From the NCBI RefSeq assembly GCF_030064065.1, contig NZ_CP125946.1, positions 1,116,001 through 1,180,000 of the forward strand: a stretch of DNA of 64,000 nt, written 5' to 3'. Below the pieces are notes generated by a model. The model made no database searches. It was not told where the DNA came from and was given only the letters and a program-made list of their open reading frames with translations. Position numbers and translations under genes: made by a program. The DNA comes from Rothia sp. SD9660Na. Lineage in GTDB: Bacteria > Actinomycetota > Actinomycetes > Actinomycetales > Micrococcaceae. Positions 1 through 64,000 of the stretch are shown piece by piece. The first letter of the stretch is position 1. The number at the start of each line of letters is the position of its first letter.

Positions 1-64
1 ATTCGAGCACCTGCAGCAGGAGCGGGTGCATGGCGAAGGCATCTGATACTTTGAGCCAGCTCAT
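1..64 (-). CDS. 5' end of a replication-type mobile-element protein (partial)
   Basis: The leftward frame starting with ATG at 64 reads MSWLKVSDAFAMHPLLLQVL and runs off the window edge. Seen: 21 codons without a stop. Known: the pattern M-x-W-x-x-V-x-D-x-F-x-x-H-P is how many actinophage replisome-organiser or replication-initiation proteins begin. Inference: this is the first gene of the replication part of the element to the left. It follows the leftward early operon in the same direction. With only 21 residues the call stays tentative. Confidence 0.45.
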   Translation of the reverse strand, partial: MSWLKVSDAFAMHPLLLQVLE

Positions 65-171
65 GCTCGACCCCCAGCGGGGGAAGCATTTGCATCAAAG
101 TGATGAGGCATGCAAGGTTCCTTGTCGTTGGTGTTGTCATTAGCTGGTTATGGGGACGTTAATCTTTGTTG

Positions 172-369
172 TCATTTCGTCCCCTGCTGTTGTTCGAGGA
201 TGTCGGTGAAGGCTCCTGCGACACAGTGCCACTGGAAGATGAGGCGCTTGATGTGGTGCATGCAGTCTTCACGCTCTTCCTCAGTGAGGTGGGGGTGTGT
301 GGCCTCGTCGATCTCGACGTCGGCGACAGCGTGAGCGATTTCGGACCAGATGATGTCAGGCCGCTTCAC
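172..369 (-). CDS. Small hypothetical protein of the early operon
   Basis: A 65-residue acidic soluble protein with many charged residues, no Cys pair and no membrane segment; I do not recognise the family. It contains a predicted helical stretch around HPHLTEEEREDCMHHIKRL (residues 26-44). Its start overlaps the end of the preceding small gene (356-499) by 14 bases, which points to translational coupling in a tightly packed leftward operon. Function unknown; small proteins of this type are common in phage and integrative-element early operons. Confidence 0.6.
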   Translation of the reverse strand: MKRPDIIWSEIAHAVADVEIDEATHPHLTEEEREDCMHHIKRLIFQWHCVAGAFTDILEQQQGTK

Positions 370-499
370 GGTTGGCCTCCTTCTTAGCCAGGTCGTAGCC
401 CCAACGGGCCCATTCAGCCTCTGCGGGGCTGGGGGTGCGCTGTGGCTGGTTATCGAGGGTGTAGAGGGCGGTGGGGTATGTGGTTTCTTCGGTGATCAT
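356..499 (-). CDS. 47-residue hypothetical protein
   Basis: Starts at ATG 499, ten bases after the stop of the thioredoxin-fold gene (510-1112), and overlaps the next gene by 14 bases. The protein begins MITEETTYPTALYTLDNQ and ends in an amphipathic stretch, EWARWGYDLAKKEANREAA. A longer open frame extends upstream to 754 but that part has the repetitive Ser/Thr/Pro composition of an antisense shadow, so the short start is preferred. No known family recognised. Confidence 0.5.
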   Translation of the reverse strand: MITEETTYPTALYTLDNQPQRTPSPAEAEWARWGYDLAKKEANREAA

Positions 500-509
500 G
501 CTTGTACTT

Positions 510-1112
510 TCAGGTGGTGATGAGCTGGTTGGCGAGGTCGCCGATATGGGAGGGGATGAAGCCGGTCCACTCTTCGATGGGGTGGCCGTCCTCCGGGGCG
601 AGGGGGAAGTTGAGCTGGATGTAGGGGACAGAGCTGCGCCCTTCGCTCTTGAGGGTCTCAACGAGCTCTTCGTTGCCCGGGTCATCGAGGTAGTAGAGCT
701 TGAACTCAACGCCCTCAACAGCTGAGACAAGCTGCCCGGCACTGTTCTCGGCAATAAGCCCGACCTCCTGTAGCTTTCGTTTAGTGAGGTTGCAGGGCAT
801 ACAGCCGGTTCGCTTGGCGTACAGGGTGATGGTCTTGATAGGCATCATGGCTTCCTTTCGATTGCGTTGAGCGTGGGCAAGAACTTCGTCGAGGTTGAGC
901 CCCGGCGGGGCATTCGACCAGGCACTGGTCCTATAGGGCCTGTCGTTTGCGGCCGTGAAGAACGCGGTCACGTATTCCTGCCCTGTGGGACCCAGCGGCT
1001 GCGCCGGGTTCAGGGCGGTGGCACCCGCAACGAAGAGGACGCCAGCGAGCGCTGCCAGGAGCATGATGAAGGCGAAGCTTTCAGCGATCAGATGCAGCTG
1101 TGATGTCAGCAC
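510..1112 (-). CDS. Membrane-anchored glutaredoxin/NrdH-like protein, or two fused small genes
   Basis: Residues 89-200 begin MMPIKTITLYAKRTGCMPC and look like a glutaredoxin/NrdH thiol-disulfide carrier with a CMPC active site (about residues 104-107). Residues 1-88 form a different unit: one hydrophobic helix (about residues 13-35) and a Pro/Gly-rich linker. The frame is uninterrupted from GTG 1112, but a strong ribosome site CGAAAGGA sits 4 bases before ATG 848. So either one tethered redoxin is made, or a 112-residue redoxin (510-848) is made from the inner start while the upstream frame encodes a small membrane protein without its own stop. The gene overlaps the coiled-coil gene by 32 bases. 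A redoxin in a phage usually serves ribonucleotide reduction; that is inference here. Confidence 0.7.
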   Translation of the reverse strand: MLTSQLHLIAESFAFIMLLAALAGVLFVAGATALNPAQPLGPTGQEYVTAFFTAANDRPYRTSAWSNAPPGLNLDEVLAHAQRNRKEAMMPIKTITLYAKRTGCMPCNLTKRKLQEVGLIAENSAGQLVSAVEGVEFKLYYLDDPGNEELVETLKSEGRSSVPYIQLNFPLAPEDGHPIEEWTGFIPSHIGDLANQLITT

Positions 1113-1755
1113 GGCTTGCTCCTCTTACGAAGGTTTGGAAGGCGAGGTTGAGGGTGTTCATGATGTCGTCGATGGGCGCTGTCTGGTAGGTGCCGTGGAG
1201 CTCTATGCCGGTGGCGGTGAGGGTGATGGCGGCGCCTTCGTGGGTGCTGTGGGCAGCTGCGATAGCGGTTTCGAGTTGTTCGCGGGTTTCTTCGGTGCGG
1301 CGGCGGGCTCGGCGGAGGTTTCCTTGGAGTTCGGTGATTTTGGCTAGGAGCTTGCTGTTCTTGTTTCGCTCGGCTTCAAGCTCTTCTGTGAGGACGTCGG
1401 TGAGCCTGTTGTTTTCGGCTTCGACTTTGAGGGCTCGGGTTTCGGCTTCGGCGGTTTCGGCTCTTTCGGTCATTTTGATGAGGGCCTGGTTGAGGCCTTC
1501 GTTGATGCCGGTGAGGGTGTCGTAGCTTTCGGTGAGTCCCTGTAGTTCGTTTGTTTTTTGTTCGAACTCGGTTTCAGCTGCGGTGAGGGCATCGGAGAGC
1601 TTGTCGTTGAGGGCGGTGAGCTCAGCGATTCGTGCGTCGCGGGCTCGGTGCATGGCATCTACCCGGGCTGGGATCTTGTAGGTAGGTCGCTTGGCGGTGG
1701 CAGGTCCACCTGCTGCTTGTTTCCTTGTGGTGGCTCCGTAGACGTAGTCAGGCAT
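1081..1755 (-). CDS. Coiled-coil protein of the early operon
   Basis: A 224-residue protein. Residues 1-30 are basic and Gly/Ala-rich; residues 32-165 are a nearly continuous coiled coil with heptad-like Leu/Ala spacing and many Glu/Lys/Arg; residues 168-224 form a small C-terminal region starting at HEGAAITLTATGIELHGTYQ. There is no membrane segment. Start and stop signals overlap with the ParB-like gene upstream (TAATG at 1755-1751), so the two are translationally coupled. The role is unknown; coupling to a ParB-like gene makes a scaffold or DNA-segregation partner possible but this is not shown by the sequence. Confidence 0.65.
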   Translation of the reverse strand: MPDYVYGATTRKQAAGGPATAKRPTYKIPARVDAMHRARDARIAELTALNDKLSDALTAAETEFEQKTNELQGLTESYDTLTGINEGLNQALIKMTERAETAEAETRALKVEAENNRLTDVLTEELEAERNKNSKLLAKITELQGNLRRARRRTEETREQLETAIAAAHSTHEGAAITLTATGIELHGTYQTAPIDDIMNTLNLAFQTFVRGASRADITAASDR

Positions 1756-3200
1756 TAGAAGTTGACCTCATCGTTGATGTACATCTTGTCGAAGGTGGGC
1801 TGGTAGTAGTTCAGCGCGGCCTTTTCTGCAGGGGTGGTCGTCCAGTCGAAGAGCTGTTCGGCGGTAGTGAAGGCTCTTAGGGCTTCCCCGTGGTCGACTG
1901 TGGCGGGGTTGAAGGCTCGCAACTCGAAGATATGGCGGGCTGAGACGCTACCGTCGTTGGTGACCCCCAGCTTGGCGGCTACGAGTGCGGCGAAGAGCTT
2001 GTCGAAGCTCTGGGTGCAGGCTTTGTCGAAGAAGTCCTGGCGCATCTGGGTGATGGTTGAGCCCTCGACGTCGAATCCCAGTAGGCGGACGTAGGAGCCC
2101 ATATCTGTGGCGTCGCCAGTCATTGCCAGGGCTAGCCCGTATGAGGCGCCGTTCTTGTTGAGGGTCTTGGGGTGCTCGAGGTGGTGCAAGATGTGCTCGG
2201 TGAAGCTCTTACGGGCAGCGGCAAGGTTCTTGATCAGGCCAGCTTCGATTCGCTCAGATTCGAGCTGTTCGGGGCTTTTGGCCGGGGTGGTGGGCTCTTG
2301 GCCGGTCGCTGCGTTTGCCTTGGTGCGCCAGATGTAGGTGGCGCCCGGGCGGGCGATGACGGCTACCTCAGCAGGGGTTACACCCTTGGGTAGGAGCTGA
2401 TCCAGCTGGCTTTTAGTGTTCTGGGCAACAGCTTTGGGCGTTTTAGGCAGCTCCCCGGAGAGGGAAGCTAAGGAGACGGTGAATCCGGCTTCGTTAGCCG
2501 CGGCGCCGTCTTCGAAGATGGTGACGCCAAAGCTCTTGAGGCTGGCGATGGCGATATCGGTGTAGGTCTCGTCTTCTACCTGTTGCTGGGCTTGCTTGTA
2601 GTAGTAGTCGAAGTTGTAGCCGGTTGATTCTTCTTCGAGCTTCTCGGCCAGCTCGGGGTGGTCAGCGAACTCAGCAATCTTGAGGACGCGGTCGAGGGTG
2701 ACTTGCCCGGCGTCAAGCTTTTCTTTCACAGTGGCTGAGGCTCCGCTTGCTTTTTTGTACCGCTTGACGGTTGAGATGTGCTTGCCGATGCCTTTTGAGA
2801 CTTGCTGGGCGGTGTTGCCCATGTCGAAGAGAGCGCGGACGCCGGCGATTTCCTCGGAGGGTTTGAGGTCGGTGCGCTGCAGGTTCTCGATGAGCATGAT
2901 TTCCATCTGCTCGGAGTCGCTGAGGTCAGCTGGAGCGATGTTGGCTAGGACAGTATCGAAGCCGGCGGCACGGGCGGCTGCGATGCGGCGGTGGCCGATG
3001 AGGATTTGGTAGTCGCCTTCGATGGCGGGGTGGGGCATGACCAGCACGGTTTGGGTGATGCCCTTGGCGCGAATTGCTTCGGTTAGCTCGCTCAGGTCGC
3101 CAAGGTCTTGGCGGGGGTTCTGTGGGTGAGCGCGTAGAGCGCTGACGGGTAGACGGGAGGTTGTGCAGCGGGCGAGGAAGTCGTTGGCGGGGGTTGTCAT
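1755..3200 (-). CDS. ParB/Spo0J-family DNA-binding protein
   Basis: A 481-residue protein with the ParB N-terminal nuclease-like domain: LPVSALRAHPQNPRQDLGDL at residues 17-36, the arginine patch IGHRRIAAARAAGF at 68-81, ENLQRTDLKPSE at 104-115, then a helix-turn-helix region at about 120-190 (TAQQVSKGIGKHISTVKRYK). The C-terminal 270 residues are long, charged and unlike the short dimerisation tail of chromosomal ParB, so this is an element-borne variant. No ParA ATPase is present in the visible part. In the family such proteins bind centromere-like sites and use CTP; in phages they often act as regulators. The start has a GAAAGAA ribosome site. Confidence 0.8.
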   Translation of the reverse strand: MTTPANDFLARCTTSRLPVSALRAHPQNPRQDLGDLSELTEAIRAKGITQTVLVMPHPAIEGDYQILIGHRRIAAARAAGFDTVLANIAPADLSDSEQMEIMLIENLQRTDLKPSEEIAGVRALFDMGNTAQQVSKGIGKHISTVKRYKKASGASATVKEKLDAGQVTLDRVLKIAEFADHPELAEKLEEESTGYNFDYYYKQAQQQVEDETYTDIAIASLKSFGVTIFEDGAAANEAGFTVSLASLSGELPKTPKAVAQNTKSQLDQLLPKGVTPAEVAVIARPGATYIWRTKANAATGQEPTTPAKSPEQLESERIEAGLIKNLAAARKSFTEHILHHLEHPKTLNKNGASYGLALAMTGDATDMGSYVRLLGFDVEGSTITQMRQDFFDKACTQSFDKLFAALVAAKLGVTNDGSVSARHIFELRAFNPATVDHGEALRAFTTAEQLFDWTTTPAEKAALNYYQPTFDKMYINDEVNF

Positions 3201-3285
3201 GGTGTGCGTTCTTTCGACGGGCTTAGGGTGGATGGAAACTTCGTGGGAAATTTTTGTGCAGTTTTTTCGGGGGTTCTGGCATGGG

Positions 3286-3486
3286 CTAGGGGGTTGCGCC
3301 TGCTTTTGTGTCCGCGGTTTCCTGCCAGAGCTGCATCAGCCATACTGCGCCGTAGACGGCGAGGGCGCAGCCGGTGAGGGGCTGGGCGTTGAAGGGCCCG
3401 CCAGCGGTGATGTGCTCGATGAGTAGCAGCAGGCCCAGGGTGAGCAGGGCGGTGGCTAGAAGAGGCCGGCGGTGGGTGGTTCGCAT
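3286..3486 (-). CDS. Small two-helix membrane protein
   Basis: A 66-residue protein with a basic N-terminus (MRTTHRR), a first hydrophobic helix at residues 9-25 (LATALLTLGLLLLIEH) and a second at about 39-53 (LTGCALAVYGAVWLMQL). Family unknown. Its start lies inside the end of the preceding gene (31-base overlap), typical of packed phage operons. A holin-like or generic membrane role is possible but nothing in the sequence decides it. Confidence 0.55.
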   Translation of the reverse strand: MRTTHRRPLLATALLTLGLLLLIEHITAGGPFNAQPLTGCALAVYGAVWLMQLWQETADTKAGATP

Positions 3487-3785
3487 TCTGAGCTCCTGTG
3501 AAGAATGATTTTTTCGGTGGTGTAGGTGGCGATGTGTACGGGGCCGTCGGCGGTGAGTAGACGTACCTTGCGGCTGGTTTCGTCGACGTCGATGGGGTCT
3601 GGGCCGGTGCCCAGGGCTTCGCGTAGGGCGGCTTTGAGAGCGTGGTCGCGGACTTCGCGGGTGCGGTCGTCGGCTTTGTATTCGCGGTAGCTGAAGGTGG
3701 TGGAGATGATGGGTTTGGGTGCGAAGGGGCGGACGTCGCGGATTCCTAGTCGTTCTGCCCGGATCAGCTTGGTTTTACGAGTCAT
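3456..3785 (-). CDS. Hypothetical soluble protein
   Basis: A 109-residue protein that begins MTRKTKLIRAERLGIRDVRP and has a mixed alpha/beta pattern with a charged centre (DDRTREVRDHALKAALREAL, residues 41-60) and a beta-rich C-terminal half. No motif I recognise. It overlaps the zinc-finger-like gene upstream by 11 bases and the membrane protein gene downstream by 31 bases. Only its place in the operon and its normal amino-acid composition support it as a gene. Confidence 0.6.
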   Translation of the reverse strand: MTRKTKLIRAERLGIRDVRPFAPKPIISTTFSYREYKADDRTREVRDHALKAALREALGTGPDPIDVDETSRKVRLLTADGPVHIATYTTEKIILHRSSECEPPTAGLF

Positions 3786-3951
3786 GAGGGTTCTTCTGTG
3801 GTTTTAGAGGGTGAACGGTGGTCATATGCTCATTGGCTAGTAACTCGAGTTCTTCTTCGTCTGCCATGAGCCCTAGTTCGCTGGTGGAGACCCGCGAGAT
3901 ATGCCAGTCGCAGAGCTGGCAGGCGTACTCGGTGATGTACTTGCGCTTCAC
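3775..3951 (-). CDS. 58-residue C2H2-type zinc-finger-like protein, GTG start
   Basis: Starts at GTG 3951 in a GTGA overlap with the stop of the upstream HTH gene, a classic coupling signal. The protein begins VKRKYITEYACQLCDWHISR and carries CQLC (residues 10-13) and, about 30 residues later, H-M-T-T-V-H: a CxxC...HxxxxH metal-binding pattern. Small C2H2/treble-clef proteins of this kind are frequent in actinophage early operons, where they may bind DNA or act as host-takeover factors. That role is inference; the metal ligands and coupling are visible. Confidence 0.6.
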   Translation of the reverse strand: MKRKYITEYACQLCDWHISRVSTSELGLMADEEELELLANEHMTTVHPLKPQKNPHDS

Positions 3952-4211
3952 GCGACGCTCCTGAGCTTGGGGGTTGGGTCGAAGGTTAAGGATTCGACGA
4001 GTTGGTTGATTTGGCTTGCGCGGAGCCGGTAGACGGGGCGGGTGCCTCCGGGGTTTAGATCGACGTAGGCGATATCGCCGGCGGCAATTTTGGCACGTAA
4101 GTAGTTGGCGGAGTCGTAGCCGAGGAGCTCGGCTGCGTCTTCGAGCTTGTAGAGACGGTCGACCAGGACGACGTCGTCGCGGGGTTCAATCTGGGGGAGT
4201 GGGTGTGGCAT
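3948..4211 (-). CDS. Excisionase/MerR-like helix-turn-helix protein
   Basis: An 87-residue protein. Residues 19-65 match the short winged-helix DNA-binding domain of excisionases (YKLEDAAELLGYDSANYLRA followed by a wing with GGTRPVYRL). Such proteins direct integrase in excision or regulate early genes. The ATG at 4211 has the operon's typical CGAAAGGA ribosome site. It overlaps the zinc-finger-like gene by 4 bases. It lies far from the integrase gene, so excision control is only one possibility; a DNA-binding regulator is the safer call. Confidence 0.6.
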   Translation of the reverse strand: MPHPLPQIEPRDDVVLVDRLYKLEDAAELLGYDSANYLRAKIAAGDIAYVDLNPGGTRPVYRLRASQINQLVESLTFDPTPKLRSVA

Positions 4212-4226
4212 GGCGGTTTCCTTTCG

Positions 4227-4254
4227 GGGGCGGACGTCGTCGTCCGCCCCTTTT
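4227..4254 (+). terminator. Perfect stem-loop with T-run, before the HTH gene
   Basis: GGGGCGGACG at 4227-4236 pairs with CGTCCGCCCC at 4241-4250 around a 4-base loop and is followed by TTTT on the + strand. It could end rightward transcripts. On the leftward strand the same stem lies just upstream of the ribosome site of the HTH gene (start 4211), so it could instead be a 5' leader hairpin. Confidence 0.5.
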
Positions 4255-4272
4255 GCGTGGTGGCTTGTGGTG

Positions 4273-4680
4273 TTACTTGCCGTTGGTCTGGATGTCGATG
4301 TCGGGGATGACCGACTTGGGGTTCATGATTACCTTGCGGTGGTAGACGCTGACGTTCTTGGAGTCGAGCTGCTCAACCAGGTAGTAGGAGTTGTCAGAGA
4401 GCCCGAAGTAGTCTTTGGTGATTCCGCCGTCGGTGTCTTTGCAGGTGACTTGCAGCTGGTTCTTGTCGTCCTTGTTGATGGAGCAGAAGCCTTCGACGAC
4501 GAAGGTGGTGTCGTTGGTGATGCCGTTGATGAAGGTGACTCGGCGGTTGATTTCGAAGTTGTCTGCTGCGGTTGAGACGTTTTCGGAGGCGCGGTTTGCC
4601 TGGGAGGTGCAGCCGGTGAGGATTGCGGTGAGCAGCAGGGCTGCACTGAGGGCTTTGAGGGTGGTGGTTTTCTTGGCTAT
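4273..4680 (-). CDS. Phage-type beta-sandwich lipoprotein with apparent ATA start
   Basis: An open leftward frame of 136 codons. The protein has a lipoprotein signal, AKKTTTLKAL then a hydrophobic stretch and the lipobox LTGC (Cys at residue 23-24), followed by a compact Cys-containing domain with NFEINRRVTFINGIT (about 41-55), VEGFCSI, LGLSDN-like FGLSDNSYYLVEQLD and ending VIPDIDIQTNGK. This order of motifs is that of the beta-sandwich lipoproteins of actinophages and prophages. The first codon after a well-placed AAGGAG ribosome site (7-base spacing) is ATA at 4680-4678. No ATG, GTG or TTG lies between the upstream in-frame stop and the signal peptide. Either ATA is used, or the start codon has mutated and the gene is silent. 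Confidence 0.7.
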   Translation of the reverse strand: MAKKTTTLKALSAALLLTAILTGCTSQANRASENVSTAADNFEINRRVTFINGITNDTTFVVEGFCSINKDDKNQLQVTCKDTDGGITKDYFGLSDNSYYLVEQLDSKNVSVYHRKVIMNPKSVIPDIDIQTNGK

Positions 4681-4691
4681 GGAGGTTCTCC

Positions 4692-4784
4692 TTATTTGGG
4701 CTTACGATTCGAGGTGATAACGGCAAATGCCAGGAAGATAATGGCGATGGACTGGAAAGTGTCGATGAGGTCTGTTAACTGCAT
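4692..4784 (-). CDS. 30-residue membrane peptide
   Basis: A short leftward frame from ATG 4784: MQLTDLIDTFQSIAIIFLAF and then AVITSNRKPK. It has one hydrophobic helix (about residues 12-24) and a basic tail. It ends 11 bases before the lipoprotein gene, and its last codons contain the AAGGAG that serves the lipoprotein start. Tiny membrane peptides next to lipoprotein genes are typical of actinophages. Support is the sensible membrane topology and operon fit only. Confidence 0.45.
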   Translation of the reverse strand: MQLTDLIDTFQSIAIIFLAFAVITSNRKPK

Positions 4785-4808
4785 TGGTTTTTTCCGATAA
4801 TTGGTTGT

Positions 4809-5543
4809 ATGGATGTTTTAGAAATTGTTTTGACCATGTTGAGCATGGCTGGTGCGGTATTTGCTTGGTATCAGGCCAATGGCTCGAAGAAAGCTCGTGC
4901 TGAGGCGGCTGATGCTGTGTCTCGTGCTGAGGTTCAGGCCAAGAGTGCTTTTGCTCAGGCTTATGAGGCGCGTAAGCAGGCTGAGGCGACTCAACGGTTG
5001 GCTGATTCTTTGCAAGAGCAGGTGGCCGCTGCTGAGAAGTCTGTTGCTGAGGCCCAGCGGGCTAACAAGATTGCTAAGAAGCGGTTGAAGCTTCTGGAGA
5101 AGCAAGTTGATCAAGCCAATGAGAGCAATCATGTTGTTCTTGAGTTTGATGAGTCTGAGGATGAGCCTGGCTTAGTGGTAATCCAGAATGTTGGTTCGGG
5201 TTTCGCTCATGATTTTGAGGGCATTGTTCTTTATGGTGATGAGCATGTTGAGGTTTCAGCGTCATTGTTGCCACCTGGTGGGTCTTGTAGCGTTTTGGTG
5301 CCGGGGCTAAAGGCTGATACTGAGGAGTATCAGGTTGAGCTTGAGAGGTATGAGCTTGCTCTTGCAGAGAGTCGGGGGCCTGCCCCTAAGCGAAAGGCTG
5401 GGGGTGGGCTATTTGACTATGAGATAGCTATGCCTCGTCCTTTGGTGCCTCCTATGCAGCCTTTGCCTTCGATGGTGCCTTTGCGTTTGGAGGCTTCGTG
5501 GCGGTCTCCTGCTGGTCGGCCGCAGGAATATAGGTCTTCATAG
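4809..5543 (+). CDS. Membrane-anchored coiled-coil protein
   Basis: A 244-residue protein: an N-terminal hydrophobic helix (residues 4-22, IVLTMLSMAGAVFAWYQ), an Ala/Glu/Lys-rich coiled coil at about 26-108, then a beta-rich domain (HVVLEFDESEDEPGLVVIQN from 112) and a Pro-rich tail. Codon use is T-rich compared with neighbours. It is read rightward, divergent from the 30-residue membrane peptide gene. A GATAAT hexamer at 4795-4800 ends 8 bases before the ATG, so the transcript may be leaderless. Family unknown. Confidence 0.6.
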   Translation: MDVLEIVLTMLSMAGAVFAWYQANGSKKARAEAADAVSRAEVQAKSAFAQAYEARKQAEATQRLADSLQEQVAAAEKSVAEAQRANKIAKKRLKLLEKQVDQANESNHVVLEFDESEDEPGLVVIQNVGSGFAHDFEGIVLYGDEHVEVSASLLPPGGSCSVLVPGLKADTEEYQVELERYELALAESRGPAPKRKAGGGLFDYEIAMPRPLVPPMQPLPSMVPLRLEASWRSPAGRPQEYRSS

Positions 5544-5610
5544 GTTCTTGTTCCTTTCGGGGTTTGCCCCTTCTGCCTGTGTGGGTGGGAGGGGCTTTTG
5601 TGTGGGGCGG

Positions 5611-5703
5611 ACGCCGCCGGACGGGTCTTCCGCGCGGGGCGGGTTAACGAGATACTTGGGTTGGGCTACAAGGGTTGTAGCTGGCTAGTATTTGGAGGTT
5701 TAT
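5611..5703 (+). promoter_or_regulatory. Promoter-operator copy A of a duplicated upstream region
   Basis: TTAACG at 5644-5649, a 17-base spacer and TACAAG at 5667-5672 form a good promoter. The -10 is overlapped by the inverted repeat GCTACA-agggt-TGTAGC (5665-5681), a likely operator. A GGAGG ribosome site follows before GTG 5705. The whole block is repeated with few changes at 6523-6618. Confidence 0.6.
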
Positions 5704-5704
5704 T

Positions 5705-6043
5705 GTGCGAATCGGTTTCATTAGGGATAACTCCCCGGCCCGTAACGTCTTGCTGGAGGCCCCGGCTGAGGTAGTGGCTTTTGTTCAGCACTACACGAGG
5801 CTCAATGACAGACGGAGGGATTGGGTTCCTTTGGTGGTTGTCCACCTTGATGATTCGGAGTCGAACGCCGGTAGGGCGGTTGTCTTGTACGGGGTAGATA
5901 TTTATGAATTTGATGTGCCTGACGGCTATGACCCTGCTGGTTTTGATGAGCTGGTGAGGGTCTTTGATCTGACCTTTTTAGAAGACCGGTACTTTATTTT
6001 TGACCATTACTGGAATCCTTTGCCGACTCGGGAAGAGGATTAG
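5705..6043 (+). CDS. Hypothetical acidic protein under operator A
   Basis: A 112-residue protein starting at GTG 5705 (MRIGFIRDNSPARNVLLEA) with GGAGG 7 bases upstream. It has a mixed alpha/beta pattern, is Asp/Glu-rich, and ends in an aromatic stretch (FLEDRYFIFDHYWNPLPT). No family recognised. The 3' end overlaps the convergent HNH gene by 50 bases, so antisense transcription could couple them. It shares its upstream regulatory block with the gene at 6619. Confidence 0.6.
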   Translation: MRIGFIRDNSPARNVLLEAPAEVVAFVQHYTRLNDRRRDWVPLVVVHLDDSESNAGRAVVLYGVDIYEFDVPDGYDPAGFDELVRVFDLTFLEDRYFIFDHYWNPLPTREED

Positions 6044-6497
6044 GAGTCCTGGGGGTCTTGCCCTCTGCATGGTCTTGTGACCGTTCCCGGTTGCAGGGCA
6101 GGCATGAGACCACCATGTCTTCGGGTGTTTTTGCTCCCTGACCAACATTGACGTGGGAGTAGGTGGCGGCGGCGCTGGATTTGCGGTCAGTCCAGGTGAC
6201 GGTGGCCCCGCAGTAGCGGCAGGTATCTCCGTCTCGTTCTCGGACCGCTAGGGTGAGCTGGCGGTTCCTGGTGTCTTTTTGCCGGGTCTGGTCCCAGTCC
6301 CGTTCTGGGCGGGTGATGAGTCGTCGCTTGAGCAGTGCTGTTTCTTCAACGATTTCTTCCCAGTATTCGTTGAGGTACTCTTCCTTGTAGATTGCTTCAC
6401 TGACGAGACAGGACAGTTTTTCCATGTCGGCTTTTAGCCCGATGAGGGCTACACGGCGGTCTTGTGCAGTGGCTTTTCGTGAGGTGGGCCAGGGCAT
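5994..6497 (-). CDS. HNH endonuclease
   Basis: A 167-residue protein. The C-terminal half carries an HNH/McrA-type nuclease: CRYCGATVTW (about residues 94-103), a central SHVNVGQGAK with the His (about 114-123), and CLPCNRERSQDHAEGK (about 133-148). Two CxxC pairs bind zinc. The N-terminal half is helical. Known: HNH nucleases in phages cut DNA for packaging or homing, or act as defence. Here it stands in the early region rather than next to terminase genes, so a homing or replication-linked role is more likely than packaging. A CGAAAGGA ribosome site precedes ATG 6497. Confidence 0.8.
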   Translation of the reverse strand: MPWPTSRKATAQDRRVALIGLKADMEKLSCLVSEAIYKEEYLNEYWEEIVEETALLKRRLITRPERDWDQTRQKDTRNRQLTLAVRERDGDTCRYCGATVTWTDRKSSAAATYSHVNVGQGAKTPEDMVVSCLPCNRERSQDHAEGKTPRTPNPLPESAKDSSNGQK

Positions 6498-6522
6498 GGA
6501 TGGTTTTCCTTTCGGGTGGCGG

Positions 6523-6618
6523 GGCGGACGCCGGCGGGAGGGTCTTCCGCGCCGGACGGATTAACGAGATACTTAGGGTGAGCTACAAGGGCTGTAGCTC
6601 GTGAAACTAGGAGGGTTT
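6523..6618 (+). promoter_or_regulatory. Promoter-operator copy B of the duplicated upstream region
   Basis: Same layout as copy A: TTAACG (6561-6566), 17-base spacer, TACAAG (6584-6589), with the perfect inverted repeat AGCTACA-agggc-TGTAGCT (6581-6599) over the -10. A GGAGG ribosome site leads into ATG 6619. Conservation between the copies covers the promoter and operator while the genes behind them differ. Confidence 0.6.
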
Positions 6619-7005
6619 ATGGCTACTAAGACAGCCAAAATGAAGTTTTTTCTTCCGAGCGAATCATTCGAGTTCGAAACCGACATTAACTTCGTGAGGG
6701 CATATGAAGAGCTTGTCCTTTCTGCAAACAGCGCTTCGTTTCTTTCGGCTTCGAAGGCCGTTCAGTTGGTCTTTCCCGATAAGCGCCTGACGCTGAGGTT
6801 AGATACACCCTTTACGAGTGAGAGGGTTGGGGAAGAGGGCCTTGATGAAAGGACTATTGGCTCATACTTCGAGCTCTTGAAGGTGACAGTTTTCTACAAT
6901 TCCCAGATCATTCTTGATGAAGCTGGTAACTTTATCGAGCCCTCTGAAGATATTTTGAAGGCCGCTAAAGAATGGTCAGAGGATACTTCCTCAGAAGATG
7001 ATTAA
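6619..7005 (+). CDS. Hypothetical protein under operator B
   Basis: A 128-residue acidic protein starting MATKTAKMKFFLPSESFEFE. A GTG start at 6601 is also open, but ATG 6619 has the GGAGG ribosome site and matches the position of the start in the duplicated upstream block, so it is preferred. The protein looks globular (beta-rich N-terminus, helical C-terminus ILKAAKEWSED). Family unknown. It ends 4 bases inside the convergent gene at 7002. Confidence 0.6.
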   Translation: MATKTAKMKFFLPSESFEFETDINFVRAYEELVLSANSASFLSASKAVQLVFPDKRLTLRLDTPFTSERVGEEGLDERTIGSYFELLKVTVFYNSQIILDEAGNFIEPSEDILKAAKEWSEDTSSEDD

Positions 7006-7166
7006 ATTCGCTTGGGACGCTCATGGCTGTTCCGAAGTTGTTCGACTACTCGCTGATGAGGCGAGGCGATTTCTTCAAGAAGCTCGATGATTCGGTCTAG
7101 GCGTTTGAGGATTTCCCGGTTGCTGTTGTTGGTGGCCGGGTTTTTCTTTGGCTTGGGCCAGGGCAT
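7002..7166 (-). CDS. 54-residue hypothetical protein
   Basis: Starts MPWPKPKKNPATNNSN at ATG 7166, chosen because CGAAAGGA lies 5-6 bases upstream; a longer frame to 7223 lacks such a site. A short amphipathic helix (REILKRLDRIIELLEEIA, about residues 16-33) could oligomerise. Its first residues and leader resemble those of the HNH gene (MPWPTSRK), so the two may share a duplicated 5' segment. It lies directly downstream of an operator-like palindrome at 7217-7232. Confidence 0.5.
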   Translation of the reverse strand: MPWPKPKKNPATNNSNREILKRLDRIIELLEEIASPHQRVVEQLRNSHERPKRI

Positions 7167-7216
7167 GGGGTTCTCCTTTCGGGGGGCGGACGGTGGTGGT
7201 CGGCGAGCGCGAGATA

Positions 7217-7232
7217 ATCCCAAATATGGGAT
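7217..7232. promoter_or_regulatory. Operator-like palindrome O1
   Basis: ATCCCA-AATA-TGGGAT: 6-base arms. It is almost the same as the palindrome at 7508-7521 and lies between the Cro-like gene and the next leftward gene. Two copies flanking a regulator gene suggest binding by one of the two HTH proteins here. Confidence 0.55.
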
Positions 7233-7246
7233 TTATGGGTAAAAAA

Positions 7247-7477
7247 TTAGGCTGCGTCAGCAACGGCTTGTTTCACCTGGAAGAAGTCTCTGATGTCAAC
7301 ATCGAGGATTTGGGCGAGCTGTCCAAGCTCCAGGAGGGTAAAAGTAGTCTTGTTGTTGAGCTTGCTAGACATGGCTTGCTTAGAGATGCCCAGCTTTAGG
7401 GCAGCCTGGCTCTGGGTCATATCCTTGCGAGCTAGTTCTGCTCTTACGTTTGAGGCAGTGGTTTCGGTTACCAGCAT
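7247..7477 (-). CDS. Cro-like XRE-family regulator
   Basis: A 76-residue protein that is little more than a helix-turn-helix of the Cro/C1 type: VRAELARKDMTQSQAALKLG and ISKQAMSSKLNNKTTFTLLE cover helices 1-4. It is the first gene of the leftward early operon and diverges from a repressor gene, the layout of a lysis-lysogeny switch. Ribosome site CGAAAGGAG precedes ATG 7477. Palindromes of the same sequence lie on both sides of it. Which of the two HTH proteins binds them cannot be decided from sequence. Confidence 0.8.
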   Translation of the reverse strand: MLVTETTASNVRAELARKDMTQSQAALKLGISKQAMSSKLNNKTTFTLLELGQLAQILDVDIRDFFQVKQAVADAA

Positions 7478-7507
7478 GGCAATCTCCTTTCGTTGCCTCT
7501 ACTGTAA

Positions 7508-7521
7508 TCCCATATATGGGA
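7508..7521. promoter_or_regulatory. Operator-like palindrome O2 in the divergent switch region
   Basis: TCCCATATATGGGA is a perfect 14-base palindrome in the 95-base space between the divergent Cro-like and repressor genes. Its sequence matches O1 at 7217-7232. Confidence 0.6.
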
Positions 7522-7572
7522 ATGAGTCAAGTAATGCGGGACTTTGTTTAATTCTTGGTTTACTATTTCAGT

Positions 7573-7959
7573 ATGAATCAAAACTTTCCAACCGACTTCA
7601 GTAGGGCAGTCAATGCAGAAATCCGCAGCTGGATGGGACGGCGCGGACTCAATCAGAAGCAACTGGCTGAGAGTGCAGGAATTTCCAAGTCGAAAATAAG
7701 TCGAATTCTAGGAACTGCTGAGCAGTCCATGGATACTGACGAGCTGGACGTTATTTGCCAGGTGCTTGAAGTTTCTCCGGCACAAGTGGTTGATGATGCT
7801 GTGCGTGCCGTCCTGGCCCAGCAAGAACAAGCCGAAACCCAGCGTCCGTCCGGTCGCTACAACTCCGACGGCGAATGGGTCCCCACCACCCGCGACGGCT
7901 ACACCCTAGCCGCCTACGAAACAGACGAGGAGAAGGGCGTTGATTACATCGACGACTAA
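7573..7959 (+). CDS. ImmR/CI-like XRE repressor
   Basis: A 128-residue protein. Residues 9-62 are a helix-turn-helix (NAEIRSWMGRRGLNQKQLAE, SAGISKSKISRILGTAEQSM) with the first helices typical of phage repressors; the tail is acidic. ATG 7573 is preferred to an earlier in-frame codon at 7555 because it fits the domain start. The next gene encodes an ImmA-like peptidase and overlaps it by 20 bases. In ICEBs1 and many prophages such a repressor keeps the element silent until the peptidase cleaves it. Confidence 0.8.
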   Translation: MNQNFPTDFSRAVNAEIRSWMGRRGLNQKQLAESAGISKSKISRILGTAEQSMDTDELDVICQVLEVSPAQVVDDAVRAVLAQQEQAETQRPSGRYNSDGEWVPTTRDGYTLAAYETDEEKGVDYIDD

Positions 7960-8353
7960 AGACCCCTACACCCTCGCCGAAGAACTCGGCGTCCCCATCG
8001 TCTACCGCAAACTCGCCGGCGGACTCCACGCCTACTGGGACGGTGCGAGAATCATCGTCGATACCCGCCTATCCCAAACACAAGAGCGCTGCGCCATCGC
8101 CCACGACCTCATGCACGTCATAGCAGGGGACGAACCCTACCTACACGTGCTCAGCTCACCGACCATCGAAGCCAAGCGAGACCTTCAAGCAGCCGAACTG
8201 CTCATCGATCTGGCAGCCTTCCGCCAAGCAGCCACCATGTACCCCGACGACGGCGCCAAAGTAGCCCGCGAGCTAGGCATCACCAACAGGCTCCTCAACG
8301 CCTGGGTACGAGCACACGGAGTCGAACTCATCGAACTAGACGAGGTGGCCTAG
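7940..8353 (+). CDS. ImmA/IrrE-like peptidase with altered HDxxH motif
   Basis: A 137-residue protein starting at TTG 7940 behind GAGGAGAAGG. Residues 40-60 read TRLSQTQERCAIAHDLMHVI: the ImmA/IrrE zinc site, but with HDLMH in place of the usual HExxH, so the catalytic Glu is Asp. The third-ligand region follows (EAKRDLQAAELLID, about 81-94). Known: these enzymes cleave a partner repressor to induce element excision. The adjacent repressor gene is the expected target. The Glu-to-Asp change could reduce activity or be tolerated; that needs an experiment. Confidence 0.75.
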   Translation: MITSTTKDPYTLAEELGVPIVYRKLAGGLHAYWDGARIIVDTRLSQTQERCAIAHDLMHVIAGDEPYLHVLSSPTIEAKRDLQAAELLIDLAAFRQAATMYPDDGAKVARELGITNRLLNAWVRAHGVELIELDEVA

Positions 8354-8372
8354 GGGACTGGAGAGCGATGGG

Positions 8373-8408
8373 GAAGCCCGCCACCGGGAAAGGTGGCGGG
8401 CTTCTTTT
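8373..8408 (+). terminator. Terminator after the ImmA-like gene
   Basis: GAAGCCCGCCACC (8373-8385) pairs with GGTGGCGGGCTTC (8392-8404), followed by TTTT. It forms the first part of a 49-base sequence repeated at 11269-11317. Confidence 0.85.
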
Positions 8409-8425
8409 GCGTGTAACGTGCCACA
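8377..8425. repeat. 49-bp direct repeat, left copy
   Basis: Matches 11269-11317 with two differences, both in the hairpin loop. It contains the terminator arms and the following CTTCTTTTGCGTGTAACGTG. The two copies bracket 8426-11268, which holds the exported-protein gene and a repressor fragment, as if that block were a cassette. Confidence 0.75.
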
Positions 8426-8519
8426 TGCGTTTAGCGTATAGTTAATTGACGCCACCTCCACCACATCGGCCCCTGTTGTCCCGTCACCTATCTATCCCAG
8501 GCAGAAAGAACACCCTCCC

Positions 8520-10910
8520 ATGTCTCTTCACGTATCCCGCCGCGCCGCCATCATGACCCCGCTTATAGCAACCACCCTTGGGAATACAGTAGCGCCCGCA
8601 CAGGCCAGCAATCTCGACTACTCTAAACCACCGACCTCAGAAACTATCATCGGACATATCCCAGCTACTCTCGACCTCGACTACGGCGCAGGCGCAGTCT
8701 GGTCCTCAGCCGTCAAAGCACCTATCTGTTTTACATACTCGGAAGGTATAGCCGCCCGTTTCTCAGCAGCAAACCTGCTCACCGGTGAACAAATCGCCGC
8801 CTTTGAACCCTTCCACCAGGACTATGATCGCCCTGAAGCATTTATCACCTATCCCAACCGCCAAACCGTAACAATAGGCACCAGCGGCCTTGTCATCCAC
8901 TTCAACTCCAATACTCTCAAGGCAATAACCTACAAACGCGATACACGCCCCGGCAGAGAATCCGTCTACGGGCAGCTTTCAAACATCGCGATAGGTTCTT
9001 CCACCTGGCCCGCAGGCCTTGATAAATCCTACATAGGAGATTCAGACGGGCGCTTATGCCGCTTTATCCTCCCACCTAACTCGTCAAACCCCAACACCAA
9101 TATCTGGATTTCATACGGCCAGCCCTTTGGAGCCGAATCTGACATTCTTTCAACCGCCTTCCACCAAGGCTTCCTCTATGTAGGAGTACGCGGTGAGAAC
9201 GCAGGCCTGTACCGAATCAACGAATCTGCACTCGATGAGGCAGCTAATACAGACCGCCCACTGGAGTTAAACGATTTTGAGAACCTAACCCCGGACGCCG
9301 CACAGAGCACAGTTGCCCCCAGCGATTACCAGCCTTTTCAGCTTTTAATCACTGATAGCGCTCAGGGGCCTTTGCTAGTAGCTCGTATTAACGGTACTGT
9401 TGCCGTGCGTATTCGCGTTGATACAATCGGGCTTTCTACTAAGCCCAAAATACTAGGAACAGCGTTTGAGCTAAACCAAATTGCTACGGCTGACCGGCAC
9501 TCAATTATTACCCGTAAAAAACATGGTTCTACATGGTATCTTGTTCGTCTGGACATGAACGCCCGTAACCCGCATGATTCTCTGGTTTACGTCGGTAACG
9601 CCGGGCCAGGTACTCTAGTCCGCCAGACACCTCTACTCACTATCGATGGCAAGACTTGCGCTATAACTACCTTCCAAGATGGGGTAGTAGTATCCTCACT
9701 GGGACCGGGGTCTATTTCCTTCGAGGACGCTTCTGTAGAAGAACCTTTTCAGAGGATAACAACTCCAACTCTTGTTCCTGCTACCCGCACCCAGCTTTAC
9801 CACATCATTCATGTTCCTGCCGTGGGCAATAACCCTCAGATGCTAGCCTTCGCACCCAAATGGATACAAGACCAACGTATCGGCCTCATCGATAACCCGC
9901 ATGCTGTATCTGCTAGCTCAAACAATACCCGTATTCGGCTTCAGTCTTCTCCAGGACGCCCTGGCTACGAATCATCGCAGATTGAATCATTTGGCCACCG
10001 CCCAGACGGGCTTATCACAACGGGCACTTACTCCGGTGGCGGCGCGCAACTTATCAATGCTTATACATACTCTGATGATTCGCAGACTTCTGACAAGCCT
10101 CTGGCCAAAGACAACGGAGACCCCAAAGCAGCACGGCTAGTATGCCAAACCTATCTGTCCGACGGCAACACACTATATGGAGCTACCGGCAAGTTCAACG
10201 AAGGCGCAGCAGGGCTGGCGATTTTCAAGGCGCAGGATACCGCTACTACTCCCACTATGACGGCTTACCCAGACACTGCGGTTATCCCTCAGCAGAACAT
10301 TACTGCTGTTTGTAGCTTACCCAGCTCCAAGGGAGATACCGTCCTTGCTGGTGGCAATACCCGCTTGGAGAACTCCGCAACATCCGCAGCGCGTGATGTT
10401 GAACAGGACGCCGTGATTGCGGTTCTGCCTTATAACAAGGATACTCAGATGCTAGGGGCAGTAACTAAGACAGTGAAGCTGCCAGCTGGCGTGAAAGCTG
10501 TCTGGGATATCTTGAGACATTCCTCTGGTCGTATCTTTGTGTTAGCGCAGTACGGGCACCACGTAACCGTTACAAACTCTTCTAGTGCCCAGGTTACTGA
10601 CGCAAACGTGATTCTCGAGCTAGACGCCCAAACTTTTGAAGTCATCCCTACTGGCAACAAGGGCCAGGGAACCTTTGTTTACACCACTTCACGTACCGCT
10701 TTCGCAGGGTATGGGGCCCTTAAAGAAACCCCCACAGGTCAATTGCTTGTACGAACCAATGTGTTTATTCATTGCATAGACCTTGCTGCGCGCGGCGTGA
10801 AGGGCCTAACGAAACTGCCGATGACTTGTACTAGCTTCGATATAGGTGCTGCGGGTGAAATTTACACAGCGAATTATGACGGGTATGTACGCCGATTTGT
10901 GTATGCATAA
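8520..10910 (+). CDS. Large exported protein with Tat-like signal, cargo of the element
   Basis: A 796-residue protein. The N-terminus (SRRAAIMTPLIATTLG ... APAQAS) has twin arginines, a modest hydrophobic core and an AxA cleavage site near residue 29, a Tat-like signal. The mature part is beta-rich with repeated short strands and Gly/Asp turns (for example LATAD-type and GDTVLAGGNTRL segments), suggestive of a beta-propeller, but I see no clear family motif, no membrane anchor and no LPxTG. It stands alone between direct repeats. Base use is more AT-rich than core genes in its second half. An adhesin, lectin or lysogenic-conversion factor are possible; the sequence does not decide. Confidence 0.75.
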   Translation: MSLHVSRRAAIMTPLIATTLGNTVAPAQASNLDYSKPPTSETIIGHIPATLDLDYGAGAVWSSAVKAPICFTYSEGIAARFSAANLLTGEQIAAFEPFHQDYDRPEAFITYPNRQTVTIGTSGLVIHFNSNTLKAITYKRDTRPGRESVYGQLSNIAIGSSTWPAGLDKSYIGDSDGRLCRFILPPNSSNPNTNIWISYGQPFGAESDILSTAFHQGFLYVGVRGENAGLYRINESALDEAANTDRPLELNDFENLTPDAAQSTVAPSDYQPFQLLITDSAQGPLLVARINGTVAVRIRVDTIGLSTKPKILGTAFELNQIATADRHSIITRKKHGSTWYLVRLDMNARNPHDSLVYVGNAGPGTLVRQTPLLTIDGKTCAITTFQDGVVVSSLGPGSISFEDASVEEPFQRITTPTLVPATRTQLYHIIHVPAVGNNPQMLAFAPKWIQDQRIGLIDNPHAVSASSNNTRIRLQSSPGRPGYESSQIESFGHRPDGLITTGTYSGGGAQLINAYTYSDDSQTSDKPLAKDNGDPKAARLVCQTYLSDGNTLYGATGKFNEGAAGLAIFKAQDTATTPTMTAYPDTAVIPQQNITAVCSLPSSKGDTVLAGGNTRLENSATSAARDVEQDAVIAVLPYNKDTQMLGAVTKTVKLPAGVKAVWDILRHSSGRIFVLAQYGHHVTVTNSSSAQVTDANVILELDAQTFEVIPTGNKGQGTFVYTTSRTAFAGYGALKETPTGQLLVRTNVFIHCIDLAARGVKGLTKLPMTCTSFDIGAAGEIYTANYDGYVRRFVYA

Positions 10911-10996
10911 GGCAAGCCATAGTAGTTAGAAGCAAAGCCTCGATTTGTGCATGCAGGTCGGGGCTTTCTGCTGCCCTCTCAGGGGCTAAAAATCTA

Positions 10997-11208
10997 CTAC
11001 TCTACCTCGATACCGCCGGGAGTCCAGCGAAACGTGAGAGAGGCGGGCAGGTCGCCTGTGGCGTCTGGCTCGATTCTGGTCTCCAGCCAAGTGCGGTCAA
11101 CGGCCGTAATTTCTGCCAGGCGGTCTAGGCCGTCACCAGACGGCTTGAAGGCCCCAGACTCCCACCGGCTAAGCGTATTGCGGGCCATAGGAATCATCTC
11201 AGCGAGCG
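10997..11208 (-). pseudogene. 5'-truncated XRE repressor fragment
   Basis: The leftward frame reads ALAEMIPMARNTLSRWESGA and continues to a tail TFRWTPGGIEVE. It aligns with the repressor at 14923-15240 from its second HTH helix onward (TIQRWEKGSLNP and VTWTPDGLRV there), but the first 25 or so codons are missing: the frame stops making sense upstream of about 11208. It lies at the right edge of the cassette bounded by the 49-bp repeats, so the truncation may be the scar of the event that brought in the cassette. Confidence 0.7.
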
Positions 11209-11268
11209 CACCCAGAATTTATGCAGGTGCTTGATGAAGCTGCATGAGGGCTGATTGCCCTGCTTAAA

Positions 11269-11317
11269 CCCGCCACCTGGGAAGGTGGCGGGCTTCTTTT
11301 GCGTGTAACGTGCCACA
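11269..11317. repeat. 49-bp direct repeat, right copy, with terminator
   Basis: CCCGCCACC (11269-11277) and GGTGGCGGG (11284-11292) form a hairpin followed by CTTCTTTT, then the same downstream bases as the left copy at 8377-8425. Confidence 0.75.
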
Positions 11318-11328
11318 AGCGAGCGCGG

Positions 11329-11352
11329 TTAATCGTATCTTTTAACCATGAC
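11329..11352 (+). promoter_or_regulatory. Leaderless promoter-start block, copy 1
   Basis: A 24-base block ending in the ATG and first bases of the gene at 11348 is identical to 12558-12581. TATCTT, a fit to the actinobacterial -10 TANNNT, ends 6 bases before the ATG, and no ribosome site is present, so the mRNA probably starts at or next to the start codon. Confidence 0.55.
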
Positions 11353-12424
11353 CGCACAGCCCTACACAGCAGAACAGATACTCGCAGCCTTCAGCAAAGG
11401 CCTCAAAGGCACCCGCATGAAAGCTATGGCGCAAGAGATTGCAGGATTGGCTAATGAGAACGCTGACCTCAAACAGCAACTAGCTCAGTTGCAGCATGTA
11501 CCGACAGTCGATGAAATTGAGATGGTCAACGGCGAAGCGGCAAAGATTCTCACACAGGCTCGTGATGAAGCTGAGAACCTGCGTTCTGAAGCAAAACAAG
11601 AAGCTACCACAGTTCTAGACGATGCTCTTGCTAAAGCAGCTGAAACTACATCAGAAGCTGAAAAGATGCTCAGTGATGCTCATGCCAATGTTTTTACCGC
11701 AGCAAGCCGCGCATGGGAAGAAGGGCACGAGAACTGGCAGAAGGCGCATAGCTCTGCTGAGTTCATACCGTCACCCATCAGCACCGCTGCTCTTGAGCTG
11801 GTAGAGGTACTGCATGCCGTTGGTGATTTTAGCCCCGGTGAGCGCAGGCTAAAGTTGGCACCGGGTGGGTATGGAGCGACCCTGTCTGTTGGCAAGACAA
11901 AGGTTCGTGACTCTTTCGCGGAGGTCTTGGGAACGCCGGAGAAGGGCGAGACTATTACTGGCAAAGTTGAGGTACAGCTCTTTGCCGAGCGAGCACCCGA
12001 GTGGATTAGTGAAGGGCGAGAGAAATACATCTTCGCCTATGCCCAAGGGCACCTGCTGGGAGGGATTACAGCTACAACTTCGGCGTACCTGAGTCCCTTT
12101 TTCGAAGCGATGGAGGCGTTGGGTATATCTGTGTTTATTGATGCGGAGCTGACACTTACCGCCTCTGAGGCTAAGGGAGCGCTGCAACAGAAGTCTGCGG
12201 TTGACTTACCTGAAAAGTTTGTTGTTCGAGATACCATGCCCAAAATTAGACGGATCGCGAAGATTCTTAACAGCATCTATGTTCAGAACACCCTGATGAC
12301 TCCAGAGAATGTGGAATGGTTCAAGAAATTTGGGCGCCTAAGCACCGAGATGCGTCAATCTATGAACCGGACTCGTGACTACGAGCGTGAGATGAGCGTG
12401 ATGAGCTGGTACGCGAGGAAGTAG
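11348..12424 (+). CDS. Hypothetical protein with N-terminal coiled coil
   Basis: A 358-residue protein. Residues 30-120 are a coiled coil rich in Glu/Ala/Lys (for example ENADLKQQLAQLQH and AAKILTQARDEAENLRSEA). Residues 140-358 form a separate alpha/beta domain with no motif I know; a hydrophobic stretch AYAQGHLLGGITATTSAYL (about 233-251) could be a buried helix. It begins MTAQPYTAEQILAAFSKGLK at an ATG without ribosome site, immediately after the shared promoter block. It lies in the cargo region between repressor and integrase, where prophages carry superinfection or defence genes. Function unknown. Confidence 0.65.
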   Translation: MTAQPYTAEQILAAFSKGLKGTRMKAMAQEIAGLANENADLKQQLAQLQHVPTVDEIEMVNGEAAKILTQARDEAENLRSEAKQEATTVLDDALAKAAETTSEAEKMLSDAHANVFTAASRAWEEGHENWQKAHSSAEFIPSPISTAALELVEVLHAVGDFSPGERRLKLAPGGYGATLSVGKTKVRDSFAEVLGTPEKGETITGKVEVQLFAERAPEWISEGREKYIFAYAQGHLLGGITATTSAYLSPFFEAMEALGISVFIDAELTLTASEAKGALQQKSAVDLPEKFVVRDTMPKIRRIAKILNSIYVQNTLMTPENVEWFKKFGRLSTEMRQSMNRTRDYEREMSVMSWYARK

Positions 12425-12557
12425 CGTCAGCACGAAGATGCGTGAAGAGCTGAGCAGCACCAGGGCCTGGCAGAGAGAGCAGGAGATAGCGGGTGGCTAG
12501 CCCCCCGATGGCCGAGAAGTAGCTACTAATACGGAACTCATCCCATTCAGAAGAAAT

Positions 12558-12581
12558 TTAATCGTATCTTTTAACCATGAC
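12558..12581 (+). promoter_or_regulatory. Leaderless promoter-start block, copy 2
   Basis: Identical over 24 bases to 11329-11352, including TATCTT six bases before the ATG of the gene at 12577. Identical control suggests that the two cargo transcription units are expressed together in the lysogenic state. Confidence 0.55.
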
Positions 12582-13539
12582 TCCGAAAAAATACGATGAA
12601 TCTATTGATGATTTTCATAGAGCGGTTAACTTCTACCGTCTGTACAGAGTGCTGACTAATCCAATGGGGAAGCGGCGGAACGACCCGACTGCTCCAAAGA
12701 ACTGGATGGAAGCGCTCAAAGAAATTATGGATCTTTCCATGGAAGAAAGAACTATCAATGGAATCGTCTATGAAGTCGAGGTTGATGAACGACGACGTGC
12801 AGCAACAATCGGCATGCATAAGCAACTTGACCCCTCCCTGATGAGCCAAATTAATCGGGGTGAGGAATCTGTTGCTGACTTTAAGCTTGAATCTCAGGGT
12901 AGTGGTGTTCTCCTGGCACATGCATCGGCCGTTGCTATTACAGAAATTCAGGGCACGTTAGTTGTTGCCATCGCAAGAGGCTCAAGCATCAGTGTTCCAA
13001 GACAACGAGCTGTCTCAATATTTTTCAATCATTTCTTTGCTACGGAGAAAGGAGTTAACTGGGCTCATAAAGGACTCATCGTACCGGCTGATATTGAACG
13101 GCTCAAACGTGCAAACCGGATAAAACAGTACACAGCAAAATTTATTGAGAGTCCCCATACCCTCAAGGGAGCTCTTGTCCAAGGGAAAGGCCCTCGGAAG
13201 GCTAGTCGTTTAATCGCGAAGCCACTTGGCGGGGAAGTCGAAATTTTATTGAATGTAAAGGACGTTAAGAATCAGCGAAATGTCCAAGAGGAGATGTTGG
13301 AACAAGTATTGACGACTAATGATGGTCTCTGGCATGGCAGTGTACAGAGAGCTACTGCTGTCATTGATAACGATGAAGTCGTCCTTGACCTCATCGACCA
13401 TGATATGGCTTCGACTATCTACTTCTCACCGCCAGAACGAGCAACTTTAACCTTTTCAAGTCTTCTCAAAGCGGTCAAGCTAGAACTGTTAAGGTTGGAG
13501 GAAGAGGTTCAAAAGGCACTCAGCTACAGACCATCTTAA
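12577..13539 (+). CDS. Hypothetical soluble protein, first gene of a two-gene cargo unit
   Basis: A 320-residue protein, MTPKKYDESIDDFHRAVNFY at the start. It has a charged helical N-terminus (1-75), a central region with alternating strands (EIQGTLVVAIARGSSISVPR at about 127-146), and a C-terminal helix. No P-loop, HNH or PD-(D/E)xK motif is obvious. The next gene, 13 bases downstream, encodes a four-helix membrane protein, so the pair is an operon ending at a perfect terminator. Soluble sensor plus membrane effector is the layout of several abortive-infection systems; this is inference from context. Confidence 0.65.
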   Translation: MTPKKYDESIDDFHRAVNFYRLYRVLTNPMGKRRNDPTAPKNWMEALKEIMDLSMEERTINGIVYEVEVDERRRAATIGMHKQLDPSLMSQINRGEESVADFKLESQGSGVLLAHASAVAITEIQGTLVVAIARGSSISVPRQRAVSIFFNHFFATEKGVNWAHKGLIVPADIERLKRANRIKQYTAKFIESPHTLKGALVQGKGPRKASRLIAKPLGGEVEILLNVKDVKNQRNVQEEMLEQVLTTNDGLWHGSVQRATAVIDNDEVVLDLIDHDMASTIYFSPPERATLTFSSLLKAVKLELLRLEEEVQKALSYRPS

Positions 13540-13552
13540 GAAACGAGAAAGT

Positions 13553-14068
13553 ATGAAAGACAGAGCACTTGACTATTACTCTGTACGGGTATGGATAGAC
13601 CTCCTATTGATGCTTGCTGTGTTGGTGCTGTCTGTCGTCTTTCCTTTGCCTGCCAACGTGACTCCAGATCAAGAAGGTGCCTTCTTTTCTTTTCTAACTG
13701 CAATTGTCTCTTTTACTTCGATTGTTGTTGCCGTCGCAGTATTTGCATGTTCGATGGTATATCAAAGCTCTGCAAACGGCCTGAAGCAAGTTCGACGCCT
13801 ATACTCAGAGGAATTACGGAAAAACTGGAGCTCTGTCCTCGCCTGGTCGATTCTCGCAGGGGCTGCGTCAGTTGTAGGGGTGGGAGTAGCCGCGGCAGGA
13901 AATCATGCTATCGGTCTGATTCTGGCAATCAATGCAGGGGCCTGGGCGCTCATCAAGGGTGCTAGAGGACTAGTGTGGTTTGTGTCTGCGCTCTTTCTGA
14001 TTGAAGAAGATGACGTGATGAGCAACTTTCCAGACGAAATATCTTTGAGAAGTCGAGATGAGGACTAG
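13553..14068 (+). CDS. Four-helix membrane protein, second gene of the cargo unit
   Basis: A 171-residue protein with hydrophobic helices at about residues 15-34 (DLLLMLAVLVLSVVFPLP), 46-70 (FLTAIVSFTSIVVAVAVFAC), 93-115 (VLAWSILAGAASVVGVGVAA) and 118-145, and a charged C-terminal tail (EEDDVMSNFPDEISLRSRDED region). The family is not recognised. A small multi-helix membrane protein paired with a soluble protein on a prophage could be a membrane-disrupting effector or an entry-exclusion protein. AACGAGAAAG precedes the ATG. Confidence 0.65.
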   Translation: MKDRALDYYSVRVWIDLLLMLAVLVLSVVFPLPANVTPDQEGAFFSFLTAIVSFTSIVVAVAVFACSMVYQSSANGLKQVRRLYSEELRKNWSSVLAWSILAGAASVVGVGVAAAGNHAIGLILAINAGAWALIKGARGLVWFVSALFLIEEDDVMSNFPDEISLRSRDED

Positions 14069-14093
14069 TCTTAGAATCTAATACAGAGACTCA

Positions 14094-14129
14094 AAAGTCC
14101 CGGTCCCCAAATTTGGGGACCGGGACTTT
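14094..14129. terminator. 36-base perfect palindrome, bidirectional terminator
   Basis: The sequence from AAAGTCCCGGTCCCCAAA to its exact reverse complement has no mismatch and ends in TTT on either strand. It lies between the convergent genes ending at 14068 and 14141. Confidence 0.85.
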
Positions 14130-14140
14130 AAAGTATAGCT

Positions 14141-14350
14141 CTACTGCCCTAGAGCCCAGCGCATTGCTGGGATAAAACCTTTACGTTTGAGCATAATGCT
14201 GAAGGTGGGAGACTCCATCTCTTTACGACGACGCTCATTATCGGCTGCCATTTGAGCCCGCTGTTCCTTGATAAGGGCAGCGGCACGATCCTCGCTCAGT
14301 CGTGGCGCTTGGGGTAGACCAGAGAGTTGCTTCTGAGTATCAACAGTCAT
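14141..14350 (-). CDS. Small hypothetical protein
   Basis: A 69-residue basic and charged protein starting MTVDTQKQLSGLPQAPRLSE, with a helical centre (EDRAAALIKEQRAQMAADNE) and a C-terminal ML-KRKGFIPAMRWALGQ. No family recognised. A ribosome site CGAACGGAA precedes the ATG. It stands downstream of the membrane-protein gene and repressor in the lysogeny operon read leftward. Confidence 0.5.
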   Translation of the reverse strand: MTVDTQKQLSGLPQAPRLSEDRAAALIKEQRAQMAADNERRRKEMESPTFSIMLKRKGFIPAMRWALGQ

Positions 14351-14401
14351 AGCGCTTTCCGTTCGCTTCGGTTGATGATGGTAGTTTGACTATACCGCCT
14401 C

Positions 14402-14920
14402 TCAGTCACCTGGTGAGCTCTCAGAAGCAGATTTTTCATGTAAAGGTTCTGGAAATTCTTCAAGAACCTGTAACTTTTCAAGTGTTTCTTGAACTTCAAG
14501 TACAAGGTTATGTTCTTGCTTTGAAAGATACCTAGGGCGATTTTGTGCGAAATGCTGAATAACAGACTGAGCAAAAGAAACTTCAAATTGATTGTCAGAG
14601 GATACTTTCTCGACAGCCCACTGAATATGCTGTCTGAAGTCACTACTGGCAGCTTCTTTGGCGCGAGATCTGTTCGTTGCAACCATAATTGACATCGTCC
14701 CAAGCGCTGCAATTAGGGCAGCCCAGCCACCAGTGTTCCTCAGTATTTCACCGATGACAGCCCACTGTTCGCCTGAGAGTGATTGGACGAAACCGTAGAG
14801 CGCTGAAGTTAGTTGCACAATCTTTACAATGACCCAAATAATGGCTGCAAAGGCTGCTAGAAGGAAGAGTACGGCAAAGATTTTTGCCCCGGTCGACGAA
14901 TCTTTGGGTTGTTCGGCCAT
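14402..14920 (-). CDS. Two-helix membrane protein coupled to the repressor
   Basis: A 172-residue protein starting MAEQPKDSSTGAKIFAVLFL. Hydrophobic helices at about residues 12-35 (IFAVLFLLAAFAAIIWVIV) and 59-80 (GWAALIAALGTMSIMVAT), followed by a charged cytoplasmic domain of about 90 residues with helices. The ATG 14920 is two bases after the stop of the repressor gene and has GGAGGAG upstream, so it is preferred to an in-frame codon inside the repressor gene. Co-expression with a lysogeny repressor suggests a superinfection-exclusion role; this is inference. Confidence 0.65.
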   Translation of the reverse strand: MAEQPKDSSTGAKIFAVLFLLAAFAAIIWVIVKIVQLTSALYGFVQSLSGEQWAVIGEILRNTGGWAALIAALGTMSIMVATNRSRAKEAASSDFRQHIQWAVEKVSSDNQFEVSFAQSVIQHFAQNRPRYLSKQEHNLVLEVQETLEKLQVLEEFPEPLHEKSASESSPGD

Positions 14921-14922
14921 GT

Positions 14923-15240
14923 CTACTCCTCCGGGGATGCGATGACACGCAGGCCGTCCGGGGTCCATGTGACGGTGGAGCCGGCTGGAAGTAGGTCAGG
15001 AGTGCCTGCGGAGGGCTGCGTGGCGTCGTCCTGATGGAACCATGCAAGTGGGACACCGGTAGCCTCAGCGAGCGCTTCCAGTGCTTTAGGGCGAGGATTG
15101 AGCGATCCCTTTTCCCATCGCTGAATGGTTCCAGCTGCTACTCCAAGAATTTCTGCGAGTGCACCTTGAGTTAGCCCCGCATGTTCGCGGGCTTTGCGTA
15201 GGCGATCTTGAAAGGTCCAGGTGGGGGTGCTCATAGCCAT
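14923..15240 (-). CDS. XRE-family repressor
   Basis: A 105-residue protein with a complete helix-turn-helix at residues 10-65: FQDRLRKAREHAGLTQGALA, EILGVAAGTIQRWEKGSLNP, and a short beta tail VTWTPDGLRVIASPEE. It starts at ATG 15240 (a second ATG lies at 15234). The truncated copy at 10997-11208 shares its C-terminal half. It diverges from the integrase gene region and has an inverted repeat (15323-15348) upstream that may be its operator. The element therefore carries two different repressor systems. Confidence 0.8.
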   Translation of the reverse strand: MAMSTPTWTFQDRLRKAREHAGLTQGALAEILGVAAGTIQRWEKGSLNPRPKALEALAEATGVPLAWFHQDDATQPSAGTPDLLPAGSTVTWTPDGLRVIASPEE

Positions 15241-15783
15241 AATTCTAGCCTTTCGTTTGTTTTCGAGCTATTCCCAACCTATATAAGCCTGTTTTCAATC
15301 GTTATAGTGTATGCTTGCAGTTAGAAACGTTTGTTTTACGACGTTTCTCGGGAAGTCATTCTTACCTTACGGTTCTTGAATCCCGACTCTCGGCCCTGCA
15401 ACCCGAGAGTGAACACAAGCAACCGGCCGGATAGCCCGATGGAGCTGGGCAACTGAGATAGAGCCATTACCGGCATTGGCCCACAAAGGAATCAAACACA
15501 GGATAGCTACCAGTGCTTGATGCATACGACCAGACTGCCCTGAATCTCGCACACCGAGGAAACAGGGGGTCTATTTCTCGTATCAAGAAGAGGCTATCTT
15601 GCGTCAAAACCTCGGGACTCTTTGGGGGATGGGAATCAAGAAGCTTCCCGCGCAGCGCACGACCAGCCAATTGGGGCGAAGCCCCCGTAGGACCGGGCAG
15701 CACAAAACCCCGCCTTAAAAATGTCAGTCCCTTCAGCAATCCTTTAACCACCGAACACATGTTCTAACCAACCAGGAGGCACT
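15241..15783. other. Regulatory interval between repressor and integrase
   Basis: 543 bases without a convincing gene. Seen: an inverted repeat AGAAACG (15323-15329) / CGTTTCT (15342-15348), a likely operator; a hairpin ACTCTCGG/CCGAGAGT at about 15386-15412; and GGGGCGAAGCCCC near 15672. Open frames of 61 and 84 codons here have compositions that do not look like proteins. The attachment site of the element could lie here or after the integrase, but no partner repeat is visible in the window. Confidence 0.5.
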
Positions 15784-17031
15784 ATGGCAACCAGACGCTC
15801 CAACGGCGAAGGCTCTGCACCCTACAAACGACCGGACGGCCGCTGGCAAGTCAAAATCCGAACCACCCAAACCACCACAGGCAAGCCTCACCGCAAAACT
15901 ATCTACGGAAAAACCAGAGCCGAAGCGGTCGCAAAAGCAAAAGAATACATCCGCACCCTGGAATCAGGCGTCAAAGCAGACACCACCCGAACTACCCTGC
16001 ACGAATGGTCAGAACACTGGCTCGACACCATCGCAGCCAAACGAGTGCGAGAACAAACCCTCAAAAGCTACCGCGGCTACATGGAAAGATGGGCATACCC
16101 AACCAGCACAGCGAACATGCCCCTCACCAAAATCAAGCCCCTGCACATCGAAGCCATCTACCAGCGCATGCGCGAGCACGACCTCTCAGAAAACACCGTC
16201 AACCACATGCACAAAGTCCTCTCCATCTGCTTCAAAGCAGCAGTGGACCGGGATCTGCTGGCCAAATCACCCATGGACAGAGTGCCCCTGCCCCAATTCG
16301 ACGTCTATGAACCAAAAATCGCTACTCCAGCCCAGGCTCAAACCATGGTCAAGGAACTACGCAACGACGAAGAAAACGGCCTAGCCTTCACCGTCGCCTT
16401 AGCACTGGGCCCACGCCAAGGCGAGCGCCTAGCCCTCTGCTGGGATGACATCGATCTAGTCAACGGCAAGCTGCGCATCCGCCATGGCATAATATTGCGA
16501 CCATGGAAACACGGCTGCGCTTCCGAAGGTGAGAGCCCTCGGTGCGGCCGCAAGCAGGGTTCATACTGCCCCCAGCGGTGGGGAGGCGGTTTCGTGATGG
16601 GCCCACCGAAGAATCGGGCAGGTGTTCGCGAGAATATTTTGCCTGAGCCCCTTATTCAGATGTTCAAAGAGCATAAGGTTAGGCAGCGTAGGCGTCAGCT
16701 TGAAGCAGGGCGCGAATGGGTTGGCGCTGTCGACGCTGAGGGTAAGAGCTGGGATTTAGTCTTTACCGACCGGCGCGGCCGTCTGGTGCGCCCAAACGAT
16801 GATTGGAGGGCATGGCGGGCTTTCACCTCAAAGCATGGGCTTGAGGGCATGCGCGTGCATGATGCTAGGCATACTGCTGCGACTCTACTGCTAGCCATGG
16901 GCGTAGCGCCTCAAGTCACCATGGATATTCTTGGTTGGTCATCCCCTGAGATGCTCAGGAGGTACCAGCATGTGCTCGACGATATGCGGACTGATGCAGC
17001 TGAGAAGGTCTCAACAGCCCTTTTTGGATAA
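15784..17031 (+). CDS. Tyrosine-type phage integrase
   Basis: A 415-residue site-specific recombinase. Residues 1-60 are the arm-type DNA-binding domain (RSNGEGSAPYKRPDGRWQVK), 70-165 the core-binding SAM-like domain (TLHEWSEHWLDTIAAKRVRE), and 180-415 the catalytic domain with Arg in ALGPRQGERLAL (about residue 205), HDARHTAATLLLAMG (about 358-372) and the nucleophile Tyr in RRYQHVLDDM (about 392). All catalytic residues are present. AGGAGG stands just before the ATG. It integrates and, with an excisionase, excises the element; it is the last gene of the element. Confidence 0.92.
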   Translation: MATRRSNGEGSAPYKRPDGRWQVKIRTTQTTTGKPHRKTIYGKTRAEAVAKAKEYIRTLESGVKADTTRTTLHEWSEHWLDTIAAKRVREQTLKSYRGYMERWAYPTSTANMPLTKIKPLHIEAIYQRMREHDLSENTVNHMHKVLSICFKAAVDRDLLAKSPMDRVPLPQFDVYEPKIATPAQAQTMVKELRNDEENGLAFTVALALGPRQGERLALCWDDIDLVNGKLRIRHGIILRPWKHGCASEGESPRCGRKQGSYCPQRWGGGFVMGPPKNRAGVRENILPEPLIQMFKEHKVRQRRRQLEAGREWVGAVDAEGKSWDLVFTDRRGRLVRPNDDWRAWRAFTSKHGLEGMRVHDARHTAATLLLAMGVAPQVTMDILGWSSPEMLRRYQHVLDDMRTDAAEKVSTALFG

Positions 17032-17152
17032 AGGGGTTCGAAATGGGGTTCAGTTTGCCTATGAATGAGGTGATTTGGCTTGTGAGAGCGCTATTTACCC
17101 AGTTGTGTATGAGGATTGGGACTTCTAAATGCCCTAGTCAGAGCTGGAAAAT

Positions 17153-17200
17153 GGCCCCTTGTTGAACCCCTTTCTGCGGGAATGGCGAGGGGCCGTTTTT
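17153..17200 (+). terminator. Terminator near the right end of the element
   Basis: GGCCCCT (17153-17159) pairs with AGGGGCC (17188-17194) and is followed by GTTTTT. The loop is long (28 bases), so efficiency is uncertain. Confidence 0.55.
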
Positions 17201-17221
17201 ATAAAAGGAGTAGCAGGGGGC

Positions 17222-17701
17222 TTAGCCCCACCACCTTCTCCACACCGTTTTGTCGGGGTAGGCGCGGCGGACGTCCGCCAGGGCCTTCATGCGGGCGCGG
17301 CTAGGGCCGTCCCACAGAAGCCATTTCACAAATTCAAGGTCGAGCTTCTCGGGGCAGCCCTCGGTCATATCAGGCCGATTGGTGCCGCGGTAGGTGATCC
17401 AGTGGCGTCCTACCCTCCACAGACGCACCAGGCGGGGCGCTAACAGCACATAGATACGGTCAGCCTCAGCTAGCCGCCGTTCAAAATGCACATCGGAATA
17501 GCCGCCCTCAATCACCCAGGACTCATTTTCCTCCAGAAACTCGCCCACAAGAGTGCGTTCGTCCGTAAGGTCCCGCTCGACCCACCCCGGCAACCAGTGA
17601 ACAGTATCAAGATGCAACAGCGGTACCCCGTACCCGGCAGCCAACCGTCGCGCCCAGGTGGACTTACCGGCGCCGCTCAAACCCAGAACAAGAATCTTCA
17701 T
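17222..17701 (-). CDS. P-loop nucleotide kinase, FlaR-like
   Basis: A 159-residue protein beginning MKILVLGLSGAGKSTWARRL with Walker A GLSGAGKST at residues 7-15, then LHLDTVHWLPGW (about 29-40), the signature of small adenylate-kinase-like proteins annotated as DNA topology modulation protein FlaR. ATG 17701 is chosen because the P-loop then sits at the usual distance from the start; an ATG ten codons earlier is possible. The true substrate of this family is poorly known. It diverges from the acetyltransferase operon across a long palindrome. Confidence 0.75.
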   Translation of the reverse strand: MKILVLGLSGAGKSTWARRLAAGYGVPLLHLDTVHWLPGWVERDLTDERTLVGEFLEENESWVIEGGYSDVHFERRLAEADRIYVLLAPRLVRLWRVGRHWITYRGTNRPDMTEGCPEKLDLEFVKWLLWDGPSRARMKALADVRRAYPDKTVWRRWWG

Positions 17702-17727
17702 ACCTCCAGCATAAACACCGACCCCCC

Positions 17728-17779
17728 GCATTTATTCTGAAAAAGCCGCAACTAGTTGCGGGTAAAACAGAATAAATGC
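17728..17779. repeat. 52-base nested palindrome between divergent genes
   Basis: Outer arms GCATTTATTCTG (17728-17739) and CAGAATAAATGC (17768-17779) are exact complements. Inside lies the 16-base perfect palindrome CCGCAACTAGTTGCGG (17746-17761). It lies in the upstream region of both divergent genes, so a terminator role is unlikely for either; operator or small mobile element are alternatives. Confidence 0.7.
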
Positions 17780-17896
17780 AGGGTGAAACCCGCGCACCCC
17801 ACCAGCCCACCCCGAAAGGCAAAGCGGCCACCGGCGTCCGCGCCCCCGCTAAAGCGAGTACCCTAGATACAGACCCCACCGAGCAGAAAGAGAACC

Positions 17897-18727
17897 ATGC
17901 CCGCGCCTATCACCAGCTACCAGCAGGCCGAGAAGATTCTGGCTGCGCAGCTGTCCATTGACCTGTGCCTGCCCGAGCAGGCTATTGATATAGCGCAGCA
18001 GCACGGCTCAACCCACCTTTCGGCGCGGCGAATTCCCCTCGACGAGATGCACCCGGCCCGCCGCCGCTACCGCGACCACTGGGAGCTACGCCTGATTAAC
18101 TACCGCGGGCTCACCGTCATCTGTGCCCAGCACCCGCGCGTGCGTGAGGCCGCCGATAACCTGCTAGCTGGCGATAACGGGAACTGGGTGGGGGACTACT
18201 CCGAGCTGCGCAAACTCAACGACTACCTCACCCCCTACGCCCTGCAGATGAGCGGCACCTCCCTCTTTTTCACCCCCGGCAGGGATTTCTTTACCCGGGG
18301 TGCGGACGTCCGCCCCGGCTTCCCCGCCGAGGGCTACACGGTGCGGTGGCTGGAACCAACTGAACTGGAGCAGTATCGCGGCAACCCCGACTTCGAGAAC
18401 GCACTCGGCTTTAAAGAGCTGCGCCCCGATGTGCAGGTGCTTGGTGCCTATACCGAGGGGGAGCTGGTAGCCTTAGCTGGTGCTAGTGAAGACTCCGACT
18501 GGTGCCGCCAGATTGGTATTGATGTGTTGCCCGGCCACCGCAGTAGGGGGCTGGCGTCTTACCTGGTCAAGGAGCTGTCGCAGGCTATTCTCACCGAGGG
18601 CTTCGTGCCCTTCTACGGCACCAGCCCTTCGCACATCATCAGCCAGCAAGTTGCGCTAAATGCGGGCCTGCGCCCGGCCTGGTGGGAGTTTGTCTCTACC
18701 AGCTTGAACGAAATTTCGGTGGACTAA
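17897..18727 (+). CDS. GNAT-family acetyltransferase
   Basis: A 276-residue protein. The C-terminal half has the GNAT fold with the acetyl-CoA loop in IGIDVLPGHRSRGLASYLVK (about residues 212-231) and the final strand region FYGTSPSHIISQQVALNAGL (about 238-257). The N-terminal 110 residues resemble the extra domain found in larger GNAT proteins. Substrate unknown. The stop overlaps the start of the lipoate-ligase-like gene (TAATG), so the genes are co-translated. The ATG follows AGAAAGAGAA. Confidence 0.75.
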   Translation: MPAPITSYQQAEKILAAQLSIDLCLPEQAIDIAQQHGSTHLSARRIPLDEMHPARRRYRDHWELRLINYRGLTVICAQHPRVREAADNLLAGDNGNWVGDYSELRKLNDYLTPYALQMSGTSLFFTPGRDFFTRGADVRPGFPAEGYTVRWLEPTELEQYRGNPDFENALGFKELRPDVQVLGAYTEGELVALAGASEDSDWCRQIGIDVLPGHRSRGLASYLVKELSQAILTEGFVPFYGTSPSHIISQQVALNAGLRPAWWEFVSTSLNEISVD

Positions 18728-19416
18728 TGCTGCACCTTGACCGCGTTGACCCCGCCACCAGCGGAACCATGGCCGAGATGGTTGATTCAGCCATGGCGAC
18801 CGTCCGCGCAGTGGGCAGGGGGGCGGCCCCCAGCACCTTGCGTCTCTATCGGCCCAAGCCAACGGTGGCTTTTGGGCGCAGGGACGAGCTCAACCCCCGG
18901 TTTGCGCAGGCCCGCACGGCTGCGTTAGACCGCGGGTTTGAACCCCTGGTGCGTACCGTGGGCGGGCACGCCGCCGCCTATCACTCGGGCTGCCTGGTGG
19001 TGGATCATTTCCAGAAAGCGTCGGACGCTGTCAGCGGCAATCACGAGCGCTACGGCATCTTCGGGGCCATGTTCGCAGAGGCCCTCACCAGCCTGGGCAT
19101 TCCTGCCGGGGTGGGGGAGCTGCCCGGTGAGTATTGCCCCGGTGAGTATTCGGTCTGGGGCCAGTTACCCGGCGGCCAGCGGGTCAAGCTCATAGGCACG
19201 GCCCAGCGGGTTGTTGCCGGAGCCTGGTGGTTCTCGTCGGGCATTGTGGTCACAGGGGCCGATAGCCTACGCGAGGTAACAACGGACGTTTACCAGGCCC
19301 TCGGCCTACCCCTGGAACCCGCAACAGTGGGCGCAGCAGCCGACATCGAACCCCTCATCACCGTCGACGACCTTGAAGACGCCGTCATCGAAGCTTACGA
19401 AAGCGAGGGGTTCTAG
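18727..19416 (+). CDS. Lipoate-protein ligase A family protein
   Basis: A 229-residue protein of the BPL/LplA/LipB fold: LRLYRPKPTVAFGRRDELNP (about residues 38-57), RTVGGHAAAYHSGCLVVD (about 76-93), and VKLIGTAQRVVAGAWWFSSG (about 155-174) holding the invariant Lys of the ligase. Family members attach lipoate or octanoate to lipoyl domains. Here it sits between an acetyltransferase and a SRAP gene, overlapping both by the TAATG and TAGTG signals, so the actual acyl substrate is uncertain. Confidence 0.75.
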   Translation: MLHLDRVDPATSGTMAEMVDSAMATVRAVGRGAAPSTLRLYRPKPTVAFGRRDELNPRFAQARTAALDRGFEPLVRTVGGHAAAYHSGCLVVDHFQKASDAVSGNHERYGIFGAMFAEALTSLGIPAGVGELPGEYCPGEYSVWGQLPGGQRVKLIGTAQRVVAGAWWFSSGIVVTGADSLREVTTDVYQALGLPLEPATVGAAADIEPLITVDDLEDAVIEAYESEGF

Positions 19417-20399
19417 TGTGCGGACGCTACGCCCTTGAACTAGCCCAGGAACACCCCCAGTACATGGCTGGGGTCGAATTCGCCGACCCCATTACCAACT
19501 ACAACGTGGCACCCACCAGCACGGTCCCCATCCTGGTTGATCGGCTAGCGGCACCCACCGAGCAGGTCACAGGTGCGGACGCACCAGCCCGCGCGGGTGC
19601 GTCCGCCCACTCTGACGGCGGGCAGGGGAACTCCCCGGTTTTCACCCGAGAATTGCACTCGGCCCGCTGGGGCCTGCTGCCGGGCTGGGCGAAGGACCCC
19701 GCCTTCTCATCGCGGGCCTTCAACGCCCGCAGTGAGACGATCTTTGAAAAGCCCACCTTCCGCGAAGCCGCTGTTTCGGGGCACTGCGCTGTGCCCGTGA
19801 GCGGCTACTACGAATGGAAAACCGAAACTACCGCTGCGGGTAAACAGGTCAAGACTCCCTACTTTGTGCACCGCCCCGATGGTCGCCCCATCTACTTCGC
19901 TGGCTTGTACGAGTGGTGGAAGATTCCCGCAGAATTCGCCGGGCCAGATGGGTCTTTCGCGGGCAACCAGGGGGAGTGGCTGCTCTCCTGCTCGATCGTG
20001 ACCATGGATTCGCCCGGCAACGGCGAGTTCGAACCCGGAATCATGGCTGACCTGGGCGGCGACCCCGGCTACACAAATGAGATTGAACGGCAACTGGGCC
20101 AGCTACACAACCGCCTGCCCATACCTCTTCACGTGGCAAGTGATACTGAAATAAACGAGTCAGATAGCCTCACCACCTGGCTGCGGTCCGGCCGCCCAGC
20201 CGGTTCCACTAAACCCAACACCGAGCAGAAACGGGCCTACCGCACCCAGGCGCAGGCGTCCTTGCAACTCATCCGCGAGCAGGCCTTCGCTGAAACCGCA
20301 GGCTGGGCCCTGCGCGAGGTGAGTAAGGACGTCGGCAACGTACGCAACAACGCCCCCTACCTGCTGGAGCCGGTCGAAGATTTGCTCAGTGGGTTGTGA
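19416..20399 (+). CDS. SRAP (HMCES/YedK) abasic-site shielding protein
   Basis: A 327-residue protein. It starts at GTG 19416 giving MCGRYALELA: the second residue Cys becomes the catalytic N-terminus that forms a thiazolidine link with abasic sites in single-stranded DNA. Further SRAP motifs: NYNVAPTSTVP (about 28-38), ARWGLLPGWAKD (about 82-93), FNARSETIFEKPTFR (about 100-114), RCxxP-type HCAVPVSGYYEW (about 121-132). An unusual Ala/Gly-rich linker at about residues 50-72 is encoded by a GC-rich inverted repeat (19575-19606). It protects replication forks at abasic sites. Confidence 0.88.
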   Translation: MCGRYALELAQEHPQYMAGVEFADPITNYNVAPTSTVPILVDRLAAPTEQVTGADAPARAGASAHSDGGQGNSPVFTRELHSARWGLLPGWAKDPAFSSRAFNARSETIFEKPTFREAAVSGHCAVPVSGYYEWKTETTAAGKQVKTPYFVHRPDGRPIYFAGLYEWWKIPAEFAGPDGSFAGNQGEWLLSCSIVTMDSPGNGEFEPGIMADLGGDPGYTNEIERQLGQLHNRLPIPLHVASDTEINESDSLTTWLRSGRPAGSTKPNTEQKRAYRTQAQASLQLIREQAFAETAGWALREVSKDVGNVRNNAPYLLEPVEDLLSGL

Positions 20400-20439
20400 A
20401 AAGCCTGCTTCACCTAGAGCTTCTAGATTCGAAACAGCC

Positions 20440-20475
20440 GAGCCCCACCCCCGCTGCTGGTGAGGGGTAGGGCTC
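20440..20475. terminator. Bidirectional terminator between convergent genes
   Basis: GAGCCCcACCCC pairs with GGGGTaGGGCTC (one mismatch) around a 12-base loop. It serves the SRAP gene from the left and the GNAT gene at 20501 from the right. Confidence 0.7.
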
Positions 20476-20500
20476 AACTGTTTACTAGTGTACCGCTTGT

Positions 20501-21007
20501 CTAGAGAATATCGTCGTCTTCGGGGAACCAGCGGTTGAAATCCAGGGTCAGGTAGAGGGCTAGAGCGGCGGCGTTGTTCTCGCTGATGCGTACTGAAACC
20601 TGCTCGTAGCCGTCCTCGAACATCTGGTCGATGCTGCGGCGAATCAGCTGTTCTGCCAGGCCCTCGCGGCGGCGGGAGGCTGCGGTGAAGAGCTCATAGA
20701 TGGTGGGGATGCCCTTGGGCTCGGTGACCACGCGGTGCTTGAGACAAAGGGACGCAGCGATAATGCGGTCGTGATCATCAACCACCACGGGGGACGCCTC
20801 GGCGTAGAACTCGCCGTGCTCACCCTTGAGAATGCGCTCCATCTCGGCGGTGGCGTCGGCCTGGGAGGCGAAGCGTTCGTCGTCGTAGGAGGCGAAGTAA
20901 AGCCGGGCCAGCGCTTCGGCGTCGTCGAGCTGTGCGGGGCGGGTGCTGACGGTCATGGGCTTGCGCGCCTTTGAAGTCTGCGAGATCAGAGTAATCAAGC
21001 CGCTCAT
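20501..21007 (-). CDS. GNAT-family acetyltransferase
   Basis: A 168-residue protein. The fold is clear from TRPAQLDDAEALARLYFASY (about residues 22-41), the CoA loop ELFTAASRRREGLAEQLIRR (about 103-122) and ISENNAAALALYLTLDFNRW (about 139-158), the usual C-terminal NxxAxxLYxxxGF-like motif. ATG 21007 is chosen because AAGGAGG lies 7 bases upstream; a later ATG at 20956 has no such site. Substrate unknown. Confidence 0.8.
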   Translation of the reverse strand: MSGLITLISQTSKARKPMTVSTRPAQLDDAEALARLYFASYDDERFASQADATAEMERILKGEHGEFYAEASPVVVDDHDRIIAASLCLKHRVVTEPKGIPTIYELFTAASRRREGLAEQLIRRSIDQMFEDGYEQVSVRISENNAAALALYLTLDFNRWFPEDDDIL

Positions 21008-21190
21008 GGTTGGCCTCCTTGTGGGTCGGGTATTGATTTACACTGTGATGTATAGAATACTCTGTTGGCTGATGATTGCCTACGGTTTTACCGATTATTC
21101 ACCTTGTCAACGGAATATCGCGTCATAGAAAGTCTAGTTGACCGCCCCGGCGGGGCGAAACTAGGTGCTGTAACAGAAAGGACGGCCGGG

Positions 21191-22039
21191 GTGAAGTTTG
21201 CGCAGGTCAGGCGAGCTGGTAAGGCTCGCGCGGTGGTTGAAAGCGGCGGACGCTGGTACGAGCTAGGCCGGCCCCTGCACAAGTTTGTAGGGTCGAGTGA
21301 TTTAGGGTCGATGAGCCCTGCTGAACTGGGAGCTAGGCCGGTTGAGGTGAGCCCTGAAGAGTTCATTGCCCCGCTGAACAAGGTGCAACGGGTGTTGTGT
21401 GTGGGGCTGAACTTTACGGACCACGCCGCAGAATTGGGGGCTGAGCTGCCCACCTATCCCACCATCTTCACCAAGTTCGGCAACGCCCTCGTCGGGCCGG
21501 GCGAGGCGATTGAACTGCCTGCTGAGAGTACCAAAATCGACTGGGAGGTCGAGCTCTGCGCGGTGGTAGGGCGCCGCGGCCGCCACATCGCCGAAGATCA
21601 GGTGGACGACTACCTGCTGGGCTACACCGTGCTTAACGACGTCTCTGTGCGCGACTGGCAGGGGCGTACGTCCGAATGGTTCCAGGGCAAAAACTGGGAC
21701 CGTATGACTCCCTTCGGCCCGGTCATCGTCAGCCCCGACGAACTCGACATCGCGGGCGGCCTAGCCATGACCTGTACCGTCGACGGCGAAGCACGCCAGC
21801 AGGGTACCACCGCCAATATGGTCTTCACCCCGGCTCAGGTGGTTAGCTATATTTCTACTTTTATGACCTTGGAGCCGGGGGATTTGGTTGCCCTGGGCAC
21901 TCCTGCCGGGGTGGGTCTTTCCCTTTGCCCCCGGCAGTGGCTGGCTGATGGCCAGGTGGTGGTGACCGCTATTGAGGGTATTGGTAGTTTGACCAATGTC
22001 TGCCGTCTGGCTACTTCTCTTGAGCGGGCTGACCTGTGA
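21191..22039 (+). CDS. Fumarylacetoacetate hydrolase family protein
   Basis: A 282-residue protein starting at GTG 21191, VKFAQVRRAGKARAVVESGG. It has the FAH metal-binding core: CVGLNFTDHAAELG (about residues 69-82), IFTKFGNALVGPGEAI (about 91-106), DWEVELCAVVGR (about 118-129, with the E-x-E ligand pair) and YTVLNDVSVRDWQ (about 146-158). Members hydrolyse acylpyruvates or act on oxaloacetate. The gene stands alone and convergent to the metal-binding operon, with a terminator between. GAAAGGA lies 8 bases before the GTG. Confidence 0.85.
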   Translation: MKFAQVRRAGKARAVVESGGRWYELGRPLHKFVGSSDLGSMSPAELGARPVEVSPEEFIAPLNKVQRVLCVGLNFTDHAAELGAELPTYPTIFTKFGNALVGPGEAIELPAESTKIDWEVELCAVVGRRGRHIAEDQVDDYLLGYTVLNDVSVRDWQGRTSEWFQGKNWDRMTPFGPVIVSPDELDIAGGLAMTCTVDGEARQQGTTANMVFTPAQVVSYISTFMTLEPGDLVALGTPAGVGLSLCPRQWLADGQVVVTAIEGIGSLTNVCRLATSLERADL

Positions 22040-22053
22040 GGACGGGGTGAAAA

Positions 22054-22094
22054 AGGTTCCCTAGGTTCACAGGGAGTGTGAGTCTAGGGAACCT
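22054..22094. terminator. Bidirectional terminator
   Basis: AGGTTCCCTAG (22054-22064) and CTAGGGAACCT (22084-22094) are perfect 11-base arms between the convergent FAH-family and Cys-rich genes. Confidence 0.8.
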
Positions 22095-22115
22095 CTTGCT
22101 GGGTGACCTATTTAT

Positions 22116-22439
22116 TTAGGCGGCGTGCTGGCAGGTGGCGCAGCTGCAGTTGGTGCAGGCGCAGTTGGCGCAGGAGTCGGAACAATCAGCGCAGGCGCAG
22201 ACGTCGTGGTTGCAGGTTGCGCAGGTGCAGTCGGTGCAGGTGCAGGTTGCGCAGATGTCTGAGCAGTCCTGGCACTGGCAGGTGTTGCATTCGTCGTAGT
22301 GGCCGTTGTGTTCGCGGTGGGCGTGGCCGTCGTGTAGGTAGTCCACGTGGTCCAGGTGGATGATGGCCTGGTGGCCGCAGTCGGGGCCGTGGGTGTGGGT
22401 GTGGGCTTCTGATTCGCGGTGCAGGGTTGCGGTGGTCAT
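22116..22439 (-). CDS. Cys/His-rich metallothionein-like metal-binding protein
   Basis: A 107-residue protein of two parts. Residues 1-50 are His-rich (AHTHTHGPDCGHQAIIHLDH, VDYLHDGHAHREHNGHYDEC), a motif set I associate with small actinobacterial zinc-related proteins. Residues 50-105 contain about 20 Cys in CxC, CxxC and CxxxC spacing with TC/DC/NC steps (CNTCQCQDCSDICATCTCTD, CANCACTNCSCATC), like a metallothionein. The two domains fused in one chain are unusual. The gene directly follows an ArsR regulator gene, so expression is probably induced by a metal such as Zn, Cd or Cu. Which metal cannot be read from the sequence. Confidence 0.8.
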   Translation of the reverse strand: MTTATLHRESEAHTHTHGPDCGHQAIIHLDHVDYLHDGHAHREHNGHYDECNTCQCQDCSDICATCTCTDCTCATCNHDVCACADCSDSCANCACTNCSCATCQHAA

Positions 22440-22444
22440 GGTTT

Positions 22445-22744
22445 TTACTCCTTGGTATGTTGGTAGACGTCCTTGACGATGTGGCTGATGTGGTCATCGG
22501 CTAGGGCGTAGTAGGTTTTTCGCCCTTCTTGCCTGCTGGTGATGACGCTGGCCTCTCGTAGGATTTTGAGATGGTGGGAGACTAGGGGCTGTGAGACTCC
22601 CATGCAGGTGTGGATCTCGCTGACGGTGTGGGGTTCGTCCATGATGTGGCGGACGATGGCCAGCCGTAGCGGGTGGGCTAGGGCTGAGAAGAGGGCTACT
22701 GAGGGCTCTAGATCTTCTGCCCAGGGAATCTCACCGTTATTCAT
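22445..22744 (-). CDS. ArsR/SmtB-family metal-responsive repressor
   Basis: A 99-residue winged-helix protein: SALAHPLRLAIVRHIMDEPH (about residues 20-39), SEIHTCMGVSQPLVSHHLKI (about 42-61) is the recognition helix region, and SRQEGRKTYYALADDHISHI (about 69-88) holds the wing and C-terminal helix. Possible metal ligands are Cys47 near the recognition helix and the His/Asp residues DDHISH of the last helix, as in alpha5-site sensors such as SmtB and CzrA. It represses its own operon in this family. A palindrome overlaps its start codon. Confidence 0.88.
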   Translation of the reverse strand: MNNGEIPWAEDLEPSVALFSALAHPLRLAIVRHIMDEPHTVSEIHTCMGVSQPLVSHHLKILREASVITSRQEGRKTYYALADDHISHIVKDVYQHTKE

Positions 22745-22758
22745 AAGAAGAATCTTAT
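22743..22758. promoter_or_regulatory. Likely ArsR operator
   Basis: ATAAGA-agaa-TCTTAT is a 6-4-6 inverted repeat that overlaps the start codon of the ArsR gene and lies in the space divergent to the methyltransferase gene. Position and AT-rich symmetry fit ArsR/SmtB operators. Confidence 0.55.
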
Positions 22759-22804
22759 ATAAGTTTTTATTTATGAGTCAAGTGCTTGGGGTATTCTGTA
22801 CCTT

Positions 22805-23740
22805 GTGTCAAAACGTTCTTTGTGGTCAGCAGATAGCACCAGCATGGTGATTCACGGCGATAACCTCGCCGTGCTCAAGAACCTGCCCGCAGAGAGTTTT
22901 CAACTCATCTATATCGACCCGCCCTTTAACACCGGCAAGGTGCAGAAGCGACAAAGCATCAAGACCGTGCGGACCGAGGGCGGCAGCCGGGTCGGCTATA
23001 AGGGGCATACCTACGAGACTATTAAGGGCGATATCTACGGGTATTCTGACTCTTTTGAGAACTACTGGGAGTTCTTAGAGCCTCGTCTCATGCAGGCATG
23101 GCGTCTGCTCAAGCCCACCGGCACCCTCTACCTGCACTTGGACTACCGTGAGGTCCACTACGCCAAGGTGGTGCTCGATGCCCTCTTTGGCCGGGAGTCC
23201 TTCTTGAACGAGATCATCTGGGCCTACGATTACGGCGCTAAGTCTAAGAAGAAGTGGCCGGCTAAGCACGATAACATCCTGGTCTATGTGAAAGACCCCG
23301 AGAACTACTACTTCAATTCTGAGGCGGTTGACCGCGAGCCCTATATGGCCCCTGGCCTGGTGACCGAGGAGAAGGCTAAGGTGGGTAAGCTGCCCACGGA
23401 CGTCTGGTGGCACACCATTGTCTCGCCCAGCGGCAAGGAGAAAACCGGCTACGCCACCCAGAAACCCCTGGGTATTTTGCGCCGTATTGTGCAGGCGTCG
23501 AGTGCACCCGGCGACTGGGTGCTGGACTTCTTCGGCGGCTCCGGCACGACCGGCCACGCCTGCGCCCAGCTTGACCGCAACTTCCTCATGATTGACCAGA
23601 ACCCCGAGGCTATCAAGGTTATGCGCAGGCGCCTGCGGGCCCTGGAGGGGCTGGAGGTGACCTTCAAGAAGTCCCGGGCTAAGGCTTCCTTGGCCGGGGC
23701 CCAGGCCGCATCAAAGACGACAGCTGGCAGGAAAAAGTAG
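22805..23740 (+). CDS. Orphan DNA adenine/cytosine-N4 methyltransferase
   Basis: A 311-residue type II-like methyltransferase. Motif IV is DPPFNTG (about residues 39-45) and precedes motif I, DFFGGSGTTG (about 239-248), the beta-class order. HGDNLAVLKNLPAES (about 17-31) starts the domain. The C-terminus is a basic tail (KKSRAKASLAGA, GRKK). Start GTG 22805 is taken because homologous proteins have residues before HGDN; ATG 22844 is the alternative. No restriction endonuclease gene lies nearby, so it is probably a solitary methylase in regulation or protection. Confidence 0.85.
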   Translation: MSKRSLWSADSTSMVIHGDNLAVLKNLPAESFQLIYIDPPFNTGKVQKRQSIKTVRTEGGSRVGYKGHTYETIKGDIYGYSDSFENYWEFLEPRLMQAWRLLKPTGTLYLHLDYREVHYAKVVLDALFGRESFLNEIIWAYDYGAKSKKKWPAKHDNILVYVKDPENYYFNSEAVDREPYMAPGLVTEEKAKVGKLPTDVWWHTIVSPSGKEKTGYATQKPLGILRRIVQASSAPGDWVLDFFGGSGTTGHACAQLDRNFLMIDQNPEAIKVMRRRLRALEGLEVTFKKSRAKASLAGAQAASKTTAGRKK

Positions 23741-23753
23741 AAGCAGGTAGCTC

Positions 23754-24202
23754 ATGACAGCCCCTTACCCACCCATCAAGCCCAACCCTATCTGGTTTAT
23801 TTTTGCCCTGCGGCTGGTGGTGGCTGAGCTGGTGTATCTGGCCCTTCTTTACCCTTCTTTGCCCCAGCAGCTTCCGATGCGCTTTGACCTTTTGGGCCAG
23901 GCCACCGGCTGGGCTGAAAAGAGGGCCTGGGCCTGGATGCCCGGGTCTACTCTGCTCGCCGTCTTTACGCCCAGACGCAGGCTGTGGTTCCCTTCTTCGC
24001 CGGGCTGGCCCTTGCCCTGGTGTTAGCCGTGAAAGTCATTAACCTGACCGTGGTCGGGGTGCTGGGGGAGGCGTCCGTCCTTTTCGCTCCCGTGCTGGTG
24101 GTGGACTACTGCCTCTTCCTGACCGCCCGCTCCTACCTGGCCGGGAAAAAGTTTGATACTCGCGCCCTGGCAAGGGACACGAACAGGCACACCGGACGGT
24201 AA
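23754..24202 (+). pseudogene. Frameshifted DUF1648-like membrane protein
   Basis: The first frame (ATG 23754) reads a membrane helix and LPQQLPMRFDLLGQATGWAE, the conserved piece of DUF1648 proteins (LPxxxPxHFxxxGxxxGW). Near 23960 the frame is lost into a Pro/Arg-rich tail that ends at 24026, while another frame takes over with sensible membrane segments (YAQTQAVVPFFAGLALALVL and FAPVLVVDYCLFLTARSYLA) to a stop at 24202. One base appears to be missing, so the gene is broken, unless a sequencing error or frameshifting repairs it. Confidence 0.7.
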
Positions 24203-24289
24203 AATTAGGTTTGTTCTGCACCCTCGTACCGTGCAGATGTAACGATAGCTCACCCGTTGTAGGGGTGGGCACAAACCTAGGAGACACAT
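24203..24289 (+). promoter_or_regulatory. Foldable leader of thrS
   Basis: TAGGTTTGT (24206-24214) is complementary to ACAAACCTA (24271-24279), closing a domain that holds two hairpins: CTGCAC/GTGCAG (24216-24221 with 24231-24236) and CACCC/GGGTG (24251-24255 with 24263-24267). The right outer arm runs into the AGGAG ribosome site, so folding could mask translation start. Confidence 0.45.
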
Positions 24290-26293
24290 TTGTCCGCTCT
24301 TTCCATTACCGTCGCAGGTGCCGCCCAGCAGATTGAAGCCGGTGCCACCGCAGCCGACCTGTTCGCTGAGGACCGTGAAATCGTCGTTGCCCGTATCAAC
24401 GGCAAACTGGTTGACCTCTCTACCGAACTGACCGATGGCGATACCGTTGAGCCCGTTTCTATCCATGAGGAAGACGGCCTGAACGTGCTGCGCCACTCAG
24501 CTGCCCACGTGATGGCCCAGGCTGTGCAGGAATACCGCAAGGACGCCAAGCTCGGCATCGGCCCCTACATCACCGATGGTTTCTACTTCGACTTCGACGT
24601 CGAGGAGCCCTTCACCCCCGAGGATCTCAAGAAGATTGAGAAGAACATGGTGAAGATTATCAAGAGCGGGCAGACCTTCCGCCGCCGCGTGGTCACCCAG
24701 GCTGAGGCTGAGGCCGAGATGGCGAGCGAGCCCTACAAGCTGGAACTACTTGCGCTCTCCCAGGGCCCCGGTTCCGGTGCGGACGCTGCCGACGGCGCTT
24801 CTGTTGAGGTGGGCGAAGGTGAAATCACCATCTACGACAACGTGAACAAGAAGGGTGAGACCGTTTGGAAGGACCTCTGCCGCGGCCCTCACCTGCCCGA
24901 CACCAAGCTGATTGCTAACGGCTACGCGCTGATGCGTTCCGGTGGTGCCTACTGGCGCGGTTCTGAGAAGAACCCCATGCTGCAGCGTATCTACGGCACC
25001 GCCTGGCCTTCCAAGGAAGAGCTGGTTGCTTACAAGGACCGCATTGCTGAGGCTGAGCGCCGCGACCACCGCCGTCTGGGTGAAGAGCTTGACCTCTTCT
25101 CCTTCCCCAAGACTGTTGGCCCTGGTCTGCCCGTGATTCACCCCAAGGGCGGCGTCATTCTGCGTGCTATGGAAGACTACGTGCGTGCTCGCCACATTGA
25201 AGAGGGCTTCGAGTACGTTAAGACCCCCCATATCTCGAAGGAAGATCTCTTTTACACCTCCGGCCACCTGCCCTACTACGCGGACGGCATGTTCCCGGCT
25301 ATGGAGGACGAGGGCCAGGCCTACCGTCTTAAGGCCATGAACTGCCCCATGCACAACGAGATTTTCCGTTCTCGTGGCCGCTCCTACCGTGAGCTGCCCC
25401 TGCGTCTGTTCGAGTTCGGTTCGGTTTACCGCGATGAGAAGTCCGGTGTGCTGTCAGGTCTGACCCGCGTGCGCATGATTACCCAGGACGACTCCCACTC
25501 CTACGTGACCAAGGAGCAGGCACCTGCTGAGGTTGCCCACCTGCTCAAGTTCATGCTGTCCCTGCTCGAGGACTTCGGCATGACCGACTTCTACCTGGAA
25601 CTTTCAACCCGCGACACCGAGGGCGATAAGAAGGATAAGTTCATCGGTACGGACGAGCAGTGGGAAGAAGCAACCGCTGTGCTGGAAAAGGTTGCCGCTG
25701 AGACCGGTCTGGAACTGGTGGCTGACCCGGGTGGCGCTGCCTTCTACGGCCCCAAGATTTCTGTTCAGGCTAAGGACGCAATTGGCCGCACCTGGCAGAT
25801 GTCGACCGTGCAGTACGACTTCAACCAGCCTGCCCGCTTCGGTCTGGAGTATCAGGCATCTGACGGTACCCGCCAGGAGCCGGTCATGATTCACTCGGCT
25901 AAGTTTGGTTCATTTGAGCGTTTTATGGGCGTGCTGATTGAGCACTATGCCGGTGCTTTCCCTGCCTGGCTGGCTCCTGTTCAGGTGATTGGTGTGCCCG
26001 TTGCTGAGGCTTTCAATGATTACATGGGTGAGGTTGCTGCCAAGCTCAAGGCCCGCGGCGTGCGCGTTGAGGTGGATTACGGTACCGACCGCTTCCCCAA
26101 GAAGATTCGTACCGCGTCTAAGGAGAAGGTGCCCTTCATCCTGATTGCCGGTGGCGAGGACGCCGAGAACGGCGCGGTCTCATTCCGCTTCCGTGACGGC
26201 TCCCAGGAAAACGGCGTGCCCGTGGATGAGGCCGTGGAGAGGATTGTGAAGCATATTGAAGAGCGAGTGAATGAAGATCCGAAGTTTAGTTAA
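24290..26293 (+). CDS. thrS: Threonyl-tRNA synthetase
   Basis: A 667-residue class II synthetase that charges tRNA-Thr. Start is TTG 24290 with AGGAG six bases upstream. Domains in order: TGS (about residues 1-62, [20 protein letters not shown]), editing domain with [12 protein letters not shown] (about 68-79), catalytic core with [11 protein letters not shown] (about 347-357, zinc Cys), [15 protein letters not shown] (motif 2, about 371-385), and the anticodon-binding domain from about 555. Full length. In related genomes the HIT gene follows thrS directly; here 6 kb of inserted genes separate them. Confidence 0.97.
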
Positions 26294-26308
26294 GGAAATC
26301 TTTAGCGC

Positions 26309-27766
26309 ATGTATATAAAAAGTCTAGAGTTCAACAACTACAAAGTATATAAAAAACAGAAGTTTGATTTCCTGGACCAGGAAAGCGAAAAAAATAACTT
26401 AATAAATATATTTATTGGTGACAACGGTTCCGGAAAAAGCGCAGTGCTTGATGGCATTGCAAAATCCTTGAGTTGGTTGCCCGCAAGATTAATTTCTGTA
26501 AATAAAAATACTTCGAATCTTATTACTTCAGATGAAATTTCAAACGGGGAGAGCTCTGCTTCTATTAAAATTAAAGTAGTAGATTTAAAGATTGAGTATA
26601 AATTCAAGAAAGAATTTGAAGATGAAATTGATGAAGAGGATAACGGTCAGACTGTAATTGGGTTTGAAAACATAAAATTAGAAAGTGGCATACATAAAAT
26701 AAATGAATATAAAATTAAAAATCTCGAGTGGGAGACTGCCCGGACTCGTGCCGGGCGTGTAAGAGAGTTTAGTTCAAATTACAAGCAGCTAAACAGCTAT
26801 TCAAGTGATTTAAGATCTATTATTGGTGAGGCCACGAGTTTCTCATTGCCGACATTGATTTATTATGGAGCAGAAAGGAATGTTGTAAAGTCAAATCAGG
26901 TTAATCGTATTCAAAACAATAATCCGATAATTGAATACAGAGATTCACTTAATGGAACTAGTAATTTTAGGCAGTTCTTCGGTTGGTTTGAAGAGCTAGA
27001 AAACATCGAAAACCAAAGATTCCGTAAGGTCGTAACCCAGCATATCGAAGACCATGCTCAATTGAGCGATGGGGTTATTTTTGATTTTTCAGAAGACATA
27101 AGGCTTAAAGTTGTTAGGTCAGCTGTATCGAGCTTTTTAAATAATATCACAGAGATAAGAATTGATCGCGAATCAAGTGAGAGATTTAAGGTAAAAAAGG
27201 ATAACCAAGAGTTTACTTTTGGACAACTATCTCAAGGAGAAAAGAATCTCTTATCATTAGTGGGTGATATTGCTCGTACTTTATGTATTATGAATCCAGA
27301 GAGTGATGATCCTCTAAGCTGTCCGGGAATTGTATTGATTGATGAAATTGACCTACATCTGCATCCAAAATGGCAAGCGGATATAATTGGTAAGCTTCAA
27401 AGCACATTTAAAAATTGTCAATTTTTTCTTACTACACACTCTCCACTCGTGCTTTCAAGTGCTAATAAAGCGAATGTTTTTAGGGTGGATTCAGGTAAAT
27501 GTGAAAAATTAGAATTCAATTTATTTGGGGAGAGTGTTTCACATTTACTTAAAACAACTATGGGGACGCCTGAGAGAGATAGATCAGTTGATTTATTAAT
27601 AAATGATATTTATGCTAGTCTCGATGAAAATGATTTTTCTGCCGCAAGAAATTTTTTGGAGAACTTGGAACAGAGAATAAATAGAGAATCATCAATTATA
27701 TCCCAGCTTGCTTCAAGGATTTCGATGGAAGAATTTTTTTCTAAAAATGCCCAAAAAAATAACTAA
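26309..27766 (+). CDS. Septu-like PtuA ATPase
   Basis: A 485-residue SMC-like ATPase. Walker A FIGDNGSGKSAVLDGIAKSL (about residues 35-54), LPTLIYYGAERNV (about 183-195), signature FGQLSQGEKNLLSLVGDIAR (about 301-320), Walker B IVLIDEIDLHLHPKWQ (about 341-356) and the H-loop FFLTTHSPLVLSS (about 375-387). It overlaps an HNH nuclease gene, the PtuA-PtuB arrangement of the Septu phage-defence system. Base use is far more AT-rich than the surroundings, which shows recent transfer. The start lies 16 bases after thrS, so thrS transcription may read into it. Confidence 0.85.
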   Translation: MYIKSLEFNNYKVYKKQKFDFLDQESEKNNLINIFIGDNGSGKSAVLDGIAKSLSWLPARLISVNKNTSNLITSDEISNGESSASIKIKVVDLKIEYKFKKEFEDEIDEEDNGQTVIGFENIKLESGIHKINEYKIKNLEWETARTRAGRVREFSSNYKQLNSYSSDLRSIIGEATSFSLPTLIYYGAERNVVKSNQVNRIQNNNPIIEYRDSLNGTSNFRQFFGWFEELENIENQRFRKVVTQHIEDHAQLSDGVIFDFSEDIRLKVVRSAVSSFLNNITEIRIDRESSERFKVKKDNQEFTFGQLSQGEKNLLSLVGDIARTLCIMNPESDDPLSCPGIVLIDEIDLHLHPKWQADIIGKLQSTFKNCQFFLTTHSPLVLSSANKANVFRVDSGKCEKLEFNLFGESVSHLLKTTMGTPERDRSVDLLINDIYASLDENDFSAARNFLENLEQRINRESSIISQLASRISMEEFFSKNAQKNN

Positions 27767-28361
27767 AGAAACTCGCAAAGATATTGATAATGATTTAAGG
27801 TCCTATTCACGTTACGACGAAGTACCTGGGGATCTTAAGGAAAAAATAAAGAAGTACTGCTTGGAGGAGCAAGAGGGACTTTGTGTGTACTGCTATCGAA
27901 AGATCAGTATTTCTGGGTCTAGCATTGAACATGTAGTCCCAAGAAGTAAGGATTCGAGTCTTCAAACCTCCTACCTCAATATGACTGCAAGTTGTAAAGA
28001 TAGGCAAACTTGTAATGCGAGGCGCGGGAATCGTGATTTGCCTTCTAATCCGTTTGAAGATGATTGGGCTTGCGTAGAATTAAAGTATTCAGGTGAATTT
28101 ATTTTTCAAAATAGTTCAGTTGAAGAATCGTTTAATATTTTAAATGTAGGCAATTTGAATAAATCTCTTGTTGCAGATAGAAGTGATTTTATTAACAATC
28201 AATTAAATGTCCTTTCTGGGTATTTAGAATACATGAAAAATCAACCACAATCTATTTCAGATGTGACAAAATTTCTATACAGGGATACCGTAAGCGGCAC
28301 ATATTTAAACTACGGACCGTTTGTTGAAGAATTAATTTTAAAGAAAATTAATGGGATTTGA
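27750..28361 (+). CDS. Septu-like PtuB HNH nuclease
   Basis: A 203-residue protein starting MPKKITKETRKDIDNDLRSY inside the end of the ATPase gene (17-base overlap). HNH motif: GLCVYCYRKI (about residues 45-54), SIEHVVPRSK (about 60-69) with the catalytic His, then CKDRQTCNARRGNRDLPSNP (about 85-104). This matches the TIGR02646-type nucleases that accompany PtuA ATPases. The complex is thought to degrade DNA on phage infection. AT-rich like its partner. An upstream start at 27708 is open but lies deep in the ATPase gene. Confidence 0.82.
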   Translation, partial: PKKITKETRKDIDNDLRSYSRYDEVPGDLKEKIKKYCLEEQEGLCVYCYRKISISGSSIEHVVPRSKDSSLQTSYLNMTASCKDRQTCNARRGNRDLPSNPFEDDWACVELKYSGEFIFQNSSVEESFNILNVGNLNKSLVADRSDFINNQLNVLSGYLEYMKNQPQSISDVTKFLYRDTVSGTYLNYGPFVEELILKKINGI

Positions 28362-28973
28362 TGGAGGATGTTTACTATTTCCACTTAATTGCCAGAGGTA
28401 ACCAGCTCTTGCATGGTTGAAAAACCGACTATGTAAATTGCAGGTCGGAACCCCTGGGTGTATAGGGTGCTTCATTTAGGAATAACTGGACAGTTTCGTG
28501 GCCAATGTAGGTTAACTAATCTTTTCGTATTTCTTGGTAATCTGACACTTCTCATGCTGTGTTCAAAACACTATGGCAAGGCGATTTCCTCGTTAATATT
28601 CAAAACAAAATTGGCCGCCTAAAGCCGTGTCAGGTCAAGCAAGTGTTCCAAGCTATCTATAGATTCAAAGGATAGGCCAATGATTGAGCATGACACCTTG
28701 GTGAGTCGCATGGTTGCCACAGGGCCAAGAATACGTTGCAATCGTCCTTGAGATACCTTCCCTCTCATGGTTGGAGCTTGGTGAGTTAAAAGCCCCTGCT
28801 GGAATTGAAAACCTGGTTGCTCAGGTAGCCCAAGACATGCAGACCAGCAATGAAGAGATTTCTCAGGCCTTCGTAGATAGAACTTGATTTGGCAGGCAGT
28901 CCTGCTCACTTTGAAATAAATAAGTCTACTTGGTAAAATTGTGGGTGCAAGTAGCTCTCAATGAGGAGGAACC
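28362..28973. other. Gene-poor stretch with decayed sequence
   Basis: 612 bases after the Septu pair. Apart from the remnant at 28705-28887, I see no complete gene, no tRNA and no strong terminator. A weak inverted repeat CCGAC/GTCGG lies near 28430-28460. The stretch is probably an insertion scar. Confidence 0.5.
28705..28887 (+). pseudogene. Remnant of a protein-coding gene
   Basis: An open frame of 60 codons without a start codon, between two stops. The peptide has normal protein composition: WLPQGQEYVAIVLEIPSLSW, then LGELKAPAGIENLVAQVAQD and NEEISQAFVDRT at the end. It looks like the C-terminal piece of a larger protein. Family unknown. Confidence 0.4.
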
Positions 28974-29468
28974 ATGAAGGACATTTACGCCCAGAAAAGT
29001 CCAGCCAAGGTTAGCCTGAATGTGGTGCCCTGCCTAGTCTTTGCGCTTCTTTCTGCTTCATCTGCTATGGAGCGCTCGGGGTTCTTTGGGGTGCTGCTTT
29101 GGGTAGGCACTCTCTTCTTTGCCAGCGCTGCGATCGGACTAGCAATCTACCTAGCCACCGGTCGTAAGGCCCTCGCCATCACAGCAGAAGGAATCCTGAA
29201 CAGAACGACTATCTCAGCAAGGTCATCAGCTCTCATCCCCTGGGAAGCTGTTGGTGGAGTCTCCAACGAGCTAGGCGGAATCAAGATTCACCCCAGCTCT
29301 CATGCAGACGCAGAACATTACATAACCCCGCGGAACCAGTCCATTATGACCCAGCACCTCACGCTACCTTCAGGGATGAAAAAGCGCGATCTCATTCAAG
29401 CTATCGAGGACTATCGGGATTCCGCGCATGGTGAAACCAAAGTTGCTGCCATAGATACCAGCCGATAG
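28974..29468 (+). CDS. Two-helix membrane protein with PH-like domain
   Basis: A 164-residue protein. Helices at about residues 15-34 (LNVVPCLVFALLSASS) and 38-62 (GFFGVLLWVGTLFFASAAIG), then a beta-rich domain starting ALAITAEGILNRTTISARSS (about 68-87) and PWEAVGGVSNE, in the manner of small bacterial PH-like membrane proteins. AGGAGGA stands before the ATG. The next gene (29513-30028) is a broken paralogue. Function unknown. Confidence 0.65.
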   Translation: MKDIYAQKSPAKVSLNVVPCLVFALLSASSAMERSGFFGVLLWVGTLFFASAAIGLAIYLATGRKALAITAEGILNRTTISARSSALIPWEAVGGVSNELGGIKIHPSSHADAEHYITPRNQSIMTQHLTLPSGMKKRDLIQAIEDYRDSAHGETKVAAIDTSR

Positions 29469-29512
29469 GTCTCAATAGAACCTCTAAACCGACCATATCC
29501 AAAAACGTCGAT

Positions 29513-30028
29513 ATGCTGAGCACGGAAGAAACCCTCCGCATCCCCAAGAAGCTCGGCATGAGCCTCCTGATTGGCGTGGGCTGGATAGCGGTGGGCGTGT
29601 AGTTCCTCCACAACCCGCCGGACTGGAGATACCACCGCACCCTGGCAACCGGAGTGGGGTGTATAGTCGCTGGAATCTTAACCTTTATCAACTACTACCG
29701 GCGCAGATACGCCCTCATTCTCACACCCGAAGGGTTTTATAACCACTCAACAGTCCTCGACCACGGCAACCACCTGATTCTGTGGAGCGTCATCGGAGAC
29801 ATCACCGCCAATCAGCAGGGCAAAGAAATCAGGGCAGTTATTGCCGATACCCACGCCTATAACTGGACCCTCACCGGAATCCGCGCATTCACCAGGGTTA
29901 CCCATGAAGGCGCAGCAAACTCAACCATCGTTATCTCAACCATGGCCATGAAACTACCAGAAGGTACGAACATAGAAGACCTGGCAGCAGTGATGAGAGA
30001 CTACCGCGACAAAGCCCTGACCAACTAA
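29513..30028 (+). pseudogene. Paralogue of the preceding gene, interrupted by TAG
   Basis: From ATG 29513 the frame reads MLSTEETLRIPKKLGMSLLI, meets TAG at 29600-29602 in the first membrane helix, and continues without further stops to 30028. The rest matches the layout of the preceding gene: a second helix (VGCIVAGILTFINYYRRRYA) then ALILTPEGFYNHSTVLDHGN and LWSVIGDITANQQ. A GTG or ATG restart downstream would miss the first helix. A nonsense mutation is the simplest reading. Confidence 0.7.
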
Positions 30029-30038
30029 ACTGGTACTT

Positions 30039-30356
30039 GTGAAAGCCACACCCGAAACCCTCAAACTGCGGAGCCTTGTTGAAGAGCACCGAGCTGAAAT
30101 AGATCAAGTATTTGAACAGTACGGTGCAAGTAACCCGCGACTTTTTGGGTCTGTGGCACGTGGGGATGCAGACGAAACGAGCGATATCGATATTATGGTG
30201 GACCTGCATGAACCAGACCGTAGAAGACTCATGCGATTAGCGGGAATGTCGCAGACGCTCCGTGAAATTCTCAACGTTTCTGTTGATGTAGTAACACCCA
30301 GTATTCTCAAGAACAAGGTATCTGACTTCGCTCTCAAAGAGGCGGTTGCGCTATGA
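30039..30356 (+). CDS. MNT-type nucleotidyltransferase antitoxin
   Basis: A 105-residue protein from GTG 30039. The minimal nucleotidyltransferase motif is present: RLFGSVARGDADETSDIDIM (about residues 34-53, GSxARG-x-DxD) and VDVVTP (about 82-87). In MntA-HepT systems this protein inactivates a HEPN ribonuclease toxin by adding AMP units to it. The partner should follow at once; instead a 20-codon frame starting in an ATGA overlap is all that is left. It is therefore a solitary antitoxin. Confidence 0.8.
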   Translation: MKATPETLKLRSLVEEHRAEIDQVFEQYGASNPRLFGSVARGDADETSDIDIMVDLHEPDRRRLMRLAGMSQTLREILNVSVDVVTPSILKNKVSDFALKEAVAL

Positions 30357-30415
30357 GCCGTCCGATAGAACTTAGACAACCTTTTAACGTGAAGGCAGTC
30401 GAAGAACAAAATTAG
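30353..30415 (+). pseudogene. Probable remnant of a HEPN toxin gene
   Basis: ATG 30353 overlaps the MNT stop (ATGA) as in intact MNT-HEPN pairs, and the frame reads MSRPIELRQPFNVKAVEEQN before TAG. HEPN proteins are 110-140 residues, so this is at most the first codons joined to other sequence after a deletion. Confidence 0.4.
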
Positions 30416-30425
30416 ATTCGATTTT

Positions 30426-30929
30426 CTACGCCACATTTACCGGCCGAGTGAAAACCTCCACCGTTGAAACCACATCACCTTGGGTAAAGTCCTTAACTTC
30501 GCCACTGGGTATGTAGCCTAGGGCTCGCCAGAAAGGTTCGGCGACCTCGGCGTTAGTTGCCACAATCCCCAAACGTAAGGTGCTGATATGTGGGTGCTGC
30601 CGAACCGCACCCAAATAGGCGTCGTGTAGGGCCCGGCCCACCCCGCGTCCTTGCGCCTGCCCATCAACTAGGGCAAGGGCTACATGGGCAAACTCCTCAC
30701 TGGGGAAACCCAACACAGCAATCAAAACCCCAACCAGGCGTCCGCCCTCAAAGGCCCCCAACAGCACAGGGGAGTGGGATAAACCGGGTGGGAAGACCGT
30801 CAGGTTTTCCAGCGCAGAGCCAGGTTGAGCGGGGCGGCCAGAAATCCGTAGGAAGTAATCAGGGTTCTGGTCATAGAGTGCCTGGACCACATCAGCCTGG
30901 GTGGGCGCGAGCGCCCCAACCTGAATCAT
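30426..30929 (-). CDS. GNAT-family acetyltransferase
   Basis: A 167-residue protein. The CoA-binding loop is clear: ALVDGQAQGRGVGRALHDAY (about residues 86-105, with Q-x-x-G-x-G), and the end motif TNAEVAEPFWRALGYIPSGE (about 125-144). Strand pairs GRLVGVLIAVLGFP at about 62-75. Substrate unknown. The start overlaps the end of the FBP-domain gene (ATGA), so both are in one leftward operon. Confidence 0.85.
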   Translation of the reverse strand: MIQVGALAPTQADVVQALYDQNPDYFLRISGRPAQPGSALENLTVFPPGLSHSPVLLGAFEGGRLVGVLIAVLGFPSEEFAHVALALVDGQAQGRGVGRALHDAYLGAVRQHPHISTLRLGIVATNAEVAEPFWRALGYIPSGEVKDFTQGDVVSTVEVFTRPVNVA

Positions 30930-31420
30930 GCGGCTCCCGCCACCAGTCGCTCAATAAACTTGACCGCATTATCGCGGGTGCGAGCTATGCGCTCTTCGAG
31001 GGACAGTGTCTCGTCCATCTGGCGAATACCCGCCGGCTTTTTCTTGCCGCGCACATAGTCGGTGCAGGCCAGGTTGGAGCACAGGTAGGTGCCGATGGTG
31101 TTGCCGCGTCGCCCCGACTCGCCCGGCCGGGCCGCCGTATACAGCGAGATCCCCGACCCCGGGTGCAGGGTCAGGCAGAACTGGCACATCTGAGCGGCCT
31201 TACTCTGGGCCTTAGACTTCTGCAACAACACGCCATGCACCTGCCCCTCATGTTCCACGACCAGGCAACCCTTGAGCGGGCTTTTCGGGTCGAGCCAGGA
31301 TAGGAAAATTAGGTCGTCCCAGTTCTGTTCCTTGAGGCTGGGTAGGTTGAGGCGTTTAGTCTCGCCCTTAGAGCAGTTAATAAAAGATGAGCGGACGGCA
31401 GCTTCGGTCAGTTCTTGCAT
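30926..31420 (-). CDS. FBP-domain (EF-G-binding-like) zinc protein
   Basis: A 164-residue protein from ATG 31420, MQELTEAAVRSSFINCSKGE. The treble-clef zinc site is CQFC (about residues 79-82) with CSNLAC (about 114-119), the pattern of the C-terminal domain of fusidic-acid-resistance EF-G-binding proteins found alone in actinobacteria. Known members of the FusB family bind EF-G and help it leave the ribosome; whether the solitary actinobacterial form does so is not certain. A longer frame to 31642 exists but covers the promoter of the neighbouring gene. Confidence 0.8.
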   Translation of the reverse strand: MQELTEAAVRSSFINCSKGETKRLNLPSLKEQNWDDLIFLSWLDPKSPLKGCLVVEHEGQVHGVLLQKSKAQSKAAQMCQFCLTLHPGSGISLYTAARPGESGRRGNTIGTYLCSNLACTDYVRGKKKPAGIRQMDETLSLEERIARTRDNAVKFIERLVAGAA

Positions 31421-31504
31421 GCCTGCAAGTTTACCCCCTGATGCGGGAATACTCAGGCCCACAATCCGGTTGAAGCGGGTGCACAACACCATTTGAAAGG
31501 CCGA

Positions 31505-32596
31505 ATGAACATGACTTCGCCCCTCTTTGAACCCTTCACTCTGCGCTCCATGACCACCCGTAACCGTCTTTGGGTTCCGCCCATGTGCCAGTACTCGGTC
31601 GAACAGCAGGACGGCAAGCCCACCGCCTACCACATTTCCCACTACGGGGCTCTAGCCCGGGGTGGAGCCGGGGCCGTCATTGTCGAAATGACCGGCGTTG
31701 AGCCCGCCGCCCGCATCAGCCCCTACTGCCTGGGCCTATGGAGCGACGAACACACCGAGACTTTCAAGCCGGTCGTTGACGCTATTCATGCCGGGGGAGC
31801 CAAGGCAGGTATCCAGATTGCTCACGCGGGGCGTAAGGCCTCAACCCCCGGCGAGCTGGTGCCGCACGATGGTGGTTCTCTGGGCGAGGACGAGGGTGGC
31901 TGGGTTACGCTGGCCCCGTCCGCTCTTGCCTACCCCGGCTTGAAAGAACCAGAGGAACTGACCGAAGAGAAAATTGACGATCTGGTTCAGGCTTTCGCTG
32001 CGGCTGCCGCCCGCGCGGTGGCTGCTGGCTTTGACTTCATTGAGATTCACGGGGCTCATGGCTACCTGATGACCCAGTTCCTTTCGCCCCTCTCTAACCA
32101 GCGAGACGATTCCTACGGTGGCTCCCTGGAAAACCGGGCCCGCTTCGCGCGCAGGGTTGCCCGTACCATGCGCGATGTCATGCCCGCAGAGATGCCGCTC
32201 ATCGTCCGCCTGTCGGCCACTGAGTTTGTTGACGGTGGCATTACTGTCGAGGAAACCTCACAGGTGGTGCGCTGGCTGGCTGAGGACGGCGTAGACTTTG
32301 CCGATATTTCCACCAGCGGTAACTACCCGGCAAAGATTAGTGTTTATGCGGGCTACCAGGTTCCTATGGCCGCTCAGGTCAAGTGCGAGAGCGGTCTGCC
32401 GGTAGGGGCTGTTGGCATGATTAACTCACCGCGTCTGGCTGAGTTCATTGTAGGGTCGGGGCAGGCTGATGTGGTGCTGGTGGGCCGGGAGGCTCTGCGT
32501 AACCCCGCCTTCGCCCTGCACTGGGCTGATGAACTCAAGGTCGATATCGACTATGTGCCTGCCCAGTACCAGCGGGCCTGGCGCACCCGGCGCTAG
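31505..32596 (+). CDS. Old yellow enzyme-type NADH:flavin oxidoreductase
   Basis: A 363-residue FMN enzyme of the YqjM/NamA group. It starts MNMTSPLFEPFTLRSMTTRN with AAAGG before ATG 31505. Motifs: NRLWVPPMCQYS (about residues 20-31; the Cys is typical for the YqjM class), IQIAHAGRKAS (about 102-112), FIEIHGAHGYLMTQFLSPLSNQ (in two parts; about 176-197, His pair for substrate) and DVVLVGREALRNP (about 322-334). It reduces activated C=C bonds. Cytosolic. Full length. Confidence 0.9.
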   Translation: MNMTSPLFEPFTLRSMTTRNRLWVPPMCQYSVEQQDGKPTAYHISHYGALARGGAGAVIVEMTGVEPAARISPYCLGLWSDEHTETFKPVVDAIHAGGAKAGIQIAHAGRKASTPGELVPHDGGSLGEDEGGWVTLAPSALAYPGLKEPEELTEEKIDDLVQAFAAAAARAVAAGFDFIEIHGAHGYLMTQFLSPLSNQRDDSYGGSLENRARFARRVARTMRDVMPAEMPLIVRLSATEFVDGGITVEETSQVVRWLAEDGVDFADISTSGNYPAKISVYAGYQVPMAAQVKCESGLPVGAVGMINSPRLAEFIVGSGQADVVLVGREALRNPAFALHWADELKVDIDYVPAQYQRAWRTRR

Positions 32597-32634
32597 GCGG
32601 CGTCCTACCTGCCCCTCGGGATAAACTGAGGGGT

Positions 32635-33183
32635 ATGGTAGAAATTCCCGACTACACCACCGACGATTTTGAGCTGCCGGGGGTTCCGGACGCCTTCCAG
32701 CGGCTCTGGACGCCCCACCGCCGCGCCTACGTAAAGGGCGGGCAAAAGGACTACACCGAAAACACCTGCCCCTTCTGCGAAGCCCCCACCCACGATGATG
32801 CCGAGTCGCTCATCGTGCACCGTGGTGAGCACGCCTACGTCATTCTCAACCTCTACCCCTACAACCCCGGGCACCTGCTGGTCTGCCCCTACCGGCACAT
32901 CCCCAACTACGACGACGCAACACTCGAAGAAACCGCCGAAATTGCTGCCCTCACCCAGAAAGCCATGGGAATTCTGCGGGAGGTGAGCCGCGCAGCCGGC
33001 TTCAACATCGGCATGAACCAGGGCAAGGTCGGCGGGGCAGGGGTCGCCGCCCACCTGCACCAGCACATTGTGCCCCGCTGGAGCGGTGACACGAACTTCC
33101 TGCCCATCGTCGCCGGCACCAAGACGGTCACGCAGACCCTGGACGAGATCCGAGACCTGCTCAGCACTGCCTGGGATAGCTAG
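32635..33183 (+). CDS. HIT-family hydrolase/phosphorylase
   Basis: A 182-residue protein with the histidine triad HLHQHIVPRW (about residues 140-149), NLYPYNPGHLLVCPYRHI (about 73-90) and a CPFC pair at about 45-48. This actinobacterial group includes diadenosine tetraphosphate phosphorylases. A TAAACT -10-like hexamer lies just before the start, GAGGGG may be the ribosome site. In related genomes it follows thrS. The covarying stem-loop element begins four bases after its stop. Confidence 0.9.
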   Translation: MVEIPDYTTDDFELPGVPDAFQRLWTPHRRAYVKGGQKDYTENTCPFCEAPTHDDAESLIVHRGEHAYVILNLYPYNPGHLLVCPYRHIPNYDDATLEETAEIAALTQKAMGILREVSRAAGFNIGMNQGKVGGAGVAAHLHQHIVPRWSGDTNFLPIVAGTKTVTQTLDEIRDLLSTAWDS

Positions 33184-33187
33184 GGGA

Positions 33188-33297
33188 GGCAGCAGGCAAG
33201 CCAACTAAGCCCGCTGGCTCGGGGCTGGCGTGAATGATATCGAGCGCCCCAGCGCGAGATATCAGAGGGTCGGCGGGCGTTTGGCTTGCCTGCTGCC
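33188..33297. repeat. Covarying stem-loop element, copy 1
   Basis: Outer arms of 17 perfect base pairs: GGCAGCAGGCAAGCCAA (33188-33204) and its complement (33281-33297). Inside, GCCCGC (33209-33214) pairs with GCGGGC (33273-33278), and an inner hairpin is closed by GATATC (33236-33241 with 33258-33263). Core A (33213-33235, 23 bases, begins GCTGGCTCGGGGCTGG) and core B (AGAGGGTCGGC, 33264-33274) are identical in copy 2 at 37955-38062, whose stems differ but still pair. Confidence 0.75.
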
Positions 33298-33314
33298 TTA
33301 TATCGACTATCTTC

Positions 33315-34304
33315 CTAGAACAGCAATTCCTGCACGGACGCCGGGGGAGTGAGTTCCCCGTGCTGGCGGCAGGCCCTGTTGGAGAGCTCTGCGGTGTTGA
33401 TGAGGAAGGTCTGGTCGGGGTCGCCGAAGTGGGCGGTGAGAAATTTGCCGGTTCCACCGGTGATGTAGAAGCCGTGGGTGCCTTCGGTGAGGGTGGGGTA
33501 GCCGGTGAGGGGCTCGGGGTTTTCTGCCCGTAAGGACGCGTAGGCTCGGCTCATCGCGACGGATGGCACCCAGCGGTCTGCGGTGATATCGAAACCGTCG
33601 ATGGTGTCTTGTGCGTCTTCGAGCGCCCAGGTGGCGTTTTCTACAGCCATGTAGTGTTCAGATTTGAGGCGTTCGGTGCTGGCGGGGTCGACCCAGGCCT
33701 TATATTTGGTAGAGGCCCGTTTGAACTGGGTGAGGTTGGCCTCGTGCGAGACCAGGTCTTCGAGCTGGCGCACGATGATGCCGGTGTCTGCTCGGGCTAC
33801 GAAGGTGGCTGCGGCAACAGCTTGATCGTCCAGACGGCGGGGGTTGGAGTGCAGGGACGCGGTACCGACCTTAGATGTGCTATCGGGAAAAGTGGCAATG
33901 TAGAGGTAGTGTTCAAGGTTGACATAGGCCAGAGCTGCCTCGTTCATGCGGGAGCCCAAGTGAATGCGGTGAATAGGTGCGAATTCGTCGCGGGCCAAGC
34001 AGGAGTCGCACTGCTTGCCCTTGGTGATGATGGTGTGGTTGGGGCAGGGTTCTAGATGAAAGCCGACACTATCGAGGTTGGCCCGTGAGTAGCCGCTGCA
34101 GTAGGTGCCGCCACCGCGGACGTCCGCCGGGAGGGCAGTAAATCCGAGGAAGCTACCCGGGGTAACGGCGATAGTTTCAATCTCACCGCTAGGTTGACCA
34201 TCAAGAAGAGGCTCAACTTTAAGATAGGGGGCCCTGTCGCGCCAAGTGATGTCACGCCAGATAAATTCGAGGAAGGGTACAAGCTGGTTCATGGAAGTAG
34301 TCAT
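33315..34304 (-). CDS. DUF2797-domain protein
   Basis: A 329-residue protein. A zinc-like Cys set appears at CSGYS-type TYCSGY (about residues 67-72), EPCPNHTIITKGKQCDSCLA (about 84-103), followed by IHLGSRMNEAALAYVNLEHYLYIATF in segments (113-138) and a STSKVGTAS segment (about 141-149). This resembles the GIY-YIG-like part of DUF2797 proteins, whose function is unknown. It is divergent from murT. It carries one of the GCGGACGTCCGC words, encoding ADVR. Confidence 0.75.
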   Translation of the reverse strand: MTTSMNQLVPFLEFIWRDITWRDRAPYLKVEPLLDGQPSGEIETIAVTPGSFLGFTALPADVRGGGTYCSGYSRANLDSVGFHLEPCPNHTIITKGKQCDSCLARDEFAPIHRIHLGSRMNEAALAYVNLEHYLYIATFPDSTSKVGTASLHSNPRRLDDQAVAAATFVARADTGIIVRQLEDLVSHEANLTQFKRASTKYKAWVDPASTERLKSEHYMAVENATWALEDAQDTIDGFDITADRWVPSVAMSRAYASLRAENPEPLTGYPTLTEGTHGFYITGGTGKFLTAHFGDPDQTFLINTAELSNRACRQHGELTPPASVQELLF

Positions 34305-34332
34305 TACAGGTTCGAAGCATACACAAACCCGG

Positions 34333-34338
34333 TAAGAT
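34333..34338 (+). promoter_or_regulatory. -10 element of murT, probable leaderless start
   Basis: TAAGAT ends seven bases before ATG 34346 and no ribosome site is present. TTCGAA (34311-34316) stands at about the -35 place. The murT-gatD mRNA probably begins at the start codon. Confidence 0.5.
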
Positions 34339-34345
34339 AGTCACC

Positions 34346-35644
34346 ATGTCACGACCTGTTGTTCGCCTTGTTGGCCAAGGCATTCGTTATGCGACCAAGT
34401 TGCGCGGGGGCGGCTCTGCCTTCCCGGGCTTGGTCATGGAGAAGTTGCACCCGAATTTTGTGGCGGAGGAGCTGGCTAAGCTGCCGCGTGGTGTCGTTGT
34501 TGTTTCGGGTACGAACGGTAAGACGACCACCACTAAGATGGTGGTGCAGCTGCTGGAAGCCCAGGGCCTGAAGGTCTTTACCAACCGCACCGGGTCGAAC
34601 TTCGTGCGGGGTGTGGCTGCTGCTCTGCTGGGTGATATGAACCTGGCTGGCAAGCTGGATGCAGACATCGCTGTGCTTGAGCTGGATGAAGCCCACGCCG
34701 TTCATTTTGTGCGTAAGGTCAAGCCTAACTATGCGCTCCTGCTCAACGTCTTGCGTGATCAGCTGGATCGTTTCGGTGAGATTGACACAACCCGCCGTAT
34801 GCTGGCTACTGTCGCCGGTGCAACCACGGGCACAGTCGTGCTCAACCGCGAGGACCCGCGCATTCGCTCTTTGGCTCAAAATATTCAGCCTGGCACTCAG
34901 GTCAGCTATTTTGGTCTATCCGAGAAGCTGCGTGCCCTCTTCCCCTCCGACGACGATTTGCGCACCAGCCCCGAGGGGGCCGAGCGCGCGGACGCCGGTC
35001 TTCTGGCACCAGAGCTGCCGGCGGCGTCCGTCCTGCTCAAGGACTTCAAGGGAACCGCCGCCACCTTTGATGTTGCAGGCAAGGAGCTGGCGGGCACCAT
35101 TAACCTCTACGGTGTCTACAACATCTTTAACGCTGCGGCAGCAATGGCCCTGACTCGCGAGGTTATGGGAGATGCTCTCAACGAGACTAAACTTCTGGCT
35201 GAACTTGAGCATATTGCCCCGGCTTTTGGCCGCGGTGAAACCCTCAACGTTAACGGCCAGACCCTGCAGCTACTTCTGGTGAAGAACCCCAGCGGGTTCC
35301 GCCTGTCGCTGGCGTCCGCCGATGCCAAGGACTACGCCACCATGATCACCATCAACGACGCCTACGCCGACGGCCGCGACGTTTCCTGGCTCTGGGACGT
35401 CGACTTCCACTCCCTAACCCAGGGCGGCGTCACCATGGTATCGGGCGTGCGCGCCTACGACATGGCCCTGCGCCTGCAGCACGACGATGTTTATGTAGAA
35501 AACATCAACGAGGACCTCGAAGAAGCCCTGGCCACCTTTATTGCCAAGTCAGAGGGTCGCCCCATGCGCATCTTCTGCACCTACACCGCAATGCTGGCCA
35601 TCCGTAAGGAACTGGCAAAAATCACCGATGTGGAGGAAATCTAA
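34346..35644 (+). CDS. murT: MurT, lipid II isoglutaminyl synthase subunit
   Basis: A 432-residue Mur-ligase-like protein. ATP site VVVSGTNGKTTTTKMVVQLL (about residues 50-69), ELDEAHAVHFVRKVKPNY (about 112-129), LRDQLDRFGEIDTT (about 135-148) and GVYNIFNAAAAMAL (about 253-266), then the DUF1727 C-terminal domain (LVKNPSGFRLSLAS, about 310-323). With GatD it amidates the D-Glu of lipid II at the inner membrane. The four-Cys zinc ribbon seen in Staphylococcus aureus MurT is absent in the middle segment (residues 180-250). Start/stop overlap with gatD. Confidence 0.92.
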   Translation: MSRPVVRLVGQGIRYATKLRGGGSAFPGLVMEKLHPNFVAEELAKLPRGVVVVSGTNGKTTTTKMVVQLLEAQGLKVFTNRTGSNFVRGVAAALLGDMNLAGKLDADIAVLELDEAHAVHFVRKVKPNYALLLNVLRDQLDRFGEIDTTRRMLATVAGATTGTVVLNREDPRIRSLAQNIQPGTQVSYFGLSEKLRALFPSDDDLRTSPEGAERADAGLLAPELPAASVLLKDFKGTAATFDVAGKELAGTINLYGVYNIFNAAAAMALTREVMGDALNETKLLAELEHIAPAFGRGETLNVNGQTLQLLLVKNPSGFRLSLASADAKDYATMITINDAYADGRDVSWLWDVDFHSLTQGGVTMVSGVRAYDMALRLQHDDVYVENINEDLEEALATFIAKSEGRPMRIFCTYTAMLAIRKELAKITDVEEI

Positions 35645-36423
35645 TGAGCGATTTTGAGAACGCACCGGTCGAAGCGGGCGAGCAGATTATCACCCAGACC
35701 GGCAACAACAAGAGCCTGAAAATTGTGCAGCTCTACCCCAAAGACATGAACATCTACGGGGACTGGGGCAACACCCTGTCGCTCTCCCGCCGGGCCCAGG
35801 CCCACGGTTTCACCACCGAAATCGTTGACTACAACCCCGGTGATGAATTCCCGCTCGATGGCGATATCTTTGTGGGTGGCGGTGGCCAGGATTCAGGCCA
35901 GTCCGTCATCCAAGATGACCTACTGGCTAACGCTGAAACCCTGCGCATGCTGGCAGAAGACGGCACCCCCATGCTGGTCATCTGCGGTCTTTACCAGCTC
36001 TTCGGTAGAGAGTTCAAAACCGTAGGCGGCGTCACTCTCAACGGTATTCGCGTCTTTGACGCTAAAACCGTCGGCGGCGAAGAACGCCTGATCGGAAACA
36101 TCGTTGAGGAATCTGAAGAGTTCGGCACCATCATCGGGTTCGAAAACCACTCGGGGCTCACCTATCTCTCCGGCGACACCAAGCCCCTGGCCACCGTCAC
36201 CAAGGGCGAGGGCAACAACAAGGAAGATTCCGGCGAGGGCGCCCGCGTCCACAACGTCATTGGAACCTACCTGCACGGCTCCCTGCTACCCAAGAACCCG
36301 GCCATCTCGGACTTCCTCATCAAGCAGGCTGCTATCAAGAAGTACGGTGAGTTCACCCCCGTCGTCATCGACGACACCCTCGTGGAAAAGGCGCGCGCCT
36401 CAGCGTCCGCCCGTCCACGCTAG
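35644..36423 (+). CDS. gatD: GatD, glutamine amidotransferase subunit
   Basis: A 259-residue class I amidotransferase that supplies ammonia to MurT. The nucleophile is in [15 protein letters not shown] (about residues 112-126, Cys116), the catalytic His in [14 protein letters not shown] (about 203-216). [20 protein letters not shown] (about 25-44) is the typical N-terminus of GatD proteins. The gene overlaps murT by one base (TAATG). About 20 residues precede the usual start, so the N-terminus is slightly extended. Acts in peptidoglycan precursor amidation. Confidence 0.93.
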
Positions 36424-36484
36424 AATAGTACGAGGTACATCGCGCCCGCCCGCGTGCAGGCGCACCAGACGAATAAGGAGAATC

Positions 36485-37243
36485 ATGTCAGGTCACTCCA
36501 AATGGGCCACAACCAAGCATAAGAAGGCAGCCATTGACGCCAAGCGCGCCAAGGCCTTCGCTAAGTACATTAAGGCAATTGAAGTTGCAGCTCGCATGGG
36601 TGGCCCCGACCCGGCAGGTAACCCCGCCCTCGACCTTGCAGTATCAAAGGCCAAGAAGAACTCTGTTCCCAACGACAACGTTGAGCGCGCTATCAAGCGC
36701 GGCGCCGGTCTAACCGGTGAAGCCGTTGACTACACCGAAATCATGTACGAGGCCCGCGGCCCCCAGGGTACCGCCCTCTACATTGAATGTCTGACCGACA
36801 ACCGCAACCGTGCAGCCGCTGAGGTTCGCACCGCAGTTACCCGCAACGGTGGCACCATGGCGGACTCCGGATCTGTAGCCTTCCTCTTCGAGCGCAAGGG
36901 CGTTGCTGAAGTTGCTAAGACCGAGGGCCTGACTGAGGATGACGTCCTCATGGCAGTGCTCGACGCCGGCGCTGAGGAAGTCATCGACGAGGGTGAGATC
37001 TTCACCGTTGTCTCAGAGGCAACCGACCTGCCCGCTATCCGCAAGGCTCTGGAAGAGGCTGAGCTCGAGTACAACAACGACGACCCGGTCTTCCGCCCCA
37101 CTATGCAGGTAGACCTGGACGCCGAAGGTGCTAAGAAGTTCCTCAAGCTTGCCGACGCCATCGAAGAACTAGACGACGTACAGAACGTCTACTCCAACGC
37201 AGACATCAGCGAAGCCGTTATGGCCGAGCTCGAAGCTGAGTAA
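36485..37243 (+). CDS. yebC: YebC/PmpR-family regulator
   Basis: A 252-residue protein starting [20 protein letters not shown], the invariant start of YebC1-type proteins, with AAGGAG before the ATG. Later motifs: [17 protein letters not shown] (about residues 58-74), [20 protein letters not shown] (about 86-105), [20 protein letters not shown] (about 120-139). Long known as a transcription factor; newer work links the family to ribosomes stalled on proline stretches. It precedes ruvC as in many actinobacteria. The open frame upstream of 36485 is an out-of-frame shadow of gatD. Confidence 0.95.
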
Positions 37244-37265
37244 CCAGCAGGGAAAGGAGGAGCGC

Positions 37266-37937
37266 GTGGCCCCGGCTCACGGCACCTCACACCAGCGCCC
37301 GGAACCCGCACCGCGAGTTCCGGGCGCTGCCCGCATTCTGGGGGTCGACCCGGGTCTCACCAGGTGCGGTTTCGGTTTGGTCGATATGACGTCCAACCGC
37401 AAGGCCCATTTCGTGAACGTGGGGGTGGCTGGTACTGCCGCATCAGAGAGCCTGGACGCCCGCATCCTCAAGATTCTGCGCGCCGCCGAAGCCTGGCTCG
37501 ATACCTACCAGCCCGATGCCCTGGCCATTGAGCGAGTTTTTGCCCAGGAGCAGGTCAATACCGTTATCGGAACTGCCCATGCCTCAGGCGTGGTCATCGC
37601 AGCTGCCGCTGCACGCGGTGTGCCGGTACACTTTCACACCCCCTCAGAGGTTAAGGCGGCTGTGACGGGCTCCGGACGCGCCGATAAGGCCTCGGTGGGT
37701 CGCATGGTCACCCGCATTTTGGGGCTTGACACGATGCCCAAGCCTGCAGACGCGGCGGACGCCCTCGCTCTAGCTATCTGCCACGGTTGGCGCGGCGGTG
37801 GTATTGGCTCGGGCATTAACATGGCAGCCACTACCCAAACCCATCAGGGGTCAAACCCGGCGGCAGCACGGCGAACGTCCCAGCTCACCCCCGCCCAGCG
37901 GGCCTGGATGGAGGCAGAGGCAAGGGCACGAAGGTAG
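37266..37937 (+). CDS. ruvC: RuvC Holliday junction resolvase
   Basis: A 223-residue endonuclease from GTG 37266, AAAGGAGG upstream. Catalytic acidic residues sit in [17 protein letters not shown] (about residues 24-40), [16 protein letters not shown] (about 80-95), and [17 protein letters not shown] (about 156-172). The C-terminus has an extra basic tail rich in Ala/Gln/Arg. It cuts Holliday junctions together with RuvAB. The covarying element follows the stop, and ruvA has its own promoter, so ruvC and ruvAB are probably separate transcripts. Confidence 0.96.
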
Positions 37938-37954
37938 GGCGAGGGTCTTGGGTA

Positions 37955-38062
37955 GGCGGCGGACTCACAGCGAAGCTGCTGGCTCGGGGCTGGCGTGAAT
38001 CGCGTAACGAGCGTAGCGAGTCGCGCGAGAGGGTCGGCAGTGAGCGTGAGTCCGCTGCTTGC
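37955..38062. repeat. Covarying stem-loop element, copy 2
   Basis: Outer arms GCGGACTCAC (37959-37968) and GTGAGTCCGC (38046-38055); CTGC (37976-37979) pairs with GCAG (38037-38040); the inner hairpin is closed by CGCG (38001-38004) with the CGCGCG at 38022-38027. Core A (37978-38000) and core B (38028-38038) are identical to copy 1 at 33188-33297, while the stem sequences differ. It follows the ruvC stop by 17 bases. Confidence 0.72.
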
Positions 38063-38087
38063 CCGCAACATACAAGACACACGTTTC

Positions 38088-38116
38088 TTGTACTAGTACA
38101 TATATTCGAATAGAAT
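38088..38116 (+). promoter_or_regulatory. Promoter of ruvA with overlapping palindrome
   Basis: TTGTAC (38088-38093), 17-base spacer, TAGAAT (38111-38116). The -10 ends seven bases before ATG 38124 and there is no ribosome site, so a leaderless mRNA is likely. The perfect palindrome TGTACTAGTACA (38089-38100) covers the -35 and may be an operator. Confidence 0.7.
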
Positions 38117-38123
38117 TGGTTTC

Positions 38124-38741
38124 ATGATTAGCTCACTGACCGGTACCGTGACCCACCTGGGGTTGGAGACCGCTGTTATCGATGTAAACGGTTTTGGCAT
38201 GCTGGTGCACCTCAACGCCCGTACCGCCTCGCAGCTGCGCCTGGGGGAGAAGGCAACGGTTCTGACCACCATGATTGTGCGTGAGGACTCCATGACCCTC
38301 TACGGCTTTGCTGACCCTGCCGAGCGTGAGGTCTTTGACATGATGCTGTCGGTGTCGGGTATTGGTCCGCGCATTGCCCTAGCTGTGCTCGGCGTGCATA
38401 CCCCGGCCGAGGTTGAGCGCGCTGTGGCCACCGGTGACGATAAGGCCTTCACTAAAGTACCCGGTATCGGCCCCAAGGGGGCGCGCCGTATCGTCCTGGA
38501 GCTTGCTGGCAAGCTGATTTTGGCAGACGGCGCTACCGACCAGCTGCCGATTGACCAGGGCGTGAGCTGGAAGCCTCAGGTGCAGGACGCCCTGACCAGC
38601 CTGGGCTGGAACGAGCGCGATGCAGTCAGTGCCATCGAGTCCTTTATCGAACATTACCCGAAGGCCGAGACCATGGGTGTGGCTGAGGCCCTGCGTTCCG
38701 TGCTGGCCTCACTGGGTAACCAGAACACGGTAGGTCGATAG
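38124..38741 (+). CDS. ruvA: RuvA Holliday junction DNA-binding subunit
   Basis: A 205-residue protein. Domain I starts MISSLTGTVTHLGLETAVID and has the OB fold; domain II carries two helix-hairpin-helix units, VSGIGPRIALAVLG (about residues 76-89) and VPGIGPKGARRIVLELAGKL (about 112-131); domain III begins about residue 150 and binds RuvB (LTSLGWNERDAVSAIESFIE). It holds the four-way junction while RuvB pumps DNA. ruvB begins seven bases after the stop. Confidence 0.97.
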   Translation: MISSLTGTVTHLGLETAVIDVNGFGMLVHLNARTASQLRLGEKATVLTTMIVREDSMTLYGFADPAEREVFDMMLSVSGIGPRIALAVLGVHTPAEVERAVATGDDKAFTKVPGIGPKGARRIVLELAGKLILADGATDQLPIDQGVSWKPQVQDALTSLGWNERDAVSAIESFIEHYPKAETMGVAEALRSVLASLGNQNTVGR

Positions 38742-38748
38742 GTAATCT

Positions 38749-39786
38749 ATGAGTCAGTTCCCTCATGCCGATGGGCAGATTCCCGGCCAGCGCCTGGTTT
38801 CGATGGATGAAGAACCCGAAGAAAAGATGATTGAGGCGGCCCTGCGCCCCAAGTCCCTTGATGACTTTGTGGGCCAGCAGCGCGTGCGTCAGCAGTTGTC
38901 CCTGGTGCTTGAAGCATCGAAGATGCGCGGACGCTCGGCCGACCACGTGCTCCTGTCGGGCCCTCCCGGCCTGGGTAAGACCACCCTGGCCATGATTATT
39001 GCTGCCGAGATGGATGCCCCCCTGCGTATTACCTCCGGCCCGGCTATTCAACATTCGGGTGATCTGGCTGCGATTCTCTCCTCTTTGACCCCGGGCGAGG
39101 TGCTCTTTCTCGACGAAATCCACCGAATGAGTCGCCCGGCTGAAGAAATGCTCTACATGGCCATGGAAGATTTCCGAGTGGACATCGTGGTGGGTAAGGG
39201 AGCCGGTGCTACCTCTATCCCGCTAGAGCTACCGCCCTTCACTTTGGTGGGGGCAACCACTCGCGCGGGCCTGCTGCCCGGGCCCTTGCGTGACCGCTTC
39301 GGCTTTACCGGACACCTAGAGTTTTACTCCGTGGCCGAGCTGGAAAGCGTCATCCGCCGGTCGGCTGGCCTGATGGAACTCAATATCAGCCCCGAAGGCT
39401 TTGCAGAGATTGCGGGTCGGTCCCGGGGCACGCCTCGTATCGCCAACCGCCTGCTACGTCGTGTGCGTGACTGGGCTCTGGTGAATGGTATTGACCGTAT
39501 CGAAGCCTCAGCCGCTGCCACAGCCTTGAATATGTATGAGGTCGATGAGCGCGGCCTGGACCGCCTAGACCGTGCTGTGCTCGAAGCTCTGATTACTAAG
39601 TTCGGCGGGGGACCGGTGGGCCTCTCAACCCTAGCTATTGCAGTGGGCGAAGAGACCGAAACCGTCGAGACCGTTGCCGAGCCCTACCTGGTGCGTGAAG
39701 GCCTGATTGGGCGCACACCCCGTGGACGTGTTGCCCTGCCTGCGGCCTGGGAACACCTCGGACTGGAGGCTCCGGACCTGTCCTAA
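38749..39786 (+). CDS. ruvB: RuvB branch-migration helicase
   Basis: A 345-residue AAA+ ATPase. Order: [17 protein letters not shown] (about residues 33-49), Walker [21 protein letters not shown] (about 68-87), Walker [20 protein letters not shown] (about 117-135), sensor 1 [20 protein letters not shown] (about 165-184), and the winged helix at the end ([20 protein letters not shown]). Works as hexamers on RuvA-bound junctions. Full length. Confidence 0.98.
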
Positions 39787-39895
39787 CGGCAGGGTGCCTG
39801 TAATATCAAGGAGCAGCCAGCCAAGGGCAAGGAACTTAGCATAGAATGGGGACTTAGTTTGTTCACCCCCATCAACCACGTTAAGAGGGATTCTC

Positions 39896-40243
39896 GTGCA
39901 GTCAGGCTCACCCCTGTTTATGCTCTTACTCCTAGGCATCATGATGTTGGTACTTATCGTGCTACCAGCACGCCGCGCCAAAAAGGCCCAGCAGCAGATT
40001 AAAGAACGCCATGACGCCATGGTGCCAGGTACCCAGGTCATGACCAACTTCGGTCTCTACGGATCGGTAGTCTTCATCGACAAGGAAGCTAACACCGCTC
40101 ACCTGGAAATCGCCCCCGGTACCGTGGCCAAGGTCCACCTCATGACCGTCACCAGCATCGAGGATGACACCGCTACCACGCCGGTAGCTGACGCCGAGCG
40201 TCCTGTCATCCAGGGTGAAGTCGCAGACGACCCCAAGAACTAA
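39896..40243 (+). CDS. yajC: YajC, preprotein translocase accessory subunit
   Basis: A 115-residue protein from GTG 39896. One N-terminal membrane helix (about residues 7-24, LFMLLLLGIMMLVLIVLPAR), then a basic hinge RRAKKAQQQIKERHDAMVPG and the YajC small domain (VMTNFGLYGSVVFIDKEANT). The acidic tail is variable. Together with SecD and SecF it assists SecYEG in the cytoplasmic membrane. AAGAGGGA lies upstream. Confidence 0.92.
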   Translation: MQSGSPLFMLLLLGIMMLVLIVLPARRAKKAQQQIKERHDAMVPGTQVMTNFGLYGSVVFIDKEANTAHLEIAPGTVAKVHLMTVTSIEDDTATTPVADAERPVIQGEVADDPKN

Positions 40244-40258
40244 ACACTATTCTCAGGT

Positions 40259-40292
40259 GCGCTACCTCTTTTGTGGAGGTGGCGCGCCTTTT
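40259..40292 (+). terminator. Terminator-like hairpin between yajC and secD
   Basis: GCGCTACCTC (40259-40268) pairs with GAGGTGGCGC (40276-40285), one mismatch, and CTTTTC follows. In the middle of an operon it could lower expression of secDF relative to yajC. Confidence 0.5.
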
Positions 40293-40328
40293 CATGTTTC
40301 ACTAACCCACTCACCTGAAGGGGTACCG

Positions 40329-42074
40329 ATGGCTCAACCATCCCACGCCACCAAAGCCAGAGGGGCACTTGCCTCGATGGCCCTGGTGTTGCTTTTACTG
40401 GCCGGAGGGATCTTCGGCACGACCTTTGCCGGGGGCACCTGGCTTCCCAAACTGGCTCTCGACCTTTCTGGCGGCACCCAGCTGATTCTCTCGCCAGAGA
40501 CCAACGATTCCTCTGGCGAGGAAATTACTGCTGAGCAGCTCGACCAGGCTGTTGAAATTATCCGCCAGCGCGTCGATGGCGCGGGCGTGGCGGAAGCTGA
40601 AGTGACCACCCAGTCGGGCCAGAACGTCGTGGTTTCTGTGCCCGGCACTTTGAGCTCAGAAACCCGCGATCTGATTCAGACCTCGGCGCAAATGAGCTTC
40701 CGCGCGGTCATCAACGCTGGCACCCCGCAGGCGGTTACGGCGGACGCTACCGCTGCCGAGGACGCCCTGCCCTCACCGACGGCTGAACCCACCGACGGGT
40801 CCGACTACAACTGGGTGACAGGCGACCTTTGGCGCCAGTACGAGCAGCTGGACTGCACTATCCCCGCCAATGTGGATACCACCAACCAGGATCCCAATGC
40901 CGCCATTGTTGCTTGCGCATCAGATGGTAGTGAGAAGTACATCCTGGGCCCCATCGAAATCGAGGGTACCGATATCGAGACAGCCTCCTACTCCCAGGTG
41001 GCTAGCTCAACCGGTTACGCGACCGGCCAGTGGGGCGTGAATATCGTCTTCAACGAGGCTGCTACCCAGACCTTTAAGGACGTCACCACCCGCCTGAACG
41101 CTATTCGCGGCACCAACGCGTCCGACCCCCGCGCCCGTTTTGCCATTATGCTGGACGGTCAGGTGCTCTCTTCCCCGGTCACCCAGGCAGTGATTACCAA
41201 CGGCCAGCCTCAGATCACCGGTAACTTTACCGAAGAAGAGGCAGCCAACCTGGCTGAGCAGCTCAAGTACGGTGCCCTGCCCATTAGCTTCACTATCCAG
41301 TCGGAGCAGCAGATTTCTGCAACTCTGGGTGCTGACCAGCTGAAGATGGGTCTGATTGCTGGTCTGATCGGCCTGCTGCTGGTGTTTATCTACTCCCTCT
41401 TCCAGTACCGTCTGGTGGGCCTGGTTAACATCACCTCGATTATTGTTGCGGGCCTGCTCTCCTACGGTGTGATTGTGTTGCTGGGCCACCTGATGAACTA
41501 CCGCTTGTCACTGGCGGGGGTAGCCGGTCTGATTGTATCCATCGGTCTGATGGCAGACTCTTTCATTGTCTACTTTGAACGTATTCGCGATGAGATTCGT
41601 GCCGGCCGTACCATCCCTGCCGGTATCGACCACGGCTGGCTGCGCGCCAAGCGCACCATTTTGGCCTCTAAAGCCGTGAACCTGCTGGCCGCTGTAGTGC
41701 TTTACTTCGCCTCGGTCGGTAACGTGCGCGGCTTTGCCTTCACCCTGGGTCTCACCGCTGTTTCAGACCTGCTTATCACCTTCCTTTTCATCCACCCGCT
41801 TATGGTTCTGCTGGGTCGCAAGGACTACTTCCGTAACGGCGGCCGCTTCTCTGGCATGGACCCAGTAGCCCTTGGCTCCACCCCGCTCTACCGTGGTGCG
41901 GGGCGCATCCGCACCTCTGAAGAAGCTGACGGTTCCCTCTCCCTGGCTGAGCGCAAACGCCGCGAGCGCCTGGCCGCTGAGGCAGCTGAAGCTGAAGCGG
42001 CGCAGGGGAGTGCTGATGTGGAGCCCCTGCCTGCCGCAGATTCCACCACTACCGAGGAGGCTCGCCGTGGCTAA
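40329..42074 (+). CDS. secD: SecD, protein translocase subunit
   Basis: A 581-residue RND-type membrane protein from ATG 40329 (AAGGGG upstream). First helix at about residues 13-35, the motif LPKLALDLSGGTQLILSPE (about 38-56), large extracytoplasmic domain with IRQRVDGAGVAEAEVTTQ (about 76-93), and five further helices from about 370 with LGADQLKMGLIAGLIGLLLV and SIGLMADSFIVYFERIRDE. It uses proton motive force to pull secreted proteins out of SecYEG. The C-terminal tail is Ala/Glu-rich. An upstream extension to 40215 is not supported by a ribosome site. Confidence 0.96.
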   Translation: MAQPSHATKARGALASMALVLLLLAGGIFGTTFAGGTWLPKLALDLSGGTQLILSPETNDSSGEEITAEQLDQAVEIIRQRVDGAGVAEAEVTTQSGQNVVVSVPGTLSSETRDLIQTSAQMSFRAVINAGTPQAVTADATAAEDALPSPTAEPTDGSDYNWVTGDLWRQYEQLDCTIPANVDTTNQDPNAAIVACASDGSEKYILGPIEIEGTDIETASYSQVASSTGYATGQWGVNIVFNEAATQTFKDVTTRLNAIRGTNASDPRARFAIMLDGQVLSSPVTQAVITNGQPQITGNFTEEEAANLAEQLKYGALPISFTIQSEQQISATLGADQLKMGLIAGLIGLLLVFIYSLFQYRLVGLVNITSIIVAGLLSYGVIVLLGHLMNYRLSLAGVAGLIVSIGLMADSFIVYFERIRDEIRAGRTIPAGIDHGWLRAKRTILASKAVNLLAAVVLYFASVGNVRGFAFTLGLTAVSDLLITFLFIHPLMVLLGRKDYFRNGGRFSGMDPVALGSTPLYRGAGRIRTSEEADGSLSLAERKRRERLAAEAAEAEAAQGSADVEPLPAADSTTTEEARRG

Positions 42075-43143
42075 TAAACTCGCTCAGTTCGGTAATGAAC
42101 TGCATTCTGGTCAGCGGTCGTTTGGGTTTGTGCCTAAGCGTCGTTTGTGGCTGACGATTGCCCTGGCTCTGGTTGTGCTGGCGGCCCTGGTGCCGGTGGT
42201 GCGCGGTGGCTTCAATCTGGGTATTGAGTTCCGCGGTGGTTCTGAGTTCACCGTGTCGCAGGTGGTCGATACCGATATTTCTATCGGTCAGCAGGCGATT
42301 GCGGACGCCGCTCCCGAGGCTACCGATGTGCGCGTCACTAATATCGCTGCGGGTACCGTGCGGGCTCAGATGAGTGAGCTGACGGACGATGAGACTCTGG
42401 CAGTGGGCCAGGCCCTGCAGTCGGCCTACGGTGTGAGCGCTGACCAGGTGACTTCGTCCTTCGTGGGCCCTACCTGGGGTGCCGGGGTGACCCGGCAGGC
42501 TCTGGTGGGTCTGGTCTGGTTTATCCTGCTGGTGATGATCGGTATGGCCCTGTACTTCCGCACTTGGAAGATGTCGGTCTCGGCAATTGCTGGCCTGATC
42601 TTTACCATCGTGACCACCGTGGGCCTGTACGCTCTCATCGGTTTTGAGATTACCCCCAGTGCGATTATCGGCTTCCTGACCGTGTTGAGCTACTCTCTCT
42701 ACGACACCGTGGTGGTTTTCGATAAGATTCGTGAGAATACCGAGGGGCTAGAGAAGCGCCGCGATACTACCTTTGCTGAGCAGGTGAATTTGGCGGTCAA
42801 TCAGACCCTGGTGCGCTCAATCAACACCTCGATTGTGGGTATTTTGCCGGTGGGCTCGATTCTCTTCATCGGTGCCCTGCTCCTGGGCGCGGGTACTCTC
42901 AAGGACCTCTCGCTGGCTCTCTTCGTCGGTATCATTATCGGCACCCTGGGCACCCTCTTTGTGGCGGCTCCTGCCTACGCTGCCCTGCGTCTGGGCGAGA
43001 AGGGCGTGCGTGAGCATACCGAGCTCGTCCGCCGGGCCCGCCAGGGGCAGGTAGAAGAGGGCGATGAGCGCGAGGACGTCGACGCGCAGCCGGCTGCCCC
43101 GGTGATGGTCACCGTGCATTCGGTTAACCTCGATAGCAAGTAG
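42067..43143 (+). CDS. secF: SecF, protein translocase subunit
   Basis: A 358-residue protein from GTG 42067, overlapping secD by eight bases with GAGGAGG upstream. First helix about residues 24-42 (LWLTIALALVVLAALVPVV), then GFNLGIEFRGGSEFTVSQV (about 45-63), and five helices with TVLSYSLYDTVVVFDKIREN (about 207-226) and INTSIVGILPVGSILFIGAL (about 253-272), the SecF signatures. Partner of SecD. Ends in an acidic tail. Confidence 0.96.
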   Translation: MANKLAQFGNELHSGQRSFGFVPKRRLWLTIALALVVLAALVPVVRGGFNLGIEFRGGSEFTVSQVVDTDISIGQQAIADAAPEATDVRVTNIAAGTVRAQMSELTDDETLAVGQALQSAYGVSADQVTSSFVGPTWGAGVTRQALVGLVWFILLVMIGMALYFRTWKMSVSAIAGLIFTIVTTVGLYALIGFEITPSAIIGFLTVLSYSLYDTVVVFDKIRENTEGLEKRRDTTFAEQVNLAVNQTLVRSINTSIVGILPVGSILFIGALLLGAGTLKDLSLALFVGIIIGTLGTLFVAAPAYAALRLGEKGVREHTELVRRARQGQVEEGDEREDVDAQPAAPVMVTVHSVNLDSK

Positions 43144-43172
43144 GGCCAAGAGCTAGGTCTTTTGCCCTAGAG

Positions 43173-43204
43173 ACGGGAGCGGACAGTAGTTCGCTCCCGT
43201 TTTT
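43173..43204 (+). terminator. Terminator of the yajC-secDF operon
   Basis: ACGGGAGCG (43173-43181) and CGCTCCCGT (43192-43200) are perfect arms followed by TTTTC. Confidence 0.9.
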
Positions 43205-43273
43205 CTTACGCAGGGTGTGGAATTAATCTAAGATAGTCCCACACGTATAAATAAGTTTGAGGGGGAATAGGGC

Positions 43274-45652
43274 ATGAGCCGGTCAGAAGAGAGCACTCAG
43301 AAGGTAGCCCAGGCAGGGGAGAAGCGGCCGGTTCGTGGGTCGCACCGGGTCATGTCTGCTTCGGGGCGCGTGCCCACTCGCCTGGTGTTTGGTCGGGAGC
43401 AACCGGAAGGCCCGGCGCCGCGTTTTTCGCCGGTCCTGGCTCCTGTGATTCGAACCGTTAAGAAGTACCACCCTGAGGAAGATCTTGAGGTGTTGCAGCG
43501 GGCCTTCCAGGTGGCGAATCACTATCACCGGGGGCAGAAGCGTAAGAGCGGGGACCCTTACATTACCCACCCGGTAGCTGTGACCACTATCTTGGCTGAG
43601 ATTGGTGCTACCGGCCCTGTGCTGGTCGCGGGTCTGTTGCACGATACCGTGGAGGATACCGACTATACGCAGGAGCAGCTGACTGCTGACTTTGGCCCGG
43701 AGGTTGCCTACCTGGTTGATGGGGTGACCAAGCTCGATAAGGTCAGCTACGGCGATAACGCCCCCATTGAGACAATTCGCAAGCTGGTTATCTCGATGTC
43801 GCAGGATGTGCGCGTGCTACTCATCAAGCTGGCTGACCGTCTGCACAATGCCCGTACCTGGCGGTTTGTATCCGGTGCTTCTGCGGCGCGTAAGGCTGAG
43901 GAGACCCTGCAGATTTATGCCCCGCTGGCCCACCGCCTGGGCTTGAACACCATCAAGTGGGAGCTGGAAGACCTCTCCTTTGCCGCGATGAGCCCCGATA
44001 TCTATGCTGAGATTGTGCGAATGGTGGGCGAGCGTACCCCTAAGCTCGAAAAGTACCTGGCCGAGGCCCGCGTGACGATTGAGGATCGCTTGGCCCAGGT
44101 GGGTCTTGAGGCCACCGTGACGGGCCGCCCCAAGCACTATTACTCGATTCATCAGAAGATGAAGACCAAGGGTAAGAGCTTCGACGATATCAACGATATT
44201 CTGGCCGTGCGCATCATGGTCGAGGATGAGAACGATTGCTATACCGCCCTGGGGCATGTGATGTCCCTGTGGATGGCGGTTCCTGGGCGCTTCAAGGATT
44301 ACATCAAGCAGCCTAAGCACAACCACTACCAGTCGCTGCACATGACGGTGCACGGGCCCGGCGGCCTGCCCCTGGAAATCCAGATTCGCACCTACAAGAT
44401 GCACGAAGAGGCCGAGTATGGTGTGGCTGCCCACTGGCGTTACAAGGCTGCTTCTCGCGGGGAGAAGGTGGATCTTTCCTTCAAGGAGCCAGGCACTCAG
44501 ACCGCCGCCTTCAATATCGGCATCTTGCAGTCGATATCTGAGATTTCTAACTCTAATCCCGAGTCTGAGCAGTTCTACCAGCAGCTGTCTGAGCGGCTTG
44601 AGACCGACGAGATTGTGGTGCTGACCCCGCAGGGTAAGCCCATTAGCCTGCCGGTGGGCTCTACCCCCGTTGACTTTGCCTACGCTATCCACACTGAGGT
44701 GGGGGACCGCACTATCGGTGCTAAGGTCAACGGCAAGCTGGTTCCCTTGCACACCGAGCTCGAAACCGCCTCAACGGTTGAGATTCAGACAACTAAGGAC
44801 GAGAACCACGCCCCGAGCGAGGACTGGCTCAAGTTCGTGCGCACCAGCAAGGCCCGCACCAAGATTCGCCAGCACTACGCTAAGGGCCGTCGTATCGAGG
44901 CCATGAACCGGGGCAAGGAGCGCGTGGTCAAGGCTATGCGCCAGCACGAGTTGCCTCTGACCAAGATGATGACGCCCGAGCTTATGCTGCAGGTGGCCCA
45001 GGACTTGCACAAGCACGATGTGGCCACCCTCTACCACGCTGTGGGCGAGAACGAGGTGGAGACCCAGGCCGTCATTACCTCTCTGGTCAACCTCTACTAC
45101 GGCGAGGACGAGGTCGACCAGACTGTTGAACTCGATAGCTTCGACGCCTCGCTGGTATCTAACCGCCGCTCGGTGGGCGATGACAACGGTGTGGTGGTAC
45201 CCGGGGCCGAGGGTATTCTGACTAAGATTGCCCGCTGCTGCACCCCCGTCCCCCCGGACGACATCGTCGGTATTGTCACCCGCTTGCAGGGCATCTCTGT
45301 GCACCGTACTGACTGCCCCAATGTGTTGAGTCAGGCCGATGACCCCCGCCAGACCGCGGTGGAGTGGGCCTCTAACAGTAACTCCGTCTACCGGGTGTCG
45401 ATCCAGGTGGAGGGCATCGACCGTAAGGCCCTGCTCTCAGATACCATCCGGGTTATTTCTGAGGCCGGCTGCAATATTGTGGATGCCAAGGTGCACACCA
45501 GCGACGAACGTTTTGTGGTCAACCGGTACACCGTGGAGCTCTCAGATCGGTTCATGATGGAGCACCTGCTCAATCAGATTCGCAACGTTCCCGGTATTTA
45601 CAACGCCTACCGGCTGACAGGTTCCCGTCCGCTCATGAACCAGCATGGCTAG
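43274..45652 (+). CDS. relA: RelA/SpoT-family (p)ppGpp synthetase and hydrolase
   Basis: A 792-residue bifunctional Rel. HD hydrolase domain: HYHRGQKRKSGDPYITHPVA (about residues 84-103) and LLHDTVEDTDYTQ (about 120-132). Synthetase domain: YYSIHQKMKTKGKSFDDIND (about 293-312) and NHYQSLHMTVHGPGG (about 353-367). TGS domain about 443-505 (VLTPQGKPISLPVGSTPVDF) and ACT domain at the end (YRVSIQVEGIDRKALLSDTI). It makes and degrades the starvation alarmone. HD and synthetase residues appear intact. Confidence 0.97.
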   Translation: MSRSEESTQKVAQAGEKRPVRGSHRVMSASGRVPTRLVFGREQPEGPAPRFSPVLAPVIRTVKKYHPEEDLEVLQRAFQVANHYHRGQKRKSGDPYITHPVAVTTILAEIGATGPVLVAGLLHDTVEDTDYTQEQLTADFGPEVAYLVDGVTKLDKVSYGDNAPIETIRKLVISMSQDVRVLLIKLADRLHNARTWRFVSGASAARKAEETLQIYAPLAHRLGLNTIKWELEDLSFAAMSPDIYAEIVRMVGERTPKLEKYLAEARVTIEDRLAQVGLEATVTGRPKHYYSIHQKMKTKGKSFDDINDILAVRIMVEDENDCYTALGHVMSLWMAVPGRFKDYIKQPKHNHYQSLHMTVHGPGGLPLEIQIRTYKMHEEAEYGVAAHWRYKAASRGEKVDLSFKEPGTQTAAFNIGILQSISEISNSNPESEQFYQQLSERLETDEIVVLTPQGKPISLPVGSTPVDFAYAIHTEVGDRTIGAKVNGKLVPLHTELETASTVEIQTTKDENHAPSEDWLKFVRTSKARTKIRQHYAKGRRIEAMNRGKERVVKAMRQHELPLTKMMTPELMLQVAQDLHKHDVATLYHAVGENEVETQAVITSLVNLYYGEDEVDQTVELDSFDASLVSNRRSVGDDNGVVVPGAEGILTKIARCCTPVPPDDIVGIVTRLQGISVHRTDCPNVLSQADDPRQTAVEWASNSNSVYRVSIQVEGIDRKALLSDTIRVISEAGCNIVDAKVHTSDERFVVNRYTVELSDRFMMEHLLNQIRNVPGIYNAYRLTGSRPLMNQHG

Positions 45653-46404
45653 GCCCCAGTCGCAAGGGCACCCGCCATGAGCTGGTGGGCCAGGTGCTGA
45701 GCCCTGAGTAGGGCTGTCGCTTTCAGGTTGATGTGTTCTCGGGCGCTCTGGAGCAGAAGCTCAGGTGTGACGCTGTTGTGGCTATCGAGCAGGATTGCTT
45801 TGACGATGGCCAGGTCGCTCTCATCGAGAGAATGGGTGATGATATCCAGAGCTGTCTTGAGGGGCGTGGTGAGGCGAATGGGCCCGATAGCCATGGTGTC
45901 GTAGGGGCGTAACTGGGCCTGATGGCTTGCGAAGTTCGCCCGGCAGGGGCGGGGTAAGTTGAAGCGGTTATCCCGGTCGTAATCAACGTGCAGGCGTCCC
46001 TCAGGTAGCTCGGGCAGGTAGCCCAGCACCCAGGCTGCGGTGGTTCGAGAGTAGCGGATGCGGTGGTGGTAGCCTGCCGGGGTGAGCAGCCCCAAGCTGG
46101 CTGCCCGCATGAGTGGGGTGGGTTCGTCCTCTGGCTCTCGGTAGATACCGTGATGGAGATGGACAAGCTGACGCTCCTTGATGAGGGCTCGCCACTGATC
46201 TGCAGAAAGTTGCGTGGTTTCTTGGCTATAGAGGCGGACGAGCGCAGGTGGCTCATGCTGCTGCGGCGGCGCTTCTGCCCCTCGTGGCAGGTAGGAATGG
46301 CTGTCGCGGGCGATGAGGTACAGGGAGCTTGCTGGCTTGTGCGGCACTGGCGCTAAGGGGAAGGGGAGCTCTGAGAGGGCAGCGACTACATTGATTTGTT
46401 CCAT
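45649..46404 (-). CDS. AbiEi-like antitoxin-type protein, solitary
   Basis: A 251-residue protein. The middle (LSADQWRALIKERQLVHLHH, about residues 67-86, then GIYRE) is like the winged-helix start of AbiEi-type proteins, and TTPLKTALDIITHSLDESDL (about 181-200) fits their downstream region. Type IV antitoxins of this family repress their own operon and counter an AbiEii nucleotidyltransferase; no such partner is adjacent, so this is likely a domesticated single gene. It is convergent with relA (4-base overlap). Paired DnaA boxes lie upstream. Confidence 0.55.
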   Translation of the reverse strand: MEQINVVAALSELPFPLAPVPHKPASSLYLIARDSHSYLPRGAEAPPQQHEPPALVRLYSQETTQLSADQWRALIKERQLVHLHHGIYREPEDEPTPLMRAASLGLLTPAGYHHRIRYSRTTAAWVLGYLPELPEGRLHVDYDRDNRFNLPRPCRANFASHQAQLRPYDTMAIGPIRLTTPLKTALDIITHSLDESDLAIVKAILLDSHNSVTPELLLQSAREHINLKATALLRAQHLAHQLMAGALATGA

Positions 46405-46455
46405 GACTCCGTTCTAGCACATCAACGTCGGGTGCAAGAGAAAAATCTGTCAGGC

Positions 46456-46492
46456 TGTGGATAAGTAGGCTAGCCAGGTAGGCTTATCCACA
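46456..46492. promoter_or_regulatory. Inverted pair of consensus DnaA boxes
   Basis: TGTGGATAA (46456-46464) and TTATCCACA (46484-46492) are both exact matches to the DnaA box, on opposite strands and 19 bases apart. They could also pair as a stem. They lie in the upstream region of the AbiEi-like gene. Confidence 0.6.
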
Positions 46493-46494
46493 AA

Positions 46495-46528
46495 AATCCC
46501 CCGCCTACCGATCGGTAGACGGGGGATT
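46495..46528. terminator. Terminator of the DUF349 gene
   Basis: AATCCCCCG (46495-46503) pairs with CGGGGGATT (46520-46528); the inside CTACCGATCGGTAG is a perfect palindrome. The leftward DUF349 gene ends at 46565. Confidence 0.8.
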
Positions 46529-46564
46529 CCGCGTCACAAAGACGTCACAGACAAAGTGCCAGGC

Positions 46565-47854
46565 TTAGGCATTGAACTCAGCAGAAGAAGCCTTAAGGGT
46601 TTCAAGCCACTGCTTGCGGGCATCCAGGGCTTCCTGGGCCTTCTTGACCTTCTGGGCATTACCACTAGCCTCAGCCTTAGCCAGGTCGGCTTCAAGACCG
46701 GCGATCGCGTCTTCGAGCTGGGTCAGCATGGAGTTAGCGCGAGCTTGCTTAGCGGGGTCAGTCTTCTGCCACTTAGCATTCTCGGCGCGGTGGATTTCGT
46801 CCTGAACCTTGCGTAGCTCCTGCTCTACGCGGCGCACGGAGTTGCGGGGGACGCGTCCGATAGCTTCCCAGCGGTCCAGAATACCCTCAAGGGCCTTCTT
46901 AGCCGCAGCGATATCGGTGACAGGCAGGATGCCGCGGGCCTCTTCCAGCAGGGCTTCCTTAGCCTGCAGGTTAGCCTCAAATTCCTTATCCAGCTCAGCG
47001 TTCACCGCAGTGCGGGCGTCAAAGAAGACGTCCTGGGCTGCACGGAAACGGGCCCACAGGGCGTCATCTTCCTTGCGGGTGCCACGGGGAGCTGCCTTCC
47101 ACTGGTCCATCAGATCGCGGTACTTAGCGGCGGTTGCTGCCCAGTCGGTGGAGTTCTGCAGGGCCTCGGCCTCAGCGATGAGAGCTTCCTTAACACGCTT
47201 AGCCTTGGCATTAGCCTCATCGAGCTGGGAGAAGTGGGCGCGGCGGCGGCGGTCAAAGCTGGTGCGAGCAGCGCGGAAACGCTTCCACAGCTCGTCCTCG
47301 ATGCTCTTGGCCAGGTGGTGTTCCTTCTGGGTTTTCTTCCACTCTTCGAATAGCTCGTTCATGCGGGCGTGGGAGTTCTTCCAGTGAATAGCGGAGTCGT
47401 CCTTAGCCACGATAGCTTCAGCCTCAGACACAATGGCCTCGCGGGCTTCAAGAGCTGCCTGGCGAGCCTCGGCGCTCTCGGTCTTCTCTGCTTCCTCACG
47501 CTCGTTGATCTTACCAACCAGGGCAACCAGGCGTTCCTGCAGGGCAGTGTAGTCGCCTACCATGTTGCGTACAGCAACCTGCTGGCCCAGGTGGGCAGCT
47601 GCCTTCTGCAGGTCAGCGGCTTTGGCCTTGCGCTCTACGCGCTCTTCGAGCAGAGCAACCTGGGCTTCGAAGTTCTCAAACTTGCGGGCAAAGTAGCCGA
47701 GGGCTTCGTCGGCAGACGCGCCGGGTACCTGGCCTACTGCGTATTCTTCACCGTCAACGATTACGAAAACGTGGCCGTCCTCGTCCACGCGGCCAAACTT
47801 ACGGGCCTTGACGAGGTCTACGTTGAGGGTGGTGTCGTCGGATTGGGTAATCAC
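46565..47854 (-). CDS. DUF349 helical repeat protein
   Basis: A 429-residue, almost fully helical protein with repeated DUF349 units: W-x-x-F/L segments such as AIHWKNSHARMNELFEEWKK (about residues 154-173), ELWKRFRAARTSFDRRRRAH (about 188-207), KYRDLMDQWKAAPRGTRKED (about 244-263) and ALWARFRAAQDVFFDARTAV (about 265-284). The N-terminus has a short beta region (HVFVIVDGEEYAVGQVPG). Coiled-coil character is strong. Widespread in actinobacteria next to relA and hisS; the role is unknown, with stress-related suggestions only. Confidence 0.88.
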   Translation of the reverse strand: MITQSDDTTLNVDLVKARKFGRVDEDGHVFVIVDGEEYAVGQVPGASADEALGYFARKFENFEAQVALLEERVERKAKAADLQKAAAHLGQQVAVRNMVGDYTALQERLVALVGKINEREEAEKTESAEARQAALEAREAIVSEAEAIVAKDDSAIHWKNSHARMNELFEEWKKTQKEHHLAKSIEDELWKRFRAARTSFDRRRRAHFSQLDEANAKAKRVKEALIAEAEALQNSTDWAATAAKYRDLMDQWKAAPRGTRKEDDALWARFRAAQDVFFDARTAVNAELDKEFEANLQAKEALLEEARGILPVTDIAAAKKALEGILDRWEAIGRVPRNSVRRVEQELRKVQDEIHRAENAKWQKTDPAKQARANSMLTQLEDAIAGLEADLAKAEASGNAQKVKKAQEALDARKQWLETLKASSAEFNA

Positions 47855-48155
47855 CGCTATAACTCTTTTCGCATCAGTAGTGGGGGAGCTAACCCCCGTT
47901 TAAGTAATGAAAAGTGCACCAGACCGGGCCGTATCGATAGGGCTGGTTGCCGCTTCGTGAAGAGGCGGCAATAATCTATCGGGCGCAGGTGGCGCAGTTA
48001 CCAGCATAGCGTGTTTAGGGCGAAAGCGGGTGCAATTACCCGGCAGGTGCGCCTTCGGTCTAGTATTAAAGGGACTGTGCTCTGCTGTGAGACCGCTTAT
48101 TTCGCGAGGGCACGTTACCTACTTCGACCGTTTTCAACCGATAAAAGGGGAGCAC
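47855..48155. other. Divergent region between DUF349 gene and hisS
   Basis: 301 bases. Two hairpins: GGGGG/CCCCC near 47881-47897 and TTGCCGC/GCGGCAA at about 47948-47972. TAGTAT at 48061-48066 is a possible -10 for hisS, and AAAGGGGAG before ATG 48156 is the ribosome site. No T-box features such as a tRNA acceptor-binding bulge were recognised. Confidence 0.5.
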
Positions 48156-49508
48156 ATGGCTCGCAAACAATCGCTTTCTGGTTTTCCGGAGCACCTGCCC
48201 GAGGAACGCCTGGTAGAGAATTTTGTTCTCGATACTTTGCGAGAGACCTTTGAGCTTCACGGTTTTTCGTCGATTGAGACCCGTTCGGTAGAGACCATTG
48301 AGCAGCTGCTACGCAAGGGCGATATCGATAAAGAGGTTTACGCGGTCTCCCGTCTGCTGGACGATGCGGACGAGGCCCGGGGCGGTAAGAAGGAAAAGCT
48401 GGCCCTACACTTTGACCTGACCGTGCCCTTTGCCCGCTACGTGGTAGAGAACGCCGGCTACCTTTCCTTCCCCTTCATGCGCTACCAGATTCAGAAGGTC
48501 TGGCGCGGTGAACGCCCCCAGGAGGGTCGCGCCCGCGAGTTCACCCAGGCCGACGTGGACGTCGTTGGCGACGGTGCCCTGCCCTTCCGCTACGATGTGG
48601 AACTGGCCCTGGTTATCGTCGATGCGCTCTCCAAGCTGCCGATTCCTGACTTCAAGCTGCGCGTCAATAACCGCAAGCTCTCCGAGGGCTTCTACCTGGG
48701 TCTGGGCCTCACTGATACCGCGGGTGTACTACGCAATATCGATAAGCTTGAAAAGATCGGTGCGGACGCCGTCGCTCAGCTTCTTAAGGACGAGGTCGGA
48801 GCCACTGACGAGCAGGCCGCTGCCGCCCTCAAACTTGCCAGCATCCGTGCTGAAGATACGTCTTTTGCTGACCAGGTTCGCGCCCTGGGGGTCACCCACG
48901 ACCTGCTCGAAGAAGGTCTGGCTGAGCTGACCGAGGTTATCGGTGAGGCTGCCAAACGGGCCCCCGGCAAGGTGGTTGCTGACCTGTCTATTGCCCGCGG
49001 TCTGGACTACTACACCGGCACCGTCTATGAAACCGTGCTGGTGGGACACGAGCAGCTGGGTTCTATCTGCTCCGGTGGCCGCTACGAGTCTCTGGCCTCC
49101 AACGGCAAGAAGACCTACCCCGGTGTGGGCCTTTCGATCGGTGTAACCCGCCTAGTTGCCCGCATCCTGTCCCAGGGCTTTGCCGAAGCTACCCGCAAGG
49201 TGCCCACCGCCGCCCTAATTGCCTTGACCAATGACGAGATGTGGTCTGGTGCCCAGGACGTCGCCGATGCCCTGCGCGCCCGCGGTATTGCCTGCGAGGT
49301 CTCAGCCACCGCCGCTAAGTTTGGCAAGCAGATTAAGTACGCCGAGAAGCGGGGCATCCCCTTCGTCTGGTTTACCTCGGCAGGGGAGAACGGCGAGCTC
49401 ACCCACGAAGTAAAAGACATCCGCACCGGCGAGCAGGTAGCAGCAGACCCGGCCAGCTGGGCCCCACCGGCTGAGGACCTGCACGTGCGCGTGCTCCCTA
49501 CCGCCTAA
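48156..49508 (+). CDS. hisS: Histidyl-tRNA synthetase
   Basis: A 450-residue class II synthetase. Start ATG 48156 with AAAGGGGAG. Motif 1 region ETFELHGFSSIETRSVE (about residues 31-47), KLALHFDLTVPFARYV (about 83-98), motif 2 YQIQKVWRGERPQEGRAREF (about 110-129), the His-specific RGLDYYTGTVYE (about 285-296) and motif 3 GLSIGVTRLVARIL (about 327-340), then the anticodon domain. It belongs to the group of longer HisRS with the LHFDLTVPFARY signature. Charges tRNA-His. Confidence 0.96.
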   Translation: MARKQSLSGFPEHLPEERLVENFVLDTLRETFELHGFSSIETRSVETIEQLLRKGDIDKEVYAVSRLLDDADEARGGKKEKLALHFDLTVPFARYVVENAGYLSFPFMRYQIQKVWRGERPQEGRAREFTQADVDVVGDGALPFRYDVELALVIVDALSKLPIPDFKLRVNNRKLSEGFYLGLGLTDTAGVLRNIDKLEKIGADAVAQLLKDEVGATDEQAAAALKLASIRAEDTSFADQVRALGVTHDLLEEGLAELTEVIGEAAKRAPGKVVADLSIARGLDYYTGTVYETVLVGHEQLGSICSGGRYESLASNGKKTYPGVGLSIGVTRLVARILSQGFAEATRKVPTAALIALTNDEMWSGAQDVADALRARGIACEVSATAAKFGKQIKYAEKRGIPFVWFTSAGENGELTHEVKDIRTGEQVAADPASWAPPAEDLHVRVLPTA

Positions 49509-49616
49509 TTCATACCCATCCAACCGGTGCCAGGCGCACCACAACACGGTACAATCGGGAGCAAACTGAACTTTAGACAGTGCCACCCGGTACCGTGCCC
49601 CATCGAAAGGAACTCA

Positions 49617-51389
49617 GTGCTACGCACTCACACCCTCGGCGAACTCACCGCCGAGAACATCGGAGAAACCGTTACCCTCTCTGGCTGGGTAGCCCGCCGT
49701 CGCGACCACGGTGGCGTGGCTTTCGTTGATCTGCGTGACCGCGAAGGCGTCACCCAGGTGGTCTTCCACAACGAAGCCGACTTCGAGCACCTGCGCAACG
49801 AGTACGTCCTCAAGGTCGTGGGCGAAGTAACCCGCCGCCCCGAGGGCAACGAAAACCCCAACCTCACTACCGGTGACATCGAGGTTATGGTCAAGCAGAC
49901 TGAGGTGCTCAACACCTCAGCTCCCCTGCCCTTCCAGATCGATGAGCACGTAGAAGTGGGCGAAGAAGCCCGCCTCAAGTACCGTTACCTGGACCTGCGC
50001 CGCCCCGAGCCTGCCCGCCTGATGCGTCTGCGCTCAGAAGCGAACCGCGCAGCCCGCGAGGTGCTGCACGGCCAGAACTTCACCGAGGTTGAGACCCCCA
50101 CCCTGACCCGCTCCACCCCCGAAGGTGCCCGCGACTTCCTGGTGCCCGCACGCCTGGCACCCGGCTCCTGGTACGCCCTGCCCCAGTCACCCCAGCTCTT
50201 CAAGCAGCTGCTGCAGGTGGGCGGTATCGAGAAGTACTACCAGATTGCCCGCTGCTACCGTGACGAGGACTTCCGCGCCGACCGTCAGCCCGAATTCACC
50301 CAGCTGGACATCGAAGCCTCTTTCGTTGACCAGGAAGACATCATCGACCTGGGTGAGCGTATCGTTGAGGCCGTCTGGAACCTGATTGACGTGAAGGTTC
50401 CCCGCCCCATCGAGCGTATTACCTACAAGGACGCCATGGAGAAGTACGGCTCTGACAAGCCCGACCTGCGCTTCGGCCTGGAGCTCACCGAGCTGACCGA
50501 CTACTTCAAGGACACCACCTTCCGCGTCTTCAAGGCACCCTACGTCGGTGCCGTTGTGATGCCCGGTGGTGCTTCCCAGGCCCGCCGCACTCTGGATGCC
50601 TGGCAGGAATGGGCCAAGCAGCGCGGCGCTAAGGGTCTTGCCTACGTACTGATTCAGGAGGACGGCGAGCTGACCGGCCCCGTTGCCAAGAACATCACCG
50701 ACGCTGAGCGTGAGGGCCTGGCTGAGGCTACCGGTGCCAAGCCCGGCGACTGCATCTTCTTCGCAGCCGGTGAGGCCAAGGCCTCCCGTGCCCTGCTGGG
50801 TGCAGCCCGCGTTGAGATTGGCCACCGCACCGGCCTGATTAAGGACGGCGATTGGTCCTTCGTCTGGGTAGTGGATGCCCCCATGTTTGAGTCAGCAGCT
50901 GACGCAACCGCGTCCGGCGACGTTGCCCTGGGCCACTCAGCCTGGACCGCCGTGCACCACGCCTTCACCTCACCGAAGCCCGAGTACCTGGACTCCTTCG
51001 ACGAGAACCCTAGTGAGGCCCTGGCCTACGCCTACGACATTGTCTGCAACGGTAACGAAATTGGTGGCGGTTCGATCCGTATCCACCAGCGTGACGTGCA
51101 GGAACGTGTCTTTAAGGTCATGGGTATTACCGAGGAAGAGGCTGCCGAGAAGTTCGGCTTCCTGCTGGAGGCCTTCAGCTTCGGTGCGCCCCCCATGGGC
51201 GGTATCGCCTTCGGCTGGGACCGAGTGCTGCAGCTAATCGGTGGCACCGACTCCATCCGCGATGTGATTGCTTTTCCCAAGACCGGTGGCGGCTACGACC
51301 CGCTGACCGCAGCTCCTGCTCCTATTACTGCCCAGCAGCGTAAGGAAGCCGGCGTTGACTTCAAGCCCAAGAAGGACGGCGAGAAGTAA
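49617..51389 (+). CDS. aspS: Aspartyl-tRNA synthetase
   Basis: A 590-residue bacterial-type AspRS. GTG 49617 with CGAAAGGA is chosen since [18 protein letters not shown] begins the anticodon OB-fold domain. Motifs: [20 protein letters not shown] (about residues 23-42), motif 2 [19 protein letters not shown] (about 213-231), a GAD insertion domain (about 290-420), and motif 3 [14 protein letters not shown] (about 527-540). Charges tRNA-Asp, possibly also tRNA-Asn if the organism uses the transamidation route. A TACAAT -10 lies at about 49549. Confidence 0.97.
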
Positions 51390-51418
51390 CCGCTCCTTCC
51401 CGGTAGGTACCATTTAAA

Positions 51419-51458
51419 CCAGAAATACCCACGAACTAGGTGGGTATTTCTGGTTTTT
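51419..51458 (+). terminator. Terminator of aspS
   Basis: CCAGAAATACCCAC (51419-51432) pairs perfectly with GTGGGTATTTCTGG (51440-51453), followed by TTTTT. Confidence 0.93.
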
Positions 51459-51523
51459 CTGGCCTTTTCTAGGGCAGTTGATAGGCTAGAATCGTCAGCC
51501 ACCCTCCACACAAAGGAGCAGCC

Positions 51524-51958
51524 ATGCGCGCAGTTATTCAACGGGTTACCTCAGCATCCGTCACTGTCGACGGTGAAACGGTGGGCGCAATCGACCGGCC
51601 CGGCCTGCTGGCTCTGGTGGGTATTACGCATACGGACGGCCCCGCCCAGGTTGCCAAGCTCGCAGAAAAGACCGCCAACCTGCGGCTTTTAGTGGGGGAG
51701 CGGTCTGTGCTTGATGAGGGTGCCCCGGTGCTGGTGGTGAGCCAGTTTACCCTCTATGGGGATGGGAAGAAGGGGCGGCGTCCGTCCTGGTCTGCGGCAG
51801 CGCCCGGCCCCGTGAGCGAGCCCCTCTTTAATGACTATGTTCAGGCCCTGCGTGACCTGGGGGTAACCATTGAGACCGGCAGGTTCGGTGCCGATATGCA
51901 GGTGAACCTGACCAACGACGGCCCCGTCACTCTGATTCTCGATACTGACTCTCTCTAA
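51524..51958 (+). CDS. dtd: D-aminoacyl-tRNA deacylase
   Basis: A 144-residue protein that removes D-amino acids from t[23 protein letters not shown] start, [19 protein letters not shown] (about residues 71-89, the SQFTL motif) and [14 protein letters not shown] at the end (NxGPVT motif). Complete family length. AAAGGAG upstream. The rarA gene starts 12 bases after. Confidence 0.96.
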
Positions 51959-51970
51959 GGTAAGTTCATC

Positions 51971-53377
51971 GTGGAACCCTCCCTTTTCTTTTTTGACGAT
52001 TCTCAGCCCGATACCGATAGTGAGCGGGTAACGCGCAGCCGGGAGAGAGCTCCGCTGGCGGTGCGTATGCGCCCCCGAAATCTCGATGAGGTGGTGGGGC
52101 AGAAGCACCTGCTGGGCCCGGGCTCACCCCTGCGGGTGCTGGCAGGTGAGGGCGGTGGGCCAGCCGGGCCCAGCTCGGTGATTCTGTGGGGCCCTCCGGG
52201 TACGGGCAAGACCACCTTGGCGAATGTGATTGCCGGGGGAGCCGGGCGTAAGTTTGTGGAGCTCTCTGCCATCACGGCCGGGGTGAAGGACGTGCGCGCC
52301 GTCATGGACCAGGCTCTTGAGGATCGCGATTTTCGCGGGCTCACCACCGTGCTTTTTCTGGACGAGATTCACCGTTTTACGAAAGCCCAGCAGGACGCCC
52401 TGCTGCCGGGGGTAGAGAACCGCTGGGTGGTTCTGGTGGCGGCAACCACCGAGAACCCCTCCTTTTCAGTCATTTCACCCCTGCTGTCGCGCTCTATTCT
52501 GTTGACCCTGCAGGGGCTGACCGACACCGATATAGCTGAGCTGCTCCAGCGTGCGGTCACAGATTCCCGTGGTTTTGCCGGTGTGATCGCCCTCGATGAT
52601 GAGGCCTCCGAGCACCTGGTCAAGATGGCAAACGGGGACGCTCGTAAGGCCTTGACCTCTTTAGAGGCGGCTGCTGCGGTGGCTTTTGGTGAGGCGGCAG
52701 ACGCCGGGGTTGAATATTCGGTCAACCAGCCCCTGCCGGTGACGGCTGAGCACGCGAGTTTGGCGGTCAACCGGTCAGTGGTGCGCTATGACAAGCAGGG
52801 GGACCAGCACTACGACGTCACCAGTGCCTTTATTAAGTCGATTCGCGGCTCAGACGTGGATGCTGCCTTGCACTATCTGGCGCGCATGATTGAGGCGGGG
52901 GAGGATCCCCGGTTTATTGCCCGCCGCCTCATCGTTCATGCCAGTGAGGATATCGGCATGGCTGACCCCACGGCTCTGACCGCTGCGGTGAATGCTGCCC
53001 AGGCTGTTCAGCTGGTGGGGCTGCCCGAGGCCCGTTTGAATCTGGCGCAGGCGACGATTCATTTGGCATCTGCCCCTAAGTCCAACGCCGTGTACCGGGC
53101 TATTGACGGGGCATTGGCGGACGTCCGCGCCGGCTTGGCGGGGCCAGTTCCGCTGCATCTGCGCGATGGTCATTACCCGGGGGCTGCTGCGCTGGGGCAC
53201 GGCAAGGGCTATATCTACCCCCACGACCAAAAGAACGGGGTGGCCCGCCAACAGTATGCTCCCGATGCCCTCGCAGGGAAGGTTTACTACGTCCCTACGG
53301 TCTTCGGAGCGGAAAAGGAGCTGGGAGAAAGGCTGAAAAGGGTGGAATTATTGAGAAAGCCTGATGGTTATTGGTAG
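51971..53377 (+). CDS. rarA: RarA (MgsA) replication-associated AAA+ ATPase
   Basis: A 468-residue protein from GTG 51971. [19 protein letters not shown] (about residues 33-51), Walker [21 protein letters not shown] (about 71-90), Walker [21 protein letters not shown] (about 126-145), sensor 1 [19 protein letters not shown] (about 155-173), and the C-terminal tetramerisation part with [20 protein letters not shown] (about 398-417). It acts at stalled replication forks. Contains one GCGGACGTCCGC word (53117-53128). Confidence 0.95.
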
Positions 53378-53753
53378 ACATGAGTGGGTCAAGCAGTGAA
53401 AAATTACTTGAACTTACCGTATATCATAGTGAATTGCCACACATAATGTGGGATTTGTGGGAGAAGATTATCAATCCCAAGAGTTGTAAAGGGTTGTGAA
53501 AACTGGGGGTGAGTTCCGCTCTGACAAGCTTATATAGCAACAATAGCTGTGCATGTGTTTACCTATCTGGTAAAACTAGACATATAAAAGTGGTTTCTTC
53601 TCACGCAATTTCATATCTCAGCTACGTCAAAGGGCTGTATCTTCTATTTTTCTTTCCTATAATTGATTTAGTTTCCATTGCGAACGGCGGTTCGCACTAG
53701 GCTGCTGCAGTGGTAACACGTCTTTTCATCCCCTTTATATGAGGAAAACATAC
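53378..53753. other. AT-rich upstream region of the first exported-protein gene
   Basis: 376 bases, lower in GC than neighbours. TATAAT at 53658-53663 with CTGTAT 17 bases upstream is a possible promoter. TGCGAAC/GTTCGCA (53679-53696, 4-base loop) is a hairpin or operator in the leader. An open frame at 53509-53700 has no ribosome site and no protein-like features. Confidence 0.5.
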
Positions 53754-54878
53754 ATGACTCACAATGTTTCTCGCCGCACCCTGGCTAAGGGTGCCGCTTG
53801 GGCGGCACCTGCTGTTGTGGCAACTGCTGCTATTCCCGCGTATGCAGCTTCAATGAGCTGCCCTGACGATATTGATATTCAGGTCGAAGAGATCTTCCAG
53901 AAACGCTTGGCTTCTTTGCCTAGCCTGCGGAACACCAACATCCGTTTCTGGTTCACAAATAACTCTGGTAGCAACGGTGCTTTGCACACCTCTAACCTGC
54001 GTATGCAGATCACCAACGGCGGGTCTCTGGACGTCTCTACTTTGCCTTTTGGCTTCGAGTTCGCTCAGCGTAATGTTGCCACTTCTCCCGCTATCAACAA
54101 GCTCTTTGGTGGCGGCACCATCCGCAGTGCCCGTATGCCTGCTGAATGGCCCGCCACCGGCAAGTGGAACACTCGCACCGGTGTAGCTGATGCTTCACCC
54201 GCAGCTATCAACGTGGACAACCCCAACGCTCCTAACCAGCGCGACGTTTCCCATGCCTCTGCCTTCATGAACGTCTACTCTGCCGATGGCCGCTACAACA
54301 ACCTGGGTTCCGCTGAAGTTGGTGAAGAGACTGGTGTTGCTGAAGGTAACCACCTTAAGTGGCTATTCACCATCAAGCCCAACACTAGAGCCACTAAGGG
54401 TTCTGCTGTTGACTTCATTAACTCCCACTGGCGTGATGCCTCCGTTGTTGGGTCCGGTGCAATTTATACTGCTATCGGTGTTCGCCCCGTTGGCTTCTTA
54501 CCTCCTAGCTTCAATGAGGTTCGCGCTTCCATCGGGTCCTCGGTTGATCAGGAATGCCTGCTAGATGCATACACTAAGCGTGTAGCTATCTGGAACAATA
54601 GTAACGAGCGTTTCGCAGGTGCTACTATCCAGTTCTCTGGCTGGTCCCATGACACCAGTGGTGATACTAAGGCCGTTACCTACTCCGGTGGCGATTACGT
54701 TTACTCCAATGAGATTGGTGCTTTCCAGGGTGTTACCCCTGCAGGTAACGCTGGTACCGGCTTCAACGGTTCTACCAGCAACGCTATTACTTTCTTCAAT
54801 AACCAGCTGGTTGGACTCACTCGTGGCCAGGACACCCAGCTTGGCTACCAGCTCATGTATGCAGATGGTATCTGGTAA
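53754..54878 (+). CDS. Tat-exported surface or secreted protein
   Basis: A 374-residue protein starting MTHNVSRRTLAKGAAWAAPA: a Tat signal with SRRTL, a weak hydrophobic core and cleavage after AYAA (about residue 32). The mature protein is Asn/Ser/Gly-rich and beta-like, with one Cys pair possibility (Cys35 and one near residue 265). The class with this signal is typical of Rothia and Arthrobacter surface proteins. No sortase motif or repeats. AGGAAAA lies before ATG 53754; an ATG at 53739 is possible. Function unknown. Confidence 0.75.
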   Translation: MTHNVSRRTLAKGAAWAAPAVVATAAIPAYAASMSCPDDIDIQVEEIFQKRLASLPSLRNTNIRFWFTNNSGSNGALHTSNLRMQITNGGSLDVSTLPFGFEFAQRNVATSPAINKLFGGGTIRSARMPAEWPATGKWNTRTGVADASPAAINVDNPNAPNQRDVSHASAFMNVYSADGRYNNLGSAEVGEETGVAEGNHLKWLFTIKPNTRATKGSAVDFINSHWRDASVVGSGAIYTAIGVRPVGFLPPSFNEVRASIGSSVDQECLLDAYTKRVAIWNNSNERFAGATIQFSGWSHDTSGDTKAVTYSGGDYVYSNEIGAFQGVTPAGNAGTGFNGSTSNAITFFNNQLVGLTRGQDTQLGYQLMYADGIW

Positions 54879-54939
54879 GATTAAAGAATATAAATCCAAC
54901 TCTTCGTGTCTATAGTTAGACTCGTAGGGAAAGGGTTAA

Positions 54940-54970
54940 GCAGGGGAGGGGTTACATACCCCTCCCCTGC
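54940..54970. terminator. Terminator-like perfect stem
   Basis: GCAGGGGAGGGG (54940-54951) pairs with CCCCTCCCCTGC (54959-54970) around TTACATA. No T-run follows directly. Confidence 0.7.
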
Positions 54971-55182
54971 TCTGGTATGTCCTCTGAAAGTCCGGTATAG
55001 GCTGAGAAAGGCGCAAATAGAGTGCTTTTGTACCCATAAAAGGGGGTAAAAACCGAATGCATAGTCAGTTTTTAGCTTGCTAAAATCTTAGATATGCCGC
55101 TGATTGGTTAAGACTTAATAGTCGGCCCCTCCTTGGCATATCGCTCACGCTTTCGCATCTTTAGAGATTGGATGATATACCT
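54971..55182. other. Upstream region of the second exported-protein gene
   Basis: Contains an 8-base inverted repeat GATATGCC (55091-55098) / GGCATATC (55135-55142) with a 36-base interior, and TAAAAT at 55081-55086 as a possible -10. The repeat could fold in the mRNA leader or bind a regulator. Confidence 0.45.
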
Positions 55183-55698
55183 ATGATGAAAAAGACCCTG
55201 ACTGCAACCGCTGTAGGCGCTCTAGCCCTGGGTGGTGCAGCCCTGACTCCTGCGGAGGCAGCTACCGCACCTACCTCTGTTGATGTCTACACCAACGTAA
55301 GTTCTTTCGCTCCGGTTCCCGGCCTAGCCACCATCGGCCAGCTCTATCTAGGGAATGCAGGCTCCGCCTCAGGTAACCTGCCCAGCGGAACTCGTTTCTA
55401 TGTAACTGTCGAGGATATGAGTGGTGCCCCCGTCCGGAACACCTCTTTAACCCTCACTACCCCGATGTCAACCAAAATCAAGATTGCTCGTGTTAACTCC
55501 CACACCTTTATGGTGACCCTCCGCAGTGAGCTGGGCCCCGGCGAGCAGATTCGTCTTGACTGGGCTCATGGCCACTACTTTAACCACTCCAAGCGTAACA
55601 AGATTGTGGTTACCACCGACTACATCCCTAACACTGCTGTAGACACCAACACTGCTAACAATACCGGCGTCTACGATAACTACGGCCGCGGCATCTAA
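55183..55698 (+). CDS. Secreted protein with Sec signal, CARDB/DUF11-like
   Basis: A 171-residue protein with a Sec signal (MMKKTLTATAVGALALGGAA, cleavage near AEAA at about 28). The mature 140 residues are beta-rich with a pattern like a single immunoglobulin-type surface domain: TRFYVTVEDMSGAPVRNTSL, PGEQIRLDWAHGHY and a final VDTNTANNTGVYDNYGRG, the last resembling DUF11/CARDB ends (NTANN). No anchor. Function unknown. Confidence 0.65.
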   Translation: MMKKTLTATAVGALALGGAALTPAEAATAPTSVDVYTNVSSFAPVPGLATIGQLYLGNAGSASGNLPSGTRFYVTVEDMSGAPVRNTSLTLTTPMSTKIKIARVNSHTFMVTLRSELGPGEQIRLDWAHGHYFNHSKRNKIVVTTDYIPNTAVDTNTANNTGVYDNYGRGI

Positions 55699-56120
55699 GA
55701 AATTAAAGGTTCCACCTATATGAGAGTAAGTCGGCTCTAGGGGATTGCTCTCCCTTGGAGTCGACTTCTTATGTTTGTCAACCCAGAAAAAGCTTGTTGA
55801 GCATACAGGAGGCGCTATGTTTAATATCATAGTCAGTTTCTCCTCCCTGGCCTACCCTGAGTGGCTACACTAGGGAAGTGGCTGGCAGACTACCCAAAAC
55901 GCAGCGTCCGCCCCGGCAAGGGTGCAGAAGCTGATCACCGGGTGGCTCGTAGTACCGAGAGTGCGGCTGCTCTCTACTCTCCACCGCCCAAACCGTGGGC
56001 GGCCCACCGGAGGCCAGACCACCAGAACAATGGCACACCCACACCCGTGGGGAACGCTCAGCACACCACCGTATATGCGTTACGAGCCGTGCCAACCGCT
56101 AAAGAAAAGGAATACGAACT
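55699..56120. other. Terminator and long leader upstream of rpsD
   Basis: A terminator hairpin AAGTCGGCTC (55728-55737) / GAGTCGACTT (55758-55767, one G-T pair) is followed by CTT. Then TACACT at about 55866 is a possible promoter. About 240 bases lie between it and the rpsD start, GC-rich and with several possible stems such as GTGGGC/GCCCAC near 55998. A 107-codon open frame here overlaps rpsD out of frame and is not protein-like. Confidence 0.5.
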
Positions 56121-56753
56121 GTGGCAAACCACAACCGTACCCGCCGTACCGTGCGTCAGTCACGTGCCCTCGGCATCGCACTGACCCCCAAGGCAGAAAA
56201 GTACCTCGAGCGTCGTCCTTACGGCCCCGGCCAGCATGGCCGCAGCCGCAAGAAGGCTGACTCAAACTACGCCATCCAGCTGCGCGAGAAGCAGCGTCTG
56301 CGCGCACAGTACAACATCCGTGAAGCTCAGATGCGCCGCGCCTACCTCGAAGCTAAGCGCATCGAAGGCCAGACCGGTAAGAACCTGGTCGAGATCCTCG
56401 AAACCCGCCTGGATGCCCTCGTCCTGCGCTCAGGTTTCGCTCGCACTATCGCACAGGCACGTCAGCTCGTTGTCCACCGCCACATCATGGTAGACGGCAT
56501 CCGCGTTGACCGCCCCTCCTTCCGCGTCAAGCCCGGCCAGCTCATCCACGTTCACCCCAAGTCAGAGAAGATGGCACCCTTCCAGGTTGCAGCCACCGGC
56601 GCACACCAGGATGTTCTGCCCGACACCCCTGCCTACCTGAACGTCGAGATCGAGAAGCTCCACGCAAAGCTCGAGCGCGCACCCAAGCGTGAAGAAATCC
56701 CCGTGACCTGCGAAGAGCAGCTCGTGGTTGAATACTACTCACGCCTGGCCTAA
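56121..56753 (+). CDS. rpsD: 30S ribosomal protein S4
   Basis: A 210-residue protein from GTG 56121, AAAAGGAA upstream. RRTVRQSRALGIALTPKAEK start, RRPYGPGQHGRSRKKADSNY (about residues 31-50), the S4 RNA-binding domain ETRLDALVLRSGFARTIAQA (about 94-113) and VVHRHIMVDGIRVDRPSFRV (about 117-136). It is the Zn-free form without the four Cys of the N-terminus. First protein in 30S assembly; in several bacteria it represses its own mRNA. Confidence 0.97.
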   Translation: MANHNRTRRTVRQSRALGIALTPKAEKYLERRPYGPGQHGRSRKKADSNYAIQLREKQRLRAQYNIREAQMRRAYLEAKRIEGQTGKNLVEILETRLDALVLRSGFARTIAQARQLVVHRHIMVDGIRVDRPSFRVKPGQLIHVHPKSEKMAPFQVAATGAHQDVLPDTPAYLNVEIEKLHAKLERAPKREEIPVTCEEQLVVEYYSRLA

Positions 56754-56768
56754 TCACGCCAAGCTTAA

Positions 56769-56814
56769 CCAGCCCGCCCACCTGCACCCACACGGGAACA
56801 GGGGAGCGGGCTGG
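56769..56814 (+). terminator. Terminator of rpsD
   Basis: CCAGCCCGC (56769-56777) and GCGGGCTGG (56806-56814) pair; the loop is 28 bases. Confidence 0.65.
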
Positions 56815-56896
56815 CTCCTTAATGCCGTGTAAAGTAAGATTGTTATCAAATCGTGTCCTTTAACAGCCGGATGACTCGGCAGAAAGCAGGAAAGCC

Positions 56897-57322
56897 ATGA
56901 GCGGAGCAGACATCGCAGGCCTCATCGCCGCAGGCGTATTCGCCATCCTGGTAGCCCTGCTAGCCCTGCCCATCATCAAACTCGGCAAGGTCTTCGACGA
57001 ACTCACCGCAACCATCCGGTCCCTCAACAATGAGACCACCCCGCTAATCGGCGAAGTCACCAAGACTGTGGCCAGCACTAACGCCCAGATAGAAAAAGTC
57101 GATAGTATCACCAGCAACGTTTCGGACGCCTCAGCTAACGTATCTGCCCTCTCTTCTCTAGTTACTTCCACAGTAGGTCAGCCCCTGATTAAGGTTGCAG
57201 CCTTCTCCCACGGTATCCGTAAAGCCGTCAAGGGGGACGGCGGTGTGCCAGCTAGTTCACACCAGGCAGCGCCCCAAACCGAAAGCCAGGGCTACACCGG
57301 CACCTCACCCGAAAGCCACTAA
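56897..57322 (+). CDS. DUF948-domain membrane protein
   Basis: A 141-residue protein: N-terminal membrane helix (about residues 5-26, IAGLIAAGVFAILVALLALP), then a helical DUF948 region (LGKVFDELTATIRSLNNETT and EVTKTVASTNAQIEKVD). The tail is Ser/Gln/Pro-rich. Usual neighbour of alaS in actinobacteria. The start follows AGAAAGCAGGAAAG. The next gene begins at the base after the stop. Function unknown; related proteins are linked to general stress. Confidence 0.85.
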   Translation: MSGADIAGLIAAGVFAILVALLALPIIKLGKVFDELTATIRSLNNETTPLIGEVTKTVASTNAQIEKVDSITSNVSDASANVSALSSLVTSTVGQPLIKVAAFSHGIRKAVKGDGGVPASSHQAAPQTESQGYTGTSPESH

Positions 57323-57793
57323 ATGGGACTGCTCAAAAACCTACTCCTTATCGCAGGTGGAGCCGCCGCAGGCTATCTAGCCACCCGCTCCACTAGCGCA
57401 GCACCGGCGTCCACCGACCTAGAGGTTTCAACGAACCACCCCCTGCAAAAGTTCACCGCAGAAGGTAACACCATGGCCCAATTCTTTGACTCCAAATACG
57501 GGGCCCCCTTTAAAGGCGCCGCCCTCAAAGCGATGAGCTTCGCAGCAACCGTCAAGGCCGGTATGGACGAAAAAGAAGCAGAGCTTAAAGACCGCTTCGA
57601 TGCCCAGACTAAGGATGCCCGGCCCGGCTCCCTCGACACCTGGCAGCAGGGGAGTGGATACCACCAGCTTGCAAACGACCAGGTCATTGAATCTGAAGCC
57701 CTACCACCGGCCGGTAGCCTGGCAGATCGAGAAGCTGACATTAGACGGCGCCTAGAGCGCGATGCCGATCTCGGCAAAGACTTTTTCGCATAA
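57323..57793 (+). CDS. Small membrane-associated protein next to alaS
   Basis: A 156-residue protein, MGLLKNLLLIAGGAAAGYLA at the start (a short hydrophobic segment), then a helical charged region around AATVKAGMDEKEAELKDRFD (about residues 73-92) and an acidic end. It begins directly at the stop of the DUF948 gene. Proteins of this position and form are conserved in the family upstream of alaS. No known activity. Confidence 0.7.
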   Translation: MGLLKNLLLIAGGAAAGYLATRSTSAAPASTDLEVSTNHPLQKFTAEGNTMAQFFDSKYGAPFKGAALKAMSFAATVKAGMDEKEAELKDRFDAQTKDARPGSLDTWQQGSGYHQLANDQVIESEALPPAGSLADREADIRRRLERDADLGKDFFA

Positions 57794-57839
57794 GCGAACC
57801 ACCCCAAGATTTACTACCAACCGAAGGAAGAAAGCCTCG

Positions 57840-60527
57840 ATGCTCTCACAGGAAATCTCAAAGCGCTGGATCGAATTCTTCGAAAAGCGCGGGCACACCG
57901 TAGTACCCTCTGCTTCACTCGTATCACACGAGCCCGGCGCTATGTTCACCATCGCGGGTATGGTCCCCTTCATCCCTTACTTCCTGGGCCGTGAGACCCC
58001 CAAGTTCTCCCGCGCAGTGAGCGTGCAGAAGTGCATCCGCACCCTGGATATCGACGAGGTTGGCAAGACCGCCCGCCACGGCACCTTCTTCCAGATGGCC
58101 GGTAACTTCTCCTTCGGTGACTACTTCAAAAAGGAAGTTATCCCCTGGGCTTACGAGCTACTCACCTCATCCATCGAAGACGGCGGCTACGGCCTGGACC
58201 CCGACCGCCTGTGGGTCACCGTTTACGAGGGAGACGACGAAGCCTACGACATCTGGGTCAATGACGTAAAGTTCCCGGCCGAACGTATCCAGAAGATGGG
58301 CATGGCCGAGAACTACTGGTCCACCGGTCAGCCCGGCCCCGCAGGCCCCGACTCTGAAATCTTCTACGATCGTGGCCCCGAGTACGGTAAGGAAGGCGGC
58401 CCCGCAGCCGACGACGACCGCTACATCGAAATTTGGAACCTGGTCTTCATGCAGTACCAGCGTGGTGAGGGCACTGGCAAGGACAGCTTCGAGATTCTTG
58501 GCGACCTGCCCAAGAAGAATATCGATACCGGCCTAGGCGTAGAACGCCTGGCCATGCTCCTGCAGGGTGTTGAGAACTTCTACGAGACCGACCAGGTACG
58601 CCCCGTCCTCGACGCCGCAGCCAAGCTCTCCGGCAAGAAATACCACGGCTCTGAAAACGCTAATGACGACGGCTACGAGGACGACGTCCGCATGCGCGTG
58701 GTCGCCGACCACATTCGCTCCTCCCTCATGCTCATTGCTGACGGAGTCACCCCCTCCAACGAAGGCCGCGGCTACATCTTGCGCCGTCTCATGCGCCGCG
58801 CCATCCGCGCTATGCGCCTGCTGGGTGTGACTGAGCCCTGCCTGCCTGTCCTCTTCCCCGCCTCTAAGGACGCTATGGCCGGTGCCTACCCTTACGTAGC
58901 TGAAGACTTCGAGCGGATCTCCCGCATCGCCTACGCCGAAGAGAAGGCCTTCCTGAAGACCATTGAATCCGGTACCGCCCGCCTGGAAGAGGCAGTTGCC
59001 TCCGCCAAGGCTGCCGGTAAGGGAGAAGTCTCAGGTGCAGACGCCTTTGCCCTGCACGATACCTACGGTTTCCCCATCGACCTGACCCTGGAAATGGCCG
59101 AAGAAGCCGGCGTCAAGGTCGACGAGAACCAGTTCCGTGCCCTTATGGAAGAACAGCGCCACCGTGCCCAGGCCGACGCTAAGGCCAAGAGGGGCGGCAT
59201 GGCCGACCTCTCAGTCTTCCGTGAACTGGCTGACGAACGCGGCTCCATCTTCACCGGCTATGACGAGCTGCGCACCGAAACTACCCTGCGTGCCATCCTG
59301 GTCGACGGTGTTTCTGTACCCGCAGCGTCCGCAGGTCAGAAGGTTGAAATCGTACTCGACGAAACCCCCTTCTACGCAGAAGCAGGCGGCCAGGCCGCTG
59401 ACACCGGCGTTATCACCGGTAACGGCTTCACCATTGACGTTTCAGACGTCCAGCAGCCTGTCAAGGGTCTCTCAGTTCACCGCGCAGTCGTGCGCGAGGG
59501 CGAAGTTGTAGCTGGCGCTCCCGTTATTGCCCAGGTGGACGTACAGCGCCGCCAGGACGGCGAAAAGGCCCACTCCGGCACCCACATCATCCACGCAGCC
59601 CTGCACCAGGTGCTTGGTAACGAGGCAACCCAGCGCGGCTCCTTCAACAAGGAAGGCTACCTGCGCTTCGACTTCTCCTGGAGCGAGGGACTCTCCGACG
59701 CTGCCAAGCAGGAAGTTGAAGAGGTAGCTAACACCGCTATCCGCGACAACTTCCAGACCATCACCCGCGAAATGCCGCTGGATGAGGCCAAGAAGCTCGG
59801 CGCCATGAGCCTATTCGGCGAAAAGTACGGCGACACCGTGCGCGTGGTCGAAATGGGCGGCGACTTCTCCCGCGAACTCTGCGGCGGTACCCACGTTGGC
59901 TCAACCGCTCAGATTGGTTCTCTGACCCTGCTCACCGAACAGTCCGTCGGCTCGGGCAACCGCCGCGTTGAAGCCCTGGTCGGCCTGGACTCCTTCAACC
60001 ACCTGGCTGCCGAGCGTACCCTGGTCAACCAGCTGACCGGTCTGATGAAGGTACAGTCCTCCACCGAACTGCCCGAAAAGATCAACCAGACCCTGACCAA
60101 GCTCAAGGAAGCTGAGAAGGAACTGGCTAAGCTGCGCAAGGAAAAGCTGCAGGCTGAGGCCGGTAAGCTGACCGAAACCGCCCAGATGGTGGGCTCCGTC
60201 CGCACCTTGCTCCACAATGCCGGTGAACTGGACGCCAACGCCGTGCGCGAACTCGCCCTTGACCTGCGTTCACGCCTGGGTGAGGACGCTGCCACCGTAG
60301 CTGTTGCCGGTGTTAACAACGGCCGCCCGGTTATTCTGGTTGCCACTAACCAGGCCGCTCGTGATGCCGGTGTTAAGGCGGGCGCCCTCGTCCGCGTCGC
60401 TGCCGGTGTGCTCGGCGGTGGCGGTGGCGGTAAGGACGACGTCGCCCAGGGCGGCGGTCAGGACGCCACTAAGATTGACGAAGCTTTCAACGCTATCCGA
60501 TCCACCATTTCAGAGCTGGGAGTCTAA
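57840..60527 (+). CDS. alaS: Alanyl-tRNA synthetase
   Basis: An 895-residue protein from ATG 57840 (MLSQEISKRWIEFFEKRGHT). Catalytic core with FTIAGMVPFIPYFLGRE (about residues 38-54) and RHGTFFQMAGNFSFGDYFK (about 79-97), tRNA-recognition region, editing domain with HSGTHIIHAALHQVLG (about 579-594) and the second zinc part CGGTHVGSTAQIGSL (about 681-695), and the C-terminal C-Ala domain with a Gly-rich GGGGGGKDD stretch. GAAGGAAG upstream. Charges tRNA-Ala and removes mischarged Ser/Gly. Confidence 0.97.
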   Translation: MLSQEISKRWIEFFEKRGHTVVPSASLVSHEPGAMFTIAGMVPFIPYFLGRETPKFSRAVSVQKCIRTLDIDEVGKTARHGTFFQMAGNFSFGDYFKKEVIPWAYELLTSSIEDGGYGLDPDRLWVTVYEGDDEAYDIWVNDVKFPAERIQKMGMAENYWSTGQPGPAGPDSEIFYDRGPEYGKEGGPAADDDRYIEIWNLVFMQYQRGEGTGKDSFEILGDLPKKNIDTGLGVERLAMLLQGVENFYETDQVRPVLDAAAKLSGKKYHGSENANDDGYEDDVRMRVVADHIRSSLMLIADGVTPSNEGRGYILRRLMRRAIRAMRLLGVTEPCLPVLFPASKDAMAGAYPYVAEDFERISRIAYAEEKAFLKTIESGTARLEEAVASAKAAGKGEVSGADAFALHDTYGFPIDLTLEMAEEAGVKVDENQFRALMEEQRHRAQADAKAKRGGMADLSVFRELADERGSIFTGYDELRTETTLRAILVDGVSVPAASAGQKVEIVLDETPFYAEAGGQAADTGVITGNGFTIDVSDVQQPVKGLSVHRAVVREGEVVAGAPVIAQVDVQRRQDGEKAHSGTHIIHAALHQVLGNEATQRGSFNKEGYLRFDFSWSEGLSDAAKQEVEEVANTAIRDNFQTITREMPLDEAKKLGAMSLFGEKYGDTVRVVEMGGDFSRELCGGTHVGSTAQIGSLTLLTEQSVGSGNRRVEALVGLDSFNHLAAERTLVNQLTGLMKVQSSTELPEKINQTLTKLKEAEKELAKLRKEKLQAEAGKLTETAQMVGSVRTLLHNAGELDANAVRELALDLRSRLGEDAATVAVAGVNNGRPVILVATNQAARDAGVKAGALVRVAAGVLGGGGGGKDDVAQGGGQDATKIDEAFNAIRSTISELGV

Positions 60528-60531
60528 CCCA

Positions 60532-61074
60532 GTGACCTTCACCAGAGGCCGCCGCATGGGAGTCGACGTGGGCAACGCCCGCGTCGGCCTGGCCCTGTGC
60601 GACCCCGACGGCATACTCGCAACTCCCCTTAAAACCCTCCGCCGCGATGTGAAAAAGAATTCTGACCGGCGGGTCCTTCGTAAACTCATTGAAGTTAACG
60701 AAGTGACCGAAGTATTTGTGGGGCTGCCCAAGACCATGCGCGGGGGAGAGAGCCCCTCGACCCTTATGGCCCGCGAGTATGCCGAGGCCCTGGTGCAGGA
60801 ACTAGCCGCTGACGGTGCTTCCGTGCCCGTGTGGCTGGTCGATGAACGACTCACTACCGTGAGCGCCCACCGGTCCCTGCACGAGGCAGGTGTGTCGAGC
60901 AGAGACTTTAAAAACATGGTCGATCAGGTAGCTGCCGTCAACATCTTGCAGCATGCTGTCGACACCCTCAAGGCTGGCCAGCACCTGGCCGGCTATCGCC
61001 TTGAGCTCACTGCCCCTCACGGTGAGCTTGATTCCAGCACCTCCAACGACGAAACGGAGAACCCGAATGTCTGA
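60532..61074 (+). CDS. ruvX: RuvX/YqgF Holliday junction resolvase-like protein
   Basis: A 180-residue RNase H-fold protein from GTG 60532, four bases after alaS. RGRRMGVDVGNARVGLALCD (about residues 5-24) has the first acidic residue, VFVGLPKTMRGGESPS (about 62-77), and VDERLTTVSAHRSL (about 103-116) the conserved DERL/T pattern, with DQVAAVNILQHAVD (about 126-139) the last. YqgF acts in 16S rRNA 5' end processing in E. coli. Overlaps mltG by eight bases. Confidence 0.93.
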   Translation: MTFTRGRRMGVDVGNARVGLALCDPDGILATPLKTLRRDVKKNSDRRVLRKLIEVNEVTEVFVGLPKTMRGGESPSTLMAREYAEALVQELAADGASVPVWLVDERLTTVSAHRSLHEAGVSSRDFKNMVDQVAAVNILQHAVDTLKAGQHLAGYRLELTAPHGELDSSTSNDETENPNV

Positions 61075-62284
61075 GAACTCGAGTTCTAGCCGCCCGCCGC
61101 GCCGCCCCACCAAGAACCAGCAGACCGACCTGGACGGCCTGCTGGCCTCCACCGAAGACGGAGCTAACGGTGGTTTCTTCACCGCCGTTGAAGAAGAGGA
61201 ATACACCAAGGACGATCGAGACCGCACCCGCCGTCGTTCCCGCAACTTTATTATCTCAGCTGCTCTAGTTTTTGCTGTTGCACTCGTTCTGGTTGTCTCC
61301 ATTCTTGCCCCCAAGTTTGGCTGGTTCGAGCGAAAAGACTTTGCCGGTGAAGGTAACGGCACCGAAGTTACCTTCACAATCCCCGAGGGCGCATCGGCTA
61401 TAGGTATTGCTAACTCTCTGGAAGAACAGGGCATTATTGCTAACGCCGACCGCTTCTTGCAGGAATACGCTGAAAATGGCCAGGATCAGTTCTTCCAGCC
61501 CGGTGAGTACAAGTTGCAGGAAGAAATGAGCAGTGCTTCAGCTTTGAGCGAGCTGTTGCGTTTTGACGAGGCCAACACCAACTATGTGGCGGTAGCCCGT
61601 ACCTGGCGTATGGATAAAACTTTTGAAGCCCTGGCTGCCGGTACCGGTATCAGCGCCCAGGAATTCAAGGCACTTTCTACCGATCCCACCCGATTTGGCA
61701 TCCCGTCTACGTTCCCCACCATCGAAGGCTTCCTTTTCCCCGGAGAATACCGCCTCCCCAAGGACGCCGGTGCTGAAGAGATTCTGCAGATGATGGTTGA
61801 TAACACCTTCAAGGCCCTCGAAGAGGCCGGTGTTTCAGGCGACGACGAGATTTTTCATGTGATTACCGTTGGCTCGATTCTTGAATTCGAAGGCCGAGAG
61901 GCTGACTATTACCCGATCGCCGGTGCCATTGAAAACCGTCTGAACAACCCCGACGGTGAGACCAGCGGTTTCCTGCAGTCCGATGCAACCGTAGCCTACG
62001 GCCTAGGTATTCAGAGCTACCATATCTCTAACGAGCAGAAGCAGGACGCCAGCAACAAGTACAACACCTTCTACTACAAGGGTCTGCCTGTGGGCCCCAT
62101 CGGTTCACCGGGCCTGGCTGCCATTAAGGCTGCGGCGAACCCCGAGAAGAACGACTACTACTTCTGGGTCACCGTTGATCTTTTCACCGGTGAAACCCTC
62201 TTCGCCGAAACCTACGAGGAGCACCTGAAGAACGTGGAAGTGTACAACGAGTTCTGTGAAGCTCACGAGGGTGTTTGCTCCTAA
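61067..62284 (+). CDS. mltG: MltG endolytic murein transglycosylase
   Basis: A 405-residue membrane protein from ATG 61067. A disordered basic N-terminus (residues 1-58), one membrane helix (about 60-81, FIISAALVFAVALVLVVSIL), a LysM-like part (about 97-160, TFTIPEGASAIGIANSLEEQ) and the YceG catalytic domain with HVITVGSILEFEGREADYYP (about 263-282, holding the catalytic Glu) and GLPVGPIGSPGLAAIKAA (about 343-360). It cuts nascent glycan strands at the outer face of the membrane and sets chain length. Confidence 0.94.
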   Translation: MSENSSSSRPPRRPTKNQQTDLDGLLASTEDGANGGFFTAVEEEEYTKDDRDRTRRRSRNFIISAALVFAVALVLVVSILAPKFGWFERKDFAGEGNGTEVTFTIPEGASAIGIANSLEEQGIIANADRFLQEYAENGQDQFFQPGEYKLQEEMSSASALSELLRFDEANTNYVAVARTWRMDKTFEALAAGTGISAQEFKALSTDPTRFGIPSTFPTIEGFLFPGEYRLPKDAGAEEILQMMVDNTFKALEEAGVSGDDEIFHVITVGSILEFEGREADYYPIAGAIENRLNNPDGETSGFLQSDATVAYGLGIQSYHISNEQKQDASNKYNTFYYKGLPVGPIGSPGLAAIKAAANPEKNDYYFWVTVDLFTGETLFAETYEEHLKNVEVYNEFCEAHEGVCS

Positions 62285-63213
62285 TGGGTCAGCAGGTTAC
62301 CGAGTGCCCCAAGGCTTTTGTCTTGGGGCACCCCATTAAGCACAGCAAGTCACCCTTGCTCCACCGGGCCGCCTACCGGGCTCTTGGCATCGAGATGGAC
62401 TATGAGCGGCTGGACACCCGCGAGGACCAGCTTGCCGACGTCTTTTCCCGCTACACCCCCGAGCAGGGCACCCGCGGCTTTTCTGTCACCATGCCGCTGA
62501 AATCAGCGGTCAAAGAGCACCTAGATCACCTCACCCCCTTTGCCCAAGCAGTGGGCGTTGTTAACACCGTCTACTGGCGGCACGATGCTGATGGCCAGTT
62601 GACCTCTTGGGGTGATAACACCGACGTGTCGGGTATCGTCAATGCCCTGCGCCAGGCCGGCTTCGTCGGCAAGCCAGCGCGTGCTGCAATTATTGGTGGC
62701 GGCGGTACCGCCACCGCAGCCCTTGCCGCCTTGCGCGCCATGGGGGCGGACGGTGTCCGCGTCTTTGTGCGCGACGCTAGCCGGGCTCAGGGGGTTGCGG
62801 ACACCGCCACTCGCCTGGGCCTGAACCTTGACTTCCTGCCCATCGATAGCTTCGCAGACATCTACGCAGAGTTCGATGTGACCATCTGTACCCTTCCTGC
62901 GGGAGCAGCCGACGGGCTGCTGGCTACCGCTAGCCAGGGTGAATCTGCCGGCTACCTGCTCGATGTCTCCTATGACCCCTGGCCCTCGGTTCTAGCGGGG
63001 GAGTGGGAGGCCCGCGGAGGGGCCGTGACCAGGGGCCTTGAGATGCTGATGTACCAGGCGGTAGACCAGGTCAAGCTTTTTACCGGCCACGATAGGAGCC
63101 GCCCTTTACCTTGGCAGAACGAAGTGCTCACCGCCATGCGTCAGGCGGTAGGGCTACCGGTTACAGGCTTTGAACCCGAATCGGTGAACGAGTCAGCCTG
63201 GCTCACACGCTGA
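62284..63213 (+). CDS. aroE: Shikimate dehydrogenase
   Basis: A 309-residue NADP-dependent enzyme of aromatic amino-acid synthesis. ATG 62284 overlaps the mltG stop (TAATG). LGHPIKHSKSPLLHRAAYRA (about residues 14-33), GFSVTMPLKSAVKEHLD (about 65-81, catalytic Lys), GDNTDVSGIVNALRQAG (about 115-131), the NADP loop AIIGGGGTATAALAALRAMG (about 138-157). Next to aroC, the following step but one of the pathway. Confidence 0.93.
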   Translation: MGQQVTECPKAFVLGHPIKHSKSPLLHRAAYRALGIEMDYERLDTREDQLADVFSRYTPEQGTRGFSVTMPLKSAVKEHLDHLTPFAQAVGVVNTVYWRHDADGQLTSWGDNTDVSGIVNALRQAGFVGKPARAAIIGGGGTATAALAALRAMGADGVRVFVRDASRAQGVADTATRLGLNLDFLPIDSFADIYAEFDVTICTLPAGAADGLLATASQGESAGYLLDVSYDPWPSVLAGEWEARGGAVTRGLEMLMYQAVDQVKLFTGHDRSRPLPWQNEVLTAMRQAVGLPVTGFEPESVNESAWLTR

Positions 63214-63314
63214 GACTACTCGTACCGAATCGTGAAGTAGCAGTTTGCTATCGACCGTTATTTTTGGAAATCTTAGAACACAAGACCCACAGGCAAACGT
63301 AAAGAAGGTTAGAG

Positions 63315-64000
63315 ATGCTACGTTGGCTCACAGCCGGTGAATCCCACGGCGAAGCCCTGGTAGGAATTATTGAAGGCGTACCGGCAGGTGTTGAACTCAC
63401 CAGCGAAATGGTCCGCGACGCTCTAGCCCGTCGCCGTCTGGGCTACGGTCGCGGTGCCCGCATGAAGTTTGAAGAAGACCGCGTCCGCATCCTCGGCGGT
63501 GTGCGCCACGGTAAAACCCAGGGTGGCCCCGTAGCTATCGAAATCGCGAACACCGAATGGCCCAAGTGGGTTGATGTGATGTCCTCCGACCCGGTTGATC
63601 CCGCCCTCATCGAAGGGCGTGCCCGCAACGCGGCCCTTACCCGGCCCCGCCCCGGCCATGCTGATTTCGCTGGCATGCAGAAGTACGGTTTTGACGAGTC
63701 ACGCCCGGTTCTGGAACGCGCCAGCGCCCGCGAGACCGCAACTCGTGTAGCCCTCGGTGTTGTGGCTGCCCAGATTCTCAAGGCTCTGGGTGTAGAGCTG
63801 GTCAGCCACACCACCGCTATCGCCGAGGTGGCAGCCCCTGCCGACGCCCCGCGTCCTAGCCCTCGCGATGTAGCTTCCCTCGACGCCGACCCCCTGCGTT
63901 GCTTCGACGCTGCGACCTCCGAAGCAATGGTCGCCACCGTCGATAAGGCCCACAAGGACGGCGAAACCCTGGGCGGCGTGGTAGAAGTTCTGGCCTACGG
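63315..64000 (+). CDS. aroC: Chorismate synthase (5' part)
   Basis: From ATG 63315 the frame runs to the window edge (228 codons). [20 protein letters not shown] start (the GESHG motif), [20 protein letters not shown] (about residues 39-58), [16 protein letters not shown] (about 71-86), [20 protein letters not shown] (about 110-129) and [17 protein letters not shown] (about 134-150). FMN-dependent last step to chorismate. GAAGGTTAGAG upstream is a moderate ribosome site. The remaining third lies outside. Confidence 0.97.

Follow-up and report, generated by a model that had tools for sequence, protein, structure and literature searches.

REP and BIME elements are short 3'-intergenic hairpins that sometimes lie in head-to-head pairs and fold in a strand-specific manner, and the foot of the REP hairpin carries a conserved GTAG-type tetranucleotide. 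The MITE-like repeats of the ERIC, RUP and NEMIS type are described as small (<200 bp), non-coding, intergenic and dispersed, with hairpins in their RNA, and most such repeats are reported to have terminal repeats, 5'-TA termini, A+T-richness and target-site duplications (PMC2229807). Cozzuto et al. 2008 (PMC2267715) surveyed stem-loop repeat families in 40 genomes. Template switching is reported to homogenise the arms of inverted repeats and to invert their spacers (PMC8604942; PMC8794818); the loop inversions reported in rRNA are rare and a few bases long (PMC8794818). Here we describe an intergenic element of Rothia with two copies in the window, by which we mean the whole 64-kb stretch of DNA that was analysed.

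Results and discussion

As Table 1 shows, each copy comprises a copy-specific outer stem (P1), an inner stem (P2), an asymmetric internal loop and a hairpin (P3). The two copies are identical over a 23-base core (33213-33235 and 37978-38000) and again over AGAGGGTCGGC (33264-33274 and 38028-38038), just as the first-pass annotation had reported, and the three pairs of arms that it described as differing in sequence yet pairing within each copy all do so; the pairing of the outer arms stood, but their length in copy 2 had been understated and is 19 bp. The copies follow stop codons closely, as had also been noted, with copy 1 starting 5 bases past that of a HIT-domain gene and copy 2 starting 13 bases past that of ruvC. 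The neighbouring genes (HIT; ruvC and ruvA) have no obvious common function. Exact matches to the core GGCTGGCRTGAAT occur at two places in the window, the two copies only, and the five matches with two mismatches are at chance level. With a few flanking bases included, the + strand gives folding z values of -7.6 (copy 1) and -5.5 (copy 2) against dinucleotide shuffles, none of 200 shuffles being as stable; the corresponding values for the - strand are -6.4 and -0.9. The - strand of copy 1 is also stable because its long P1 pairs on either strand.

Table 1. Features of the two element copies and their neighbouring genes (positions in the window)
Feature	Position	Strand	Basis
Copy 1, P1 outer stem, 5' arm, copy-specific, 17 bp	33188..33204	+	sequence and fold
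Copy 1, internal loop J1/2, 5' side, CTAA	33205..33208	+	sequence
Copy 1, P2 5' arm GCCCGCTGGCTC; inner part conserved, forms G.U pairs	33209..33220	+	fold, covariation
Copy 1, conserved 15-base 5' strand of asymmetric internal loop, GGGGCTGGCGTGAAT	33221..33235	+	core comparison
Copy 1, P3 hairpin, GATATC arms, cap GAGC....GCGA	33236..33263	+	fold
Copy 1, conserved AGA, internal loop 3' strand	33264..33266	+	alignment
Copy 1, P2 3' arm GGGTCGGCGGGC	33267..33278	+	fold
Copy 1, P1 outer stem, 3' arm	33281..33297	+	fold
Copy 2, P1 outer stem, 5' arm, 19 bp	37950..37968	+	arm-length check
Copy 2, J1/2 AGCGAA; possible tandem G.A motif with GAGC at 38042-38045 (G.A pairing predicted)	37969..37974	+	
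Copy 2, P2 5' arm GCTGCTGGCTC	37975..37985	+	fold
Copy 2, conserved 15-base loop strand	37986..38000	+	core comparison
Copy 2, P3 hairpin, CGCG arms	38001..38027	+	fold
Copy 2, conserved AGA	38028..38030	+	sequence
Copy 2, P2 3' arm GGGTCGGCAGT	38031..38041	+	sequence
Copy 2, P1 outer stem, 3' arm	38046..38064	+	arm-length check
HIT-domain gene upstream of copy 1	32635..33183	+	Pfam HIT 1.4e-15
Convergent gene downstream of copy 1, DUF2797-like	33315..34304	-	20.4 bits, below Pfam cut-off 25
ruvC upstream of copy 2	37266..37937	+	Pfam RuvC 8.2e-49
ruvA downstream of copy 2, same strand	38124..38741	+	Pfam RuvA_N 2.3e-20

The first-pass annotation had allowed that only these two copies might exist; the family is instead dispersed. 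The own genome holds 24 blast matches and 51 model matches at E<=0.001, and 20 of the 35 Rothia genomes hold 807 model matches at the same threshold, with at most 108 candidates scored per genome. The distribution is patchy: a positive genome holds 1-88 copies. Across the own genome, the 15-base core is matched 50 times when two mismatches are allowed, against 7 for a reversed control. The element is G+C-rich; P3 is copy-specific, mostly with a GAGC..GCGA cap, the feet of P1 differ between copies, and the ends GCAGGCTCRC/GYGAGCCTGC are common to one subfamily rather than to the whole family. Some copies are arranged as head-to-head pairs, mosaic relatives have common ends and different interiors, a nested module in the P3 loop is present or absent at five orthologous sites, and one locus of the own genome (753854) carries a different subfamily from that at the same site in a relative (L066). 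Homologues with long stems of their own are found in another actinobacterial family, and a third such family has one probable copy. A broad pattern search in the former at up to three mismatches matched at least 102 of 149 genomes, the reversed control being similar in most, and only matches with 0-1 mismatch (genus g84, G769, G786, G760 and one in G844) were taken further; R2, built from 21 sequences, leaves out duplicates and seven matches without GGATGG.

Rfam gave no match at the gathering threshold in the window, and a permissive Rfam scan covering 10 loci, with copies from Rothia and from elsewhere, gave none on an element. Around copy 1 a permissive scan gave only microRNA models, the best scoring 30.4 bits against a threshold of 100, and these were rejected as generic long-hairpin matches. 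Among the literature matches listed, judged by title and the start of the abstract, no paper describes the Rothia element. Rothia-sucC is an RNA motif of Rothia, and a literature search for it gave no paper. Judged against Rfam and literature descriptions, the element family is apparently undescribed. Its many intergenic copies with a common fold place it among dispersed structured intergenic repeats, and the earlier label "REP-like" holds in this broad sense only; REP/RAYT membership was rejected because the own genome is without a Y1 (RAYT-type) transposase (PF01797), which is present in 3 of the 35 genus genomes. No mobilising protein for the element was found. A plasmid or phage origin was set aside, as copy 1 has no blastn match in plasmid or phage records, and viral contigs hold no exact match to two core patterns.

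The alignment and covariation test suggested at first pass gave very strong covariation. Alignment A1 (37 copies) is 92.7% paired, against 29-41% when slid; it omits seven cores excluded by eye for having no flanking motif, together with a further eight, of which two are short variants, five are expanded and one is degraded. Alignment A2, with 127 further copies drawn from 100 of 120 loci, is 95.2% paired against 22-44% when slid, and holds 775 double-change cells against 205 when shuffled and 71-134 when slid. Because P2 contains 320 G.U against 7 A.C pairs, one folded strand is favoured, with the G.U excess lying largely in one invariant column and in shared descent; one G.U column of P2 counts 117 of 124. 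Of the 15 columns in the loop strand, 12 are invariant in 37 copies with different stems, an invariance that is partly ascertained since most copies were first found by a core pattern. In each copy, comparison of the sequences shows one particular strand with a predicted fold of P1 (long and near-perfect), P2, an asymmetric loop (nearly invariant 15-base 5' strand, 3' AGA) and P3. Family size, covariation and strand-specific wobbles thus support the claim that a repeated palindromic unit keeps a conserved fold. Template switching without selection can partly explain the covariation of the outer stem, and less easily that of the inner P2.

The position of the copies was counted for 48 in the own genome (46 from the set of 51 at E<=0.001, plus two weaker matches), with gene calls from a home-made codon score. 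As many as 45 adjoin the 3' end of one gene or more, and 23 of these are flanked by convergent genes; 3 of the 48 lie between divergent genes. In many Rothia genomes, gene 3' ends carry copies by the dozen. The 22 copies between co-directional genes comprise 8 in sense and 14 in antisense, and the copies show no preferred orientation. By eye, the 5' arm of P1 is G-rich and the 3' arm C-rich. Of 53 copies, 14 have at least four T within the nine bases after P1, compared with 8 when bases farther out are scored; A-tracts beside P1 number 10, against 3 farther out. The T-tracts are only mildly enriched, and with so weak a signal the outer stem is a possible rather than a demonstrated case of the terminator class suggested earlier. 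For the suggested structured RNA, the random, often inverted orientation weakens the case for cis action on a neighbouring gene.

Of 131 orthologous pairs, 52 have the element inverted between the same flanks. The inverted interior spans ~70 bases, the inversion can be followed base by base at both loci of the window, and its frequency is not tied to the divergence of the pair. At sense co-directional loci with orthologues, the element is inverted in the orthologues at 4 of 5. The 131 pairs are what is left of 335 (197 in the same orientation, 138 inverted) once tandem or paired loci, one-flank-only, identical and duplicated cases are removed. In-place inversion of this kind fits template switching between the outer arms. 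Two-sided changes, counted in the 28 of these 131 pairs that lie inside A2, make up 48 of 76 changed base pairs in P1 and 12 of 35 in P2.

Surviving orthologous copies have 2.2% of the core changed against 8.5-10% of the flanks, in the same order in both subfamilies; these 131 pairs were admitted only where both members carried the core pattern, a bias towards a conserved core. A recount based on flanks only, with 226 comparisons of sites of similar length, 11 of them missed by the core search, gives 2.6% for the core and 13.8% for the P1 arm. Gene conversion between copies could also cause the slower change of the core. Across 354 orthologous-site comparisons, which are non-independent and over-represent the ruvC locus, 94 sites are shorter by >35 bases and 34 are longer. 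Many orthologous sites have thus apparently lost the element, which argues against strong selection on each copy. Among the sites listed without a full element, several keep P1 remnants and resemble deletions, others (ruvC in G273) keep none, and no target-site duplication was noticed. No simple duplication was seen at the E3 site in L193, and no clean insertion with a target-site duplication was found among the orthologous sites read.

Interpretation

From the structure and the family, which the comparisons show, we infer a function. Our preferred reading, held tentatively and at a little short of an even chance, is that the window copies are non-coding, non-autonomous dispersed hairpin elements, each an orientation-neutral 3'-end hairpin carrying a recognition core of the folded strand. 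P1 would be this hairpin and would serve the genes whose ends adjoin it, either as a bidirectional terminator or by protecting those ends, and the conserved P2/loop/P3 core would be a putative recognition site for a factor that reads it as a folded single strand, whether RNA or transient ssDNA, and that may have spread the element as well. Template switching from one P1 arm to the other would flip the interior and keep the arms complementary, so that P1 could drift freely in sequence while its pairing is kept.

The frequent loss of copies takes weight from the 3'-end hairpin explanation and adds it to another, in which the element is a selfish, folded-ssDNA mobile element without host benefit, its core being a putative transposase or recombinase binding site (REP/RAYT- or attC-like) and its 3'-end position reflecting tolerated insertions. 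The patchy copy numbers, the lack of a preferred orientation, the head-to-head pairs, the mosaic relatives, the nested P3-loop module and the different subfamilies at 753854 and in L066 all speak for such an origin. We nevertheless consider it unlikely, if a substantial prospect, given that the Y1 transposase is absent from the own genome and 32 of the 35 genus genomes, that plasmid, phage and viral records gave no match as described above, and that surviving cores change less than their flanks, which would be unexpected for a dead selfish copy.

The strand-specific G.U excess, the stop-proximal position and the very stable RNA folds could also come from a cis-acting structured RNA (3' UTR regulator, riboswitch-like element or ribonuclease site) acting in sense on the upstream gene. 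The predominance of antisense among co-directional copies, the inversion of orthologues at most sense loci and the disparate neighbours of the window copies make this improbable. Least credible is a functionless mutational by-product, in which template switching would keep quasi-palindromes perfect and flip them. In its favour are the mostly two-sided changes in P1, the spacer inversion expected to accompany template switching and the frequent loss of copies, but it leaves unexplained the invariance of a largely unpaired 15-base strand, the kept G.U wobbles, which template switching would correct, and the matching core in another family.

The element may also belong to an actinobacterial class of folded-strand hairpins, a generalisation that is possible but doubtful. 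Any long stem would serve in such a class, the apical core (GGGYCTGGC..GA - P3 - RGAWGG) would be kept across families, a putative dedicated reader would act on folded RNA or ssDNA, and orientation would be randomised by constant template-switch inversion. If true, this would be a natural system that uncouples the sequence of a stem from its pairing.

The element represents a seemingly unlisted structured-repeat family of up to 88 copies per genome, in which two causes of covariation can be separated in one object: mutational in the outer stem, and probably selective in the inner stem and loop. It is also a warning that covariation alone is no proof of an RNA. The frequent inversion of orthologous copies offers a natural test of how often template-switch inversion occurs in bacteria, and a factor bound by the core, if there is one, would act simultaneously at dozens of gene ends.

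Comparison with known systems

Like REP and BIME elements, the Rothia element is a 3'-intergenic hairpin that is sometimes arranged head-to-head and has a strand-specific fold; unlike them, it is longer, has P3 and the asymmetric loop, and resides in a genome without a Y1 transposase. It resembles bidirectional intrinsic terminators as a hairpin between convergent genes with, by eye, a G-rich 5' and a C-rich 3' arm, but differs in its large conserved interior and weak T-tracts. It shares with ERIC, RUP and NEMIS, as these are described, its small size, non-coding nature, dispersal between genes and hairpin formation, whereas its outer stem varies by copy, it is G+C-rich and no duplication was seen (PMC2229807). 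As in the families surveyed by Cozzuto et al. 2008 (PMC2267715), intergenic repeats have a common secondary structure. Finally, it resembles the reported template-switch hairpins (PMC8794818; PMC8604942) in having homogenised arms and an inverted loop or spacer, but in contrast to the rRNA loop inversions (PMC8794818), the Rothia interiors of ~70 bases are inverted in 52 of 131 pairs.

Architecture of the Element

Both copies in the window, and all three sets of arms that the first-pass annotation had described as differing in sequence while still pairing, were found as described. Each copy is built from an outer stem (P1), an inner stem (P2), the loop between them (J1/2) and an apical hairpin (P3), with a conserved 15-base loop strand, the core, facing AGA. 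Folding of the plus strand as RNA gives −76 kcal/mol (z = −7.6) for copy 1 and −67 kcal/mol (z = −5.5) for copy 2, and the minus strands have z scores of −6.4 and −0.9, respectively. The median P1 length is 16 pairs (n = 53 copies). Across the element family, GAGC..GCGA motifs in the P3 caps, and often in J1/2 too, resemble tandem sheared G.A pairs, which may be a structural signature of the family.

Coordinates of element features (copies 1 and 2 in window positions; G000:C4, contig of the own genome; L numbers, individual loci)
Feature	Position	Remarks
Copy 1 P1	33188-33204 with 33281-33297	17 bp; small internal loop between P1 and P2
Copy 1 P2	33209-33220 with 33267-33278	12 bp
Copy 1 15-base strand GGGGCTGGCGTGAAT	33221-33235	faces AGA at 33264-33266
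Copy 1 P3	33236-33263	
Copy 2 P1	37950-37968 with 38046-38064	19 bp; remaining plan as copy 1
Own copies with second repeat	G000:C4 289755, 525568, 1277981, 1605636, 2105205	L052, L040, L044, L033, L048
Third element	L276 about 1560-1755; L278; L279	

Distribution

Copy 1 as a BLAST query finds 24 places in the 2.39-Mb genome, where the core occurs 50 times at up to two mismatches, versus 7 for the reversed control. A covariance model (R1) was built from 37 aligned copies with a structure that we specified and on which pairs were counted; it marks 51 places in this genome at E ≤ 0.001 and 59 at E ≤ 1, the E-values of these model searches being rough. With one genome sampled per species, R1 yields at least 807 matches in 20 of 35 Rothia genomes, each positive genome having between 1 and 88 among the candidates scored, of which there were at most 108 per genome. 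In the family, 20 of 395 genomes are positive, every one from this genus, and the core pattern in named genomes returned at least 120 loci, all those listed being Rothia.

Under strict filters, R1 over 396 genomes of the order gave three positives beyond the genus, each with one weak match, from a single genus of another family; these matches fold to the plan seen in Rothia, with long P1 stems of their own. The core GCTGGCTGGGYCTGGCGGGA recurs in that genus and, within its family, in a few further genera (at 0–1 mismatch only), and the retrieved copies read GGGYCTGGCGGGA - P3 - GGATGG within copy-specific hairpins. A model made from 21 non-Rothia sequences alone (R2) recovers Rothia copies, with best values of 2e-5 in the 26 sources searched and 4.7e-4 in the whole genome, and over 394 genomes of the class it adds two genomes of that other family, together with a partial match from a third family that folds to the same plan. 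By a crude GC3 test of 24 non-Rothia loci, both neighbors were called at 13 (8 convergent, 5 co-directional and 0 divergent); an open frame overlaps one of the 24. At L339 (G786 C30 78029-78286), in a non-Rothia genome, three related cores lie in tandem, 119 bases apart.

Covariation and Strand Choice

The fold was tested by aligning 127 further copies to R1, an alignment that leans towards the model. Pair cells are paired in 95.2%, versus 22–44% with the partner slid, and 775 cells are changed on both sides, versus 205 shuffled and 71–134 slid. All four Watson-Crick types are represented at most P1 positions. P2 contains 320 G.U or U.G wobbles versus 7 A.C or C.A (47 versus 19 in P1; 8 versus 6 in P3), and its 95 other mismatches include 46 C.C at the outermost pair as aligned. 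The fold seems to be under selection in one strand, whether RNA or single-stranded DNA, since equal use of both strands would not give the G.U excess in P2. Part of this excess is due to shared descent; at a single P2 position, 117 of 124 copies have G.U.

Among 28 orthologous pairs within this alignment, 48 of 76 changed P1 pairs are altered on both sides, 8 are one-sided with pairing retained and 20 are unpaired in one or both copies; for P2 the corresponding counts are 12, 16 and 7 of 35. Excerpts from two papers (PMC8604942, PMC8794818) describe template switching between inverted repeats, which homogenizes the arms and inverts the spacer. The P1 changes show the pattern that this process yields, and P1 covariation alone is thus weak evidence for selection. 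Template switching explains neither the wobbles in P2 nor the loop strand.

Inversion, Constraint, and Loss

At the site of copy 1, 3′ of a HIT-domain gene, the own genome, G273, G160 and G301 carry the element forward; in G250 and G184 it is inverted within the same arms and has the same P3 (GATATC arms; GACATC in one G250 arm); it is internally deleted in G287, and G173 and G242 retain the first part only. At ruvC-ruvA, the site of copy 2, it is forward in the own genome, G287 and G184, inverted in G173, G301, G160 and, judged by match strands, G250, and absent in G273 and G132. Among the loci retrieved, 131 unambiguous orthologous pairs comprise 79 in the same orientation and 52 inverted, independent of flank identity (14 same versus 10 inverted at ≥95% identity). 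At least one inverted relative exists at 14 of 25 own loci with unambiguous orthologues, including 4 of the 5 sense co-directional sites.

When the core pattern is required in both members, orthologous pairs diverge by 2.2% in the 15-base strand, 6.2% in the P2 arm, 10.6% in P3 and 14.9% in the P1 arm, with 8.5–10% in the flanks, which are partly coding. The ranking is unchanged within each P1 class, with 1.7% in the core and 6.3% in the flanks for copies sharing a common P1 and 2.5% and 10.9%, respectively, for those with a unique P1, and a flank-only count of 226 comparisons of similar length gives 2.6% for the core, 13.8% for the P1 arm and 7.4% for P3. Of 354 flank-based orthologous-site comparisons, which are not independent, 94 are shorter by >35 bases and 34 longer. 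Surviving copies thus seem constrained, but loss is frequent; the 94 shortened cases disfavor strong selection acting on every copy. The slow change of the core could alternatively stem from gene conversion. Window positions about 20303-20495, probably a remnant of a lost element, hold a partial outer arm only, and the orthologous L222 5700-5810 has a full copy.

Modules and Paired Copies

Five own copies have an enlarged P3 with a second repeat, GATTCCGAGCGCGCGAGGAAAAT, in its loop; this repeat occurs at 13 places in the own genome at ≤3 mismatches, versus 0 for the control. At five orthologous loci, one genome carries this module in the P3 loop and another lacks it at the same point. A third element of ∼200 bases has outer P1/P2 ends in common with the element and a different, structured interior, and its orthologous site in a relative (L193) is empty. 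Such a mosaic pattern is consistent with copies exchanging parts, and possibly also with mobility.

At two of the five own loci with the second repeat (525505 and 1277918), the retrieved orthologues lack it, and own 753854 (L043) and L066 carry different subfamilies with different stems at the same intergenic site. Opposite-orientation pairs, 2 to about 150 bases apart, lie at own 124414-124636 (kept in other genomes), 749252-749561 and 1950857-1951230, and at L181, L187, L192 and L246. Partial tandem copies spaced ∼62 bases, the final one complete, occur at L183 1103-1340 and L175 3732-3873.

Placement and Proposed Role

With neighbors called by a home-made codon-score gene caller, 23 of 48 own copies lie between convergent genes, 3 between divergent genes and 22 between co-directional genes (8 sense, 14 antisense); therefore, 45 of the 48 adjoin a gene 3′ end, with no orientation preference. 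Downstream of P1, T-rich ends show only a mild enrichment (14 of 53 copies versus 8 farther out), and A-rich ends precede P1 in 10 versus 3. Because placement at gene ends is orientation-free and the outer stem orientation-neutral, P1 may serve transcripts from both sides. A factor would recognize the conserved core as presented by one folded strand. At 14 of 22 co-directional sites the core lies antisense to its neighbors, which makes a simple cis-acting element of the 3′ UTR less likely and leaves room for a folded single-stranded DNA or mobile role.

Relation to Known Elements

The element matches no Rfam family, copy 1 matches no plasmid or phage record, and the own genome has no Y1 transposase; among the open-licence papers listed for the element or its kin, going by titles and opening abstract lines, none describes it. 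An Actino-pnp RNA (RF01688; 48.9 bits, barely above threshold) lies at L272 354-422 (−), ∼1.1 kb from an element-related copy. We file the element as a new form of dispersed palindromic intergenic repeats.
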